From: Candidatus Competibacteraceae bacterium
GTDB lineage: Bacteria; Pseudomonadota; Gammaproteobacteria; Competibacterales; Competibacteraceae
NCBI GenBank assembly: GCA_016790045.1
Contig: JAEUPW010000139.1
Span: forward strand, 1-64,000
Length of the DNA: 64,000 nucleotides
Reading direction: 5' to 3'
The position numbers were made by a program, and so were the translations under genes. Shown here in pieces: positions 1 through 64,000 of this stretch. The notes under the pieces are model-generated. The model saw only the letters and a program-made list of their open reading frames with translations, did no database searches and was not told where the DNA came from. Position 1 is the first letter of the stretch; each line of letters starts with the position of its first letter.

Positions 1-219
1 GGGGCCCAGGGCATGGCCGCCGTGATCCCGCCGAAGAAAAATCGTGTGGCTCAAAGACCTTATGACGAAGATCTCTACAAACTCCGCCATCTGGTCGAAA
101 ACGCCTTTCTGCATCTCAAGCGCTGGCGCGGCATCGCCACAAGATACGCCAAAAACTCCAAATCCTTCCTCGCCGCCGTTCACATCCGATGCATGGCTCT
201 CTGGGCCAATATCTCGTGA
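1..219 (+). CDS. IS5-family transposase, C-terminal part (cut by window edge)
   Basis: The reading frame is open from base 1 and ends with TGA at 217-219, so only the last 72 codons are seen. The residues match the end of IS5-type DDE transposases: a run beginning VIPPKKNR, then a YDEDLYKLRHLVEN block whose Glu would be the third catalytic acidic residue, then KRWRGIATRY carrying the conserved basic residue. The transposase would cut and join insertion-sequence ends in the cytoplasm. Whether the element is whole depends on sequence to the left of the window. No inverted repeat marking its right end could be identified just after the stop. The degraded sequence that follows suggests an old insertion. 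Family assignment is from motif recognition. Confidence 0.8.
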   Translation, partial: GAQGMAAVIPPKKNRVAQRPYDEDLYKLRHLVENAFLHLKRWRGIATRYAKNSKSFLAAVHIRCMALWANIS

Positions 220-375
220 CTACAGTACCTATGGTATTTCGCAAGATCAAACGTTTAACACGGGCCGGCAAGCGACCACTTCTCGCCGAGGGTTGTTGGC
301 CACAATGATCAAGGCGCTGGGCGAGCGCGTTTCATTGCCGGACTGATGCAACCCGAAGATGCCGCGCCCGAATAA

Positions 376-537
376 TGGGCGCATTTGTGCGCCTTTCGCG
401 CCCGCGACACCCCACCGCTCCCGGCCGACGAAGCCGTTTATCAAGCCCTGCGGCGACGTCTATTGGTAGCGGAGGAGCGGGGCGAATGGCGCTTGCGCGT
501 GCCAGTGATGCGGCGGTGGCTGCGTGAGCGAGGGTAA
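376..537 (+). pseudogene. Remnant of an ATPase C-terminus (winged-helix tail)
   Basis: Read in frame 1, the bases after an in-frame TAA at 373-375 give 53 residues without a start codon, ending at TAA 535-537. The end reads LLVAEERGEWRLRVPVMRRW followed by LRERG. That resembles the last winged-helix segment of large AAA/nSTAND ATPases, where a hydrophobic and charged strand is followed by a V-x-x-x-R-R-W-L helix. The preceding residues in the same frame (from about 259) contain another stop and no recognisable domain. The gene is therefore either a decayed relic or was truncated by the neighbouring transposase. The family call rests on one short motif and is tentative. Confidence 0.35.
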
Positions 538-621
538 ATCAACCGAATCCGTCACGCTTCCGGTGTCCGTACAGTTCTGACGACGCACTGTTAAGCCTTG
601 CTCAAAAATGGTCTCTCGTTC

Positions 622-643
622 AGACTTAGTCTATTGAGTAGAC
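622..643. promoter_or_regulatory. Overlapping palindromes upstream of antitoxin, operator candidate
   Basis: Two perfect inverted repeats overlap here: AGACT-T-AGTCT at 622-632 and GTCTA-TTGAG-TAGAC at 629-643. They end 12 bases before the antitoxin ATG at 656. Phd/YefM-type antitoxins usually bind short palindromes next to their own promoter, so these are a good autoregulatory operator candidate. The repeats are seen directly; the regulatory role is inferred. Confidence 0.5.
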
Positions 644-655
644 CCTCTATGGAAC

Positions 656-886
656 ATGTTCATGCCCACGATCAACCTGAATGAAGCCAAAGCGAATTTA
701 TCCCGACTGGTCGATGCGGCTGCGGCTGGTGAAGAGATCATCATCGCCAAGGCAGGCAAGCCAGTGGTTCGGCTGTTACCGATAGAAAATCCTGCGCCCC
801 GCCAGCCGGGCATCGCCAAAGGCCGAGTCACCGACGCTTTTTTTGAGCCTTTAACGGAGAAGGAACTCTCCGCATGGGAAATGTGA
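656..886 (+). CDS. Phd/YefM-family antitoxin
   Basis: This 76-residue protein opens with INLNEAKANLSRLVDAAAAG followed by EEIIIAKAGKPVVRLLPI. That is the N-terminal DNA-binding fold of the Phd/YefM antitoxins that accompany PIN toxins. The C-terminal part, rich in acidic and hydrophobic residues, would wrap and silence the toxin. The ATG at 656 is followed by a second in-frame ATG at 662, and neither has a strong ribosome-binding site. Its last 13 bases overlap the toxin gene, the usual arrangement for translational coupling. The complex probably represses its own promoter through the palindromes just upstream. This is a confident family call; the pair could be inactive, since nothing in sequence reports activity. 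Confidence 0.88.
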   Translation: MFMPTINLNEAKANLSRLVDAAAAGEEIIIAKAGKPVVRLLPIENPAPRQPGIAKGRVTDAFFEPLTEKELSAWEM

Positions 887-1272
887 CCGACTATTTGCTG
901 GACACCCATGCGCTGTTGTGGTGGCTGTTCGACGATCCCAAATTGTCGGAGACCGCTCGTCGCACTATCGCCAATCCCGACCATCGCCTGTGGGTCAGCG
1001 CCGCATCAGCCTGGGAAATTGCCATAAAAACCCGTCTGGGCAAGCTGCCGGAAGCCGGTGATCTCTCCACCCATCTGGAAAACTATCTTCGTAAAGCCCG
1101 ATTTTTGGAACTGGCTGTGACCCTTCAACACGGGCTGCAAGCGGGCGCGTTGCCGGGGCCACACCGCGATCCCTTCGACCGGATGCTCATCGCGCAGTCG
1201 CTGGCCACCGGCTATCCGATCATTACCGTTGATCCAATATTTAACCAGTACAGCGTATCGGTACTGTGGTGA
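874..1272 (+). CDS. vapC: PIN-domain ribonuclease toxin, VapC-like
   Basis: A 132-residue PIN domain of the common type II toxin class that cuts RNA with bound magnesium or manganese. The expected acidic residues are visible: Asp10 in LLDTHALLWW, Glu48 in SAASAWEIAIK, Asp99/Asp102 in HRDPFDRMLIAQ and Asp120 in IITVDP. The domain is full length and no catalytic residue is missing. The start ATG at 874 lies inside the antitoxin gene and has AAGGA at 860-864, nine bases upstream. It is convergent with uvrB, 43 bases away. Base composition is somewhat more AT-rich than the surrounding housekeeping genes, consistent with transfer, as is its place beside transposase debris. The RNA target cannot be read from sequence. 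Confidence 0.9.
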   Translation: MGNVTDYLLDTHALLWWLFDDPKLSETARRTIANPDHRLWVSAASAWEIAIKTRLGKLPEAGDLSTHLENYLRKARFLELAVTLQHGLQAGALPGPHRDPFDRMLIAQSLATGYPIITVDPIFNQYSVSVLW

Positions 1273-1315
1273 GCCGTGTTGTCAACGACTGGAGCGCGGA
1301 TAGCAAACCCAGGAT

Positions 1316-3355
1316 CTATCCCGCCTTCACTTCCGGCATCCCCAACGCAAACTGCCGAATTCGCTGAATCTCATCGCGCAATTTCGCCGCCTGCTCGAAT
1401 TCCAAATCGCGGGCGTGGCGGTACATCTCCTGTTCCAGCTTTTTGATTTTTTTCATCAATAAAGCTGGCGTCTCGCGGGCGTAAGCGGCGGCCTCCTCCG
1501 CCACCTTGGCGTATTGCGCCGCCGGCAGCGGCGCGCCGGGATGCGAGTACGCGCCTTCCATGATATCGGCCACCGCTTTCTCGATGCCGCGCGGGGTGAT
1601 GCCGTGCGCCTCGTTGTGCGCCCGCTGCTTGTTGCGGCGGCGTTCGGTTTCATCGAGCGCCCGCCGCATCGAGCCGGTGATCTGATCGGCGTACAAAATC
1701 GCTTTGCCGCGCAAGTTGCGAGCGGCGCGGCCCACGGTCTGAATCAGCGAACGGTCGGAGCGCAGAAAGCCTTCCTTGTCGGCGTCGAGAATCGCCACCA
1801 GCGACACCTCCGGCAAATCCAGTCCCTCCCGCAACAAATTGATGCCGACCAGCACATCGAACTGGCCCAACCGGAGATCGCGGATGATCTCCACCCGCTC
1901 CACCGTGTCGATATCGGCGTGCAGGTAGCGCACCTTCACCCCGTTCTCGGCCAGATATTCGGTCAAATCCTCGGCCATGCGCTTGGTCAGGGTGGTGACC
2001 AGCACCCGTTCCTGCACATTCGTCCGTTCGCGGATTTCGCCCAGCAAATCATCGACCTGATGCAAGGCGGGCCGCACCTCGACTTCCGGATCTACCAAGC
2101 CGGTTGGCCGCACCACCTGCTCGGCCACCGCATCGCCGGAACGCTCCAGCTCGAACGGCCCAGGTGTGGCGGAAATAAAGACGGTCTGGCCGCTCAGGCG
2201 CTCGAATTCATCGAAGCGCAGCGGCCGGTTGTCCAGCGCCGAGGGCAGCCGGAAACCGTATTCGACCAGCGTTTCCTTGCGCGAGCGGTCGCCGCGATAC
2301 ATCCCACCCAGTTGCGGCACGGTCACATGGCTTTCGTCGATGAAAATCAGCGCTTCCGGCGGCAGATAATCCAGCAAAGTCGGCGGCGGCTCGCCTGCCT
2401 CGCGGCCTGACAGGTAGCGGGAGTAGTTTTCGATGCCGCTGCAATAGCCCAATTCCAGCATCATCTCGATGTCGTAGCGGGTGCGCTGTTCCAGCCGTTG
2501 CGCTTCCAGCAGCTTGTTGGCGGCATTCAGCTCGTTCAGCCGGTCTTGCAGTTCGTCCTTGACCTGATCCACCGCCTTCAGAAGCTGCTCGCGCGGTGTG
2601 ACATAGTGGGTTTTGGGATAGACCGTATAGCGCGGCGTCTTGCGAGTCACCTTGCCGGTCAGCGGATCGAACAGGCTCAACGATTCGATTTCATCGTCGA
2701 ATAACTCCACCCGCACCGCCTCGGTATCGGATTCGGCCGGGTGAATGTCAATCACCTCGCCGCGCACCCGGAAGGTGCCGCGCGCCAGTTCCAGATCGTT
2801 GCGGGTGTACTGCAAATCGGCCAGCCGCCGCAGGATGGCGCGCTGATCGACTTTCTCGCCCCGCACCAGATGCAGCAGCATCTTCATGTACGATTCGGGA
2901 TCGCCCAGACCGTAAATCGCCGAGACCGTGGCGACGATGATGGTGTCGGGCCGCTCCAGAATCGCCTTGGTCGCCGACAGCCGCATCTGCTCGACGTGCT
3001 CGTTGATCGAAGCGTCTTTTTCGATGTAGGTGTCCGACGAGGGCACGTAAGCTTCCGGCTGGTAATAGTCGTAATAGGAAACGAAATACTCGACCGCGTT
3101 TTCCGGAAAAAACTCTTTCATTTCGCCGTAGAGTTGCGCCGCCAGCGTCTTGTTGGGCGCGAGCACCAAGGCCGGGCGCTGCACGGCGGCGATGACGTTG
3201 GCGACGCTGAAGGTCTTGCCGCTGCCGGTGACGCCGAGCAGGGTTTGATGGGCCAAACCGTCGCGCAAACCGGCGACCAGGGTGTGGATGGCCTCGGGCT
3301 GATCGCCGGCGGGCCGGAAGCGGGCGCGGAGCGCAAAAGCTTTTTGAGTTTGCAT
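1316..3355 (-). CDS. uvrB: Excinuclease ABC subunit B
   Basis: UvrB is the damage-verifying helicase-like subunit of nucleotide excision repair. It receives DNA from UvrA and positions UvrC for incision. The 679-residue length is normal. Visible landmarks are Walker A GVTGSGKT at 41-48, the damage-probing beta-hairpin [12 protein letters not shown] at 94-105, the DESH box at 340-343, helicase motifs such as QTVGRAARN, and a C-terminal UVR coiled-coil at about 635-667 that contacts UvrC. It starts at ATG 3355 and faces the divergent aminotransferase gene across 90 bases. No SOS box (CTGT-N8-ACAG) was found in that gap. Everything expected is intact. Confidence 0.98.
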
Positions 3356-3360
3356 GACGA

Positions 3361-3389
3361 TTGGTCGAAACGTGAATTTTCAGTATGAT
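3361..3389 (+). promoter_or_regulatory. Sigma-70 type promoter for the aminotransferase gene
   Basis: TTGGTC at 3361-3366 and TATGAT at 3384-3389 are separated by 17 bases, a good match to the housekeeping promoter consensus. It points toward the GTG start at 3446, giving an untranslated leader of roughly 50 bases. It partly underlies the upstream region of uvrB on the other strand. Confidence 0.55.
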
Positions 3390-3445
3390 CGGACAGCTCG
3401 TTCAATCCCGCTGTTCAACCTTTCGGTCAATTTTCAGGAGCCGTC

Positions 3446-4630
3446 GTGAGTACCCCTCTTTCCGAGCGCGTGCAGCGCATCAAGCCGTCTCCCACCTTGG
3501 CCGTCACCGCCAAGGCCAACGAACTCAAAGCCGCCGGCAAGGATGTGATCGGCCTGGGCGCGGGCGAGCCGGATTTCGATACGCCCGATTTCATCAAAGA
3601 CGCCGCCATCAAGGCGATCCACGCCGGTTTTACCAAATATACGCCGGTGGACGGTACCGCCGGGCTCAAAAAAGCCATCATCGCCAAATTTCAGCGCGAT
3701 AACGGACTGAATTACGAGCCGAAACAGATTCTGGTGTCCTGCGGCGGCAAGCAGAGTTTTTATAACTTGGCGCAAGCGCTGCTCGGCGGCGGCGACGAGG
3801 TCATCATCCCCGCCCCTTACTGGGTCTCTTACCCGGATATGGTGCTGCTGGCCGACGGCGTGCCGGTCATCGTCGAGGCCGGCATCGACCAGCATTTCAA
3901 GATCACCGCGCAACAGTTGCAGGCCGCGATCACGCCGCGCACCAAATTGCTGGTGATCAACAGCCCGTCCAACCCGACCGGCGTCGCTTACAGCGCGGCG
4001 GAGTTGACCGCGCTGGGCGAGGTGCTGCGCCGGCATCCGCAGGTCTATATCGCCACCGACGACATGTACGAGCATATCCAGTGGACCGGCGAAAAATTCT
4101 GCAACATCCTCAACGTCTGCCCGGATCTCTACGGCCGCACCATCGTCTTGAACGGCGTGTCCAAAGCCTATTCGATGACCGGCTGGCGCATCGGCTATTG
4201 CGGCGGGCCGAAGGATTTGATCAACGCCATGAGCAACATCCAGTCGCAGAGCACTTCCAACCCTACGTCGATTTCTCAAATGGCGGCGGAAGCGGCGCTA
4301 AACGGCGATCAGTCCTTTATCGGGATGATGACCGAAGCGTTCAAGAAGCGTCACGATTACGTTCACGACGCGCTGAAAGCGATGTCCGGCGTCAAGGTCG
4401 CGCCGGCCGATGGCACTTTCTACATCTTCCCCAGCTTTCAACAGGTGATCGAGCGGCTGGGGTTGGCCAACGACATCGCGTTCGCGGAACTGTTGCTCAA
4501 CGAAGTCGGCGTGGCCTTGGTGCCGGGTTCGGCCTTCGGCGCCGAAGGCTGCGGGCGCATTTCCTTTGCCACCGGCATGGACAATCTGACCAAGGCGCTG
4601 GAGCGGATCGGCCGGGTCGTCGCGCGTTGA
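3446..4630 (+). CDS. aatA: Pyridoxal-phosphate aspartate aminotransferase (class I)
   Basis: A 394-residue fold-type I aminotransferase that moves the amino group between aspartate and 2-oxoglutarate in the cytoplasm. NSPSNPTG at 172-179 is the PLP-ring region. Lys240 in SKAYSMTGWR is the Schiff-base lysine, and a C-terminal Arg in GRISFA would hold the substrate carboxylate. The N-terminal pattern (SERVQRIKPSPTLAVTAKA) is that of the AatA/subgroup I-gamma enzymes found next to uvrB in many gammaproteobacteria, rather than E. coli AspC. The start is GTG 3446 with AGGAG at 3436-3440, five bases away. A tRNA-Asn gene follows. Related enzymes may accept prephenate, so substrate range is not certain. 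Confidence 0.93.
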   Translation: MSTPLSERVQRIKPSPTLAVTAKANELKAAGKDVIGLGAGEPDFDTPDFIKDAAIKAIHAGFTKYTPVDGTAGLKKAIIAKFQRDNGLNYEPKQILVSCGGKQSFYNLAQALLGGGDEVIIPAPYWVSYPDMVLLADGVPVIVEAGIDQHFKITAQQLQAAITPRTKLLVINSPSNPTGVAYSAAELTALGEVLRRHPQVYIATDDMYEHIQWTGEKFCNILNVCPDLYGRTIVLNGVSKAYSMTGWRIGYCGGPKDLINAMSNIQSQSTSNPTSISQMAAEAALNGDQSFIGMMTEAFKKRHDYVHDALKAMSGVKVAPADGTFYIFPSFQQVIERLGLANDIAFAELLLNEVGVALVPGSAFGAEGCGRISFATGMDNLTKALERIGRVVAR

Positions 4631-4637
4631 TTGCCGA

Positions 4638-4666
4638 TTGACAGCCCCGACGGGGAACCCTAAAAT
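4638..4666 (+). promoter_or_regulatory. Strong sigma-70 promoter for tRNA-Asn
   Basis: TTGACA at 4638-4643, a 17-base spacer, and TAAAAT at 4661-4666. The -35 is a perfect consensus and the -10 differs at one position. Transcription would begin about 8 bases before the mature tRNA at 4681. It lies immediately after the aminotransferase stop codon. Confidence 0.8.
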
Positions 4667-4680
4667 CCCTTTTCTCCTAT

Positions 4681-4756
<76 letters not shown>

Positions 4757-4763
4757 AAAAATC

Positions 4764-4791
4764 AAGCCTTGCAGAGATGCGAGGCTTTTTT
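4764..4791. terminator. Bidirectional intrinsic terminator after tRNA-Asn
   Basis: A 9-base-pair stem with one wobble (AAGCCTTGC / GCGAGGCTT), a loop of AGAGAT, and six Ts at 4786-4791 on the + strand. On the opposite strand the same stem is followed by GATTTTTT. It can therefore also end the small leftward gene whose stop is at 4815. Confidence 0.85.
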
Positions 4792-4814
4792 GTTTTCGCA
4801 TCGGGCAGGGCCTT

Positions 4815-5039
4815 TCAGCCAAATCGATTCCGGCCCAATTCCCGCAGGCGTTGCTCGCGCTGGCAACGGGTCTGGCGCTGGATTTGATCGGCGCGCTTGT
4901 GCTGCGCTTGGCGCAAGCGGGATTCCCGCTGCCACGCCGATGGCGGCCCTTCGGCTTCGTCCGGATCGTCCGCTTGCGCTTTTGAGTCGCCGGCGAAGGG
5001 GAAAACCGCGCTAGAGGCGGCGGGCGATGCGATTTTCAT
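4815..5039 (-). CDS. Small hypothetical protein, 74 residues, Gln/Arg-rich
   Basis: No family is recognised. The N-terminal half (MKIASPAASSAVFPFAGDSK) is small-residue rich. The C-terminal half is strongly charged and helical-looking, rich in Arg, Gln and Glu (residues about 36-72), with no membrane segment or Cys pair. Two signs argue that it is real. A near-perfect ribosome-binding site GGGAGG lies six bases before ATG 5039. A bidirectional terminator (4764-4791) sits just after the stop, where a leftward transcript would end. The overlapping frames on the other strand have no comparable start signal. The function is unknown, and a basic C-terminus would be compatible with nucleic-acid contact, which is only a guess. 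Confidence 0.5.
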   Translation of the reverse strand: MKIASPAASSAVFPFAGDSKAQADDPDEAEGPPSAWQRESRLRQAQHKRADQIQRQTRCQREQRLRELGRNRFG

Positions 5040-5276
5040 AAAGCCTCCCGTTTGAATGGACGCTTTACGTTAACCGACCTTAGCTGAACGCCCGCCTAAC
5101 AGTTCGCCGGACTCAGCGCCGTTCGATCTTGGAAAGGCGCCATGCTCGCGCCCCTATGCCAGGACGTGCGCTGGTCGTAGAATAAATTTCTAGGGTTTCG
5201 CCGATCAATGACAGCGTATCTCAACGCTTTCAGGCAGACTTGACAGACAGCACACCCTTAGCGAGGAGCGACGATC

Positions 5277-5390
5277 ATGAGCAAAGGCGCCGACATCAAA
5301 AAAGAAACCAAGAAAAAACCGACCAAAACGTTGAAAGAAAAGAAGGCCGAGAAGAAATCGAAAAAAGAAAACAAAAGTTCTGCGGAATAG
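5277..5390 (+). CDS. Small lysine-rich protein, 37 residues
   Basis: ATG 5277 to TAG 5388-5390 encodes a 37-residue peptide starting MSKGADIKKETKKKPTKTLK. It contains 15 Lys, no aromatic and no Cys. A strong ribosome-binding site GAGGAG (5263-5268) lies eight bases before the start. The residues KKPTKTLKEKKAEKK resemble a short, poorly characterised lysine-rich peptide that recurs in proteobacterial genomes, so I believe it is expressed. Such peptides could bind nucleic acid or polyphosphate, but no function is established here. TTGACA occurs at 5240-5245 but has no matching -10, so its promoter is unclear. It converges on mnmE, 175 bases downstream. Confidence 0.6.
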   Translation: MSKGADIKKETKKKPTKTLKEKKAEKKSKKENKSSAE

Positions 5391-5565
5391 TGATAACTCC
5401 TGACCCCGCCCGCGACTCCTTCGGTAGCGCGGCGCGGGCATCCGTTCAGCCGGCGACGGCCTGGACGTGAAACGGCCGACTCAGGGCCAGCTTCCGTTGG
5501 CCTGATCGCGCGCGGTAGCTTGGCGTAAGCCGAAAAAAACATGACCGTCAGCCAGTGGTTGCCGG

Positions 5566-6909
5566 CTATTTTCCAATACAAAAACTCGAAAAAATCCGTG
5601 AAAGCAAATCCTCCGAAGTGAATTCGCCGGTAATTTCCGCCAGAGCGTTCTGGCCCTCCCGCAATTCCTCGGCCACCAATTCGCCCGCCCGAAAAGCGTC
5701 CAACTGCTCTGCGGCGCGCTCCAGCGCCATCGCCGCCCGCTCCAAGGCGTCCAAATGCCGGCGGCGAGCCATAAAAGTCCCCTCCCCGCCGCCGTGGTAG
5801 CCCATGCAGGATTTCAAATGGTCGCGCAGCAACTCCAAGCCCGCTTCCGTCTTGGCCGATAGCAGGATTTCCGTTCCCCACTCGCCATCCCGGACCGCCG
5901 GCGAGCGGCCGCTGAGATCGATCTTGTTATAAACCGCCGTCACCGGCGTCGTTTCCGGCAGGCGTTGCCGCAACCGCGTTTCCTCGACGCTCAAACCCAG
6001 CCGATCGTCCACCACCATCAAAATCCGGTCGGCGGCGTCGATTTCCGCCCAGGCGCGGCGGATGCCTTCTCGCTCCACCGGATCGTCGCTGTCGCGCAAA
6101 CCGGCGGTGTCGATGACGTGCAACGGCATGCCGTCGATGCTGATCTGTTCGCGCAACACGTCGCGCGTCGTGCCGGGAACAGCCGTGACAATAGCCGCCT
6201 CGCGGCCGGCCAGATGGTTGAGCAGACTGGATTTGCCGGCGTTTGGCCGCCCGGCGATCACCACCGTCATGCCATCGCGCAGCAAGCGGCCTTGTCCCGC
6301 CGCCGCTCGCAAGGCGCTCAAGGCCTCTCGTAACCCCTTCAACCGCGCGGCAACGACGCCATCGGCCAGAAAATCGATTTCTTCCTCGGGAAAATCGATG
6401 GCCGCTTCGACGTACATCCGCAACGCGATCAAACCTTCGACCAAACCGTTCACCTTCCGGGAGAACTCGCCTTGCAGCGAACGCGCGGCGGCGCGGGCGG
6501 CGGCGGCGGTGTCGCTGGCGATCAGATCGGCGATCGCTTCCGCTTGCGCCAGATCGAGCTTGCCGTTGAAAAAAGCGCGTTCGGAGAATTCGCCGGGCCG
6601 CGCCAGACGCGCGCCAAGTTCCACGATTCGGGCCAACAGCAGATCCATCACCACCGGCCCGCCGTGCCCTTGAAATTCCACCACATCGTCGCCGGTGAAA
6701 GACTGCGGGGCCGGAAAATAGAGGACGATGCCCCGATCCAGCAGCTCGCCGTCGCCGGCGCGAAACCGGCGCAACACCGCGTGACGCGGTTCCGGCAAAA
6801 GACCGCAGACCGCTTCGGCGATGGCGGCGCTGCGCGGCCCGGAGACGCGCACCACGCCGATGCCGCCCCGCCCGGGCGGAGTGGCGACAGCGGCGATGGT
6901 ATCGGTCAT
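5566..6909 (-). CDS. mnmE: tRNA modification GTPase MnmE
   Basis: MnmE (TrmE) works with MnmG to place the aminomethyl-type group on U34 of tRNAs that read split codon boxes. The 447-residue length is standard. The N-terminal tetrahydrofolate-binding domain starts [20 protein letters not shown]. The inserted G domain has G1 GRPNAGKS at 220-227, TTRD at 247-250, DTAG at 267-270 and NKID near 338. The last five residues are FCIGK, with the Cys that family members need. It is the most downstream gene of the leftward rpmH-rnpA-yidD-yidC-mnmE cluster and lies 51 bases after yidC. The partner mnmG, often nearby in related genomes, is not in this window. Confidence 0.97.
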
Positions 6910-6960
6910 CGAGCGACAATCGGCTTCCCCGGTGGCGGGGAGGCGTGTGGGGGAGAAAAA

Positions 6961-8754
6961 CTATTTCTTGCGCTTGTCCGGGGTTTTCAGCGAATCGGGC
7001 AGCGCGTCCTTGGCCAGCGTCAGCAGTTTCTTGGCCTGCCCGCCCAATCCCGAATCCGTCCCTTTGCCTTCTTTGGCCTTGAGCGCGGCGGCGTCGGCCC
7101 CCGACTCCACCCGCTTGGTGATCACCCACTGCTGGGCGATGGACAGCACGTTGTTCACCACCCAATACAGCACCAAACCGGCGGGAAACCACAGGAACAT
7201 GAAGGTGAACACCACCGGCAGCGCCATCATCACCTTGGCCTGCACCGGATCGGGCGGGGCGGGGCTCAATTTCTGCTGGATGAACATGGTCACGCCCATG
7301 ATCAGCGGCAGCACGTAGTACGGATCGGGGATCGACATGTCCTTGATCCAGAGCATGAACGGCGCTTGCCGCAACGGCACGCTCTCCACCAGCACCCAGT
7401 AAAGCGCGATGAATACCGGGATCTGCACCAGAATCGGCAGGCACCCGCCCAGCGGGTTGACCTTCTCCTTCTTGTACATGTCCATCATCGCCTGGTTCAT
7501 CTTCTGTTTGTCGTCCCCGTACAGCTCCTTGAGCCGGGTCAACTCCGGGGCGAGGCGGCGCATGTTGGCCATCGAGCGATAGCTGGTTTCCGAGAGCTTG
7601 TAAAACGCCAGCTTGATTAAAACGGTGAGGAAAATGATCGCCCATCCCCAGTTGCCGACGACCCAATGAATCGCCTTCAACAGCCAAAACAGCGGCTCGG
7701 CGATGATGGTCAAGATGCCGTAATCGACGGTCAATTGCAGGTTCGGCGCGATTTTCTCCAGCACGTCAGGGAGCTTCGGCCCCACGTACAAGCGGGTGTG
7801 GAAATTGCCGCTCGCCCCGGCCGGAACCGCTTGCACCGGCCCGCGCATCCCCACGACGTAGCGGTCGTTGCCGACCGCCTTGGTGTAGAAATTTTCGGTT
7901 TCGCCCGCGTTGGGAATCCACGCGCCGAGGAAATAGTGCTGGATCATGGCCACCCAGCCGTCCTTGACCGGCTGGTTCAATTCCTTCTTGGCGATGTCAT
8001 CGAAAGAAATCTTTTCGTAGCGCTGTTCCGGCGTGGACACCACCGCGCCGGTGTAAGTAATCACGCCGCTGCCGAAGAAACTGCTGACGACTTTGGGCGG
8101 CGTGCGCTGGAACTGGCGGTACTGGCCGCCCTGCCACTCGCTGGAACCGCCGTTCTCCACCCGATGATTCAATTCCACCAAAAAACTGCCGCGATGAAAA
8201 ACATAGGTTTTGACGACTTTCAGGCCCGAGGGATCGGACCAGCTCAAACGCACTTCCAGGCTATCCTGGCCGTCCTCCAGCCGGTATTCGGTCTGTTCGG
8301 GCGTGAAATGGGCGTAATGATTGGGCGCGGGACCGTCGTGTAGCGCCACCAGGCCGGACTGCGCGATGAACAGGTTCGGGCCGCTGTCTTGCAATAGCTG
8401 AAAAGGTTGATCCGGCCGTTGCACCGAATCCGGATAAGTGCGCAAGCCGACCCGGCGCAGGTCGCCGCCCACGGTGTCGATTTCGGCTTCCAGCACATCG
8501 GTTGTCACCGCGACACGCTGCCCGCCGCCCAAGGCCTTCGCGCCCGGAATAGCGCTTGCCCCCGGCGCGGCGGTCGGGACATCCTGGCCTGGCACCAAGG
8601 CCGGCACAGCGGCGGAAGCGGGATCGACCGAGGTCGTGGCGACCGGCGGCGCGGGCGGCGGATGCTTTTTGGCCTGAAAGTCCAACCAGTTCTGCCAGAG
8701 CAGAAACACGACGAACATCAAGGCCGCGAACAGAATCAAACGTTGGTTTTCCAT
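6961..8754 (-). CDS. yidC: Membrane protein insertase YidC
   Basis: YidC inserts and folds inner-membrane proteins, alone or with SecYEG. The start ATG 8754 gives [20 protein letters not shown], the first membrane segment. An upstream open stretch in the same frame overlaps yidD and is not used. The 597-residue protein has the long periplasmic beta-sandwich domain of Gram-negative YidC (about 60-370) and then the conserved five-helix core. The core includes a cytoplasmic loop with KELYGDDKQKMNQAMMDMYK and the segment NPLGGCLPILVQIPVFIALY. A basic C-terminus (TPDKRKK) can contact ribosomes. The stop of yidD and the start of yidC share a base (TGATG), so translation is probably coupled. Confidence 0.97.
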   Translation of the reverse strand: MENQRLILFAALMFVVFLLWQNWLDFQAKKHPPPAPPVATTSVDPASAAVPALVPGQDVPTAAPGASAIPGAKALGGGQRVAVTTDVLEAEIDTVGGDLRRVGLRTYPDSVQRPDQPFQLLQDSGPNLFIAQSGLVALHDGPAPNHYAHFTPEQTEYRLEDGQDSLEVRLSWSDPSGLKVVKTYVFHRGSFLVELNHRVENGGSSEWQGGQYRQFQRTPPKVVSSFFGSGVITYTGAVVSTPEQRYEKISFDDIAKKELNQPVKDGWVAMIQHYFLGAWIPNAGETENFYTKAVGNDRYVVGMRGPVQAVPAGASGNFHTRLYVGPKLPDVLEKIAPNLQLTVDYGILTIIAEPLFWLLKAIHWVVGNWGWAIIFLTVLIKLAFYKLSETSYRSMANMRRLAPELTRLKELYGDDKQKMNQAMMDMYKKEKVNPLGGCLPILVQIPVFIALYWVLVESVPLRQAPFMLWIKDMSIPDPYYVLPLIMGVTMFIQQKLSPAPPDPVQAKVMMALPVVFTFMFLWFPAGLVLYWVVNNVLSIAQQWVITKRVESGADAAALKAKEGKGTDSGLGGQAKKLLTLAKDALPDSLKTPDKRKK

Positions 8755-8984
8755 CAGCGGTTCTTCAGAGAGGGTTCGGGAACAGGATCGACGCCGCCCG
8801 GATGCCAGGGATGGCAGCGCAGCACGCGCCGCAGCGCCAACCCCAAGCCGCGCGGGACGCCGTGAACCTCGATGGCCTCGCGGGCATACTGCGAGCAAGT
8901 CGGATAAAAACGGCAATGCTGGCCCAACAACGGGCTCAGCAGCACCTGATAGCCACGGATCAAACCGATCAAGAGGGCGCGCAT
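8754..8984 (-). CDS. yidD: Membrane protein insertion efficiency factor YidD
   Basis: A 76-residue protein with the family hallmarks [20 protein letters not shown], then S-x-Y, then [13 protein letters not shown]. YidD is an amphipathic membrane-associated helper of YidC. I place the start at ATG 8984 ([13 protein letters not shown]), where relatives begin. A TTG at 9005 would add seven residues. The gene overlaps the 3' end of rnpA by 16 bases and touches the yidC start, so the three are almost certainly read from one message. Confidence 0.95.
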
Positions 8985-9340
8985 GGCCGCGCGAATCTCC
9001 GCCAATGCCGTTCGAGCGAAGCGAACAAAACCGCATTAGCCTGCTCGCTCGCGCTGGGCCGGGCCATCACCACGCAATCCAGCCCGCCAAGTTGGCGCTG
9101 GCGCTGGCGGAAGCTTTCGCGCGCGAGCCGCTTCAAACGGTTGCGCGCCGCAGCGGATTTGGCGACCTTGCGGGAAACCGCCAGACCCAAACGCGGGTAA
9201 GCCAGATCGTTGGGTCGGGCCAACACGGTAAAATAGCGGTCGCTAGACTTGGCGGGCTGGGCGAAGACGCCGGCGAAAGCGTGCCGGCCGGTCAGCCGGG
9301 CACGGCGCGGGAAACGCGCGTCACCGGCCGGAGCGTTCAG
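8969..9340 (-). CDS. rnpA: Ribonuclease P protein component, CTG start proposed
   Basis: RnpA is the basic protein partner of the RNase P ribozyme that matures tRNA 5' ends. The only ATG, GTG or TTG start in the likely range is GTG 9226, which yields 85 residues and cuts off the first third of the protein. In the same frame the sequence upstream encodes the expected N-terminus: [20 protein letters not shown], then a short linker to [10 protein letters not shown]. The first plausible initiator is CTG at 9340, overlapping the rpmH stop as CTGA and giving 123 residues, close to the usual 110-125. The RNR box ([15 protein letters not shown]) and the [11 protein letters not shown] segment are present. 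No Shine-Dalgarno is apparent at CTG, so reinitiation after rpmH is the likely mechanism. Confidence 0.85.
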
Positions 9341-9471
9341 GGCGCTAAACGGGCGCGGCCCTTGGCGCGGCGCGCTTTCAAAACGAGTCGGCCACCCTTG
9401 GTGGCCATCCGGGCGCGAAAGCCGTGAGTGCGCTTGCGGTGGATGATGCTGGGCTGGAAAGTGCGCTTCAT
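9337..9471 (-). CDS. rpmH: Ribosomal protein bL34
   Basis: A 44-residue, highly basic ribosomal protein starting [20 protein letters not shown] and ending [13 protein letters not shown]. Its length is identical to E. coli L34. ATG 9471 has AAGGA seven bases upstream. It is the first gene of the leftward rpmH-rnpA-yidD-yidC-mnmE series. Its promoter is predicted at 9531-9559, back to back with dnaA. The stop codon overlaps the proposed CTG start of rnpA. Confidence 0.98.
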
Positions 9472-9530
9472 GGCGATTCCTTGAGAACGGTGCGGGAGAA
9501 ACAGATTGCGCTATTTTACGAAAACCGCAA

Positions 9531-9559
9531 AATTACTGATTGAGAGGCAATTTTGTCAA
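9531..9559 (-). promoter_or_regulatory. Sigma-70 promoter of the rpmH operon
   Basis: On the minus strand TTGACA (9559-9554) is followed after 17 bases by GTAATT (9536-9531). Shifting one base gives TAATTT with an 18-base spacer. The leader to rpmH would be about 55 bases. The -35 is a perfect consensus, fitting a heavily transcribed ribosomal protein gene. Confidence 0.65.
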
Positions 9560-9658
9560 GCGATTCGCGATAGGCGCCAAGCCGGGCGCGGTGGCTAACG
9601 GGCCTCTAAGCTATTAAACTGGTTTGTTGCTTCCAAGATATCGCGCGGAGGATCGTTT

Positions 9659-11014
9659 GTGGGCCATGCGTTGTGGAAATCCTGTCTGGAATGTCTGGAA
9701 CGCGAACTGTCCGAACAGCAATTGAGCACCTGGATCCGTCCGCTGCACGCCCGGCAGGAAGGCGACACGCTGCGCCTGCTCGCCCCCAACCGCTTCGTGC
9801 TCGATTGGGTCAAGAAACATCATTTGGCGCAAATTCAAGCCGTGGTGGAGCGCATTAACCCCGAACAAAGCGCGCCGGTGCTGCTGGAAATCGGCAGCGG
9901 CATCCTGAACGACGAAGCGGTGGTCGAAAACGCCGAAGAATTTCAGGCGCCGCCGGAGGACCAAGCGCCTTTAAGCGGCGGCGAGTTGCTGAAAAGCGGG
10001 GCGCTCAACCCCGATTTTACCTTCGACACTTTCGTCGAGGGCAACTCCAACCAAATCGCCCGCGCCGCCTGCCTGCAAGTCACCCAAAACCCCGGCAAAG
10101 CCTACAACCCGCTATTCATCTACGGCGGCACCGGCTTGGGCAAGACCCACCTGATCCACGCCGTCGGCAACATGCTGCGCGAGCGCAATCCGGAGGCGCA
10201 AATCGTGTTTCAAAACTGCGAGCATTTCGTGGCCGACATGGTGCGCTCCCTGCAACACAACGCCATCAACGAATTCAAGCGCCGCTACCGCTCGCTGGAT
10301 GCCCTGCTGATCGACGACGTGCAATTTCTGGCGGGCAAGGAGCGCTCGCAGGAAGAATTTTTCTACACCTTCAACAGCCTGCTGGAAAGCCGGCAACAAG
10401 TGATCCTGACCTGCGACCGCTACCCCAAAGAAGTCGCCGGCTTGGAGGATCGGCTGAAATCGCGCTTCGGTTCGGGGCTGACGGTCGCCATCGAGCCGCC
10501 GGAACTGGAAACCCGCGTCGCCATCCTCAAAAGCAAAGCCGAACAGGCCCAACTCGGTCTGCCGGACGAAGTGGCGTTCTTCATCGCCCAGCGGGTCCGC
10601 TCCAACGTGCGCGAGCTGGAGGGCGCGCTGCGGCGGGTTTACGCCAACGCCCAGTTCACCGGCAAGGCCATCACCCTCGGTTTCGCCAAAGAAGCCTTGA
10701 GCGATCTGCTGACTTTGCAAGACAAGCTGGTCACCATCGAAAACATTCAAAAAACCGTCGCCGACTATTACAAGATCCCGGTCGGCGATCTGCTGTCGAA
10801 CAGCCGGCTGCGCACCTTGTCCCGGCCCCGGCAGATGGCCATGGCCCTGACCAAGGAACTGACCGCGCTCAGCCTGCCGGACATCGGCGAAGCCTTCGGC
10901 GGGCGCGATCACACCACCGTGCTGCACGCCTGCCGCAAGATCAGGGAACTCCAGAAGCGCGACCCTGAAATCCGGGACGATTACACCAATTTGATCGGAA
11001 CCCTGACCAACTAG
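9659..11014 (+). CDS. dnaA: Chromosomal replication initiator DnaA
   Basis: DnaA binds the 9-mer boxes at oriC, forms an ATP-dependent filament and opens the duplex. GTG 9659 is the start, with GGAGG at 9647-9651 seven bases away. The 451-residue protein shows all four domains. Domain I begins [20 protein letters not shown], the variable linker runs about 85-115, and the AAA+ domain carries GGTGLGKT (156-163) and [12 protein letters not shown] (near 217-227). Domain IV ends with the DnaA signature [14 protein letters not shown] (415-428), which reads the boxes. The cluster of 12 perfect boxes begins 10 bases after its stop. rpmH is divergent, and no perfect box lies in the gap between the two genes. 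Confidence 0.99.
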
Positions 11015-11023
11015 CGAATTGCC

Positions 11024-11400
11024 TGTGGATAACTCCTGTGGATAAGTGGAATAACTTTTTAAAGCCTATTTCACGCGCGATCAATGTTTGAAAATGAGTT
11101 TAAAAAAACTTTAAAATTATCATCTTAAGCGCCAAATGATGCTAATATTAGCGGTCTCTAGCAAGAGCTGATGGATCGGCTGTTTATTAGGCGGAAAGAG
11201 CCTGTGGATAACTCTGTGGATAACTTTGCCATTTCTGTGGATAAGTCGGCCAAACCTGTGGATAACTCTGTGGATAACTTTTGACCCCAAAAAAGTTATC
11301 CACAGGAAAATCGACTTATCCACATTTTATCCACAGACTTATCCACAGGAAAAAATCGCGTAATATTTTGAGTTAAAAAGATAAAAAAAAGTTATCCACA
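11024..11400. repeat. Twelve perfect DnaA boxes
   Basis: TGTGGATAA occurs at 11024-11032, 11037-11045, 11203-11211, 11215-11223, 11236-11244, 11257-11265 and 11269-11277. Its complement TTATCCACA occurs at 11296-11304, 11316-11324, 11327-11335, 11339-11347 and 11392-11400. Start-to-start spacing is 11-13 or 20-21 bases, i.e. one or two helical turns, so neighbouring boxes lie on the same face of the helix. The two central arrays point at each other with the centre near 11287. All 12 match the strict consensus, which implies high-affinity binding throughout. Confidence 0.97.
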
Positions 11401-11455
11401 GAAAATCGGCTCACTAATAATAATAATCTTTTATATATATAAGAGAAGTTCTTTA
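11401..11455 (+). other. DNA unwinding element with DnaA-trio-like repeats
   Basis: Next to the last DnaA box (11392-11400) comes a short GC-containing spacer (ATCGGCTC), then CTAATAATAATAATC at about 11414-11428, then a TTTTATATATATAA stretch. The TAA triplets spaced every three bases match the DnaA-trio pattern used by DnaA to hold one strand of the melted origin. The order box, GC spacer, trios, AT-rich DNA is that of the basal unwinding system described in other bacteria. The layout is seen directly; its use is inferred. Confidence 0.65.
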
Positions 11456-11579
11456 CTGATTGGCGGGAGCCCAAATACCGATACTCGCCAACCCTAAAAT
11501 TTTTTTAACCCCTGATCGCGGTCAGGAATTAGCGACCCCGGACCAAGGCCGAGGACGGCTCAACCGATTCGGAGAAACC

Positions 11580-12680
11580 ATGAAACTGGAAGCCAAGCGC
11601 GAGCACTTGCTGAAACCGCTCCAGCAAGTCATCGGCGCGGTCGAGCGCCGGCAGACGCTGCCGATCCTGAGCAATGTGCTGCTGGCGGCCAAAGAGCGCG
11701 AGCTGTTGCTGACCGCCACCGACCTGGAAGTGGAACTGTCGGCCCGGGTCCAACTGCCGGTGGAAACGCCCGGCGAAATCACCCTGCCCGCCCGCAAGCT
11801 GCACGACATTCTGCGCGCGCTGCCGGAAGACGGCACGGTGGCGTTGAGCGTCGAGGGCGAAAAGGCGACCGTGCGCTGCGGCCGCAGCCGCTTTACCCTG
11901 GCCACCCTGCCCGCCGCCGATTTTCCCACGCTGGAAGATCTGCCGTTTGGCGAGGATATCCGGCTGGCGCAAAGCGCCTTGCGCGGCCTGATCGAGCGCA
12001 CCCATTTCGCCATGGCCCAGCAGGACGTGCGCTACTACCTGAACGGTTTGCTGCTCGAAGTCGGCTCCGGCGCGCTGCGGGTGGTCGCCACCGACGGTCA
12101 CCGGCTGGCGTTTCAGGAGTTGCCGATCGAAGCCGATGCCGCTCAAGCCCGACAGGTCATCGTGCCGCGCAAGGGCGTGCTGGAATTGATGCGCCTGTTG
12201 GCCGACAGCGAGGCCGAGGCGGCGCTGGCGCTCGGGTCCAATCACATCCGCGCGGCGATGGGCGATATCCGCCTCACCTCCAAACTCATCGACGGCAAAT
12301 TTCCCGACTACCAGCGGGTCATCCCGCGCGACCCCGGCCGCACCGTGATCGCCGACCGCATGGTGCTGCGCGGCGCGCTGGCCCGCGCCGGGATCATGAT
12401 CGACGACAAGACCCAGAGCGTCCGCCTGCAACTGGAAGACTGGACGCTGCGGGCGCAGGCCCACAGCTCCGAGCAGGAAGAAGCCGAGGAAGAAATCGAG
12501 ATCAATTACAGCGGCGGCCCGATGGAAATCGGTTTCAACGTCACCTATCTGCTCGATGCGTTGGGCGCCCTGAGCGGCGAACTGGCCAAGCTGTCTTTCA
12601 GCGATTCCGGCAGCAGTTGCCTGATCGAAGAAAACGAAAGCGGCAGCAGCAAGCACGTCATCATGCCGATGCGGCTGTAG
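11580..12680 (+). CDS. dnaN: DNA polymerase III beta sliding clamp
   Basis: The clamp encircles DNA and tethers polymerase III and repair factors. ATG 11580 has GGAG six bases upstream and gives 366 residues, the same length as E. coli. An open stretch continues upstream of this ATG but lacks family sequence. The opening MKLEAKREHLLKPLQQVIGA and the end SKHVIMPMRL are conserved, the latter being part of the pocket that binds partner peptides. The three repeated clamp domains are complete. An acidic insert (EEAEEEIEINYSGG) near 300 resembles other gammaproteobacterial clamps. recF follows after 13 bases, so the two are co-transcribed. Confidence 0.98.
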   Translation: MKLEAKREHLLKPLQQVIGAVERRQTLPILSNVLLAAKERELLLTATDLEVELSARVQLPVETPGEITLPARKLHDILRALPEDGTVALSVEGEKATVRCGRSRFTLATLPAADFPTLEDLPFGEDIRLAQSALRGLIERTHFAMAQQDVRYYLNGLLLEVGSGALRVVATDGHRLAFQELPIEADAAQARQVIVPRKGVLELMRLLADSEAEAALALGSNHIRAAMGDIRLTSKLIDGKFPDYQRVIPRDPGRTVIADRMVLRGALARAGIMIDDKTQSVRLQLEDWTLRAQAHSSEQEEAEEEIEINYSGGPMEIGFNVTYLLDALGALSGELAKLSFSDSGSSCLIEENESGSSKHVIMPMRL

Positions 12681-12693
12681 GGCCGCGTTTGCA

Positions 12694-13774
12694 ATGCGGG
12701 TCGCCACGCTCGACATCGCCGGCTTTCGCAACCTGCATCCGGCGAGTCTGAGCTGCGCGGCCGGGCTCAACGTGCTGGTCGGCCCCAACGCCTCCGGCAA
12801 AACCAGCGTGTTGGAGGCGCTGTACTTTCTGGGGCGCGGCCGCTCGTTTCGCGCCGGCCAACCGCGCGAGTTAATTCAGGCCGGCAAAGAGTGTTTTCGC
12901 GTGGTCGCGGCGTTGAGCGACGGCCAGGGCCGGCGGGTGATGGTCGGCGTCGAGCGCGGCCCGCGCGAGCTGACCGCCCGCATCGGCGGCGAGCCGACCC
13001 GCTCGCTGGCCGATCTGGCGCGGCAGGTGCCGGTGCTGCTGCTCGATCCCGACAGCCACCGCCTGTTGGAAGACGGGCCGCAAATGCGTCGCCGTTTCAT
13101 GGATTGGGGGCTATTCCATGCCGAGCCCGCCTTTCTCGACGCCTGGCGGCGCTACCATGCGGCCTTGCGCCACCGCAACGCCAGCTTGCGCGCGAACAGC
13201 GTCGATCGGTTGGTGGACGCCTGGGATGGAGAGCTCGCGGCGGCGGCGGCCGTGCTCGATCCATTGCGCGAAACCTTCTGCAAGGCGCTAGAAGGCGTTT
13301 TAAGCCCTTTGGCGGAGTCGACCCTACCCGGAACAGGGGTCCGGGTCGATTATCGCCGCGGCTGGCCTCTGGAGCCGTCTGCGAGGGGTTTTTCGGAATG
13401 GTTGCAGGCCGGGCGCGATCAGGACCGCCAGCAAGGCCACACCCGCCTGGGCCCGCACCGGTCCGATTTCGTCCTGCGCGTCGACGGGCGATCGACGGCC
13501 GAAGCGCTGTCGCGCGGCCAGCAGAAATTGCTGGTCATCGCCTTGGTGCTGGCGCAGGCGGAGCTTTATCGGCGACAGGTCGGCGATGCGTGCATCCTGC
13601 TGATCGACGATTTGCCGGCGGAGCTTGATCCCGGCAATCGGGTCCGGGTGACGCGGGCGCTGGCGGCGCTCGAAAGCCAGTTGTTCGTGACCGCGATCGA
13701 GCCGGGGTTGCTGGATGCGGGCGCTTGGCGCGCGGCGCGAACGTTTCATCTGGCGCACGGGGCATTGGTCGAAG

Positions 13775-13782
<8 letters not shown>
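12694..13782 (+). CDS. recF: DNA repair and recombination ATPase RecF
   Basis: RecF, with RecO and RecR, loads RecA on gapped DNA at stalled forks. The 362 residues form an SMC-like ABC ATPase: Walker A GPNASGKT at 30-37, the signature SRGQQKLL near 275, and Walker B ILLIDDLPAELD near 305-316. The start ATG 12694 lies 13 bases after dnaN and has no strong ribosome-binding site, so translation may rely on coupling. Its stop codon overlaps a consensus -10 hexamer that probably serves gyrB. Nothing is missing relative to the family. Confidence 0.97.
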
Positions 13783-16236
<2,454 letters not shown>

Positions 16237-16250
16237 TGGCGGAGAGGCTT

Positions 16251-18629
16251 TCAAGCCAGCACGGGCAACTGCCGGCACAGCCATTCGCGCTGATCGGCCT
16301 TGAGATCGCTCGCGGTCGAGCGATCGTCGACGGTCAGTCTCAAGGTCCGCAAATCCGGGCGACCGTACACGACCGGGGTAAAGCGCACCGTGTCGCGCGG
16401 ATAGTGGCCGACCTCCGCGATCTCCACCTGCAAGCGATCGCCATGGCTTTCGGCGCTGACGCGGGCGATGCCCCACGATCCAGCCTCGTAACGTCGCGTT
16501 TTGCGGTCGTCGAGCGCGTAATCGAGGCGACCGGGCCGCTCGCGACAAAACACGTGCAATTCGATCGCGCTCAAATCCGTCGAGCCGTTGCGCAGCGGTC
16601 CGGCGTAGTAAGGCAAAATCGCGCCGTCGCGGACGAACAGCGGCAGCTCGTCCAAAGCGGCCGCGTAGTTCAGCATCCGCCCGCCGCGCGCCCAAACCCC
16701 GTGATTGAGGTCGAACCACCAGCCCGGCGGCAGCGCGATCATCCGTTCCTGATATTTGACGCCGTGGCGCAGCGTTTCCGGGCCTTGGCCTTCGCCGTGC
16801 AGGATCGGGGCGACCAGCAGCGCATCGCCGAGCAGATACTGGTCGTTGAGCTGGGCGTAATCGGGCTGCGGATAGTGATAGAGCAAGGGCCGGATAACGG
16901 GATCGCCGTCTCGCCAGTGCGCGAAAAAGCACTGGTACAGATACGGCAACAGCCGATAGCGCGCCCGTATGGCGCCCCGGATCGCCGCCAGCGCCGCCGG
17001 GCCGAATTGCCAGGGCTCCTGCAAGCGGGAATCGCGCATGGAATGGTTGCGGAAGAAGGGAAACAGGCAACACGCCTGATGCCAGCGCACCAGCAGTTCG
17101 GCGTTGGTATCGTCCATGAAGCCGCCCACGTCCGGGCCGTTGAAAGCGATGCCGGACAGGCTCAGATTCAGCGAGCAGGGCAAGGCCATGCGCAAGTGTT
17201 GCCAGTTGCTGGCGTTATCGCCGGTCCAAACGGCGGTATGGCGCTGGGTGCCGGCGCAGGCGCTGCGGGTCAGCAAAAACGGCCGATCGTCGGGAGCCAG
17301 TTGCTCGCACGCTGCGCGGCTGGCCATCGCCATGAAGTGAGCGTATTGGTTGTGGTAGCGATCGTGCGGCGCCGCGCCGTTTTGGAAGCGCATTTCCTCG
17401 GTGCGGCTGTAGCCGGTGGCGGGGTCGTTCATGTCCAGCCACACGCCGTCCACCGCGCTCTCGCGCAGAAAATCCGCCAGCCAGCCGGCCCACCAGTCGC
17501 GGGTTTGCGCCAGGGTGAAATCGGGGAACACCGTATCGCCCGGCCACACCTTGCCGACGTATTCGCGGCCGCTGGCGGTCTGACAGAACACGCGCTGCTC
17601 GTGGCCGCTGTCGTAGACGGCATAGCCCGGTTCGCGCTTGACGCCGGGATCGACGATGGTGACCGCGCGGATGCCCGCTTCCTTCAACTCCCGGTTCAAG
17701 CCGGCCGGGTCGGGAAAATCGGCGCGGTCCCAGGTAAACAGCCGATAGTCGTCCATGTAATCGATGTCGTACCACACGGCGCTGACCGGCACGTCGGCGG
17801 CGGCGAAACGTTCGGCCAATTCGCGAAAGTCCTGCTCGCGCTGGTAACCCCAGCGGCACTGGTGGTAGCCGAGCGCCCACAGCGGCGGCAAGGGCGCGCG
17901 GCCGGTGAGCGCCGCGTAACGTCGGGTGACTTCGGCCAGCGTCGGTCCGGCGAGCAGATACAGGTCGGTCACGCCGGCGAAGGATTGATACCAGAATTCT
18001 CCCGATCGAGTCTTGCCGACATCCATGATCGCCCGGTGGGGGTTGTCCAGGAATAGCCCCAAAAACTGCTCGCCGATTTGCAGGATGGCCAGCGGAATCG
18101 CGACGTAGGTCGGATCGTAGTCGTCGCGGGCGTAGGTGTGCTTGAACACCGCCACCACGTCCACGGTCAGAAAATCGGCGCACTCGCCCAATTTGTTGAA
18201 GCGTCCGGCGCGCTCGCCCAGCCCATAGCACCCCTTTGCGCCGATCAAGGCGAAATTGAGCAACAGCGCCTCGCCGCAAGCGCCGATGCCGTCGGCGACG
18301 GTCGAAAGCGAAACACCGGCCAGCTCCACGCTCAACTGTCTGGCGCGCAGCTCGACCCGTCCCTCCGCCGTTTCGAACACCGCCGCGCCAACGGTCAGCG
18401 CCGGCGTTGCAACCGATCCCGCGCGGTAATCACTCACTACTGCGTCCGAGCATGGGCTTGAATCGCCTTGAGCATTTTCAAACCGCAGACGGACACAACC
18501 CGGCATGACGCTGGCGCAACCGACCCGCAGCCGCACGCCGGGGCCGGTCAACTCGACCGTGGGGCCATCGGCGCTCAACCGCTCGGGATAATCGAAATTG
18601 AGAGGATGGATTTTTTGCCCGAAAAACAT
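16251..18629 (-). CDS. Glycoside hydrolase family 31 alpha-glucosidase
   Basis: A 792-residue retaining alpha-glycosidase. WLDMNDPA places the nucleophile Asp near residue 398, and WTGDN places the acid/base Asp near 471. The downstream SGIAFNGPDVGGF block is also typical of GH31. The N-terminal beta-sandwich (about 1-230) and C-terminal beta domains flank the barrel. There is no signal peptide, so it should act in the cytoplasm on maltose-like sugars or glycogen-derived oligosaccharides. The W-x-D-M-N form points to alpha-glucosidase rather than alpha-xylosidase. It lies downstream of dsbC on the same strand with 41 bases between, and no other sugar gene is adjacent. The exact substrate cannot be read from sequence. 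Confidence 0.9.
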   Translation of the reverse strand: MFFGQKIHPLNFDYPERLSADGPTVELTGPGVRLRVGCASVMPGCVRLRFENAQGDSSPCSDAVVSDYRAGSVATPALTVGAAVFETAEGRVELRARQLSVELAGVSLSTVADGIGACGEALLLNFALIGAKGCYGLGERAGRFNKLGECADFLTVDVVAVFKHTYARDDYDPTYVAIPLAILQIGEQFLGLFLDNPHRAIMDVGKTRSGEFWYQSFAGVTDLYLLAGPTLAEVTRRYAALTGRAPLPPLWALGYHQCRWGYQREQDFRELAERFAAADVPVSAVWYDIDYMDDYRLFTWDRADFPDPAGLNRELKEAGIRAVTIVDPGVKREPGYAVYDSGHEQRVFCQTASGREYVGKVWPGDTVFPDFTLAQTRDWWAGWLADFLRESAVDGVWLDMNDPATGYSRTEEMRFQNGAAPHDRYHNQYAHFMAMASRAACEQLAPDDRPFLLTRSACAGTQRHTAVWTGDNASNWQHLRMALPCSLNLSLSGIAFNGPDVGGFMDDTNAELLVRWHQACCLFPFFRNHSMRDSRLQEPWQFGPAALAAIRGAIRARYRLLPYLYQCFFAHWRDGDPVIRPLLYHYPQPDYAQLNDQYLLGDALLVAPILHGEGQGPETLRHGVKYQERMIALPPGWWFDLNHGVWARGGRMLNYAAALDELPLFVRDGAILPYYAGPLRNGSTDLSAIELHVFCRERPGRLDYALDDRKTRRYEAGSWGIARVSAESHGDRLQVEIAEVGHYPRDTVRFTPVVYGRPDLRTLRLTVDDRSTASDLKADQREWLCRQLPVLA

Positions 18630-18670
18630 GATAGATCTCTAAACGGGGCATTCCGGTCCGAAGATCCCTC

Positions 18671-19432
18671 TCAAGGCTTCGCGGCGGGTTTTGTCTTGCG
18701 GTCGCGCTGTTCCGCCAGCAGTTGCGCCAGTTGGGTGGGCGGGACGTAGCCCGGCAGCATCTCGCCGGTTTCCAGGATCATGCTCGGCGTGCCGCGCACC
18801 CCCAATTTCTGGCCCAATTCGTATTGGGCCTTCACCGGATTGTCGCAGGTCTTGGTTTCGATGCTCTCGCCGCGCTTGGCTTTGGTCATGGCCTCGCGCC
18901 GGTCTTGGGCGCACCAGACCGACACCGCCTTTTGGTAAGCCTCCGAGCCGATGCCCTCGCGCGGGAACCACAGATAACGTATCTTGATGCCTTCCTTGTT
19001 GTATTCGGCCATCTGGCCGTGCATCTTGCGGCAGTAGCCGCAGTCGATGTCGGTAAACACGGTGATGGTATTTTTGACCGGCCCTTCGGGTCCGAAAACC
19101 ACCATGTTATCTTCGCCGACCGCCTGGATGGCTTTGCCGCGCAGTTCGCCGCGACGCCGGTCGGTCAGGTTGGCTTGAGAGCCTAAGTCCAGAATGTCGC
19201 CCTGGATGGCGAAACGGCCGTCTTGGCTCAAGTACAACACCTGACCGCCAATCACCACCTCATACAGCCCCGGAATCGCGGAGGGGGCGATGCTGTCCGG
19301 CTTTTCATCCTCCAAGGCCGCCTGGAGCTTGCTCAGATCGGGTTGTTTTGAGATTTCGGGAGCCGAGGCGGGATCGGCGGCCAGCGCGCTGGCGGAAAAC
19401 AAGACGGCGGCGATCGGCAAAGTCTTACGCAT
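18671..19432 (-). CDS. dsbC: Periplasmic disulfide isomerase DsbC
   Basis: The first 19 residues ([19 protein letters not shown]) are a Sec signal peptide. The mature protein has the DsbC dimerisation domain (about 40-110) followed by a thioredoxin fold with the active-site CGYC at 131-134 in [13 protein letters not shown] and a cis-proline in GTPSMIL. DsbC repairs wrong disulfides in the periplasm and is kept reduced by DsbD, which is not in the window. The length (253) is slightly above E. coli DsbC (236) because of a basic, Lys-rich tail. It is divergent from queA across 26 bases. Confidence 0.94.
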
Positions 19433-19458
19433 TTCAATACCTGCAGGGCGACGGGATT

Positions 19459-20595
19459 ATGGACTCAGAGTTTAACCGCAAGCGGGAGTTTCACAACGGT
19501 TTAGCGCAAAGCGAGCGTCAGGACGGCGCGAAAGCGGCGCAGCAATCGGCCACGGATTTGAAGCGGCAGGATTTCGGCTTCGAGCTGCCGCCGGAGCTGA
19601 TCGCCCAACGGCCGCCCGAGCGGCGCGGGGACAGCCGCTTGCTGGTTTTGGACGGCGCGAGCGGCGCGCTGGAGGACCGGCGCTTCACCGATTTGCCAAG
19701 CCTTTTGCATCCTGACGATCTGCTGGTTTTTAACGATACTCGGGTCATTCCCGCGCGCGTGCGCGGTCGAAAAAGCAGCGGTGGCCGCATCGAGTTGCTG
19801 GTGGAGCGGCTGCTGGATGCGCATCGCGCTCTGGTGCACCTTCGCGCCAGCAAACCGCCCAAGCCCGATGACGTGCTGGCGATGGACGCCGGCTTTGCCG
19901 TGACCGTGCTCGGGCGGCGCGATGATTTGTTCGAAATCCGGGCCGAAAGCGAGCAGCCGCTGCTCGCGCTGCTGGAGCAATACGGCCAGACCCCGCTGCC
20001 GCCTTACATCGCCCGCCCACCGACCGAGACCGACCGCGAGCGCTATCAGACGATCTACGCCCGCGCGCCCGGCGCGGTCGCCGCGCCGACCGCCGGCCTG
20101 CATTTTGATCGGACCTTGCTCGACCGGATCGCTGCGCTGGGCGTGGCCCGGACCTTCATCACCCTCCATGTCGGGGCCGGCACGTTCAAACCGGTCCGGG
20201 CCGAGCGGCTCGCCGACCATCGGATGCACGCCGAATGGATCGAGGTCGGAGACGAGACTTGCGAGCGGGTCCGCGCGGCGCGCTCGCGCGGCGGCCGGGT
20301 GATCGCGGTGGGCACCACGGCGGTGCGGGCGCTGGAAAGCGTCTGCGACGAGCGCGGAACGCCCCAGCCCCGACAAGGCGAAACGCGGATTTTCATTTAT
20401 CCGGGCTATCGGTTTCGCTGCGTCGACGCGCTCGTCACCAATTTCCATTTGCCCGAGTCCACGCTGCTGATGCTGGTGGCGGCCTTTGCCGGTTATCGAG
20501 AAACGATGAACGCCTACCGGCGCGCCGTGGAGCGACGTTACCGCTTCTTCAGCTACGGCGACGCCATGTTTGTCGCCCGCCGTCCGGCGCAGTGA
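19459..20595 (+). CDS. queA: S-adenosylmethionine:tRNA ribosyltransferase-isomerase
   Basis: QueA transfers ribose from SAM to 7-aminomethyl-7-deazaguanine in tRNA, the next-to-last step of queuosine synthesis. Diagnostic blocks are [64 protein letters not shown] and [23 protein letters not shown] 19459 gives 378 residues with 33 extra at the N-terminus that relatives lack. TTG 19558 gives 345 residues beginning where the family begins ([11 protein letters not shown]). Neither has a convincing ribosome-binding site, so the start is uncertain and the shorter form is biochemically sufficient. htpX follows after 98 bases. Confidence 0.95.
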
Positions 20596-20693
20596 ACGAA
20601 ACACCGCAGTTTCGGTCCGAACCGGCGCGGGCGCGCTTGAAATCGATGTGGGCTTATCCATACAGTTAGAATGTCGTTCCACGGAGTCCAGTC

Positions 20694-21563
20694 ATGAAAC
20701 GCATTTTTTTGTTCGCCGCCACCAATCTGGCGGTCGTCGTGCTGCTCGGCATCGTCGCCCGCGTGTTGGGGGTGGATCGCTATTTGTACCAGTCCGGTCT
20801 CAATCTCCCCAGCCTGTTGGTGTTCGCCGCCATTTTCGGCATGGGCGGTTCGCTGATTTCGCTGCTGATGTCGAAATCCATCGCCAAGATGTCGGTGGGG
20901 GCGCAAGTCATCGAAAATCCCGCGAGCCAAACCGAGCGCTGGCTGGTCGATACCGTGCGGCGCCAGGCCCAGGCGGCCGGCATCGGGATGCCGGAAGTGG
21001 CGATTTACGATTCGCCGGAGCCGAACGCTTTCGCCACCGGGGCCAACCGCAACTCGGCGCTGGTGGCGGTCAGCACCGGCTTGCTGCAACAGATGTCCGC
21101 CGAGGAAGCGGAAGCGGTGCTCGGCCACGAGGTCAGCCACGTCGCCAACGGCGACATGGTGACGCTGAGCTTGTTGCAGGGCGTGCTCAACACCTTCGTG
21201 ATCGCGCTGGCGCGCATCGTGGGGTCCGTGGTGGATCAGGCCATGCGCAGCCAGGATTCGCGCGGGGGTGGCCCCGGCTACTACATCGTCAGCATGGTGC
21301 TGGAGCTGGTGTTCGGGTTTTTGGCTTCGCTGATCGTGATGTGGTTCAGCCGCCACCGCGAATACAGGGCCGACGCCGGCGGCGCGCAACTGGCCGGCCG
21401 CAACAAGATGATCGCGGCGCTGGAGCGCTTGCGCCAGTTGCAGGAACCCTCGCGCCTGCCTTCCCAGATGGCGGCGTTCGGGATCAGCGGCGGTTTGGGC
21501 CGGTGGCTGACCACGCATCCCCCGCTGGAGGAACGGATCGCGGCCTTGCGCCAACAGGGATGA
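20694..21563 (+). CDS. htpX: Inner-membrane zinc protease HtpX
   Basis: HtpX is an M48 metalloprotease that clears damaged membrane proteins. The 289 residues begin with two membrane segments (about 3-23 and 38-60). The zinc site HEVSH is at 145-149, and the third ligand is the Glu in [13 protein letters not shown] near residue 226. Two further hydrophobic segments (about 155-175 and 195-220) follow the active site. ATG 20694 has GGAG at a normal distance. The end, [12 protein letters not shown], is typical. In relatives it responds to envelope stress through CpxR, but no such site is evident here. Confidence 0.96.
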
Positions 21564-21584
21564 TCGAGGCTAGAACGGGAACCT

Positions 21585-21610
21585 GGGCGGCGCGCCGGCT
21601 TGCGCCGCCC
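21585..21610. other. GC-rich hairpin between convergent htpX and FimX-like genes
   Basis: A perfect 9-base-pair inverted repeat, GGGCGGCGC (21585-21593) and GCGCCGCCC (21602-21610), with an 8-base loop. No run of T follows on either strand, so it is not a standard intrinsic terminator. It may still slow polymerase or block 3' exonucleases for both converging messages. Confidence 0.4.
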
Positions 21611-21627
21611 GAGCGCGCCTCTCGGCC

Positions 21628-23718
21628 TTAGCTGGCGTATTGCCGGAAATCGAAATCGAGCCTGGGCCCGGCCTCCGCCACCATGTTGCCCTGCACCAAG
21701 GTGACGCCGAACTGCCAGATGCTCGCCATTTGCGGCGCGGTGGAAACTCCGGACGCCACCACCCGAACTTTTAACTGCTGCGCTTGCTCGGACAGCGTCG
21801 CCATGGCCCGGCGGCTGTTTTCGTCCTTGGACTTGGCCAAACGCTCGATCAGGCTGCCGTCCAGCTTGATGTAATCCGGCGTCAAATCCCTGAGCAAACG
21901 GTCGGAATGGGCTTTGCCGCCAAAATGCGACAGCGCCAGCCCGCAGCCCAGTTCGCGCAAGCGGCCGCGCAAATATTTCACTTCCTCGAAACAGTCTTCC
22001 ACGTTGTCTTCCTTGATTTCCAGCACCAGATGCTGGCCCGGAACCCGGCTGTCCTTGAAAGCTTTGCTCATCCAGTCGAAAAATTGTTTGTCGACGATGG
22101 AGTTGCGCGAAATCCGCACGAACAGAATCGGCGGCTTCAAGGCGTCTTGCCGGATTTCCGCCAGCACCGAGAGCGCCCGGATAAGGGTCCATTTGTCCAT
22201 CGCGCCCATCGCGCCGTAGCGGACCGCCACCGCCCCCACTTTTTCGATGGGCTGGGGCTTGCCCTCCTCGTCCATGACCTGCAGATAAACTTTGTAGCGC
22301 GCGTCCTCGGCGGCGGCGAAGCTGACGATGGGCTGGTAATGGAGGCCGAGCTGGCCCTTGGTCAGGGCGTTGCGGATCAGGCGGATGATCGGCTCGTCCT
22401 GCGGGTTGATGACGCCGCTCTTTTTCTCGGTGCTGGGCGGCGTGTAGATTTCGACCCGGTTGCCGCCTTTTTGCCGCGCCAGCTCGCAGGCGCGGTCGGC
22501 GTGCGACAAAATCTGGATGGCGGTTTCCTGGCCGTCCTTGGCCCGGCAGATGCCGATGCAACAGGTGGTGGTGAACATCTTGCTGCCGAGTTGAAAGCTG
22601 TGTTCGGCGACGACCGAACAAATCCGCCCGGCGAACGTCACCGCGTCGTTCGGCGATCCGGCGGGCAGGAAAATCGTCAGCACGCCGCTGGCGAAGTGCG
22701 CGGCGATGTCGCCGTGGGACAGCAGATTCTTGATCAGGAGCGCGACTTCGCTCACGAACTGCTCGACGGCTTCGAAACCCATGGCGTGGCGGATGGGGGC
22801 ATAATCGGTCAGCAAGACGTACAGCACGCTGCCCTCGTGATCGATTTCCAGGGTTTCCATGAAAAACCGGCGGCTGTAGAGGCCGGTGGCGTCGTCGTGC
22901 TTGAGCAAATCCTCGAGCTGCTGCTGGTTGACGGTGTTGCTCTCCGGGGTGGCGTCGCGCACGATGATCTGGGTGCAGGGCTCGTCGTTCATCCGGGTCG
23001 GCGCGCATTCCAGCATGATCGGGATGTTCTTGCCGTTGCTGCGCAACCCGACCAGCTCGACCGGCTCGACCGCCTTGCCGGAGCGGATGCTGCGGCGCAG
23101 GATGCTTTTCAGCGCGTCCCGGTAGGTCGGCGGCACCATGTGCACCAGTTGAATGTTGGCCAGATCTTCCTTGCGCTCGTAGCCGAAGAGCTGGAGATAG
23201 GCCGGGTTGGCGTAGATGTGGACGCCTTCGTGGATGTAGGCCACGGCTTCCTGAGTGTTTTCCAGCAGGGCCTGCACCCGGGTTTCGGTTTCCTTGAAGC
23301 GGGTTTCGAAGGAATGGCCCTGCTTGCGCGCGCGCAGGTGCGCCAATTCCTTGCGCACCGCCGCCGCCAGATGATCGGCGTCTTCCAGATAAAAATAGTT
23401 GTCCGCGCCTTGCTCCAACAGCCACGCCGGTTTGTGTTGCTGGCGTCGCTCCTGGTCCACCATCGCGATGATCGGGATATCCTGGTGGGCTTCGGCCACC
23501 ATCAGCCGCATTTCGGCGATGGCGGGCAGCGTCTCGTCGAGGCGCAGCAAAATCAGATCCAGCAGCCGATAGTCGATGGCGTTGCGAGCCTGGTCCACCG
23601 CATCGGCTTCGATCAGTTCGATCCGGTAATTATCGTCCTGTAAAGTCTTGACGACACGGTCGATATCGGACCTCGAACGATCCACGATCAGCAGGTTGAT
23701 GTCGGAAGGATCAGACAC
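21628..23718 (-). CDS. FimX-like degenerate REC-PAS-GGDEF-EAL protein
   Basis: Domain order is a receiver-like region (1-125), PAS (about 145-260), GGDEF-like (270-430) and EAL-like (440-690). Both output motifs are dead. The GGDEF position reads ASGVL (about 343-347) and the EAL position reads KVY (about 476-478). YQPIVSF, LEIKEDN and DYIKLDGSLI are kept, so the EAL fold can still bind cyclic-di-GMP. This matches FimX, which binds the nucleotide to control type IV pilus assembly and twitching. The receiver also lacks a clear phospho-Asp pocket. I prefer GTG 23718 (AGAGG nine bases upstream) over TTG 23727. It overlaps epmB by 8 bases and is probably co-transcribed with it. No pil genes are nearby, so the FimX role is inferred from architecture. 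Confidence 0.75.
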   Translation of the reverse strand: MSDPSDINLLIVDRSRSDIDRVVKTLQDDNYRIELIEADAVDQARNAIDYRLLDLILLRLDETLPAIAEMRLMVAEAHQDIPIIAMVDQERRQQHKPAWLLEQGADNYFYLEDADHLAAAVRKELAHLRARKQGHSFETRFKETETRVQALLENTQEAVAYIHEGVHIYANPAYLQLFGYERKEDLANIQLVHMVPPTYRDALKSILRRSIRSGKAVEPVELVGLRSNGKNIPIMLECAPTRMNDEPCTQIIVRDATPESNTVNQQQLEDLLKHDDATGLYSRRFFMETLEIDHEGSVLYVLLTDYAPIRHAMGFEAVEQFVSEVALLIKNLLSHGDIAAHFASGVLTIFLPAGSPNDAVTFAGRICSVVAEHSFQLGSKMFTTTCCIGICRAKDGQETAIQILSHADRACELARQKGGNRVEIYTPPSTEKKSGVINPQDEPIIRLIRNALTKGQLGLHYQPIVSFAAAEDARYKVYLQVMDEEGKPQPIEKVGAVAVRYGAMGAMDKWTLIRALSVLAEIRQDALKPPILFVRISRNSIVDKQFFDWMSKAFKDSRVPGQHLVLEIKEDNVEDCFEEVKYLRGRLRELGCGLALSHFGGKAHSDRLLRDLTPDYIKLDGSLIERLAKSKDENSRRAMATLSEQAQQLKVRVVASGVSTAPQMASIWQFGVTLVQGNMVAEAGPRLDFDFRQYAS

Positions 23719-24784
23719 GTATCCCAACCTCTTCGGATGGAGAGAAGCCCAACGGTCGGCGAACCTCGACGGGGACGCTTCCTACCGGAACTTTGGCCAG
23801 ATGCCCCGGTTGTTCCCGCACCAGCCGGGGCACGAGATAGCCCGGCGCGCGCGCGAGGAGTTGCGCCATGATAGCCGATGCCTCGCTTTCGTTCACCTCA
23901 TAATGGGCCGCGCCGCGCACCCGATCCAGCAGATGCAGGTAATAAGGCAGCACGCGGGCGGCGAACAGCGCCTCGCTCAAGCGCGCCAAGGTCGCCGCCG
24001 AATCGTTGACGCCGCGCAGCAAAACCGATTGATTGAGCAGCGTAATTCCGGCGCGGGCCAAGCGCTCCAGCGCCGCGCGGACGGTTTCATCGATTTCCTG
24101 GGGGTGGTTGGCGTGCACCACCAACACCGCCCGCAGCCGGGTTCGCGCGAGCAGCTCCAGGAAATTCCGGTCGATCCGCTCGGGCAGCACGATGGGCTGG
24201 CGGCTGTGGATGCGGACCCGCTCCAGATGGGGAATGCGATCCAGGGCCGCCAACAGCGCGCCCAATCGCCGGTCGGACAAAGACAGCGGGTCGCCGCCGC
24301 TCAAAATCACTTCGCGCACGCTGGTATCGCCCGTCACATAAGCCAGGGCCGCCCGCCACTCATCGGAACCGGCCCGGTTGTCGGCGTAGGGATATTCGCG
24401 GCGAAAACAGTAACGGCAATGGACGGCGCACGCGCCGGTGGCGATCAACAGCGCCCGGCCGCAGTATTTGTGCAGCACGCCCGGCGCGACCTGGGCCGCG
24501 CGGTCGGCGACGGGGTCCGCCACAAAACCCGGCGCGGGCGCGAGTTCGTCCGCCAGGGGCAAGACTTGGCGCAACAGCGGATCGGCCGGATCGCCCTTGC
24601 GCATCCGGGCCACGAAGCCGCGCGGCACCCGCAGCGAAAACTGCGCCGAAGCCGCGCGCGCGGGGGACAACAGCGCCAAATCCAGGTCCAATTCTCGCAA
24701 CAGCTCGGCGGGATCGGTGATGGCGCGGGCCAGTTCCCGCTGCCAGCGCGGCGTCTCACGCCGGTTCGATTTTGTCAGTATCAT
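23711..24784 (-). CDS. epmB: EF-P lysine 2,3-aminomutase EpmB
   Basis: EpmB converts (S)-alpha-lysine to (R)-beta-lysine, which EpmA attaches to elongation factor P. It is a radical-SAM enzyme with Cys119, Cys123 and Cys126 in CAVHCRYC for the iron-sulfur cluster. A PLP lysine near residue 331 is seen in HLAKVPVG. The 357-residue length is close to E. coli YjeK, shorter than catabolic lysine aminomutases. It is divergent from efp across only 44 bases, so both promoters lie in or beyond that gap. epmA lies 2.5 kb away on the other side of efp, so the whole EF-P modification route is local except the hydroxylase EpmC. Confidence 0.95.
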   Translation of the reverse strand: MILTKSNRRETPRWQRELARAITDPAELLRELDLDLALLSPARAASAQFSLRVPRGFVARMRKGDPADPLLRQVLPLADELAPAPGFVADPVADRAAQVAPGVLHKYCGRALLIATGACAVHCRYCFRREYPYADNRAGSDEWRAALAYVTGDTSVREVILSGGDPLSLSDRRLGALLAALDRIPHLERVRIHSRQPIVLPERIDRNFLELLARTRLRAVLVVHANHPQEIDETVRAALERLARAGITLLNQSVLLRGVNDSAATLARLSEALFAARVLPYYLHLLDRVRGAAHYEVNESEASAIMAQLLARAPGYLVPRLVREQPGHLAKVPVGSVPVEVRRPLGFSPSEEVGIRV

Positions 24785-24828
24785 AGGCGGCTGGTTTTTA
24801 ACCCTTTCACAACCGAAACGGATGTTGT

Positions 24829-25398
24829 ATGGCCACCTATAGTACCAATGAATTCAAAAGCGGATTGAAGATCATGTTGGACGGCGACCCTTACGCCATC
24901 GTCGACAACGAATTCGTCAAGCCCGGCAAGGGCCAGGCGTTCAACCGGGTCAGGGTGCGCAACCTGAAAACCGGCCGGGTCATCGAGCGCACCTTCAAAT
25001 CGGGCGATACCGCGGAAGGGGCCGACGTGGTCGATGTCGAGCTGCAATACCTTTACAACGACGGCGAGTACTGGCACTTCATGGACCAGCAGAATTACGA
25101 GCAGTTGACCGCCGACGCCACCGCCGTGGGAGAGGCCGCCAAGTGGTTGAAGGAAGAGGCGATCTGTCAGGTGACATTGTGGAACGGCGTTCCCCTGAGC
25201 GTGGCCGCGCCCAATTTCGTGATCATGACCATCGTGGAAACCGACCCCGGCTTGCGCGGCGACACCTCGGGCGGAGGCGGCAAGCCAGCCACCTTGGAAA
25301 CCGGGGCGGTGGTCCGGGTGCCGCTGTTCGTGCAAAGCGGCGAGGTGATCAAAGTGGATACCCGGACCGGCGAGTACGTGTCGCGGGTGAAAGAATAG
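24829..25398 (+). CDS. efp: Translation elongation factor P
   Basis: EF-P rescues ribosomes stalled at consecutive prolines. The 189-residue protein has the KOW-like N-terminal domain and two OB domains. The modification site is Lys34 in [13 protein letters not shown], the context that EpmA recognises. The C-terminal [20 protein letters not shown] and [14 protein letters not shown] blocks are fully conserved. ATG 24829 follows a weak purine stretch. epmB is divergent and epmA lies downstream, in line with beta-lysylation of Lys34. Confidence 0.98.
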
Positions 25399-25517
25399 AG
25401 GGGACAGCGAGCTGTCGGTCAAGGCCGCGCGGGGTTTGATCGGGCGCTGTGGTCGGGCGGGCATCCGCCGGTTTGACAGGCCCTTGAAGCGGCAAGGCGC
25501 ATTGCGAGGAATCGATC

Positions 25518-27338
25518 ATGAACCCCCACACCCTGGATGCACTGGAACGGGCCGACACCGATCGCGCCATCGAGATCGCCGATCGGATCTGGTGGGTCGG
25601 GCACCGCTTGAAAAACGACGTTTTTCAGTGCCACGTCTACCTGATCGAACAAGGCGATCAGTCGGTATTGCTGGACCCCGGCTCGGTGCTCACCTTCCGC
25701 CAAACCTTGCGCAAGATCGAGGAGGTCGTGCCGTTTTCCCATATCCGCTATTTCGTCTGCCACCATCAAGACCCCGACATCACCGGCGCGCTGCCCTTGA
25801 TCGACCAGCTCATCGACCGCGAAGATGCGGTGCTGGTCACCCACTGGCGCGCCCAGATGCTGATCAAGCATTACGGCATCCGGCTGCCGTTCTGGCTGGT
25901 CGACGCCAACGAGTGGAAACTCGCGCTGCCGGACCGCCGCCTGCAATTTGTGTTTACCCCCTACGCCCATTTTCCCGGCGCGATCTGCACCTTCGATCCG
26001 GTCTCTGGCGTGCTGTTTTCCAGCGATATTTTCGGCGGGCTGACCCCGGAATTTTCGCTCATCGCCAAGGACGAGCACTATTTTGAAGCGATGCGGCCGT
26101 TCCACGAACACTACATGCCCAGCCGGGATATCCTCGATTACGCCTTGAGCGCCATCGAGCGGCATCCGGTGCGGATGATCGCGCCCCAGCACGGCTCGAT
26201 CATCCCCGAGCATCTGGTGCAGCCGATGATCGACAAGCTGAAAACCCTGGACTGCGGCCTGTATCTGATCGCGCGCGGCGACACCGACATCCAGCGGCTG
26301 CTGCGGATCAACCAGGCGCTGCGCGACATCACCAACACCATGCTGATCCACCGGGATTTTCGGGATATCGCCAGCAGCCTGCTCGCGATCACCCAGCGGG
26401 TGCTGCCGGTGCTGTCCCTGGAGTTCTACGCCCGCCTGGACCATCGCAGCGTGCTGAACCTGTCGGCGGCGGCCCGGCACAGCGGCCTGGAGATCGAGCC
26501 GCCGGCGGCGGTCGCCCGGATTCTCGATCTGGACCAGCAGCAATGGAACGAGCTGAACGCCAGCGGCGAGGGCGGTTTCATGCTGTCTCGCGACGGCAAC
26601 GATGTCCCGATGCTGGTGTTGCCGCTGTTTTCGCCGGACAAGCGCACGGTGCACGCGGTCGCCATCGTGACGCTGTCCGAAATGGTGAGCGCCAGCGACG
26701 AATTGCGCCAGATCGTCGAACAGATCAGCGTGCCGTTGCAGGTGGCGGTGGAACGGGAGGTCATCCACCGCAAGCTCGATTTGGAGCGGCAGCGGGTTTA
26801 CGAGCAGTCGATCCGCGACCCGCTGACCGGCCTGTTCACCCGCGCCCACATGCGGGAAGTGGTGCAGCGGCTGTGCGATATTCAGGATCGCGGCGCGGGT
26901 GGCCCGGTGACGGTGATGATGATGGACCTCGATCACTTCAAGCCGATCAACGACACCTGCGGCCACCAGCAGGGCGATATCGTGCTGCGCCGGATCGCGG
27001 AGGAAATCCTGCACGTGATCCGGGCCAGCGATATTCCGGTGCGCCTGGGCGGCGACGAGTTCGCGGTGTTCTCCCTGGGCGACGATCTCAACAAGATCGC
27101 GGGTTTCGCCGAGCGGTTGCGGGTGCGGATCGGGGAATTGCGCTTCGACGCCCCGCTGGTCGGCCGGTCGGTGACCTTGAGCATCGGCGTGGGCGTCCGT
27201 TATGCCAGGGAAGCGCTGTCGGATTTTATCCAGCGCGCCGATTCGGCGTTGTACGACGCCAAAAACACCGGTCGGGACCGGGTGTGTTTCGCGGCGGAAC
27301 GGCCCGACGACCACCCGTCCGCTCGGCCGGTGGCTTAA
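25518..27338 (+). CDS. Diiron metallo-beta-lactamase-fold sensor with active GGDEF domain
   Basis: A 606-residue fusion. Residues 15-260 form a metallo-beta-lactamase fold of the flavodiiron/ODP type, with ligand pattern H83-x-D85-x-D87, H151, D170 and H225. That is the spacing of the diiron site that binds oxygen or nitric oxide in flavodiiron proteins and ODP sensors. Residues about 280-430 look GAF-like, a coiled linker follows, and the diguanylate cyclase has intact GGDEF at 511-515 and an RASD product-inhibition site five residues before it. It should make cyclic-di-GMP from GTP in response to gas or redox state. No flavodoxin domain is attached, which argues for sensing rather than reduction. 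GAGGA lies seven bases before ATG 25518. It sits between efp and epmA, with epmA only 3 bases downstream. Confidence 0.85.
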   Translation: MNPHTLDALERADTDRAIEIADRIWWVGHRLKNDVFQCHVYLIEQGDQSVLLDPGSVLTFRQTLRKIEEVVPFSHIRYFVCHHQDPDITGALPLIDQLIDREDAVLVTHWRAQMLIKHYGIRLPFWLVDANEWKLALPDRRLQFVFTPYAHFPGAICTFDPVSGVLFSSDIFGGLTPEFSLIAKDEHYFEAMRPFHEHYMPSRDILDYALSAIERHPVRMIAPQHGSIIPEHLVQPMIDKLKTLDCGLYLIARGDTDIQRLLRINQALRDITNTMLIHRDFRDIASSLLAITQRVLPVLSLEFYARLDHRSVLNLSAAARHSGLEIEPPAAVARILDLDQQQWNELNASGEGGFMLSRDGNDVPMLVLPLFSPDKRTVHAVAIVTLSEMVSASDELRQIVEQISVPLQVAVEREVIHRKLDLERQRVYEQSIRDPLTGLFTRAHMREVVQRLCDIQDRGAGGPVTVMMMDLDHFKPINDTCGHQQGDIVLRRIAEEILHVIRASDIPVRLGGDEFAVFSLGDDLNKIAGFAERLRVRIGELRFDAPLVGRSVTLSIGVGVRYAREALSDFIQRADSALYDAKNTGRDRVCFAAERPDDHPSARPVA

Positions 27339-27341
27339 ACC

Positions 27342-28337
27342 GTGACATCGGCGCCCCCGGCGTGGCGGCCCAGCGCCGATTGGGGCACCTTGCGCTTGCG
27401 CGCCGATCTGCTGGCGCAAATTCGCGCGTTTTTTGCCACCCGCCGCGTGCTGGAGGTCGAGACGCCCGCCTTGTCGGGGGCGGCGATCACCGACCCGCAT
27501 TTGGCGAGTTTCCGCACGCGCTACGCGGGGCCGGGACCGCGTTGCGGCCAATTTCTTTATCTGCACACCTCGCCGGAATTTCCGATGAAGCGCTTGCTGG
27601 CGGCGGGCAGCGGCTCGATCTATCAAATCGCGCGGGTGTTTCGCGACGGCGAGGCGGGCCGCCGCCACAATCCCGAATTCACCTTGCTGGAGTGGTACCG
27701 GGTCGGCTTCGACCACCACCGGCTGATGGACGAAGCGACCGAGCTGGTCGCAACGCTGCTGGCCGGGCGGCTGCCGCTGGCCGAAGCGGAGCGGTTGAGC
27801 TACCGCGAACTGTTCGAGCGCCAGCTCGGTTTGGACCCGCATCGGGCTGCGGTGGCGGAGCTGGCGGCTTGCGCGCGCGCGCGCGAAATTCCCGTCCCGC
27901 CGGGAATGCCGGCGGACGAAACCGACCCCTGGCTGGATCTGTTGCTGACCCATTGCATCGAACCCCAACTGGGGCGAGGGCGCTTGACCTGGGTCCACGA
28001 TTACCCCGCCTCGCAAGCCGCGCTGGCTCGGTTGCGGCCGGGCGATCCGCCGGTCGGCGAACGTTTCGAGCTGTATCTCGGCGGCGTCGAATTGCTCAAC
28101 GGCTTTCACGAGCTGGGCGACGCCGGCGAACAGCGCCGCCGGTTCGAGGCGGAGAACGCCCGCCGTCAAGCCCTGGGATTGCCGTCCGCGCCGCTTGACG
28201 AGGCGCTGTTGGCGGCATTGGAAAGCGGTCTGCCGGATTGCGCCGGCGCGGCGCTCGGCTTTGATCGGCTGGTGATGCTGGCGGCCGGCAAGGCGTCCAT
28301 TCAGGAGGTCATCGCCTTTCCCGTCGAGATCGCCTGA
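27342..28337 (+). CDS. epmA: EF-P lysine lysyltransferase EpmA
   Basis: EpmA (GenX/PoxA) is a truncated class II lysyl-tRNA synthetase lacking the anticodon-binding domain. It activates (R)-beta-lysine and transfers it to Lys34 of EF-P. Class II motifs are visible: VLEVETPALS (motif 1), RVFRDGEAGRRHNPEFTLLE (motif 2) and GAALGFDRLVML (motif 3). At 331 residues it matches the family (325) and not true LysRS (about 500). GTG 27342 comes three bases after the cyclase stop and has GGTGG nearby, so translation is likely linked to that gene. It converges on psd with 15 bases between the stops. Confidence 0.95.
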   Translation: MTSAPPAWRPSADWGTLRLRADLLAQIRAFFATRRVLEVETPALSGAAITDPHLASFRTRYAGPGPRCGQFLYLHTSPEFPMKRLLAAGSGSIYQIARVFRDGEAGRRHNPEFTLLEWYRVGFDHHRLMDEATELVATLLAGRLPLAEAERLSYRELFERQLGLDPHRAAVAELAACARAREIPVPPGMPADETDPWLDLLLTHCIEPQLGRGRLTWVHDYPASQAALARLRPGDPPVGERFELYLGGVELLNGFHELGDAGEQRRRFEAENARRQALGLPSAPLDEALLAALESGLPDCAGAALGFDRLVMLAAGKASIQEVIAFPVEIA

Positions 28338-28352
28338 GAGCGCTCTCGCAAC

Positions 28353-29252
28353 TCAGCGATCGATGAGCTGCCCCAGCCGCTGGCCCATCCGCACCGGCGC
28401 GGCGGCCCGGCTCCCGGCATCCCAGCGCACCATGTCGGGGCCGAACAGCACGATCACCGTCGAACCCATGTTGAACCGCCCCATTTCCTGCCCTCGAACC
28501 AGGCGCACCGCGCCCTCGCCCTCCGCCGGATAAGGCCAGCGGCGGATCGTGGAACCCAGCGGCGGCGTGATCGCCCCGGCCCAAACCGTCTCGATGGACG
28601 CCACGTTGATCGCGCCCACCAGCACCAGCGCCATCGGCCCCGCCGGCGTCTCGAACAGCGCCGCGACGCGCTCGTTGCGGGCGAACAGCTCCGGCACCAC
28701 CCGCGCGGTCAGGGGCGAGACGCTGAACAGCCGGCCGGGAATATGGATCGTCTCCCGCAAAACGCCGTCCAGGGGCATGTGGATGCGGTGATAGTCGCGC
28801 GGCGACAGGTACAGCGTGGCGAACGCGCCGGCCCGAAAGGCGCGCGCGCGCTCCGGGTCGCCGCCCAATAAGGCGGTCAGCGAAAAGCGCCGGCCCTTGG
28901 CTTGCAGCAGCGCGTCGGTTTCGGCGAACCCGATCTGGCTGATCGCCCCGTCGACCGGACAACAGACCGCGCCCTCGCCGGCGGCGAGCGGCCGGGCGCC
29001 CGGCCGGAGCGCGCGCGTGAAAAAGGCGTTGAAATCGGGATACGCGCTCGCGTCCGGTTCCAGAGCCTCGCTCAAATCCACCCGAAAATGGCGGGAAAAA
29101 CGGCGAATCAACAGGTTTTTCAACCAAGGCGTCCGCGCGCGCGTTAACCGGTAGATCAACCGGGTCGAGAAGGCTTGCGGCAGCAGATATTGCGGCAGGT
29201 TGCGCAGGCGATCGCCGAAAGGGGCCGCGGGGTCGGAAGGAAGATCGGTCAT
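28353..29252 (-). CDS. psd: Phosphatidylserine decarboxylase proenzyme
   Basis: Psd makes phosphatidylethanolamine at the inner membrane. It cleaves itself to create a pyruvoyl group on the new N-terminal Ser. The cleavage site GST is at about 263-265 in RFNMGSTVIVLF. Self-processing residues are visible in CPVDGAISQIG (Asp) and LSPRDYHRIHMPLDG (His). The 299-residue length matches the bacterial type I enzyme. No pssA is in the window. A phospholipid methyltransferase-like gene at 57957 could use its product, although the two are 29 kb apart. It ends next to convergent epmA. Confidence 0.96.
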   Translation of the reverse strand: MTDLPSDPAAPFGDRLRNLPQYLLPQAFSTRLIYRLTRARTPWLKNLLIRRFSRHFRVDLSEALEPDASAYPDFNAFFTRALRPGARPLAAGEGAVCCPVDGAISQIGFAETDALLQAKGRRFSLTALLGGDPERARAFRAGAFATLYLSPRDYHRIHMPLDGVLRETIHIPGRLFSVSPLTARVVPELFARNERVAALFETPAGPMALVLVGAINVASIETVWAGAITPPLGSTIRRWPYPAEGEGAVRLVRGQEMGRFNMGSTVIVLFGPDMVRWDAGSRAAAPVRMGQRLGQLIDR

Positions 29253-29297
29253 GGCGAAGCGACGAGAGCGGTGAAAGCCAAAACGAAAGGCCGTTCT

Positions 29298-29939
29298 TCA
29301 AGAAGAGGCCGCGCGGATTTTCAGAAAATCCTGCGCCATCCGCTCGGGGTTTTGCGGCGGCGTGAAGATGGCGCGAGGCAAGCCCTCGGGATCGATCAAG
29401 GTGACGGTCGAGGTGTGATCGACCGTGTAATTGGCCGAGCCTTCGGCGGCCGTTCCCCGCTGGTAAAACACGTGCAGCGGCCGGGTCAACCGGCTCAATT
29501 CTTCGGCCGGACCGGTCGCGCCCTGAAATTTGGGGTTGAAGTAGGTGACGTACTCTTGCAGGCGTTGCGGCGTATCGCGCTGGGGATCGACCGAAACGAA
29601 AACATAGGCCGTATCCGCGTCGGCGCCTTGCCCGGCCAGCAACTTTTGCAGCCGGTTCAATTCCACCAGCGTCACCGGGCACACGTCGGGGCAAAAGCTA
29701 TAGCCGAAATACAGGAAAGTCCACTTGCCTTTCAGATCGGCGCGGGTGAACGGTTGACCGCTATGATGAATCAAGCGAAACTCCTCGAACGGTCGCCGGT
29801 CGGTCAGATAAATGCCGGCGATATCCAGACTGGCCGGCGCGGGCCGCTGGCCGAACAGCCGGTCCCCCAACCAAACCCCCATGCCCAGCGCTAGAACCCC
29901 GGCCAGCGCCAGCCCGATCAACGTTGCCCGATGATTCAT
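29298..29939 (-). CDS. SCO1/SenC-type copper chaperone
   Basis: A 213-residue thioredoxin-fold protein anchored by one N-terminal membrane helix (about 6-25) with the rest in the periplasm. The copper ligands are complete: Cys83 and Cys87 in SFCPDVCPVT and His175 in TVDHTSTVTLID. Sco proteins deliver copper to, or reduce, the CuA centre of cytochrome c oxidase. No oxidase gene is adjacent in this window, so it may serve one encoded elsewhere. It reads toward psd, 45 bases away, and may be co-transcribed with it. No lipobox is seen. Confidence 0.92.
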   Translation of the reverse strand: MNHRATLIGLALAGVLALGMGVWLGDRLFGQRPAPASLDIAGIYLTDRRPFEEFRLIHHSGQPFTRADLKGKWTFLYFGYSFCPDVCPVTLVELNRLQKLLAGQGADADTAYVFVSVDPQRDTPQRLQEYVTYFNPKFQGATGPAEELSRLTRPLHVFYQRGTAAEGSANYTVDHTSTVTLIDPEGLPRAIFTPPQNPERMAQDFLKIRAASS

Positions 29940-30145
29940 GCTCCGGTTTCCTCAATCACTTATGCTTGACACTTTGGCCGCCTTGGCAGCTATCGTTCCC
30001 CCACAGTCGGGGAGCATATCCGCTTCGCCGTCGAAACGGTAGAATTTAACCCGATCCGATGGATCGCCCGGCCGCGCCGCGTTCGCCCGAAGCCGCGAAC
30101 GCCGCCCGTCACGCCCGGCGCGCCCGTCCCAAGGCCGATTTTTCG

Positions 30146-31051
30146 ATGACTAGCCACGACGATACCCTGCGCCACCTACAGACGATTCGCGATCTGATCC
30201 GCTGGGGCGCGAGCCGCATGAACGAGGCCGGCTTGCATTTTGGCCACGGCACCGACAACGCCATCGACGAGGCGGCGGCTTTGGTGTTGCACGCCTTGCA
30301 TTTGCCGCCGGATTTGCACAGCGAATATTTCCAGTCGCGGCTGACCCCCGCCGAAAAGCGGGCGGCCTTGCGCCTTTTGGGGCGGCGCGTCACCGAGCGC
30401 AAACCGGCCGCCTATCTCACCAACCGCGCCTGGTTCATGAGCCTGCCCTTCTATGTCGACGAGCGGGTGCTGGTGCCGCGCTCGCCGCTGGCCGAATTGA
30501 TCGAGCGCCATTTCGCGCCCTGGCTGGCGGGCAACCGCAAGGTCGAACATATTCTGGATTTGGGCACCGGCAGCGGTTGCATCGGCATCGCCTGCGCTTA
30601 CTCTTTTCCCGAGGCGCGCGTGGACCTGGTCGACGTGTCCTCCGACGCGCTGGAAATCGCCCGGCGCAATGTCGTCGAACACGGTCTGGAGGACCAGATC
30701 GAGGTGGTGCAGTCGGACCTGTTTTCGGCGTTGCAGGGCCGTCGCTACGACATCATCATCAGCAACCCGCCCTATGTCGATCTGGCGGAACTGGACGCTT
30801 TGCCGGTCGAATACCAGCACGAACCGCGCCTGGGTTTGGCCGCCGGCGAGGCCGGCTTGGATGTGGTGAAGGAAATTCTGCGCCAGGCCGGCGACTACTT
30901 GAGGCGCGATGGCCTGCTGATCGTCGAGGTCGGAAACGCCCAATATCCGCTGTGCGAAGCCTATCCCGACGTCCCGTTTACCTGGCTGGAGTTCGAGCGG
31001 GGCGGACAGGGGGTTTTCTTGATCAATGCGGCGCAGTTGAAGCTGCTGTGA
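30146..31051 (+). CDS. prmB: Ribosomal protein uL3 glutamine methyltransferase
   Basis: PrmB methylates the side-chain amide of a Gln in ribosomal protein L3, using SAM. The 301-residue protein carries motif I LDLGTGSGCIGIA, the catalytic NPPY at 207-210 (SNPPYVD), and the PrmB-type N-terminus IRDLIRWGASRMNEAGLHFG with the FMSLPFYVDERVLVPRSP segment. That separates it from PrmC, which is usually beside prfA. ATG 30146 agrees with relatives. An upstream ATG at 30059 would add 29 basic, unconserved residues. It begins 206 bases from the divergent sco gene and is followed 70 bases later by the PAS-GGDEF-EAL gene. Confidence 0.93.
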   Translation: MTSHDDTLRHLQTIRDLIRWGASRMNEAGLHFGHGTDNAIDEAAALVLHALHLPPDLHSEYFQSRLTPAEKRAALRLLGRRVTERKPAAYLTNRAWFMSLPFYVDERVLVPRSPLAELIERHFAPWLAGNRKVEHILDLGTGSGCIGIACAYSFPEARVDLVDVSSDALEIARRNVVEHGLEDQIEVVQSDLFSALQGRRYDIIISNPPYVDLAELDALPVEYQHEPRLGLAAGEAGLDVVKEILRQAGDYLRRDGLLIVEVGNAQYPLCEAYPDVPFTWLEFERGGQGVFLINAAQLKLL

Positions 31052-31121
31052 GGGAGGGCCGCCCTCGCGGCGCGCTGAAAGCGGAACAATAAAAACCGAC
31101 GACGCGAGAACATAACTAGCG

Positions 31122-33692
31122 GTGGAAACGGACCTCGCTTTTCTGGAAAAGCCCTGGCTGGAGCTGGCGCCCGACGCCATGATCGTGGTGGACCCGTCCG
31201 CTCGGCTGGTCCAGGTCAACGCTTTGGCCGAACAACTGTTCGCTTATTCGCCGGGGACTCTGGCGGGCCGTCCGCTGGAAGAACTCATTCCAAAGCGGTT
31301 GCGCGAGCGCCACCGCCAGCATTTCAGCCGCTATCTCGATCGGCCGCACTTCCGCTTGACCGGGAGCGGCGTCAGCCTTTGGGCCTTGCGCCGGGACGGC
31401 AGCGAATTTTTGGCGGAAATCAGCCTCAACCCCTTGCACACGCGCTCCGGCATCTTCACCGTGGCGATGATCCGCGATGTCAGCGCGCACGGGCAGGCGC
31501 GGCAGGCCCTGGAGCGCGCCGCCACCGATCTCGAACAGCAACTGCTGGCGCGCAACGCCGCGCTGCTGGAGGTGAACGCTGAATTGCGCCGGCAAATCGG
31601 CGAGCGGATTCAGACCGAAGCCGCCTTGCGGGCGGCGGAAGCGGACTATCGCCAGTTGGTCGAAAACCAGCCCGACCTGATCTGCCGGTTTTTGCCGGAC
31701 ACCACGCTCACCTTCGTCAACGCGGCTTACGCCCAGTTTTTCGGCAAAGCCGCCCAGGAATTGATCGGCACGCGTTTCATCGAGTTTCTCAGCGCGCCCG
31801 AGCGGGAGGAAGTGCGCGCGCAACTTTCGGCGCTCACGCTGGCGGCGCCGTCGCGGCAATACGAGCACAAGACGCTGCGGGCGGACGGCGCCGCGCGCTG
31901 GCATCTGTGGCACGATTTCGCGCTGTTCGACGATCGGGGGAAGGCCACGCATTTTCAGTCGGTCGGCGTGGACATCAGCGCGCGCAAGCGGATCGAAGAG
32001 GCTCTGTTCGAAGAAAAAGAGCGGGCGCAGGTCACTTTGCATTCGATCGGCGATGCGGTGATCACCACCGATCGAAGCTCTGTCGTGCAATACCTCAACC
32101 CGGTGGCGGAAACGCTGACAGGCTGGTCCAACGACGAGGCCCGAGGCCGGCCGTTGCCGGAAGTGTTCAACATCGTCAACGAGCACAGTCGCGAAGCCGC
32201 GCCCGACCCGGTGGCCCGCTGCCTCCAGCACGGCAGAGTCGTCGGCTTGGCCAACCACACCATCCTGATCGGCCGCGACGGCCGGGAATTCGACATCGAC
32301 GACTCGGCCGCGCCGATTCGCGGCTGGGACGGCGAGGTGCTGGGAGCGGTCCTGGTGTTTCACGACATCACCGCAAGCCGCCAGTTGGCCCGGCAATTGG
32401 CGCATGACGCCACCCACGACGCCTTGACCGGATTGGTCAACCGGGCCGAATTTGAAAAACGGCTGGAGCGCGCCCTGAGCAGCGCCCAGCACTACGGCGC
32501 GCGCCATGTCCTCTGCTATCTCGATCTGGACCATTTCAAGCACGTCAACGATCAGGCCGGCCATGCGGCGGGCGATGAATTGCTCAAGCAAGTCAACAGC
32601 CTTCTGGCCGGCATGTTTCGCGAGCGCGATACGCTGGCGCGGATCGGCGGCGACGAATTCGGTTTGCTGCTGGACAATTGTCCGGTGGATCGAGCGCACC
32701 TCATCGCCGAGGCGGTGGTGAGCGCGGTCCGCGACTATCGCTTCCACTGGGAAGGGCGCAATTACCAGATCGGCGTCAGCATCGGTTTGGCGCCGGTTAC
32801 GGCGCAAGCGACCAGCGCGGTCGAACTGTTGGCGCAAGCCGATACGGCTTGCTATACGGCCAAGGGTTTGGGCCGCAATCAGGTCCAGATTTACCAGCAG
32901 GCGGACCGCGAATCGCCGCGGCGCCCCAGCGAAATGCTGGGCGCGGCCGGCTTGCGGGACGCGCTGGAGAACGATCGGTTCCGGCTTTACTACCAGCCGA
33001 TCATTTCCCTGAGCGAGCGAGACCTTCCCGCGTTGCGCTACGAAGTCCTGCTGCGCGTGATCCAGGACCCGCGCCCGAATCAAGGCGGCGGGCTGGTGCT
33101 GCCGGCGGCGTTCATTCCGGCGGCCGAGCGTCACGGGTTGATGGGAGCCATCGACCGCTGGGTGATCGAAGCGGCCTTCCGCGACTACGCGCAAGGCGCG
33201 GGGAAAAGCGGCGCCCTCATCGCCATCAACCTGTCCGGCAATTCGCTCGCGGACCAGGGCTTGCTCGAATTTATCGAACTCCAGCTCGCCCGCCACGGCT
33301 TGAGCCCAAACCGGATTTGTTTCGAAATCACCGAAACCGCCGCCATCCACAACCTGAGCCGGGCCGCCCAACTGATGACGGCGCTCAAACGGCGCGGATG
33401 CCAATTGGCGCTGGACGATTTCGGCAGCGGGCTTTCCTCGTTTCACTATCTCAAAACCTTGCCGGTGGATTATTTGAAAATCGACGGCAGTTTCGTCAAA
33501 GACATCGGCGACAATCCCAGCGATTGCGCGCTGGTGGCGGCCATCAACCAGATGAGTCATACTCTGGGGCTGCAAACCATCGCCGAATTTACCCACAGCC
33601 AATTTATCGTCGAACGCTTGCGCGAATTGGGGGTCGATTACGCGCAAGGTTATTTCTTCGGCAAGCCCGCGCCCTGGGGTCAACTCCCGTGA
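31122..33692 (+). CDS. PAS-PAS-PAS-GGDEF-EAL cyclic-di-GMP protein
   Basis: An 856-residue soluble signalling protein. Three PAS domains (about 8-125, 180-295, 305-430) are joined by a coiled segment near 130-175. The GGDEF motif at 509-513 is intact, with an RERD inhibition site five residues before it. The EAL domain carries EVL (641-643) in place of EAL but keeps Glu641, NLSGNSL, EITETAAI and DDFGSG. The usual VAEGVE end is replaced by IAEFTHS. It is thus a likely cyclase and possibly also a phosphodiesterase. There is no membrane segment or signal peptide. The start is GTG 31122 with a weak ribosome-binding site. Its TGA overlaps the GTG start of hemN (GTGA), linking a nucleotide-signalling gene to haem synthesis. 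The PAS ligand is unknown. Confidence 0.9.
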   Translation: METDLAFLEKPWLELAPDAMIVVDPSARLVQVNALAEQLFAYSPGTLAGRPLEELIPKRLRERHRQHFSRYLDRPHFRLTGSGVSLWALRRDGSEFLAEISLNPLHTRSGIFTVAMIRDVSAHGQARQALERAATDLEQQLLARNAALLEVNAELRRQIGERIQTEAALRAAEADYRQLVENQPDLICRFLPDTTLTFVNAAYAQFFGKAAQELIGTRFIEFLSAPEREEVRAQLSALTLAAPSRQYEHKTLRADGAARWHLWHDFALFDDRGKATHFQSVGVDISARKRIEEALFEEKERAQVTLHSIGDAVITTDRSSVVQYLNPVAETLTGWSNDEARGRPLPEVFNIVNEHSREAAPDPVARCLQHGRVVGLANHTILIGRDGREFDIDDSAAPIRGWDGEVLGAVLVFHDITASRQLARQLAHDATHDALTGLVNRAEFEKRLERALSSAQHYGARHVLCYLDLDHFKHVNDQAGHAAGDELLKQVNSLLAGMFRERDTLARIGGDEFGLLLDNCPVDRAHLIAEAVVSAVRDYRFHWEGRNYQIGVSIGLAPVTAQATSAVELLAQADTACYTAKGLGRNQVQIYQQADRESPRRPSEMLGAAGLRDALENDRFRLYYQPIISLSERDLPALRYEVLLRVIQDPRPNQGGGLVLPAAFIPAAERHGLMGAIDRWVIEAAFRDYAQGAGKSGALIAINLSGNSLADQGLLEFIELQLARHGLSPNRICFEITETAAIHNLSRAAQLMTALKRRGCQLALDDFGSGLSSFHYLKTLPVDYLKIDGSFVKDIGDNPSDCALVAAINQMSHTLGLQTIAEFTHSQFIVERLRELGVDYAQGYFFGKPAPWGQLP

Positions 33693-35071
33693 CCGCTGAA
33701 CTCGTTTTCGATCCCGCCCTGATCCGCAAATACGACAAGGCCGGACCCCGTTACACCTCCTACCCGACCGCCGTGCAGTTCCACGAGGGCTTCGGCGAGG
33801 CCGAGTATCGCGAACACGCCCGCCTCAGCAACGCGACCGGCCGGCCGCTGTCGCTGTATTTTCACATCCCGTTCTGCGACACGGTGTGTTTTTACTGCGC
33901 CTGCAACAAGATCATCACCAAAAATCGCCGTCACACCGTCCCTTATCTCGATCGCCTTTACCGGGAAATCGCAGTGCAGGGCGAGTTGTTCGACCGCGAC
34001 CGCCCCGTGACGCAATTGCATTGGGGCGGCGGCACGCCGACCTTTATCAGCGCCGATGAGATGCGCGAACTGATGCGGGTCACCGGACGGCATTTCCGGC
34101 TGCTCGACGACGGCGGCGGCGAATACTCCATCGAGGTGGACCCGCGCGAAACCGACGGGCACACCGTCGCGCTGCTGCGGGAATTGGGTTTCAACCGGCT
34201 GAGCCTGGGGGTGCAGGATTTCGATCCGGCGGTGCAAAAGGCGGTCAACCGCCTCCAGTCCCGCGAGATCACCTTGCAGGTGATGGAGGCCGCCCGGCGC
34301 GAGGGCTTCAAATCGGTCAGCGTGGATTTGATCTACGGGCTGCCGCTGCAAAGCGTCGCCAGCTTCGAGCGCACCGTGGAGGAGATCATCGCCCAAAACC
34401 CTGACCGGATTTCGGTGTTCAATTACGCCCATCTGCCGGAATTGTTCAAAACCCAGCGCCAGATCGACGCCGGGGCCTTGCCGGCGGCGGCGGTGAAGCT
34501 GGAAATCTTGGAGCGCACCATCGAACGGTTGACCGGGGCCGGTTATGTCTACATCGGCATGGATCACTTCGCCAAGCCCGACGACGAGCTGGCGCTGGCG
34601 CAGCGAGCCGGCACCCTGTATCGCAATTTTCAGGGTTACAGCACCCACGCCGACTGCGATCTGATCGGTTTCGGCGCGACCTCCATCGGCATGGTTGGCG
34701 ACAGCTACAGCCAGAATCTGAAAGGCTTGGAAGAGTATTACGCGCGGATCGACTCCGGCCGTTTGGCGGTGTTTCGGGGCGTGCGGCTGGACGCCGACGA
34801 CCGGCTGCGCCGGGCGATCATCACCGAGCTGATCTGCCATTTCGGGCTGGAATTCTCCGCCATCGAGCGGCGGTACGCGATCCGCTTTCGCGAGCGCTTC
34901 GCGGCGGAGTTGGCGGAATTGGCGGACATGCAGGCGGACGGGCTGCTGGCGCTCGATCCGGCCGGCATTCGGGTGTTGCCGGCGGGACGGCTGTTGATCC
35001 GCAATATTTGCATGGTGTTCGACCGCTATTTGCGCGAACAGCGCCAGCAACGCTTTTCCAAGGTGATCTGA
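33689..35071 (+). CDS. hemN: Oxygen-independent coproporphyrinogen III oxidase
   Basis: HemN decarboxylates coproporphyrinogen III without oxygen, a step in haem synthesis under anoxia. It is a radical-SAM enzyme with Cys63, Cys67 and Cys70 in HIPFCDTVCFYCACNK, including the extra Cys72 of true HemN. The opening KYDKAGPRYTSYPTA and the WGGGTPTF block confirm HemN rather than HemW. The GTG start at 33689 shares bases with the stop of the preceding cyclase gene and gives 460 residues (E. coli 457). No FNR-type palindrome was noticed, which fits translation coupled to the upstream gene. Confidence 0.96.
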   Translation: MTAELVFDPALIRKYDKAGPRYTSYPTAVQFHEGFGEAEYREHARLSNATGRPLSLYFHIPFCDTVCFYCACNKIITKNRRHTVPYLDRLYREIAVQGELFDRDRPVTQLHWGGGTPTFISADEMRELMRVTGRHFRLLDDGGGEYSIEVDPRETDGHTVALLRELGFNRLSLGVQDFDPAVQKAVNRLQSREITLQVMEAARREGFKSVSVDLIYGLPLQSVASFERTVEEIIAQNPDRISVFNYAHLPELFKTQRQIDAGALPAAAVKLEILERTIERLTGAGYVYIGMDHFAKPDDELALAQRAGTLYRNFQGYSTHADCDLIGFGATSIGMVGDSYSQNLKGLEEYYARIDSGRLAVFRGVRLDADDRLRRAIITELICHFGLEFSAIERRYAIRFRERFAAELAELADMQADGLLALDPAGIRVLPAGRLLIRNICMVFDRYLREQRQQRFSKVI

Positions 35072-35239
35072 ATTCGCGGCCTTGAGGCCGATCGAAACGG
35101 GGTGCGGCGAGAGACTGTTGCGGAATTTTGGTCACCGGCTTGTCGCGGACGCAATTTTCGGTTAATTCTTAACGATTAAAAGTGGCTTCAAGCCATGTGA
35201 TCGCCTTAAAACCACCATGATCGGGAGAGGAGTGAGTTG

Positions 35240-36358
35240 ATGAACAGATTCAACCGTCACGCATTGACTATCGCCGCCGGCGTCGCGATGTTGGGCTTGA
35301 GCGGGCTGGCGCGCGCCGAGACCATCAAGATCGCCTTGGCCGGACCCACCACCGGCCCGGTCGCCCAGTACGGCGACATGCAGATGATGGGCGCCAAGAT
35401 GGCGGTCGAGCAGATCAACGCCAAGGGCGGCGTCGGCGGCAAGACGCTGGAAGCGGTGGTCATCGACGACGCTTGCGAGCCCAAACAGGCGGTCGCGGTC
35501 GCCAACCAGATCGTCAACCAGAAGATCAAATTCGTCATCGGCCATCTCTGCTCCGGCTCCACCCAGCCCGCGTCCAAGATTTACGAAGACGAAGGCATTC
35601 TGATGATCACCCCGGCGGCCACCAATCCCGCCATCACCCAGCAGGGCTACAAGATGGTGTTTCGCACCATCGGCACCGACGACCAGCAAGGCCCGACCGC
35701 CGGTCGCTACATCGCCGCCAAAATCAAACCCAAGAAGCTGGCGATCATCCACGACAAGCAGCAATACGGCGAGGGCATCGCCAAAGAGGTCGACAAGACC
35801 GTGAAGGCGGCCGGGCTCAAGCCGGTGCTGTTCGAGGGCATCAGCAAGGGCCAGACCGACTTTTCCGCCCTGATCACCAAGATGAAAAAGGACGGCGTGG
35901 ATTTCGTTTACTACGGCGGCTATCACCCGGAACTGGGCCTGCTGCTGCGCCAGTCGCGCGAGCAGGGCTTCGACGCCGGCTACATGGGCCCGGAAGGCGT
36001 GGGCAACAAAGACATCAGCGCCATCGCCGGCCCGGCTTCGGAAGGGCTTTTAGTGACGCTGCCGGCCGATTTCAGTTCCGATCCGGCCAACGCCGATCTG
36101 GTCAAGGCGTTCAAGGCCAAGAACGAAGACCCGACCGGCCCGTTCGTGATGCCGGCCTACGCCGGCGTGCAAATCATCGCCGACGCCATCAAGGGCGCCA
36201 AGACCGAGGACGCGGTCAAAGTCGCCGATCACATCCGCAAGAACAGCTTCCAAACCCCCATCGGCAAGGTGGCCTTCAAGGACAACGGCGATTTGAAGGA
36301 ATTCGAATTCGTCGTGTTCACCTGGCACGCCGACGCCACCAAGACGCCGGCCAAATGA
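35240..36358 (+). CDS. livK: Branched-chain amino-acid ABC transporter, binding protein
   Basis: A 372-residue periplasmic binding protein with a Sec signal peptide (about 1-23, ending GLARA). The mature protein starts ETIKIALAGPTTGPVAQYGD, typical of the LivJ/LivK family. It also has DDACEPKQAVAVANQI and the paired Cys expected in the N-lobe. AGGAG at 35228-35232 lies seven bases before ATG 35240. It captures leucine, isoleucine or valine, although family members also bind urea or aromatic acids. The downstream permease and ATPase genes lack urea-transporter context, so amino acids are the best guess. A hairpin at 36371-36394 separates it from livH and could keep binding-protein mRNA in excess. 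Confidence 0.93.
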   Translation: MNRFNRHALTIAAGVAMLGLSGLARAETIKIALAGPTTGPVAQYGDMQMMGAKMAVEQINAKGGVGGKTLEAVVIDDACEPKQAVAVANQIVNQKIKFVIGHLCSGSTQPASKIYEDEGILMITPAATNPAITQQGYKMVFRTIGTDDQQGPTAGRYIAAKIKPKKLAIIHDKQQYGEGIAKEVDKTVKAAGLKPVLFEGISKGQTDFSALITKMKKDGVDFVYYGGYHPELGLLLRQSREQGFDAGYMGPEGVGNKDISAIAGPASEGLLVTLPADFSSDPANADLVKAFKAKNEDPTGPFVMPAYAGVQIIADAIKGAKTEDAVKVADHIRKNSFQTPIGKVAFKDNGDLKEFEFVVFTWHADATKTPAK

Positions 36359-36370
36359 GTTGACGGCCAG

Positions 36371-36394
36371 GGGCGAGGACTCAAAACCTCGCCC
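36371..36394 (+). terminator. Hairpin between livK and livH (attenuator candidate)
   Basis: A perfect 8-base-pair stem, GGGCGAGG (36371-36378) and CCTCGCCC (36387-36394), with loop ACTCAAAA, followed by TTGTCGTTT. The T-tail is poor, so it would stop only part of the transcription, or protect the livK 3' end. Such elements are common between binding-protein and permease genes. Confidence 0.5.
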
Positions 36395-36456
36395 TTGTCG
36401 TTTGCGGCGCGCTCCGGGTTCGCGCCCTGTCTTCCACTCCTCCAGGCGCGGCGGCC

Positions 36457-37386
36457 ATGTCCGGTTTCTCTTTCCTCGAATTTGTCCAGCAGATCATCAA
36501 CGGTCTGACCCTGGGCAGCATTTACGCCCTGATCGCCATCGGCTACACCATGGTGTACGGCATCATCGGCATGATCAATTTCGCCCACGGCGAGATTTAC
36601 ATGATCGGCGCTTACGTCGGCCTGATGGCGATCACCGGCTTGAGTTTGTTCGGCGTGGACAGCATCGCCGCCATTTTGCTGGTGACGCTCGCCATCAGCA
36701 TCCTGGTGACCGGCTCCTACGGCTGGACCGTCGAGCGGCTCGCTTACCGGCCGCTGCGCAATAGCCCGCGCCTGGTGCCGCTGATTTCGGCCATCGGCGT
36801 GTCCATTTTCCTGCAAAACTATGTCCAGATCGGCCAGGGCGCGCGGGATGTGTCGATGCAGCCGGTGCTGACCGGCGGCTGGCGCTTCGGCCCGGCCGAC
36901 GGGTTTCAGGTCTATCTGTCTTACATGCAGGTGCTGATCGCGGTGGTGACGGTGGCGTTCATGGCCGGCCTGACGCTGTTTATCTCCCGCTCGCGGCTGG
37001 GCCGGGCCTGCCGGGCCTGCTCGCAGGACCGGACCATGGCCAACCTGCTCGGCATCGACACCGACCGGGTGATCGCGCTGACCTTCGTGCTCGGCGCGGC
37101 GCTGGCGGCGGTGGCCGGGGTGCTGGTCGGCATGTATTACGGCCTGGTCAACCCCTTCATCGGCTTCATCGCCGGCCTGAAGGCGTTTACGGCGGCGGTG
37201 TTGGGCGGGATCGGCAGCATTCCCGGCGCGATGCTGGGCGGGGTGGTGCTGGGCTTGGCGGAAAGTTTCGCCTCGGCCTACCTGCAAACCGAATACAAGG
37301 ACGTGGTGGCCTTCGCGCTGCTGATTCTGGTGCTGCTGATGCGGCCGACCGGCTTGCTGGGGCGGCCGGACGTGGAGAAGGTGTAG
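36457..37386 (+). CDS. livH: Branched-chain amino-acid ABC transporter, permease LivH
   Basis: A 309-residue inner-membrane permease with about eight hydrophobic helices. The N-terminal block FVQQIINGLTLGSIYALIAI and IGMINFAHGEIYMIGAY are signatures of the LivH family. The loop ACSQDRTMANLLGIDTDR is the coupling helix that contacts the ATPases. GGIGSIPGAMLGG near the C-terminus is also typical. It is the second gene of livKHMGF and ends three bases before livM. The ribosome-binding site is weak. Confidence 0.95.
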   Translation: MSGFSFLEFVQQIINGLTLGSIYALIAIGYTMVYGIIGMINFAHGEIYMIGAYVGLMAITGLSLFGVDSIAAILLVTLAISILVTGSYGWTVERLAYRPLRNSPRLVPLISAIGVSIFLQNYVQIGQGARDVSMQPVLTGGWRFGPADGFQVYLSYMQVLIAVVTVAFMAGLTLFISRSRLGRACRACSQDRTMANLLGIDTDRVIALTFVLGAALAAVAGVLVGMYYGLVNPFIGFIAGLKAFTAAVLGGIGSIPGAMLGGVVLGLAESFASAYLQTEYKDVVAFALLILVLLMRPTGLLGRPDVEKV

Positions 37387-37389
37387 ATC

Positions 37390-38667
37390 ATGCCGCGCAC
37401 CCTGATCGATGCCCTGCTGGCGGCGGTGCTCACCGCCGTTTTGCTCATCCCCATTTTCGGCCTGCGCATTCAGGTGGACGGCGTCAACGTCGCGCTCGAC
37501 CGCACGCCCACGCCAGTCGTCATCGCGGTCGTCGCCGTTTTTTTGCTGAGGCTGTTCAAGCGGCCCTTGCAACGGCTTTGGGCGAGCTGGAAGGTTCCCG
37601 GGTCCTGGCGCGCCAATTCCGCCACGGCCGCGCTGCGGCAAACGGCCCAGCACCCGCGCGCCCGGCAGGCGCTGTGGCTGCTGCTGTTGGCCGTGGCGGT
37701 GATTTGGCCGTTTACGGTTTCGCGCGGCGCGGTGGACGTGATGACGCTGGCGTTGATCTACGTGATGCTGGGCCTGGGGTTGAACATCGTGGTCGGATTC
37801 GCCGGTTTGCTGGTGCTGGGCTACGCCGCGTTCTACGCCGTCGGCGCTTACGCTTACGCCTATCTGGCCCAACAGTTCGGCTTGTCGTTTTGGCTGTGTC
37901 TGCCGATCGCCGGCGGCCTGGCGGCGCTGACCGGCTTTCTGCTCGGCCTGCCGGTCTTGCGCCTGCGCGGGGACTATCTGGCCATCGTCACGCTGGGCTT
38001 CGGCGAAATCACCCGCTTGCTGCTCAATAACCTCAATTTTCTGACCGGCGGTCCCGACGGCATCGGCGGCATCCCCCGCCCCAGCTTGTTCGGGCTGGAA
38101 TTCGGTCGCCGAGCGAAAGACGGCGGCGCGACCTTTCACGAGTTCTTCGGTCTCGACTACAGCGGCGATCACGCGGTGATTTTCATGTATCTGCTGGGCT
38201 TGGCGCTGGTGCTGGCGACGCTGTTCGTCATCGATCGGCTGTTGCGGATGCCGCTCGGCCGGGCGTGGGAGGCGCTGCGCGAGGACGAGATCGCCTGCCG
38301 CTCGCTGGGCTTGAACCCGACCGTGATCAAGCTCTCGGCGCTGACTTTAAGCGCCGCCTTCGCCGGGTTCGCCGGCGCGTTTTTCGCGGCGCGCCAGGGC
38401 CATATCAACCCGGAATCCTTCACCTTCATCGAGTCGGCGATGGTGCTGGCGATCGTGGTCTTGGGCGGGATGGGCTCGCAATTGGGCGTGGTGCTGGCGG
38501 CCATCGCTATCACCGTGTTGCCGGAGCTGGCGCGCGAGTTCAACGAGTATCGGATGCTGGCTTTCGGCCTGGTGATGGTGCTGATGATGATGTGGCGGCC
38601 GCAGGGCCTGATCCCCGCCTCCCGGCCGCCGCTGACGTTGCCGGAGCGCGCGGAGGCGGCGCGATGA
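37390..38667 (+). CDS. livM: Branched-chain amino-acid ABC transporter, permease LivM
   Basis: A 425-residue membrane permease. The first approximately 115 residues hold two extra hydrophobic stretches and a basic linker that many LivM proteins have. The core begins [20 protein letters not shown] and includes [20 protein letters not shown]. The coupling loop is [20 protein letters not shown], followed by [14 protein letters not shown]. It pairs with LivH to form the channel. Its TGA overlaps the livG ATG (ATGA), so the two are translationally coupled. The family normally carries leucine, isoleucine and valine. Confidence 0.95.
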
Positions 38668-39470
38668 CCCTGCCCGCCTCCGCTCCAACCCCCGCCGCAG
38701 GAGCCGGCCGTTCGCTGCTGGACGTGCAAAATCTCAGCATGCGCTTCGGCGGCTTGCTGGCGGTCGATAACGTGACCTTCGAGGTCCGGCGAGGTCAGAT
38801 TTTCGCCATCATCGGCCCCAACGGCGCGGGCAAGACCACGGTGTTCAACTGCGTCGGCGGCTTTTATCGGCCGACCACCGGCGCAGTGACGCTGGACGGC
38901 CAGCCGATCCAGCATCTTCCCAGCCACCGCATCGCCCGCCTGGGGCTGGTGCGGACTTTTCAGAACGTGCGGCTGTTCAAGACCATGACCGTGGTCGAAA
39001 ACCTGCTGATCTCGCAACACGCCCAGTTGGAGGCGCGGCTGCTGCCGGGTTTGTTCAAAACCCCGAAGTATCGCCGCGCGGAGACGGCGGCGCTGGAACG
39101 CGCGGCGTTCTGGCTGGAGAAAGTCGGCTTGCTGGCCGTGGCCAACCGCGAGGCCGGCAACCTGGCCTACGGCCAACAGCGGCGGCTGGAAATCGCCCGC
39201 TGCATGATCACGCATCCCAAGCTGTTGATGCTGGACGAACCGGCGGCCGGCTTGAACCCGCAGGAAACCCGCGATTTGGACCGGCTCATCAACGAACTGC
39301 GCGCCGAACACGGCGTGTCGGTTTTGCTGATCGAACACGACATGAGCCTGGTGATGGGCATCTCCGACGAGATTTTGGTGGTGGAATACGGCCGGCCCAT
39401 CGCCACCGGCGACCCCGCCGCCATCCGCGCCAATCCCAAGGTGATCAAGGCGTACCTGGGGGAAGAGTGA
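38664..39470 (+). CDS. livG: Branched-chain amino-acid ABC transporter, ATPase LivG
   Basis: A 268-residue ABC ATPase. Walker [10 protein letters not shown] is at 51-59, the LivG-type [11 protein letters not shown] signature follows, and Walker B is [11 protein letters not shown] with IEHDMSLVM for the switch His. The variant ABC signature (YGQQ rather than SGGQ) and the length distinguish LivG from LivF. The start ATG 38664 overlaps the livM stop. It powers import with LivF through the LivHM channel. Confidence 0.96.
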
Positions 39471-39472
39471 CG

Positions 39473-40174
<702 letters not shown>

Positions 40175-40212
40175 CGCGACCCCGGCCTCAAACGGGGCCG
40201 CGGGCGACGAAA

Positions 40213-40251
40213 CGCCCCGGCGCTGGCTTGAGCGAAGCGGGAACCGGGGCG
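40213..40251. other. Long inverted repeat between convergent livF and adk
   Basis: CGCCCCGG (40213-40220) pairs with CCGGGGCG (40244-40251), and an inner pair CGCT/AGCG (40221-40224 / 40231-40234) extends one side. No T-run follows on either strand. It lies where both converging transcripts must end, so a role in termination or 3'-end protection is plausible but unproven. Confidence 0.4.
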
Positions 40252-40276
40252 CGAGGTGATGGGCCAAGCGCCGGGT

Positions 40277-40840
40277 TCAAGCGATTTTGTCCAGCGCCGC
40301 GCGGATGCGCTGGCCGATGTCCTCGACGGTGCCGGTGCCTTTGATGGTGTGCAGCAAACCTTTCTTGGTGTAGAAATCGATCAAGGGGGCCGTCTTCTCC
40401 TCGAACACCCGCAGCCGGTTGCGGATGGTGTCTTCGTTGTCGTCGGCGCGGCCGCGCCCCAGCAAGCGCTTGACGATTTCCTCGTAATCGACGTCGATGA
40501 ACAGCACGGCATCGAGCGGTTGGCCGAGTTTGTCCAGCAGTTTGTCCAGGGCCTCGGCCTGGGGGAGATCGCGCGGAAAACCGTCCATCATGAAGCCCTT
40601 GGGATTGCTTTGGGCGAGCTTGCGCACAGCGTTTTCGATCATGCCCAAAACGATGTCGAACGGCACCAAGTTGCCCGCGTCCATGTAAGGTTTGGCGCGC
40701 TGGCCCAGGTCGGTGCCGGCGGCGACTTCGGCGCGCAACAAATCGCCGGTCGCGACCGTGGAGACGCCGTAGCGTTCGATGATGGAATCGGTTTGGGTTC
40801 CCTTGCCTGAACCGGGTGCGCCTAACAGAACGATTCTCAT
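40277..40840 (-). CDS. adk: Adenylate kinase, short form
   Basis: Adk balances ATP, ADP and AMP. The 187-residue protein has the P-loop GAPGSGKGT (7-15), the AMP-site DGFPRD near 85, and RGRADDNEDTIRNRL near 128-142. That last segment is the short lid of the eukaryote-like AK1 class. The long lid of E. coli Adk (214 residues) is absent, so the zinc or hydrogen-bonded lid subdomain is missing, as in several other proteobacterial adenylate kinases. It is divergent from ppa. Both enzymes handle products of nucleotide activation: Adk re-phosphorylates AMP and Ppa removes pyrophosphate. Confidence 0.95.
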   Translation of the reverse strand: MRIVLLGAPGSGKGTQTDSIIERYGVSTVATGDLLRAEVAAGTDLGQRAKPYMDAGNLVPFDIVLGMIENAVRKLAQSNPKGFMMDGFPRDLPQAEALDKLLDKLGQPLDAVLFIDVDYEEIVKRLLGRGRADDNEDTIRNRLRVFEEKTAPLIDFYTKKGLLHTIKGTGTVEDIGQRIRAALDKIA

Positions 40841-41091
40841 GGTGGTTTCACTCTAGTGGGGGCAGGAAATGTTGGAAAGGTCAAACAGATGCTCGCCGTT
40901 CGCGGGCCGAATCCGGTCGCTCGCCCGCCGCTCGAACGCTAGCGCGCCGGGGCTGGTGGGCGACGGTTCCGCTCGAACGCGGGCTCTCGCCCGGCGGCGC
41001 GAATCCGCTGCGCTGTCAAGCGTCCGACCTTGTTGTAGTATAGACACGCTTGGCCAAACTACACCCTCATCAACCCCCGAAGGGCTATGCC

Positions 41092-41625
41092 ATGATTTTG
41101 GACAGAGTCGGCGCCGGTCATAACCTCCCTCACGAATTCAACGTCATCATCGAAATTCCGGCCCACGCCGATCCGGTCAAATACGAAGTCGACAAGGAAA
41201 CGGGCGCTCTGTTCGTGGATCGCTTCATGAATACCGCCATGCATTATCCCTGCAATTACGGCTATATCCCGCAAACGCTGTGCGACGACGGGGATCCGCT
41301 GGATGTCTTGGTGGTGGCGCCGCTGCCGGTGATCAGCGGCTGCGTGGTGCGCTGCCGGCCGCTGGGCTTGCTGAAGATGACGGACGAGCGCGGCGGAGAC
41401 GCCAAACTGCTGGCCGTGCCGATCAAAAAGGAATGCGCGTTGTACGATGACATCGAGTCGGTCGAACAGATGGCCAAGGCGCAATTGAACCAGATCGCCC
41501 ACTTTTTTCAGCATTACAAGGATTTGGATTCCGGCAAGTGGGTGCAGCTCGACGGTTGGGGCGACGTGGACGAGGCCAAGGCGGAAATCGAGGAATGCGT
41601 GGAGCGCTATCGGCAGCAATCCTGA
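41092..41625 (+). CDS. ppa: Soluble inorganic pyrophosphatase
   Basis: A family I pyrophosphatase (177 residues; E. coli 176) that hydrolyses pyrophosphate in the cytoplasm. Metal ligands are visible in DGDPLDVLVV (Asp66, Asp68, Asp71), with NVIIEIPAHADPVKYEVDKE and HYPCNYGYIP also conserved. ATG 41092 is chosen because GAAGGG lies seven bases upstream and relatives begin here. An upstream in-frame start at 41050 adds 14 unconserved residues. hppA, the membrane pyrophosphatase, follows, so two pyrophosphate-using enzymes are neighbours. A putative terminator at 41681-41707 separates them, suggesting separate control. Confidence 0.96.
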   Translation: MILDRVGAGHNLPHEFNVIIEIPAHADPVKYEVDKETGALFVDRFMNTAMHYPCNYGYIPQTLCDDGDPLDVLVVAPLPVISGCVVRCRPLGLLKMTDERGGDAKLLAVPIKKECALYDDIESVEQMAKAQLNQIAHFFQHYKDLDSGKWVQLDGWGDVDEAKAEIEECVERYRQQS

Positions 41626-41680
41626 AGCGACGCGCTTCCCGCAGTTTCCACCGCCATTACCACCGCCATTAAACGGCTAA

Positions 41681-41707
41681 AAAGCGCGGGCTTGGCCCGG
41701 GCGCTTT
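41681..41707 (+). terminator. Putative terminator after ppa
   Basis: AAAGCGC (41681-41687) pairs with GCGCTTT (41701-41707). An inner GGGC/GCCC stem closes a TTG loop, with two unpaired Gs on the 3' side. Downstream is CAGGGTTTTCC rather than a clean T-run, so efficiency may be modest. Confidence 0.5.
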
Positions 41708-41869
41708 CAGGGTTTTCCGGCGCGGGCGCGATGATTTCTGGCGGCTCGGCCATTTGTTGGCGCGATCTTGGCCTATTCTTTAGCGAGAGCGTGATATGCT
41801 GGGCTTTAGGCTGCTCGGGTCCGACGGCTGGGCTGGCGGCCGATCAAGTTCGGGCTGGACGTTGCCGAG

Positions 41870-41891
41870 CGGGTCGCAAGAAAGCGACCCG
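41870..41891 (+). promoter_or_regulatory. Perfect hairpin in the hppA leader
   Basis: CGGGTCGC (41870-41877) and GCGACCCG (41884-41891) form an 8-base-pair stem with loop AAGAAA. It lies 83 bases before the hppA ATG and has no T-run, so it looks like a leader structure rather than a terminator. From 41708 to 41869 no gene is evident; a 76-codon open frame at 41692-41922 has no ribosome-binding site and no familiar sequence. Confidence 0.45.
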
Positions 41892-41936
41892 ACAGGCCAA
41901 TAATAGAAACATGACACAATAATTCGGAGAACGATC

Positions 41937-41987
41937 ATGATTCTGAAAAACACAAACTGCGGAGGATATCGGTCATGGCGACGGTAG
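41937..41987 (+). CDS. Possible 16-residue leader peptide overlapping hppA start
   Basis: ATG 41937 with GGAG about eight bases upstream opens a 16-codon frame ([16 protein letters not shown]) that ends with TAG at 41985-41987, 13 bases inside hppA. The hppA ribosome-binding site GGAGG (41961-41965) lies within this small frame. A ribosome reading the leader would cover the hppA start and could hand over to it or block it. It may also be a chance frame; no homology is claimed. Confidence 0.35.
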
Positions 41988-44026
41988 GATTAATCCTGGC
42001 GCTGCTTTGCGCCATCGGCGCGCTGATCTACGGCGTCAAATCGGTCAACTGGGTGCTATCCAAAGATGCGGGTAACGCTCGAATGCAGGAAATCGCCGCC
42101 GCCGTTCAAGAGGGCGCGCGCGCCTACCTCAACCGGCAATACACCACGATCGCCATCGTCGGCGTCATCGTCGGCGCGGTGATTTTCTTCACTCTGGGGG
42201 CGCTTTCGGCCATCGGCTTCGTGATCGGCGCGGTCTGCTCGGGCGTGGCCGGCTACATCGGCATGTACGTTTCGGTGCGCGCCAACGTCCGCACCGCCCA
42301 AGCCGCCCATAACGGTCTGAACGCGGCGCTGGAAGTGGCGTTTCGCGGCGGCGCGATCACCGGCTTGCTGGTGGTCGGGCTGGGCCTGCTCGGCGTGGCG
42401 GGCTATTACGTCCTGCTGTCCATGAACGTCGGCGGCGGTGTGCCCGATCTCGGCCCGCTGGTCGGTTTGGCTTTCGGCAGTTCTCTGATTTCCATCTTCG
42501 CCCGCTTGGGCGGCGGCATCTTCACCAAGGGCGCGGATGTCGGCGCGGATCTGGTCGGCAAGGTCGAAGCCGGTATCCCGGAAGACGACCCGCGCAATCC
42601 GGCGGTCATCGCCGACAACGTGGGCGACAACGTCGGCGACTGCGCCGGCATGGCCGCCGACCTGTTCGAGACTTACGCCGTCACCATCATCGCCACCATG
42701 CTGGTGGGCAGCTTGGCCTTCACCGGCGAGCTGATGCAAAACGCCGTCGTGCTGCCGCTGGTGATGGGCGGCGTGTCGATCATCGCCTCGATCGTCGGCT
42801 GCGGCTTCGTCAAGGCGCGCGAAGGCGAGAAGATCATGAACGCGCTCTATCGCGGCTTGGCCGTGGCCGGCGGGATCTCCGCCGTGGCGTTCCTGCCGGT
42901 GATTTTCCTGTTCATGGGCGGCGAGCACGTGTTGGGCCTGTGGGGTTCGGCGCTGGTGGGCTTGGGCCTGACCGCCGCCATGGTGGTCGTCACCGAATAC
43001 TACACCGCCACCGAATACAGCCCGGTGCGCAAGCTGGCCGAAGCCTGCACCACCGGCCACGCCACCAACATCATCTCCGGTCTCGCGGTATCGATGAAAG
43101 CGACCGCTCTGCCGGTGCTGGCGGTGTGTCTCAGCATCGGTCTGGCCTATTCCTGGGCGGGCCTGTACGGCATCGCCATCGCCGCCACCGCCATGCTCTC
43201 CATGGCCGGCATCATCGTGGCGCTCGACGCCTACGGCCCGATCACCGACAACGCCGGCGGCATCGCCGAAATGGCGGAAATGGACGAAAAGATTCGCGCC
43301 ATCACCGACCCCCTGGACGCCGTGGGCAACACCACCAAAGCGGTCACCAAGGGTTATGCGATCGGTTCGGCCGGTCTCGCGGCGCTGGTGCTGTTCGCCG
43401 ATTTCGAGCACAAGCTGGCGATCGCGAACGTCAAAGTCGATTTCTCTCTGACCGATCCCGTGGTGATCATCGGCCTGTTTATCGGCGGCATGATCCCGTT
43501 TCTGTTCGGGGCGATGGCGATGGAGGCGGTCGGCCGCGCCGCCGGCGCGGTGGTGCTGGAAGTGCGCCGCCAGTTCCAGGAAATCTCCGGCATCATGGAA
43601 GGCACCACCAAGCCCGATTATTCGCGCGCCGTGGACTTGCTGACCAAGGCGGCGATCAAGGAGATGATCGTGCCCTCGCTGTTGCCGGTGCTGACGCCGA
43701 TCGTGGTGGCGTTTGGCATGGCGTGGCTGATGGGTCCCGAAGCCGGCCCGAAGGCGTTGGGCGGCCTGCTGATGGGCACCATCGTCACCGGGTTGTTCGT
43801 GGCCATTTCCATGACCGCCGGCGGCGGCGCCTGGGATAACGCCAAGAAATACATCGAGGACGGCAACCACGGCGGCAAGGGCTCGGAAGCGCACAAGGCG
43901 GCGGTCACCGGCGACACCGTCGGCGACCCCTACAAGGATACCGCCGGCCCGGCGGTCAACCCGCTGATCAAGATCATCAACATCGTCGCCCTGCTCATCG
44001 TGCCGCTGCTGGTCGCGATGAAGTAG
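41975..44026 (+). CDS. hppA: Proton-translocating membrane pyrophosphatase, K+-independent type
   Basis: HppA couples hydrolysis of pyrophosphate to proton pumping across the inner membrane. The 683-residue protein has about 16 hydrophobic segments. Substrate and metal motifs are complete: [19 protein letters not shown] and [19 protein letters not shown] near 190-225, and [19 protein letters not shown] near the C-terminus. The potassium-selectivity site reads GNTTKA with Lys455, the residue that replaces the K+ ion in K+-independent pumps, so proton rather than sodium transport is expected. ATG 41975 follows GGAGG by nine bases. A leader with a strong hairpin and a possible 16-codon frame precedes it. 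It would conserve energy from pyrophosphate during glycogen or nucleotide turnover. Confidence 0.96.
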
Positions 44027-44032
44027 GTTTTC

Positions 44033-44509
44033 GTGGCTGAATTAAGCCATTTCAACGCCGCCGGCGAGGCCCACATGGTCGATGTGGGCGACAAGGACGT
44101 CACCCGCCGGGCGGCCGTCGCCGAAGGCTGGATTCGCATGGAGCCGGCCACGCTGCAACGGATCGCGGCCGGCGCGCACGCCAAGGGCGACGTGCTCGGC
44201 GTGGCCCGCATCGCCGGCATCATGGCCGCCAAACGCACCGCCGATCTGATCCCGCTCTGTCACCCGCTGGCGCTGACTCGCGTGGCGGTGGACTTGCGGC
44301 CGGTCTCCGAGCCGCCCGCCGTGTGTTGTCGGGCGACGGTGGAAACCTTGGGTCGCACCGGGGTGGAAATGGAAGCGCTCGCCGCCGTGCAGATCGCGTT
44401 GCTCACCGTCTACGACATGTGCAAGGCGGTGGATCGCGGCATGACCATGACCGATATTCGCCTGCTGGAGAAAACCGGCGGTCGCTCCGGCGTTTGGCGT
44501 CGGGAATGA
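44033..44509 (+). CDS. moaC: Cyclic pyranopterin monophosphate synthase MoaC
   Basis: MoaC converts the MoaA product to cyclic pyranopterin monophosphate, the first intermediate of molybdenum cofactor. At 158 residues it matches the family. Blocks seen are [38 protein letters not shown] (with the conserved His and the active-site Lys nearby), and [23 protein letters not shown] 44033 starts six bases after hppA, with a purine-rich stretch inside the hppA end. Its stop overlaps the rnd ATG (ATGA). No other moa gene is near. Confidence 0.96.
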
Positions 44510-45618
44510 ACGACGCGCTTTACATCGTCGATCAGCCCGCGCTCCTCGATTTTTGCGCCCGCCTGGGCGATTTGCCCTGGTTGGCCGTGGACACCGAATT
44601 CGTCCGCGAAAAAACCTACTATCCCCAACTGTGTTTGATCCAGGTTGCCGTTCCCGGTCAAATCGCCTGCATCGACCCGCTCGCGGTGCCGTCGCTGGAG
44701 CCGCTGCTGGAAATTCTGTGCGACCCGCGAGCGGTCAAGGTGCTGCACGCCGCTTATCAGGACCTGGAAATTTTTTTTCAGCTTCGGGGCGCGGTTCCCG
44801 CGCCGGTGTTCGACACGCAACTGGCGGCGCTGGTTTTAGGGCACGGCCACCAGCTCGGCTACGCGGCGCTGGTGGAGCAAATGTTGGGTGTGCGGCTGGA
44901 AAAGGCCCACACCCGCGCCGATTGGCGACAGCGCCCGCTGGCTTCGGAATACCTGACTTACGCGGCGGACGACGTGCGCTATCTGGGCGAACTTTATACC
45001 CGCCAGCAGGCCCTGTTGCGGGAGCGCGGCTGGCTGGACGCGCTGGCCGAGGATTTTCGGGCGCTGGCCGCCCCGGATCACTATCGGCAGCAACCGCGAG
45101 AGGCCTGGCGTCGGATCCGCGATCAGAACCGGTTGCGCGGGGTGCAGCAGGCGGCTTTACGCGCGCTGGCGGCCTGGCGCGAACATCAGGCGAGCCACCA
45201 CGATCGCCCGCGCCGCTGGATTGTGGATGACGCGGCCCTGATCGAGCTGGCGCGGCGGCTGCCGGAAACGCCGGAGGAGTTGCGCCAGATTCGCGCGCTG
45301 CCGACCGGGGTGCGCGAACGCCAGGGGCAAGCCTTGCTGGAAGCCATCGCCGCCGCCCGCGCCGAATTGCCGGAGCAGTGGCCCGCGCCCTCGCGCCGGC
45401 GACGGTTTTCGCCGGCGCAAGCGGCGCGCGCGGCCGGATTGCTGGAGCTGATCGAAAGCCGCGCGGCCCAATACGGGATCTGGCCGGGGGCGCTGACGGA
45501 TCGGCGGGATATCGAAGCCGTGGTGTTCGGCGAGGATTCCCGGCTGTTTCACGGCTGGCGCGCGGCGCTTTTGGGCCGGGAGAACCTGGCGCAATTTCTC
45601 CCCGGCGCGAGCGATTGA
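44506..45618 (+). CDS. rnd: Ribonuclease D
   Basis: A 370-residue DEDDy exoribonuclease that trims the 3' end of tRNA precursors. The acidic residues lie in [14 protein letters not shown] (Asp and Glu), [11 protein letters not shown] (Asp) and YAADDVRYL (Asp and Tyr). An HRDC domain follows (about 210-290), and a second C-terminal helical region has [21 protein letters not shown]. coli RNase D is 375 residues. ATG 44506 overlaps the moaC stop. The gap after it (45619-45855) has only an imperfect hairpin near 45733 (ATACTGG / CCAGTGT) and no gene. Confidence 0.95.
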
Positions 45619-45855
45619 ATCGGCTTGCGCGAACGCCCCGTTTTCGTGCTCGAAACGTGCGAGCGCGAACGCCCGCGAGCCCATGACGCCCGTCTCGGGC
45701 GTTCAGGCAACATTCACCTAGCCCGCACCATACTGGCGCGCATCCAGTGTGGGTGTATGTGGACTTTGTGACGGCGCTGTCATTAACCGTTGATCCCCTG
45801 ATGACCGCCGTCAATTTTTTGCTGCTCACCGCCGATGATTTGGAGACGCTCGCTC

Positions 45856-46197
45856 ATGAAGACGCCGTTCAGGATCGCTTTTATCGGTGCCGCCCTGGCC
45901 TTGACCGCGGCCTGCGCCCCGCCGGGCGCGCCTTATTATCACACCCAAAACGGCGCGCTGATGGGCGCGACGGCGGGCGCGGTCATCGGCCATCAGCTCG
46001 ATGACCGCAACGGCGCCGTGGCCGGCGGCTTGGCCGGCGCGCTGATCGGCGGCACGGTCGGCAACCAGATGGATTACCAAAACAATTATCAGTACTACGA
46101 TAGCGGCTGGCGCAGCCGCCCGCCGCCGCGCCGCTACTACCGCGACCGCTACTACCGGGACTACGGGCCGCCTCCGGGCTATTACCGCAACTGGTGA
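45856..46197 (+). CDS. Glycine-zipper envelope protein, probable lipoprotein
   Basis: A 113-residue exported protein. The signal peptide (MKTPFRIAFIGAALALTAAC) ends in Cys20 with a loose lipobox (TAAC), so lipid attachment is likely but not certain. Residues about 35-70 form a glycine-zipper hairpin (GALMGATAGAVIG and GGLAGALIGGTVG), as in small outer-membrane 2TM proteins related to SlyB/Rick_17kDa. The tail is rich in Tyr, Arg and Pro (PPPRRYYRDRYYRD). The start ATG 45856 fits the signal peptide; an upstream ATG at 45835 would add seven residues. A strong bidirectional terminator follows at 46307. Such proteins may stabilise the envelope; no specific role is known. Confidence 0.8.
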   Translation: MKTPFRIAFIGAALALTAACAPPGAPYYHTQNGALMGATAGAVIGHQLDDRNGAVAGGLAGALIGGTVGNQMDYQNNYQYYDSGWRSRPPPRRYYRDRYYRDYGPPPGYYRNW

Positions 46198-46306
46198 TCG
46201 CGGCGAGCGAGGCTTTCCCCGTGCGGCGGTCGAACGCGCCGCTTTAAAGCGCCGCGTTGCCGTTTTGCTTCGCAAGCGCTTCGAGACCGCCGTACCCGCT
46301 AAAGAG

Positions 46307-46343
46307 AAAACGCCCCCGGAGCGTTGGTTCCGGGGGCGTTTTT
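46307..46343. terminator. Strong bidirectional terminator
   Basis: A perfect 14-base-pair stem, AAAACGCCCCCGGA (46307-46320) and TCCGGGGGCGTTTT (46329-46342), with an 8-base loop and T-rich ends on both strands. It separates the rightward envelope-protein gene from the leftward 255-residue gene and should stop both. Confidence 0.92.
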
Positions 46344-46362
46344 CGATGCGCTTCGCGGCGGT

Positions 46363-47130
46363 TTAGCCGAGGTTGGCCGAACGCCACCAGGCATTGTGTT
46401 CTCGCCGCAGGACCTCGTGCGAGGGCATCGCGTAAAACGCCAGATCGGGGCCGTTGCCGGTGTAAATGCCGCTCTTGATCATCCGGTAAGGGAATTCCAG
46501 CGAATGCACCCGATGGACCAACTTGCTTTGTTTGCCGGTCGGATCGACTTCCAGCAACGCTTCGCGCAAATGGTGCATGAACGAATACGGCAGATCGCCC
46601 ACCGCGCCGTTGACCGGATCGGTCGCCAGCGCGCCGAGGCCCAGTTCGACGAAGCACAAACCGGGGAAGCGGATGAATTTGGCCGGCTGGCTGGTGACGC
46701 TTTCGTAATACGTGCGGGCGTCTTGCGCGCTGACCACCAGGCTGTTGACCGGCGCGAGATCCTGATACATGTGCAGCCCTTTTTCCTTGGCCGGAAAAGC
46801 GTCAGTCCGGCTCAAGCCCAGGGTCTGCCCGTAAGCGGTGCTGAGATACAGCTTGCCCAGAGCGCTGATCGGGATGTGCTCCAGCACCCGGTAAACCGCG
46901 ATATACACCGAATTCTTGGGGGTGCCGTCCGGATGGGCAACGCAGCGCTTGAGCCCCTCGTCGATGTTGAAAAACTCGTGGCGGAAGTTGGGATCGACCT
47001 CGAAGAAAATGGCCTGCCCCTTGGATTTGTACTTGTGGCCGGTCGCGTAATATTGGCCAAACTGTTCCGGGCCCAGCATGGAAGCGATCAGCGCTTCCGG
47101 GATCAGCGAGAAGTAAAGATGAATCGTCAT
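46363..47130 (-). CDS. Hypothetical protein, 255 residues, unrecognised family
   Basis: The protein starts MTIHLYFSLIPEALIASMLG and is soluble, mixed alpha/beta in look, with no signal peptide, membrane segment, P-loop or Cys-pair motif. Conspicuous segments are FGQYYATGHKYKSKGQAIFF, RVLEHIPISALGKLYLSTAY, FIRFPGLCFVELGLGALATD and DLPYSFMHHLREALLEVDP. The regular composition and codon use match its neighbours, and its stop abuts a strong terminator, so it is a real gene. A TATAAT hexamer on its strand at 47245-47250 may be the -10 of its promoter. I recognise no family and propose no function. It stands alone, with neighbours on both sides facing away or separated by terminators. Confidence 0.8.
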   Translation of the reverse strand: MTIHLYFSLIPEALIASMLGPEQFGQYYATGHKYKSKGQAIFFEVDPNFRHEFFNIDEGLKRCVAHPDGTPKNSVYIAVYRVLEHIPISALGKLYLSTAYGQTLGLSRTDAFPAKEKGLHMYQDLAPVNSLVVSAQDARTYYESVTSQPAKFIRFPGLCFVELGLGALATDPVNGAVGDLPYSFMHHLREALLEVDPTGKQSKLVHRVHSLEFPYRMIKSGIYTGNGPDLAFYAMPSHEVLRREHNAWWRSANLG

Positions 47131-47307
47131 GATGCGTCATGTCTCCAAGATGGAATTTTACGGAATCGCTGTTGTGGTCGCCCGTCGAAGAGTTCGAGAG
47201 AGCGAGATCGTTTTTTTAGTACCGTTTTGATTTTAACCTTTTTCATTATATGAGGTGTGGCCGCGAAGCGCCTCATTTACCCGCCGCGCGCTTTTTGCGC
47301 GCCCGCC

Positions 47308-49419
47308 TCAGGCGTTGGCCTCGCCCAAGCGGGTTCGCGGATCAGGTGCGGCGATTTCCGCCGGGATCAACTGGCGTTCCAAATCGTCCAAAGCCGTGAT
47401 CGGCGGCAGGCAATGCAGCCCGCCGCACACGTAGGCCGTGACCGGCGATGCGACGGCGCGTCGCTCGGCCAGCAGACCTCGCGGCAACGCGGCCCCGGTC
47501 GGAATGGCGAGCGTCAGCCGGTTTGGCGCATAGGGCCTAGCGCAGCGCTCCCGCCACGGTTCCAGCGCCGCCGCATCCCCGCGCAACACGATGGTCTGGC
47601 CAGGTTCCAGATAGTCCTCCAAACCTGTCAGCGCGGCGTTGCACGATGAAGGAATGCGTTCCAGCAGCGGCCACGCCCAGCGCAACACCCGTTCGGCCGC
47701 GTCCAGATACCGGGTCTGCCCGGTCAAATGGCCGAGTTTCAACAGCGCTTGCACCGCGATGCCGTTACCGGCGGGCACGGCGTCGTCGTGCGCCGCCTTG
47801 GGCCGCTGGATCAGCCGTTCGTGGTCGGAAGACGTAAAAAAGAACCCGCCGGCGGCGCGGTCTTCGAAATGATCGAGCAAAACATCGGCTAAGGCCAGCG
47901 CAAAGTCGAACTCCTGATCGCGCCAGCGGCATTGCAATAATTCCAAAATGCCGTCGATCAAAAAGGCGTGATCGTCCAGATAGGCGTTCAACCGGCTCTG
48001 CCCGGCCATGTGGACCGCCAGCAAGCGACCGTCCCGCCACAGCGTCGAGCGAATAAAATCCAAAGCCCGCTCGGCGGACGCCACGAAATCCGTCCGCCCC
48101 AAATGCCGGCCGGCGATTGCTATGCCCCTGATCATCAACCCGTTCCAGGCGGTCAAAATTTTCTCGTCGCGACCCGGCCAAACGCGCTGTCCCCGCCGCT
48201 CGAACAGCTTTTGCCGGGCGGCGTTCAGCGGCTCGGACGGCGCGATTTCGGCGTCCGGGGCTTCGGGATGCGCGATCTGAAGATGCCAGGCGTGCTCCTC
48301 GAAATTGGGCGGCCGGTCCAGGCCGTAGCGCGCGGCGAAAGCGGCGTATTCGGCGTCGCCCAGCGCGGCGCGCACCTGCTCGCGCGTCCACAGATAGAAT
48401 TTCCCCTCCTCGCCTTCGGAATCGGCGTCCAGGGTGGCGTAGTAGCCGCCCTCCGGCGCTTGCATTTCCCGCATCGCCCACTCGGCGGTTTCCTCGGCGA
48501 TCCGCCGGAACAGCAGGTCCCCGGTCGCCTGCCACGCTTGCGCGTAAAGCGCGAGCAGCGGGCCGTTGTCGTAGAGCATTTTTTCAAAATGCGGGATTTG
48601 CCATTGCCCGTCCACCGAATAGCGGTAAAAACCGCCGCCGAGTTGATCGTAAACGCCGCCCAGCGCCATTTTGCGCAAGGTGAACAGCGCGGCGTCACCC
48701 GCCTGGGCGTCGGGCTGGCCGCGCCGGACGCTGGCGGCCCAATGCCGCAGCAAGCGCTCCAGATGCGTCGGATGCGGAAACTTCGGCGCATCGCCAAAAC
48801 CTCCGTGGGTCGGGTCGAAACTGTCGAGCAGTTGCCGGCGCGCGGCGCGCATGGGCGCGTCGGTCAGCGGCGCGGGCGTCCCGGCGGCGGGCGCGTCGCC
48901 CTCCGCGCGCAGCGCCTCTCGTAGCGCCTGATTCTGGGCGCGCAAATCGTGTCGGTGCTGGCGGTAATGCGCGCTGACGCGGGTCAGGATATCGACGAAC
49001 GCCGGCATCCCGTAACGGGCGGTTTTGGGAAAATAGGTGCCGCCGACAAAGGGCGTCTGATCGTCGTGCGTCAAAAACATCGTCAGCGGCCAGCCGCCCG
49101 CCCGCCGCTGCAACAGTTGGAACGCGGTCTGATAGATCTTGTCCAGGTCGGGCCGCTCCTCGCGATCCACCTTGATGTTGACGAACAGCGCGTTCATGAC
49201 GCGGGCGGTCGCCTCGTCCTCGAACGATTCGTGCGCCATCACATGGCACCAGTGGCAAGCCGAATAGCCGATGGACAGCAAGATCGGTTTTTCTTCTCGC
49301 CGCGCCTGGTCCAGCGCCCGCTCGTCCCAGGGCTGCCAGGCGACCGGATTGTGCGCGTGCTGGCGCAAATAAGGGCTGGTTTCGTGAAGCAGGCGATTGT
49401 CGTGCCGCGGTTCGGACAT
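47308..49419 (-). CDS. YyaL/spermatogenesis-associated-20-like thioredoxin-fold protein
   Basis: A 703-residue cytoplasmic protein of the DUF255 type. The N-terminal thioredoxin-like domain (about 1-165) contains [19 protein letters not shown] and the CHWC pair at 55-58. The rest folds like an (alpha/alpha)6 barrel resembling N-acylglucosamine epimerases and glucanases, with [31 protein letters not shown] and [11 protein letters not shown]. Relatives run from bacteria to mammals and have no firmly assigned reaction; a role linked to thiols or sugars is only suggested by the domains. Length and motifs are complete. It is leftward, about 180 bases upstream of the unknown 255-residue gene and 36 bases after the Hpt gene. 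Confidence 0.88.
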
Positions 49420-49455
49420 GGTGGGCGACCCTCAAACGGAAGCGTTATCGAGCTT

Positions 49456-49815
49456 TCAGATCAATTGATCGCGCACGGCCGCCAAGGTTTCAGCGGCCAC
49501 CGTCCGAGCTTGGGCCAACCAGCGGCCGGCGGCGTCCATCTGCCGCGAGCGCCCGGCCTGTTCCAGGCGCTGCACCAGCTCGGCCAGGCGCAGCGCCCCC
49601 AGGCTGCCGCAACTGGATTTGAATTTGTGGCCGATCTGGTAAAGTTGGTCGGCATCGTTTTGATCGGCGGCGCGTTGCAGGCGCTCGAATTGCAGCGGCA
49701 GGTCGTCCAAAAAATTTTGCAGCAGATCGGCGAATTCGTCTTCCATGACCTCGCGCAATTCGAGCATGATCTCTCCGTCGAGCAGCGGCAAACCGTCAAG
49801 ATCGGGATCGCTCAC
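49456..49815 (-). CDS. Histidine phosphotransfer (Hpt) protein
   Basis: A 119-residue four-helix Hpt module. His63 in IGHKFKSSCGSLGA is the phosphorylated residue. The GTG start at 49815 has an excellent ribosome-binding site, AAGGAGG, eight bases away. A free-standing Hpt shuttles phosphate between a hybrid kinase and a receiver. Nearby HsbR/HsbA homologues suggest it plays the part of HptB, which controls HsbR in Pseudomonas. That link is inferred from content, because the CYTH and transpeptidase genes on the other strand lie between. It may be transcribed together with the thioredoxin-fold gene 36 bases downstream. Confidence 0.88.
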   Translation of the reverse strand: MSDPDLDGLPLLDGEIMLELREVMEDEFADLLQNFLDDLPLQFERLQRAADQNDADQLYQIGHKFKSSCGSLGALRLAELVQRLEQAGRSRQMDAAGRWLAQARTVAAETLAAVRDQLI

Positions 49816-49927
49816 GCGGCTATCCTCCTTAGAAAAACCAGTATGCTTAAGGATAGACTATCCGCCGGCGACAACGCGCGATCCCGTCCTGGACCCGCGC
49901 GGTCCACCCGCCGCAGGAGGGGTTTGC

Positions 49928-50410
49928 ATGGGTGTTGAAATCGAACGTAAGTTTTTGATTCGCGATGAAAGCTGGCGTTCTCAGGCCGAACGTTCGGTGA
50001 AGATGCGCCAGGGCTATCTGACCAGTGACGCCCGCTGTTCGGTAAGGGTGCGATTGGCCGGGGAACGGGGCTTTCTCAATATCAAAAGCGGCACGCTCGG
50101 CATCCAGCGCAGCGAGTTCGAATATCCGATCCCGGCGGCCGAGGCCGAGGAAATGCTCGATACGCTGTGCGAGCAGCCGCTGCTGGAAAAAACCCGCCAT
50201 TTCGTGCGTCACGGCCAGCACCTTTGGGAAATCGATGAGTTTGCCGGCGACAACGCGGGCTTGATCGTGGCGGAAGTGGAATTGCGCCGGCCCGACGAGG
50301 CGTTCGCGCGGCCGGATTGGCTGGGCGAAGACGTTTCCCACGATATCCGCTATTACAACTCGCAACTGGCCCGGCATCCCTACAGGGCGTGGCGATGTCC
50401 GCGCGGCTGA
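49928..50410 (+). CDS. CYTH-domain triphosphate tunnel metalloenzyme
   Basis: A 160-residue single-domain protein that begins MGVEIERKFLI, the ExExK motif (Glu4, Glu6, Lys8) that binds metal and triphosphate inside the beta-tunnel. VRVRLAGERGFLNIKSG and KTRHFV supply the further basic residues, while WEIDEFAGDN and AEVELRRPDE supply the acidic ones. Small bacterial members of this length hydrolyse inorganic tripolyphosphate, whereas others are class IV adenylate cyclases; length and motif favour the former. AGGAGGGG lies just before ATG 49928. The next gene overlaps by 16 bases, so they form a two-gene unit. Confidence 0.9.
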   Translation: MGVEIERKFLIRDESWRSQAERSVKMRQGYLTSDARCSVRVRLAGERGFLNIKSGTLGIQRSEFEYPIPAAEAEEMLDTLCEQPLLEKTRHFVRHGQHLWEIDEFAGDNAGLIVAEVELRRPDEAFARPDWLGEDVSHDIRYYNSQLARHPYRAWRCPRG

Positions 50411-50880
50411 TCCGGATCGATCTTGCCAGCCAGCGCCTGACTTTGTCGGCGGGCGAGCGCCTGCTGGCGTGCTATCCGGTATCCACCGCCCGCAACGGTC
50501 CCGGCGAGCGGCGCGACAGCGGTTGCACGCCGCGCGGCTGGCACCGGATCCGCCTCAAGATCGGAGCCGGCCTGCCGCTGGGGACCGTTTTTGTCGGCCG
50601 GCGGCCGACCGGCGAGCTTTACAGCCCCGAACTCGCCGCCGCTCACCCGCGCCGGGACTGGATTCTGACCCGGATTTTGTGGCTGACTGGCTTGGAATCC
50701 GGCCGCAACCGGGGCGGCGACTGCGATACCTTGCGCCGGTTTATCTACATCCACGGTTGCCCGGATTCGGAGCCCGTGGGCAAGCCGCTGTCGCACGGCT
50801 GCATCCGCATGCACAATCGGGACTTGCTCGCGCTGTTCGAGCAAGTCGCCGCCGGCGACCGGGTTGTGATCGGCGAATAA
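50395..50880 (+). CDS. L,D-transpeptidase (YkuD) domain protein
   Basis: A 161-residue YkuD-fold protein with the catalytic SHGCIRMHN (Cys136) and the upstream conserved His120 in IYIHGCPD. L,D-transpeptidases cross-link peptidoglycan or attach proteins to it and normally act in the periplasm. Here no signal peptide is found from ATG 50395. An upstream in-frame start (50317) adds only a basic, non-hydrophobic stretch. Members of this short class, often annotated as YkuD proteins, exist in other proteobacteria without a clear export route. AGGG lies seven bases before ATG. It overlaps the CYTH gene by 16 bases, so production is coupled. Confidence 0.88.
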   Translation: MSARLIRIDLASQRLTLSAGERLLACYPVSTARNGPGERRDSGCTPRGWHRIRLKIGAGLPLGTVFVGRRPTGELYSPELAAAHPRRDWILTRILWLTGLESGRNRGGDCDTLRRFIYIHGCPDSEPVGKPLSHGCIRMHNRDLLALFEQVAAGDRVVIGE

Positions 50881-50939
50881 GCGCGAGTCGCGCCCGAAAC
50901 GCGCCGCCCGTCCCGCAACGCGAGTGAGGTCGGCGCGCC

Positions 50940-50965
50940 TTGATGGGCGCGGCAGCGCCCCTCAA
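50940..50965. other. Hairpin covering the hsbA stop codon
   Basis: TTGA-T-GGGCGC, loop GGCA, GCGCCC-C-TCAA: a 10-base-pair stem with one mismatch whose right arm contains the hsbA stop (50964-50962 on the minus strand). No T-run follows. It lies between the convergent transpeptidase and hsbA genes and may shape the 3' end of either message. Confidence 0.4.
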
Positions 50966-51456
50966 TGGCCGTCCAATTTGGCGCGCAGATTTTCGACCAC
51001 ATCCTTGAACGCCTCCTGGTTGTGGGCGTTGAGGTCGCTCAGGGTCTGGTGCGACTCGAACACGATCCGGGTCAGCTCGTCCTTGGAAGGCTCGGTGATC
51101 GCCAATTGCCGCAGCGTTTCCGAAATGGTTTCGCCGCTGTCGCGGATGTCGAAAATTTCGCCGAAGCCCATGGTGTCGAGCACCTGATTCACGTCCGGAT
51201 TGGTCGAGAACAGCGTGGTCTTGCGGCCGAAGCGGCCGCGGCTGAAATTGGCGATTTTCGCCAGCAGCCCCAAGCTGGTGCTGTCGATGGATTGGGTTTC
51301 GGTGAGATCCACCACGATGCCGTCGTGGTCGGCGCGCGCGAACAGCGCATCCAAAAAGTCGCCCAGCGCGCAGCCCATGGTGTAGCGGATGTTGCCGACC
51401 AGCTTGATGAGGTAGGTGGTTCCCTGTTTGGCGTAGAAAGCGGACCCATCGTGCAT
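50962..51456 (-). CDS. hsbA: STAS-domain anti-anti-sigma factor, HsbA-like
   Basis: A 164-residue protein whose first 110 residues form a STAS domain. The phosphorylation site is Ser59 in SIDSTSLGLLAKIANF. The C-terminal 50 residues are a helical extension (ITEPSKDELTRIVFESHQTL) also found in Pseudomonas HsbA. There, HsbA binds the anti-sigma factor FlgM or a diguanylate cyclase depending on whether HsbR has phosphorylated it. The REC-PP2C gene immediately upstream is the HsbR counterpart. The start ATG 51456 is one base past the hsbR stop, so the pair is co-translated. Targets here are unknown, as no flagellar gene is in the window. Confidence 0.85.
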   Translation of the reverse strand: MHDGSAFYAKQGTTYLIKLVGNIRYTMGCALGDFLDALFARADHDGIVVDLTETQSIDSTSLGLLAKIANFSRGRFGRKTTLFSTNPDVNQVLDTMGFGEIFDIRDSGETISETLRQLAITEPSKDELTRIVFESHQTLSDLNAHNQEAFKDVVENLRAKLDGH

Positions 51457-51457
51457 G

Positions 51458-52639
51458 TCAATCTCTCTTTTCCACCAGCAGCAGGGTGATGTCGTCCGGC
51501 AGCGGCCCGGCGTGTTCGAGCCCCAGCGCCTGAAGCAGCTTGTCGATGCTCGGGCCGGTGTCGCGCGCGATTTCCAACAAAAAAGCCTGCTTGTCGCGCA
51601 AGCTGGTTTGCGGCAGCGTTTCCAGAATGCCGTCCGAAATCAATAAGAGCACGAATTCGGGCGGGAGTTGCAGCGACTCGGTTTGATAGCTGGCGAAATC
51701 GAACAGGCCGATCGGCAAGCTTTTTTTGCCGACATACACCGCCCGCTCGCCGTCGAACAGGATCGGAAAGGGAAATTGGCCGCCGCTGCTGTAGCGCAGG
51801 TGGTTGGTGTTCCAATCGACCACGCCGAAGAAAATCGTCAGGTATTTGTCCATGTGGCAACTGAACACTTCCCGGTTCAGCCGGCTCAGCGTTTCGGCGG
51901 GATTCAAGATGCCGCGATCCCGGTTCTGGCGGTGCAATTCCCGATAGCGGCCGATGTAGCTTTTCAGCATGATGGTGACGAAAGCCGAGGAGACGCCGTG
52001 GCCGGACACGTCGGCGATATAAAACCCCAAATGATCGCCGTCGATGGGGAAGTAATCCACGAAGTCGCCGCTCAGGTATTGCGAGGTCAACAGGTGCCGG
52101 CTGAAGCGGTAATTGCGGTAGAGCTTGTTGTTCTCGGGCAGCAATTGAAACTGGATGCGCCGGGCCGCCGCCTCGTCTTCCTGCAACCGCCGCAAGGTCT
52201 GCCGCAACTGCTCGTTGATCGCCTCCAGATGTAGGCGGTGTTCGCGGTTTTCCCGCCGCAGCCGGGCGCGCTCCAGAGCGTGCGCGATGGCGTGCTCCAG
52301 CATCGCCATGTCTTCGATCGGTTTGGTGACGTAATCCCAGGCGCCCAGCTTGAGCGCTTGAATGGCGTCGCTCATGCCGCCCAGGCCAGACACCACCAAA
52401 ATCGGCAAATCGGGATAGTCGCGGGTGACGGCCGCCAGGACGTGCAAGCCGTCCATGCCGGGCAGGCGCAGATCGCACAACACCAGATCGGGCTGCTCCT
52501 GGCGGATCAGATCGAGGCCGGTCTGACCGTCGAGCGCCTGGAGGACCTCAAAGCCGCTGTCTTCCAGAAAAGCGGTGAGCACTTCGAGCAGCAGTTGCTC
52601 GTCGTCGATCATCAGGATGCGGGTGGATCGCTCGCTCAC
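51458..52639 (-). CDS. hsbR: REC-PP2C phosphatase response regulator, HsbR-like
   Basis: A 393-residue regulator. Residues 1-125 are a receiver with phospho-acceptor Asp56 (LVLCDLRLPGMDG) and Lys near 106 (VTKPIED). A coiled linker (about 130-170) leads to a PP2C/SpoIIE phosphatase with SGDFVDYF, DVSGHGVSSA and SDGILE. It should dephosphorylate the STAS protein encoded next. In Pseudomonas, HsbR acts as kinase or phosphatase according to phosphorylation through HptB. No separate HATPase kinase domain is visible in this protein. GTG 52639 overlaps the stop of the preceding REC gene (GTGA). The set REC-PP2C, STAS and Hpt is a partner-switching pathway. Confidence 0.9.
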   Translation of the reverse strand: MSERSTRILMIDDEQLLLEVLTAFLEDSGFEVLQALDGQTGLDLIRQEQPDLVLCDLRLPGMDGLHVLAAVTRDYPDLPILVVSGLGGMSDAIQALKLGAWDYVTKPIEDMAMLEHAIAHALERARLRRENREHRLHLEAINEQLRQTLRRLQEDEAAARRIQFQLLPENNKLYRNYRFSRHLLTSQYLSGDFVDYFPIDGDHLGFYIADVSGHGVSSAFVTIMLKSYIGRYRELHRQNRDRGILNPAETLSRLNREVFSCHMDKYLTIFFGVVDWNTNHLRYSSGGQFPFPILFDGERAVYVGKKSLPIGLFDFASYQTESLQLPPEFVLLLISDGILETLPQTSLRDKQAFLLEIARDTGPSIDKLLQALGLEHAGPLPDDITLLLVEKRD

Positions 52640-53025
52640 GGGCGCACCTCGCGCGCCGCCGCCAACGCGCGCACCGCCGCCGCCAGCGGCGCCATGTCCT
52701 CAAGCGGTTTGCGGTAAACCCGGCTGTCGTCGAGACCCATGGCGCGTAAATCCTCGGGCAGGCTGTAACTGGAAGAACCGGTGTGAATCAGAAAGTCCAT
52801 CTCGGGATACAAGTCATGAAGGATGCGGATGGCGGTATTGCCGTCCATGTCCGGCAAGCGCATGTCCATGACGCACACCGGGCAGCGCGCGCCGCCGCGC
52901 AGCCAAGAAAGGGCGAGGGTCGCGGATTCGAACGCGGCCACGCCCATGCCTTCGTCTTCCAAATAGGCTTTCAAGTTTTCCCTGATCATTTCCTCGTCGT
53001 CGACGATCAAGACCCAGCCGGTCAT
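52636..53025 (-). CDS. Single-domain response regulator
   Basis: A 129-residue free-standing receiver: acidic pocket Asp9/Asp10, phospho-acceptor Asp54 in VMDMRLPDMDG, Thr/Ser at HTGSSS, and Lys in YRKPLED. With no output domain it must act by protein contact. It lies between the histidine kinase and HsbR genes with 4-base overlaps on both sides (ATGA at 53022-53025 and GTGA at 52636-52639), so equal expression is expected. It may accept phosphate from the kinase and compete with, or pass it through, the Hpt protein. Confidence 0.92.
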   Translation of the reverse strand: MTGWVLIVDDEEMIRENLKAYLEDEGMGVAAFESATLALSWLRGGARCPVCVMDMRLPDMDGNTAIRILHDLYPEMDFLIHTGSSSYSLPEDLRAMGLDDSRVYRKPLEDMAPLAAAVRALAAAREVRP

Positions 53026-55298
53026 GACAGCTTCTCCCGAACCAAAGGCAGACGGATGCTGAAACAGGTCCCCTGCCCCGGCTTGGAAGCCACCGACAGC
53101 CGACCGTTATGCTGCTCGGTGACGATGAAATAAGACACTGACAATCCCAGACCGGTGCCGACGCCGACATCTTTGGTGGTGAAGAATGGCTCGAAGATGC
53201 GTTTGAGGGTTTTTTCCTCCATGCCGGGGCCGTTGTCAATCACTTCCAGCACGGCGTAGCCCGGTTCGCGCGCGGTGCGCAAGACGATCCGGGGCACGGG
53301 CGTCTCCGCCTCGGCCATGGCTTGGGCCGCATTCTTGAGCAAATTCAGCAGCACCTGCTCGATTTCGGTCTTGTCGCAATACACCGCCCGCAACGCGGGA
53401 TCGTAAGCGCGCTCGATGCTGATGCGCTTGAAATCGTACTTCTTTTTCAAATCGTAGTCGCTGGCCGCCAGCCGCAGCACGGTTTCCATCATGTCCTCGA
53501 CATCGACCAGGGCGAACAGCGCCTCGCTGCGCCGGCTGAACGACAGCATATCGGCGACGATTTTGGCGGCGCGCACCCCGGCTTCGCGGATGCCTTCCAG
53601 CAACCGTAACACGCCGCGCTCTTGCAGGTAACGGTTAAGCTGGGTCAAATCGACGCCCAAGGCTTTGGCCGCCGCGTGATTCTGCGCCAGCCCCGGCCCG
53701 ATGCGTCGCAGGATATTTTGGCTGCCTTGCAGGATCGCGCCGAGCGGATTGTTGATTTCGTGGGCCATGCCGGCCGCCAGTCCCCCGACCGAAAGCATTT
53801 TTTCGGTCTGCACCATCATCGATTCGATGCGGACCCGCGCGGTGACGTCGTCGATGCGGATCACCGCCCCGCTGACGTGATCGGCCATCAGCGGATAGAC
53901 CATGACATCGGCGTAATGCAGTTCGCCCTCGACTTCGAACGTCATCCGGGGAGTTTTGATCGGGCACCCTTGGCGGATCGCCTGTTGCACCTGTTCGAAC
54001 TGCCCTTCCAACTGCGGGAACACGTCGCCGAAGAACCGGCCTTGCGCCATTTCCCACGAGATGCCGCCGGTCTGTTCGGCCGGTTGGTTCAGCACCGTGA
54101 TGTAGCCCCACGGATCGACCCCGATCAGCACCGAGGGCATCGAGTCGATAATATTTTTCAGATACAGCCGCATCCGGGCGACTTCCTCCTTGGCCTGCTT
54201 TTGCTCGGTGATGTCGATCGCCACGCTCAGCACCGCCGCCCCGTTCGCGCCGGGCTCGCTGAAGGGAATTTTCATAGTTTGCAGGGTGCGGACGCGGCCG
54301 GCGTGGTCGGTGAACACTTCTTCGGGAATGAGCCTGGATTCCCAGTCGCCGATCACCGCCAGATCGTCGGCCAGGCGCTGTTCGATTTCTTCCGGCACGC
54401 CGTGGCTGAGCGGGTAGGACGGATCGACCAAAGCCTCGATCGTGGTCCCGTAAGCGGCGGCGGTCGCCCGGTTGGCCAACAGGAAATGGCCGCGCCGGTC
54501 GCGGGCGAAGATCATGTGCGGCACCAAATCGATGATGCGGCGCAGGCGCAGCTCGCTTTGGTACAGCGCCTCCTCCGCCTTGGCTTGCTCGGTGATGTCG
54601 GTGCCGGTGCCGCGATAGCCGCGAAACCGGCCCCGCTCGTCGTGGACGGGCTTGCCGCTGACTTTCAGATAGCGCCCGGTAGACTGGCCCCCGATCAGCA
54701 AGGTCTGGTAGATGAAATCGCGAAACGGCAGATGGCCTTCCAGGGTTTCGCGATGTTTGCGCCACTTTTGGGGATTGGCGCCGAAATCGACGCCCGCCAG
54801 TTCCCAGCGGGTCAGACCCAGCACGCTTCGGGTGTCGATGCCGGTCAGGGCCTCAAACCGCTCGGACAGATAGGTGAAACGCAGATGTTCGTCCATCTCC
54901 CAAATCCAGTCGCTGGCCGCTTCGGTCACGTCGCGAAACCGCGCCTCGCTTTCGCGTAGCGCCTCCTCGACCCGCTGGCGTTCGTTGAGTTCCCGCTGCA
55001 ATTGCCGGCTTCGGTGCAGCGCCTCCTGACGCTGGAGCCAGCACCAGAACAGCGCCACGACCACGAGCAAGATCAAAGGGATCAGCACCAGCACCGTGTA
55101 ATTGACTTTTTCCGCCGGCCCGCGTACCAGATAATCCCAGCCGAACACGTCGCTCCCGGCGCGGGCGACCCTCATCTCGGCCAACAGCAGCGGGGAGACG
55201 ATCGACGCTTTGAAGCGAATGCCGCGCCCGAGCGCCGAAACCGGGGACCACCGGCGAGGTGGCGGGCGCGGGGAACGCGGGCGGCGGAGCATGAACAT
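53022..55298 (-). CDS. PAS-domain sensor histidine kinase
   Basis: A 758-residue membrane-anchored kinase. One clear membrane helix (about 68-88) follows a short N-terminal part. Then come a coiled segment, three PAS domains (about 110-235, 240-365, 370-485), a HisKA domain with phospho-accepting His513 in [13 protein letters not shown], and a HATPase with [18 protein letters not shown] and [10 protein letters not shown]. It is not a hybrid: no receiver or Hpt is attached, but a separate receiver gene overlaps its stop (ATGA). It is the first gene of the kinase-REC-hsbR-hsbA set and divergent from nagZ. The signal is unknown. ATG 55292 is an alternative start. The N-terminal 60 residues are Arg-rich and may be over-called. 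Confidence 0.9.
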
Positions 55299-55372
55299 GG
55301 TCGCTGGCCATCGGTCGATAAAGCGCTATCATAGAACTGTTTTCCGCCAAGAGCAGAGATGGGGCGCAAACG

Positions 55373-56419
55373 ATGGCTTTAGGACCGCTGATGCTGGGGC
55401 TGGAAGGGCTGGAATTGACCGCCGAGGAGCGGGCGCTGCTGCGCCACCCGCTGGTGGGCGGCGTCATCTTGTTCGGCCGGAACTACCGCTCGCCCGAACA
55501 AGTCGCGGCCTTGACCGATGCCATCCACGCCTTGCGCCAGCCGCGCCTGCTGGTGGCGGTGGACCACGAAGGCGGTCGGGTCCAGCGCTTTCGCGACGGC
55601 TTCACCCGCCTGCCGGCGGTGCGCTGCCTCGGCGAGCTCTACGACCGCGACCGGATGCGCGCCAAGCAACTGGCGCGGGTGAGCGGCTGGCTGATGGCCG
55701 CCGAACTGCGCGCGGTCGGAGTGGATTTCAGTTTCGCGCCGGTGCTCGATCTCGATCACGGGGTCAGCGGCATCATCGGCGACCGGGCGTTTCACCGCGA
55801 CCCCGAAGCGGTGGCCGATCTGGCTCACGCCTACGTCAGCGGCATGCAAAAAGCCGGCATGGAAGGCGTGGGCAAACATTTTCCCGGCCACGGCGGCATC
55901 GCGGCCGACTCGCATCTGGAATTGCCGGTGGACCCGCGCTCCTACGAGGAACTGGCCGACACCGACCTGCTGGCGTTCGAGCGGATGATCCATTACGGTC
56001 TGGCCGCCCTGATGCCGGCGCACGTGCTTTACCCGCAGGTGGACGACCGTCCGGCCGGTTTTTCGGCGCGCTGGCTGCAACGGATCCTGCGCCGCGATCT
56101 GGAGTTTCAGGGCGTGATTTTCAGCGACGATCTCGACATGGCCGGAGCGGGCGAAGCCGGCCCGCCGCCGGAGCGGGCGCGCGCGGCGCTGGCGGCCGGC
56201 TGCGACATGATCCTGGTGTGCAACGACCGCGCCGCCGCCATCGCGATTCTCGACAATCTGCATCACACCCTGGAGCCGGTCAGCCAGTTGCGGCTGATCC
56301 GCCTGCACGGGCGCGGCCGCCTCAGCGTGGAGCGCCTGCGCCGCGCGCCGAACTGGCAGCGGGCGGTTTCCCTGGTGCGCGACCACGACGCTTCGCCTCT
56401 GCTGGAGATGGATATTTGA
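55373..56419 (+). CDS. nagZ: Beta-N-acetylglucosaminidase NagZ
   Basis: NagZ is the cytoplasmic GH3 enzyme that removes N-acetylglucosamine from recycled muropeptides. At 348 residues it is the single-domain form. The catalytic loop [20 protein letters not shown] (starting about 168) carries the Asp/His acid-base pair. [10 protein letters not shown] near 250 supplies the nucleophile Asp. [13 protein letters not shown] is also diagnostic. nagZ is followed by a phosphoribosyltransferase and mtnP, an order also seen in Pseudomonas. No ampG or ampD is in the window. The start ATG 55373 is 74 bases from the divergent kinase. Confidence 0.97.
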
Positions 56420-56473
56420 GCGCGCCCCGCCCGACTCTCGCCGGGGTTCGCTGACGGCGAGCCTGGAGCCCCC

Positions 56474-57028
56474 ATGTCCGGCATCACTCCCGAACAGGCG
56501 CTGGCCGCGCTGGCGAAAGCTGAATTGCTGCATTCGGCCGAACGGATCGAACGCGCGCTCGACCGGCTGGGCGAGGCCATCGCCCGCGAGCTGGAACGGC
56601 GCGACCCGCTGGTGCTGGTGGTGATGAACGGCGCGCTGGTGGCGGCCGCAGGGCTGCTGGCGCGGCTGCGGTTTCCGTTGCGGGTCGGCTATTTGCACGC
56701 CACCCGCTATCGCGGCGGCACGCGCGGCGGGGCCATCGACTGGATCGCGCCGCCCCGGCCGGACGTGAGCGGGCAAACCGTTCTGGTGGTGGACGACATT
56801 TTCGACGAGGGCGACACCCTCAAAGCGATCGTCGACGAACTGCGGCGACTGGGCGCGACGGCGGTTTACAGCGCGGTGCTGGCCGATAAACGGCACGACC
56901 GCAAAGCGCCCGATGCGACCGTCGATTTCGTCGGTCTGGAGGTCCCCGACCGTTATGTGTTCGGCTATGGCATGGACTATCACGACTACTGGCGCAACTT
57001 GCCCGCCATTTACGCCGTGGGCGGATGA
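56474..57028 (+). CDS. Hypoxanthine-guanine phosphoribosyltransferase
   Basis: A 184-residue type I phosphoribosyltransferase. The PRPP loop VLVVDDIFDEGDTL is at 103-116, the PPi loop region is VVMNGALVAA at 49-58, and VDFVGLEVPDRYVFGYGMDY is the nucleobase-binding end. It salvages hypoxanthine or guanine to IMP or GMP. The next gene, mtnP, releases hypoxanthine from methylthioinosine, so the two would act in sequence. It lies 54 bases after nagZ and about 66 before mtnP on the same strand, consistent with one operon. Confidence 0.92.
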   Translation: MSGITPEQALAALAKAELLHSAERIERALDRLGEAIARELERRDPLVLVVMNGALVAAAGLLARLRFPLRVGYLHATRYRGGTRGGAIDWIAPPRPDVSGQTVLVVDDIFDEGDTLKAIVDELRRLGATAVYSAVLADKRHDRKAPDATVDFVGLEVPDRYVFGYGMDYHDYWRNLPAIYAVGG

Positions 57029-57841
<813 letters not shown>

Positions 57842-57956
57842 GCGCCGCAGCGGAGCCGCGGCGTCCGCGCCACTGTTGGCGCGACCTTCTTCGGGCGGAA
57901 AGAGCCGGCGCGAGTGCCGGCAAAATCGCTAACAATGACGGGAAACGATTCAAGCA

Positions 57957-58520
57957 ATGAATGAAAATATACTGTTTTTAAAGGAATTTATTAAAAATCC
58001 GGGCCAAGTGTCTTCGATTGTCCCCAGTTCGCGCTTCCTGGAGCAGCGCATCGTCAAACTGGCGGCCATGCGCTCGGCGAAAACCGTGGTGGAATTGGGG
58101 GCCGGGGTCGGTGGGACCACCCAGGCGTTTCTGGACGCGCTGCCGCCCGAGGCCAAGCTGCTGAGCATCGAGATCAACCCGAAGTTCTGCACTTTGCTCC
58201 GCCGCATCCAGGACCCCCGCCTGATCGTCCATTGCGGCGGCGCTCAGGAGCTGCAGGAAACGATGGCGCTGTACGGCCTGCCCGCGCCCGAGGCGGTGGT
58301 GTCGGGGATTCCGTTTTCCAAGATCGAGCCGGATACCGGTTCGAGCATCATCAAGGCCGTCGCCTCGGCGCTGGCGGTCGGCGGGCGTTTCGTCGCCTAC
58401 CAAGTCAGCGGCCGGGTGGCGGAGCTGGCTCGTCCGCTGCTGGGGCCGGGCCGGTTCGGGATGGAACTGCTGAACATCCCCCCGTTGCGGGTCTACCAGT
58501 GGGAAAAAGCCGCCGCTTGA
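57957..58520 (+). CDS. Phospholipid N-methyltransferase-like protein
   Basis: A 187-residue class I SAM methyltransferase related to rRNA adenine dimethylases and PmtA-type phospholipid methyltransferases. It starts ILFLKEFIKNPGQVSSIVPS, a membrane-associating helix seen in PmtA. The SAM loop is TVVELGAGVGGTTQAF at 43-58, followed by LLSIEINPKF. The substrate-side motif VVSGIPFSKI replaces the NPPY-type motif of nucleic acid methylases. It may methylate phosphatidylethanolamine, made by Psd (28353-29252), toward phosphatidylcholine. No direct evidence separates one, two or three methylations. It lies 115 bases after mtnP with an AT-rich start region. The stop is embedded in a 10-base tandem repeat. 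Confidence 0.8.
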   Translation: MNENILFLKEFIKNPGQVSSIVPSSRFLEQRIVKLAAMRSAKTVVELGAGVGGTTQAFLDALPPEAKLLSIEINPKFCTLLRRIQDPRLIVHCGGAQELQETMALYGLPAPEAVVSGIPFSKIEPDTGSSIIKAVASALAVGGRFVAYQVSGRVAELARPLLGPGRFGMELLNIPPLRVYQWEKAAA

Positions 58521-58550
58521 TCTTGCTTGATCTTGCTTGATCTTGCTTGA
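58515..58550. repeat. Three-copy 10-base tandem repeat
   Basis: GCTTGATCTT is repeated three times and followed by GCTTGA (58515-58550). The repeat starts over the stop codon of the methyltransferase gene. The unit equals about one helical turn, so copies face the same side of DNA. It is perfect, suggesting recent slippage. No function is evident. Confidence 0.85.
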
Positions 58551-58656
58551 GGCGAGAAAGAGCCATCCGGCGAGACCGGGCCTCCAGCCTCGCGAGAGGG
58601 TTGATCGGGACGGAAACCTGTGATGACCCGCGCGTTTTTAGGCCGCGCCCGACCGA

Positions 58657-59220
58657 TCAGGCAGCGCGAAACTGCCGCCCGCTGCGCAAATCCCGAATCG
58701 CGGTCGGCTTGGCCGCGCCGCCGGTCGGGCCGGCGAGCACGTAATCGAGCGCGCGCCCCAGTTGGCGGCGCACCGCCAGCGCGGTGCGGGCCGGAGGGCG
58801 GCCGCTCAAATTGGCGCTGGTGGACACCAGCGGATGGCCGCAAGCCCGACACAGCGCCGCCGCCAGCGGGTGCGCGGTCACCCGCACCGCCAGCGAATCG
58901 TGGCGGCCGCGCAACCAGCGCGGCGTCGCGGCCCGAGCCGGAATCAACCACGTGTGAGGGCCGGGCCAAGTCGCGTTCAACCGGGCGTGATCCGAAGGCG
59001 TCAGCGCGCGCAGAAAGGGTTCGAGTTGCGCGAAATCGGCGGCGATCAAAATCAGGCCCTTGTGCGCGGATCGCCGCTTGAGCGCCAGCAAGCGCTCCAC
59101 GGCTCGCCCGTCGAGCGGATCGCAACCCAGGCCGAACACGGCTTCGGTGGGATAGGCGATCAGGCCGCCGGCCCGAACCGCGCGGGCGGCGGCCCGCAGG
59201 CGCAGTTCGCTCACCTTCAA
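58657..59220 (-). CDS. tsaC: Threonylcarbamoyl-AMP synthase TsaC
   Basis: TsaC (YrdC) makes threonylcarbamoyl-AMP from threonine, bicarbonate and ATP for the t6A37 modification of ANN-reading tRNAs. The 187-residue single-domain form has AYPTEAVFGLGCDP, LKRRSAHKGLILI with the conserved Lys/Arg, TWPGPHTWLIPA, and PLVSTSANLSGRPP. The Sua5 C-terminal domain is absent, as in E. coli. The start ATG 59220 overlaps the topA stop (ATGA), so TsaC is made by reinitiation after topA. It is the last gene of the lysM-dprA-smg-topA-tsaC series. Confidence 0.96.
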   Translation of the reverse strand: MKVSELRLRAAARAVRAGGLIAYPTEAVFGLGCDPLDGRAVERLLALKRRSAHKGLILIAADFAQLEPFLRALTPSDHARLNATWPGPHTWLIPARAATPRWLRGRHDSLAVRVTAHPLAAALCRACGHPLVSTSANLSGRPPARTALAVRRQLGRALDYVLAGPTGGAAKPTAIRDLRSGRQFRAA

Positions 59221-61787
59221 CTCCGGCGCGACGAGGATCGGCGCGGCGGCACATCGGTGGCCGAGGGTTCGGCGGCGGCTTTGGGGGTCGCGGCTTTGGC
59301 GCGCTTGGGCCGGGCGGGCGGCGCTTCGGGAACCGGCGTTTCAGCGTCTTTTTTCACGGCGGGTTTGGCGGTCTTGGCGGCCAGTTTGAGCGGCGTCGCC
59401 TTGCGGGCGGCCGCCTTCGCGCTTTTCGCTTTGCCCGAGGTTTTGCCGGCGTGGCGCGCGGGCGCTTTCTTTTCGGGCGCCTCGCGCACCAGGGTTTCGC
59501 ATTCGGCCAACGTCAAACTGGCCGGTTCGCGGCCCTTGGGCAAACGGGCGTTTTTCTTGCCGTCGGTGATGTAAGGTCCGTAGCGGCCGTTGAGAATCTG
59601 GATCGGGGACTCGGGAAACGCGCGCAACACCTTGTTCGCGGCGGCTTGCCGGTGCGCGGCGATCAATTCCAGCGCCCGCTCGCGGCTGACGGTGTACGGG
59701 TCTTCGTCTTTCAGCGAGACGTAGCTCTTGCCGTAGCGCACATAAGGCCCGAAACGGCCGATGTTGGTTTGCATCGGCTCGCCTTCGGCGGTCGTTCCCA
59801 AATCGCGCGGCAACTGGAACAGGGTCAGCGCTTGCTCCAGGGTGATCGTATCCATGCGCTGGTCCGGCCGCAGGCTGGCGAAACGCGGTTTGTCAGGATC
59901 TTCCTTGACGCCGATTTGCGCGAACGGCCCGAAGCGGCCCATCCGCACCGAAACCGGTTTGTCGGACTTGGGATCGCGGCCCAGCTCGCGGCTTTGAATC
60001 GCGTCCTGGCGCGAGACGCTTTCGGCTTTTTCCTCGACCAGTTGCTTGAACGGGTCCCAGAAACCGCGCATCAGCGGCACCCAGTCCTCTTCGCCCCGCG
60101 ACACCGCGTCCAGTTCGTCCTCCAGTCGGGCGGTAAAGCCGTAATCCACGTAGCGGGTGAAATGCCGGGTCAGGAACCGGTTGACGATGCTGCCGATGTC
60201 GGTCGGTTTGAAGCGGCGGTTGTCGAGCACGGCGTATTCGCGCGCCAGCAGGGTGGAGATGATCGCGGCGTAGGTGGACGGGCGGCCGATGCCGTATTCC
60301 TCCAGCACCTTGACCAGGCTGGCCTCGGAATAGCGCGGCGGCGGCTCGGTGAAATGCTGCTCCGGGCGCAGCGCCAGCAGCTCCACCCATTCGCCTTCCC
60401 GAAACGGCGGCAGCACCCGGTTGTCCTCGTCGTCGGCGCGATCGTCCACGTCTTCCTGGTAGACCGCCATGAAACCCGGTTCGGCGACGGTCGAGCCGGT
60501 GGCCCGGAAGGTGTTGCCCGCGCCGCAGGCCAGATCGACCGCGACCGTATCCAGCGTGGCGGAAATCATCTGGCAGGCCACAGTGCGCTTCCAGATCAGT
60601 TCGTAGAGCGCGTGTTGTTCGGCGCCAAGATGCGCCCGCAACGAATCCGGCGTGACCGCCGCCACAGTCGGGCGGATCGCCTCGTGCGCTTCCTGGGCGT
60701 TCTTGGCTTTGGTCTTGAACAGCCGGGGACTGGCGGGCAGATTGTGCGCGCCGTAGCGCTGCGCGATCAGGCTCCGGAGCTCCTCGATAGCTTCCCGCGC
60801 CAGGTTGACCGAATCGGTGCGCATGTAGGTGATCAGCCCGACCGCGCCCTGGCCGGTATCGACGCCCTCGTAAAGCTGTTGGGCCACCCGCATGGTGCGC
60901 TGGGTCGAAAAGCCGAGCTTGCGCGACGCTTCCTGTTGCAAGGTCGAAGTGGTGAACGGCGCGGCCGGATTGCGCTTGCGCTGCTTGCGTTCGATCCGCG
61001 CCACCCGCAAGCGGCCGATGGCCTTCGCGTCGGCCGCCGGCGCGTCGGCCGGCGGGACGCGGGCGGCGGCCAGCAGTTTCTGTTCCATCGCGTGCGCCTG
61101 CCCGGCGTCGGTCACGCTAAACTGGGTCAGCTTGACGCCTTCATATTCGTTCAGGCGGGCGATAAACGGCTGCGATTGCTTGGCGGCGTCCGCTTCCAGC
61201 GTCCAATACTCGCGAGCTTCAAAGCGTTCGATTTCCTGTTCGCGCTCCACGATCATCCGCAGCGCGGGCGATTGCACCCGGCCGGCGGACAAGCCGGGGC
61301 GGATTTTCTTCCACAGCAGCGGCGAGAGGTTGAAGCCGACCAGATAGTCCAGCGCCCGGCGGGCCTGCTGGGCGTTGACCAGATCCAAGGACAATGCGCG
61401 CGGTTGCGCCACCGCCTCCTGGATCGCCCGCTCGGTGATCTCGTGGAACACGATGCGCCGCACGGGCTTGTCGCGCAGCAGATCGCGCTGCCGGAGGATT
61501 TCGTGGAGATGCCAGGAGATGGCCTCGCCTTCCCGGTCGGGATCGGTGGCCAGATACAGCGCGTCCGCTTTGGCGGCGGCCTTGGCGATAGCCTCGACGT
61601 GCCGCTCGTTTTTGTCGATGAGCTGGTATTTCATGGCGAAGCCGCGTTCGGGATCGACCGCGCCTTCCTTGGGCACCAGATCGCGCACGTGGCCGTAGGA
61701 AGCCAGAATCTCGAAATCCGCGCCCAGATATTTTTTGATCGTCTTGGCTTTGGCGGGCGATTCGACGATGACCAGATTTTTGCTCAT
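59217..61787 (-). CDS. topA: DNA topoisomerase I, zinc-finger-free C-terminus
   Basis: TopA relaxes negative supercoils by cutting one strand. The 856-residue protein has the Toprim domain (VIVESPAKAKTIKKYLG, TDPDREGEAISWHL) and the active-site Tyr321 in GLITYMRTDSVNL. Instead of the three Cys4 zinc ribbons of E. coli TopA, the C-terminus has three repeats of the R-F/Y-G-P-F/Y type (RMGRFGPFAQIG, NIGRFGPYVRYG, LNGRYGPYITDG) and a Lys/Ala-rich tail (about 780-856). The tail resembles actinobacterial and alphaproteobacterial enzymes and can bind DNA by charge. It couples to tsaC by ATGA and lies between smg and tsaC, the position of the TopA-related yrdD in E. coli. Confidence 0.97.
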   Translation of the reverse strand: MSKNLVIVESPAKAKTIKKYLGADFEILASYGHVRDLVPKEGAVDPERGFAMKYQLIDKNERHVEAIAKAAAKADALYLATDPDREGEAISWHLHEILRQRDLLRDKPVRRIVFHEITERAIQEAVAQPRALSLDLVNAQQARRALDYLVGFNLSPLLWKKIRPGLSAGRVQSPALRMIVEREQEIERFEAREYWTLEADAAKQSQPFIARLNEYEGVKLTQFSVTDAGQAHAMEQKLLAAARVPPADAPAADAKAIGRLRVARIERKQRKRNPAAPFTTSTLQQEASRKLGFSTQRTMRVAQQLYEGVDTGQGAVGLITYMRTDSVNLAREAIEELRSLIAQRYGAHNLPASPRLFKTKAKNAQEAHEAIRPTVAAVTPDSLRAHLGAEQHALYELIWKRTVACQMISATLDTVAVDLACGAGNTFRATGSTVAEPGFMAVYQEDVDDRADDEDNRVLPPFREGEWVELLALRPEQHFTEPPPRYSEASLVKVLEEYGIGRPSTYAAIISTLLAREYAVLDNRRFKPTDIGSIVNRFLTRHFTRYVDYGFTARLEDELDAVSRGEEDWVPLMRGFWDPFKQLVEEKAESVSRQDAIQSRELGRDPKSDKPVSVRMGRFGPFAQIGVKEDPDKPRFASLRPDQRMDTITLEQALTLFQLPRDLGTTAEGEPMQTNIGRFGPYVRYGKSYVSLKDEDPYTVSRERALELIAAHRQAAANKVLRAFPESPIQILNGRYGPYITDGKKNARLPKGREPASLTLAECETLVREAPEKKAPARHAGKTSGKAKSAKAAARKATPLKLAAKTAKPAVKKDAETPVPEAPPARPKRAKAATPKAAAEPSATDVPPRRSSSRRS

Positions 61788-61872
61788 GTGTTTGGCATGG
61801 GTGACTGGGGTGGAGGGCGCCCACCGGCCAAAACCCGCCGCGGCGAGCGTTCGGGCGCGGTGCGCCCGACGC

Positions 61873-62343
61873 CTAATGCAGGTACGCGGGCAACTCGTCG
61901 AACACCAGATCCTGCAACCAGGCGTAAGCTTCTTCCTGTCCGGGCTGATTGAACAGCACCATCAGGATGATCCATTTGAGCTGGAGCAAACCGATCTCCT
62001 CGGCCTGCAAGGCCATGACGCGGTCGATCACCACCTCGCGGGTTTCCGAGTTCAGCACGCCGCTTTGTTCCAAAAACAGCAAAAAGCCCCGGCATTCCGC
62101 ATCCAGCTTGGCCAGTTCCGAATCGACATAAACGCGGTAGGAGCTGGGGTTGACCTTGAGCGGAGTTTGCTGGCGGTCGGTGAGGCTATCCAGCCACTCG
62201 AACGCCTGCTGGATTTCGCGCGACGGGAAACCGGCGGCCAACAAATCGGTTTGGATGGATTCGCGGTCGGGGTCGGCGTCCGTCTCGTCGTCCATATAGT
62301 GTTGAAATAGATACATCAGTACATCCAGCACGTTTTCTTTCAT
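61873..62343 (-). CDS. smg: Smg family protein (DUF494)
   Basis: A 156-residue helical, acidic protein starting MKENVLDVLMYLFQHYMDDE and ending QPGQEEAYAWLQDLVFDELP, the conserved ends of Smg. The family is nearly always found between dprA and topA or topA-like genes, as here. Its biochemical role is not established; it has no catalytic motif. ATG 62343 is preferred over an upstream in-frame start (62367), which adds eight residues not conserved. Gaps to dprA (89 bases) and topA (85 bases) are short and show no terminator. Confidence 0.95.
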   Translation of the reverse strand: MKENVLDVLMYLFQHYMDDETDADPDRESIQTDLLAAGFPSREIQQAFEWLDSLTDRQQTPLKVNPSSYRVYVDSELAKLDAECRGFLLFLEQSGVLNSETREVVIDRVMALQAEEIGLLQLKWIILMVLFNQPGQEEAYAWLQDLVFDELPAYLH

Positions 62344-62432
62344 GCCAACGCTCGCCTCGGAAAACAAAAACCCCCGTCATCCGGCGAGGGTGCAACGCTG
62401 CGGCCTCTCGAACGGAACGGAACGGCCGGTGT

Positions 62433-63566
62433 TCAGGGTTGCAGGCGACAGTACCTACCGCCGGGGACCGCCGCTACGTAACCCTGCAATTCCAGGATCA
62501 GCAGCATGGAGGAAACCACTTCCGCAGTCAATCCGCAACGCTCCACCAGCGAATCGACCGCCGCCGGCGCATCGCCCATCGCCTCCAGCAGTTGCCGGTA
62601 GTCGGGGTCCGGCGGTTCGGGGGCGACCGGGGTCTCCGCTGGCGGCGGGGGCGCGGCTTCGCCGAAACCGGCCGCCGCCAGCGGCCCCAGCTCTTCCAAA
62701 ATATCGGTCGCCGTTTCCACCAGTTTCGCGCCTTGCCGGATCAGCGCGTGGCAACCTTTGGCCAGGGGATTGTGGATCGAGCCGGGGATGGCGAACACTT
62801 CCCGGCCCTGCTCCAGCGCCAGGCGGGCGGTGATCAACGAACCGCTCTGCACGGCGGCTTCCACCACCAGCACCCCCAGGGCCAATCCGCTGATCAGGCG
62901 GTTGCGGCGCGGAAAATTCTCGGCCAGCGCCGGGGTGCCGATGGGAAATTCCGACACCAGCGCGCCGCGTTCGGCGATGGCGTGCGCCAAGTCCCGGTGT
63001 TTGGCGGGATAAACCCGCTCCAGGCTGGTGCCGGTGACCGCCACGGTCCAGCCGCCGCCGGCCAGCGCGCCCTGGTGGGCGGCGGCGTCGATGCCGAGCG
63101 CCAGCCCGCTGGTGATCGCCAGACCGCCCTCGGCCAGATGGGCGGCAAACTGGCGGGCGGTTTCCCGGCCTTGCGGGGTGGGGTTGCGGGTGCCGACGAT
63201 GGCCAACTGCGGCGCGCGCAAGCTGTCCGGCAGGCCATGCACGAACAACAGGGGCGGCGGGCCGGCGACTTGGCGCAACAGCGGCGGATAGCGCTCATCG
63301 TCCAGCGCCAGCAGATGGTTGCCCGGCTGTTCGAGCCAGGCGAGGTCTCGCTCGACACCCCGCCAGTCGGGGTCGCGCAGATAGTCCAGCGCGGAAGCCG
63401 GCAACTGGAGTTCGCGCCATTGCTCCCGGCTGGCCGCCAGCGCGGCATCCGCCGAGCCGAAATGCTCCAGCAGCCGGCCGAAACGCGCCGGGCCGATGCC
63501 CGGCGCGCGCAACAGCGCCAACCGACCGGCCGGGTCGCCGGCCGGCGACGCGTCGTCTCGGTTCAG
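62433..63566 (-). CDS. dprA: DNA-processing protein DprA, CTG start proposed
   Basis: DprA loads RecA on incoming single-stranded DNA during natural transformation. The Rossmann-like core has IVGTRNPTPQG, TSGLALGIDAAAHQGAL, YPAKHRDLA, SEFPIGTPALAENFPRRNR and VEAAVQSGSLITARLALEQG. A C-terminal winged helix (about 305-377) follows. TTG 63521 is the first standard initiator, giving 362 residues that start inside the helix-hairpin-helix SAM-like region. The frame is open upstream to CTG 63566 (LNRDDASPAGDPAGRLALLR), which overlaps the stop of the preceding gene as CTGA and yields 377 residues, near E. coli DprA (374). CTG use is an inference shared with rnpA in this window. Confidence 0.9.
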   Translation of the reverse strand: MNRDDASPAGDPAGRLALLRAPGIGPARFGRLLEHFGSADAALAASREQWRELQLPASALDYLRDPDWRGVERDLAWLEQPGNHLLALDDERYPPLLRQVAGPPPLLFVHGLPDSLRAPQLAIVGTRNPTPQGRETARQFAAHLAEGGLAITSGLALGIDAAAHQGALAGGGWTVAVTGTSLERVYPAKHRDLAHAIAERGALVSEFPIGTPALAENFPRRNRLISGLALGVLVVEAAVQSGSLITARLALEQGREVFAIPGSIHNPLAKGCHALIRQGAKLVETATDILEELGPLAAAGFGEAAPPPPAETPVAPEPPDPDYRQLLEAMGDAPAAVDSLVERCGLTAEVVSSMLLILELQGYVAAVPGGRYCRLQP

Positions 63567-64000
63567 GGTGATGTCACCCGATCCCGGAGCCGGATGGAGC
63601 GTTCGGCCTGCATCACCAGGCCGTAGCTGACCAGGTCGTGCGCCTTGTAGACCATCAGCAAACCGGAGCGCTCGCCCGGAATCCGCACGGTCCCGCCGGA
63701 GACTTTGTCATCGACTTGACGGTCTTGGCCGAACACCGCCAGCACGTGACCGGGCTCGATGCCCTCGTTGGTGCCCAGGTTGATGATGACGCTGCTGTAT
63801 TGGGTGATTTGAGTCACGTCGGCGTCCAGCCGGCCGATGATCATGCCCTCGACGTCCGGCGCGGGATGCGGGTCGAAGTTGTACAGTTCGGGCTCCGACT
63901 CGATCGGCAGCAACCGGTCGCCGGCGCGGACCGGCGCGACGGTATTGGCCAGCACGAACGTGGCCGGATTTTCGTCCCTCTCCAAAATGGCCTGGCCCAC
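63563..64000 (-). CDS. LysM-type protein next to dprA, C-terminal part (cut by window edge)
   Basis: The frame is open to the right edge, so only the last 145 residues are visible. The end, MVYKAHDLVSYGLVMQAERS followed by IRLRDRV, matches the C-terminus of the LysM-domain protein that precedes dprA in Pseudomonas (PA0020). The LysM peptidoglycan-binding repeat itself would lie beyond base 64000. The visible part is beta-rich, with IIGRLDADVTQITQYSSVII and GTNEGIEPGHVLAVFG. Its TGA (63565-63563) overlaps the proposed CTG start of dprA. It likely acts in the envelope and is the first visible gene of the leftward lysM-dprA-smg-topA-tsaC series. Confidence 0.85.
   Translation of the reverse strand: MGQAILERDENPATFVLANTVAPVRAGDRLLPIESEPELYNFDPHPAPDVEGMIIGRLDADVTQITQYSSVIINLGTNEGIEPGHVLAVFGQDRQVDDKVSGGTVRIPGERSGLLMVYKAHDLVSYGLVMQAERSIRLRDRVTSP

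Follow-up and report, generated by a model that had tools for sequence, protein, structure and literature searches.

A putative chromosomal origin with twelve perfect DnaA boxes in Competibacteraceae, a family in which Hda is mostly not found

Background

The origin of Escherichia coli is the described system closest to the locus reported here. It contains two oppositely oriented arrays of DnaA-binding sites (PMC10380432, PMC6727663) and a lone R1 box beside the DUE. Boxes R1 and R4 are perfect, R2 has one mismatch and eight further sites are weak, six of them with a preference for ATP-DnaA. The R boxes have a similarly high affinity for ATP- and ADP-DnaA, and it is the six weak sites which confer ATP dependence on the origin (PMC6727663). 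Changes of one helical turn between boxes are tolerated but partial turns are not, according to the account of Woelker and Messer available through PMC4285127. A synthetic derivative without DnaA-ATP sites, oriC-allADP, fires with ADP-DnaA but over-initiates, as summarised in a review of the work of Grimwade et al. 2018 (PMC6727663). ATP-preferring boxes seem to be missing also from the origins of B. subtilis, Caulobacter and M. tuberculosis (PMC6727663). An origin rich in boxes and close to dnaA is oriCI of Deinococcus radiodurans, which has 13 (PMC7988490). A literature search for oriC in Competibacter found no paper.

Results

The sequence analysed (the window, 64,000 nucleotides) belongs to a MAG of 2.76 Mb in 179 contigs that is 75.8% complete (G000). 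The best named relatives of its DnaA are from Competibacteraceae MAGs, with 83-90% identity. To the right of the locus dnaA and dnaN are followed by recF and gyrB, and to the left lie yidC and trmE/mnmE. The features of the region are listed in Table 1.

Table 1. Features of the dnaA-dnaN region, in positions of the window
Feature	Position	Strand	Remarks
dnaA (initiator)	9659..11014	+	Pfam Bac_DnaA 6e-68, Bac_DnaA_C 7e-30
Distal perfect-box pair	11024..11045 (11024-11032, 11037-11045)	-	directly after dnaA stop codon
AT-rich spacer	11046..11202 (157 bp)		length varies among relatives, sequence unconserved
Left array, five perfect boxes	11203..11277	-	starts 11203, 11215, 11236, 11257, 11269; spacings 12/21/21/12
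Centre, arrays facing	11278..11295		27 bp start to start
Right array, four perfect boxes	11296..11347	+	starts 11296, 11316, 11327, 11339; spacings 20/11/12
IHF-like site ACTCAAAATATTA	11361..11373	-	one mismatch to WATCAANNNNTTR; 18 nt from R1-like box
R1-like perfect box	11392..11400	+	neighbour 53 bp away (E. coli R5M-R1: 55 bp)
DUE	11414..11446		CTAATAATAATAATCTTTTATATATATAAGAGA; lower strand TTATTATTATTATTAG, repeats of ssDUE/DnaA-trio type
dnaN (sliding clamp)	11580..12680	+	Pfam DNA_pol3_beta 8e-44

Twelve perfect matches to TTATCCACA lie at 11024-11400 between dnaA and dnaN and none elsewhere in the window, whose dinucleotide-shuffled versions contain 0.07 on average and never more than 1; the whole assembly contains 17, these twelve included. 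The twelve strict boxes of the sequence-only reading were thus all present. Its count of five boxes pointing right and four pointing left has to be corrected. Because the minus strand carries seven of the boxes and the plus strand five, the core is five facing five about 11287, with the distal minus-strand pair beside dnaA in addition. Within the core, spacings on the same strand (12/21/21/12 and 20/11/12/53) are close to whole helical turns.

Boxes with one or two mismatches were not found in 11015-11579, and those with one mismatch elsewhere in the window are far off. The 21-bp gaps of the left array were considered as places for hidden sites, which was rejected: 9-mers in phase with the boxes differ from the box at 4-7 positions. 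Sites with three or more mismatches are outside the reach of a sequence search, and the weak DnaA sites of E. coli were discovered by footprinting only. The spacer at 11046-11202 is fast-evolving and showed no recognisable function. Upstream of dnaA (9359-9658) the window has no DnaA box; in many relatives a box lies at about -66 to -90, where it is likely to serve autoregulation.

The motif CTAATAATAATAATC starts 13 nt beyond the last box, at the same distance as CTAATAA beyond R1 in E. coli, and a DUE core of this type is conserved throughout the family loci. The IHF-like site of the window is weak when taken singly (shuffle P 0.12); its offset and strand recur in 14 of 16 loci of the family and likewise in oriC of E. 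coli, where the best IHF match of the gap also begins 18 nt from R1, on the minus strand. A second R1-DUE arrangement in mirror image at the left end, suggested by CCTAATAA beyond 11203, was rejected. This motif is not conserved in the relatives and is taken as a chance occurrence.

The arrangement was followed through Competibacteraceae. In the main clade dnaA and dnaN are about 550-700 bp apart, compared with about 190-280 bp in the majority of those sister groups whose gap is sizeable, and loci with a complete region carry 11-13 boxes. The series 12/21/21/12 - 27 - 20/11/12/53 is kept in relatives family-wide, and the variants that occur shift by about one helical turn (21/21/12/54). Nearly all main-clade members retain the distal pair, at 164-283 bp from the next box. 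None of the other gammaproteobacterial dnaA loci examined has more than four perfect boxes in 600 bp.

One relative (G017, locus L100) deviates in the boxes themselves. Eight of its twelve oriC boxes read TTATCCACC, with the same A-to-C change at position 9, and its DnaA has His at the position of E. coli Pro423, beside the box-contact helix. G006 has Leu there and normal boxes. A joint change of initiator and boxes is possible in G017, as is gene conversion. Recoding of boxes to TTATCCACC throughout the G017 genome was rejected, the counts being no higher than in its relatives. In G006 the same 9-mer forms divergent pairs, spaced by about 58-59 bp, on five contigs (C46, C123, C348, C352 and C365), perhaps as part of a repeat or insertion element.

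The sequence-only reading had pointed to GC skew as a check on the origin. The cumulative GC-skew minimum of the window is at 12432, near the array, an outcome in favour of the origin rather than against it. In two relatives with longer contigs the minimum was about 6 kb away (G046, 164-kb contig: minimum 125060, array 130923-131375) and about 14 kb away (G024, 399-kb contig: minimum 272922, array 287001-287470). When switch points of skew were ranked along the G024 contig, the array came 116th of 598. Since larger switches exist elsewhere on this contig, we regard skew as moderate evidence that is supporting rather than decisive.

The claim that the segment is oriC is well supported by its location between dnaA and dnaN, by conservation in the family, by a DUE and IHF geometry like that of R1 and the DUE in E. 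coli and by the nearby skew minimum. We conclude that 11015-11460 is almost certainly the chromosomal oriC of this Competibacteraceae gammaproteobacterium.

Dense arrays of perfect boxes with facing groups were also seen outside the family, in the Gammaproteobacteria G298 (L171), G280 (L154) and G098 (L158) and in two other Pseudomonadota, G559 (L239) and G353 (L241). They differ from the array of the window in belonging to unrelated families and in the order of their boxes. G559 has 14 perfect boxes, a 12/21/21/12 run and a trio-like DUE, CTACTACTA; neither dnaA nor dnaN was found in the 3 kb fetched. Three tandem perfect boxes occurred in 3 of 299 sampled Pseudomonadota, the genome of the window included. 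This indicates that such arrays are rare but not unique.

Hda is the main DnaA-inactivation protein in E. coli. We found no hda in 35 of 39 family genomes, that of the window included, and this absence of hda (and with it of RIDA) is new here. In the negative genomes the best match was DnaA itself (about 100-120 bits) or a weaker one. Many of the negative genomes are 96-100% complete, among them G010, G017, G024, G046 and G053 with 99-100%. Hda was present in four genomes, G011 (255.7 bits) and G012, G018 and G008 (167-186 bits), in the gene order pgsA-perM-hda. Next to perM the gene was missing in 25 Hda-negative genomes, G000 among them, that have sequence beyond perM.

Box number and Hda can be read together on the DnaA tree. 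A sister clade (100/100) is made up of G012, G018 and G008, all with Hda and with 0-3 boxes at the origin. The next branches are G014, which is 85% complete and has 9 boxes and no Hda, and G011, which has both 9 boxes and Hda; their mutual order is weak (87/57). The 15 rows of the main clade (100/100) combine the full array with the lack of Hda. From this order it follows that gain of the array preceded or accompanied the loss of hda, which happened once or twice. G011, which kept Hda beside nine boxes, is an intermediate. In essence the joint pattern represents one or two events, on a single tree and in one clade. A link between dense arrays and Hda loss in the class as a whole is unsupported: G298 has no Hda, G280 is ambiguous, and G098 and G063 keep Hda. 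About 40 of 274 genomes in the class have no clear Hda, most of them without dense arrays.

SeqA was found in none of the 39 family genomes by a search that did detect the E. coli control. Dam is patchy in the family and was not found in the window's genome. The segment 11015-11460 contains two GATC sites compared with 11 in the 232-bp oriC of E. coli. The sequence-only reading had taken low GATC content as arguing against SeqA control; a GATC cluster and a SeqA gene, the marks of an origin under SeqA/Dam control, were both not found. A depletion or enrichment of GATC across the whole window was rejected (533 sites, with 555 given by a second-order expectation).

DnaA of the window keeps the equivalents of the E. 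coli residues K178, R285 and R334 (ATPase), V211 and R245 (ssDUE) and R399, R407, Q408, D433, H434 and T435 (box contact). Residues used to bind and hydrolyse ATP, to oligomerise, to bind the ssDUE and to contact the boxes are all retained.

In addition, 23 of the 39 family genomes contain one complete DARS-like element each. It consists of a convergent TTATCCACA-N5-TGTGGATAA (head-to-head boxes I and II) and a third box 12 bp away, with a further box about 185 bp off and an IHF-like motif. Its boxes are also perfect, and it is unlinked to oriC. The DARS core is defined by head-to-head boxes I and II together with box III (PMC10380432). We judged the likeness from the published description only, since in the E. 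coli DARS2 stretch retrieved the boxes escaped recognition even when two mismatches were allowed, and DARS2 was dropped as a sequence yardstick. In G000 the element (G000:C45:16748-16953; L003, L155) is flanked by an acylphosphatase-like gene and proS. Boxes II and III are there, as is the distant box; box I is lost. The copies of relatives are L185-L208. Similar elements occur in other Gammaproteobacteria as well (L157, L159 in tandem, and L168). A DARS-like recharging device thus seems to have been retained across most of this Hda-less lineage. Conservation of the element and of the ATPase residues suggests that somewhere it probably still makes a difference which nucleotide DnaA carries.

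Discussion

In its plan the origin resembles that of E. coli. Both have two oppositely oriented arrays and a lone R1 box beside the DUE, and R1 is separated from the next box by 53 bp here and 55 bp in E. coli. Since array orientation, the distance from R1 to the DUE and the IHF offset all match, the locus is, by sequence and geometry, an origin of the E. coli plan in which consensus boxes replace the weak sites. Facing arrays are therefore no contrast to E. coli. The differences lie elsewhere: twelve perfect boxes and no recognised weak sites, a position between dnaA and dnaN which the E. coli origin does not share, and the lack of SeqA and Hda, which both exert control in E. coli. With oriC-allADP the locus shares arrays in which no sites preferring DnaA-ATP are recognised; that origin, however, is engineered, has weak non-discriminating sites and over-initiates in cells that keep Hda. 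D. radiodurans oriCI differs in that only 8 of its 13 boxes are perfect and that they are scattered over both strands without facing arrays (PMC7988490).

How such an origin might work can be outlined. DnaA would fill the two facing arrays of consensus boxes, IHF would bend the 44-bp gap ahead of the R1-like box, and the DnaA complex would then open the AT-rich DUE and hold its TTATT strand. The twelve boxes are predicted to have uniformly high affinity for DnaA. As all recognisable sites in the arrays are of the R-type consensus, which in E. coli is blind to ATP and ADP, loading should not sense the nucleotide form. Taken with the loss of hda, this suggests that timing would most likely come from the amount of free DnaA, as set by synthesis and by titration on the twelve boxes, and/or from an ATP-dependent step at the DUE. 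We give a probability of roughly 0.5 to this reading, in which loading is blind to ATP- versus ADP-DnaA and timing stems from DnaA supply or the DUE step. The more specific proposal that the lineage dropped both the ATP-sensing weak sites of oriC and Hda/RIDA, and that DnaA amount sets the time of initiation on an origin whose boxes are uniformly strong, is offered tentatively, at less than even odds. A different way of timing, as suggested earlier, gains indirect support from the loss of hda and the absence of SeqA; the retained DARS-like element and ATPase residues of DnaA speak against a nucleotide state without any role.

These retained parts would fit with an ordinary ATP-gated oriC. Here, in line with a proposal for B. 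subtilis, the strong boxes would be only a scaffold and ATP-DnaA would still set the timing by oligomerising along the TTATT/DnaA-trio strand in the DUE, while intrinsic hydrolysis or a datA-like site would compensate for the loss of Hda. R285, R334, K178, V211 and R245 are conserved, the DUE carries an expanded TTATT repeat, a DARS-like element makes sense only if ADP-DnaA needs recharging, and the three origins named above seem to manage without ATP-preferring boxes too. The perfection of the boxes and the loss of hda are, however, left unexplained and no datA-like element was identified, so we consider this a serious contender with somewhat less than an even chance.

A different explanation would deny the perfect boxes much regulatory meaning and attribute them to repeat dynamics, that is gene conversion or slippage of near-identical units. 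The eight G017 boxes with the same substitution look concerted, and TTATCCACC is not enriched across that genome. Yet the sequences between boxes are not homogenised while whole-turn spacings are kept across genera, and perfection extends to the boxes of the DARS-like element, which is unlinked; homogenisation is improbable. It might also be thought that a box cluster adjoining dnaA is mainly a sink for DnaA or a control region for dnaA-dnaN, with the true origin elsewhere, since R-box titration near origins is known (PMC6727663). Conservation of the DUE, the IHF site and the R1 geometry and the nearby skew minimum make this very improbable indeed.

The reading of a nucleotide-blind loading step bears on a wider question. 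The relative parts of box affinity and DnaA-ATP turnover in the timing of initiation have so far been approached through engineered E. coli origins that over-initiate. Sister genera with Hda and a conventional origin, the intermediate G011 and the Hda-less main clade offer a series for comparison and experiment. An entire family apparently manages with an origin made of consensus boxes and in the absence of Hda, and may therefore be regarded as a natural test of replication timing.
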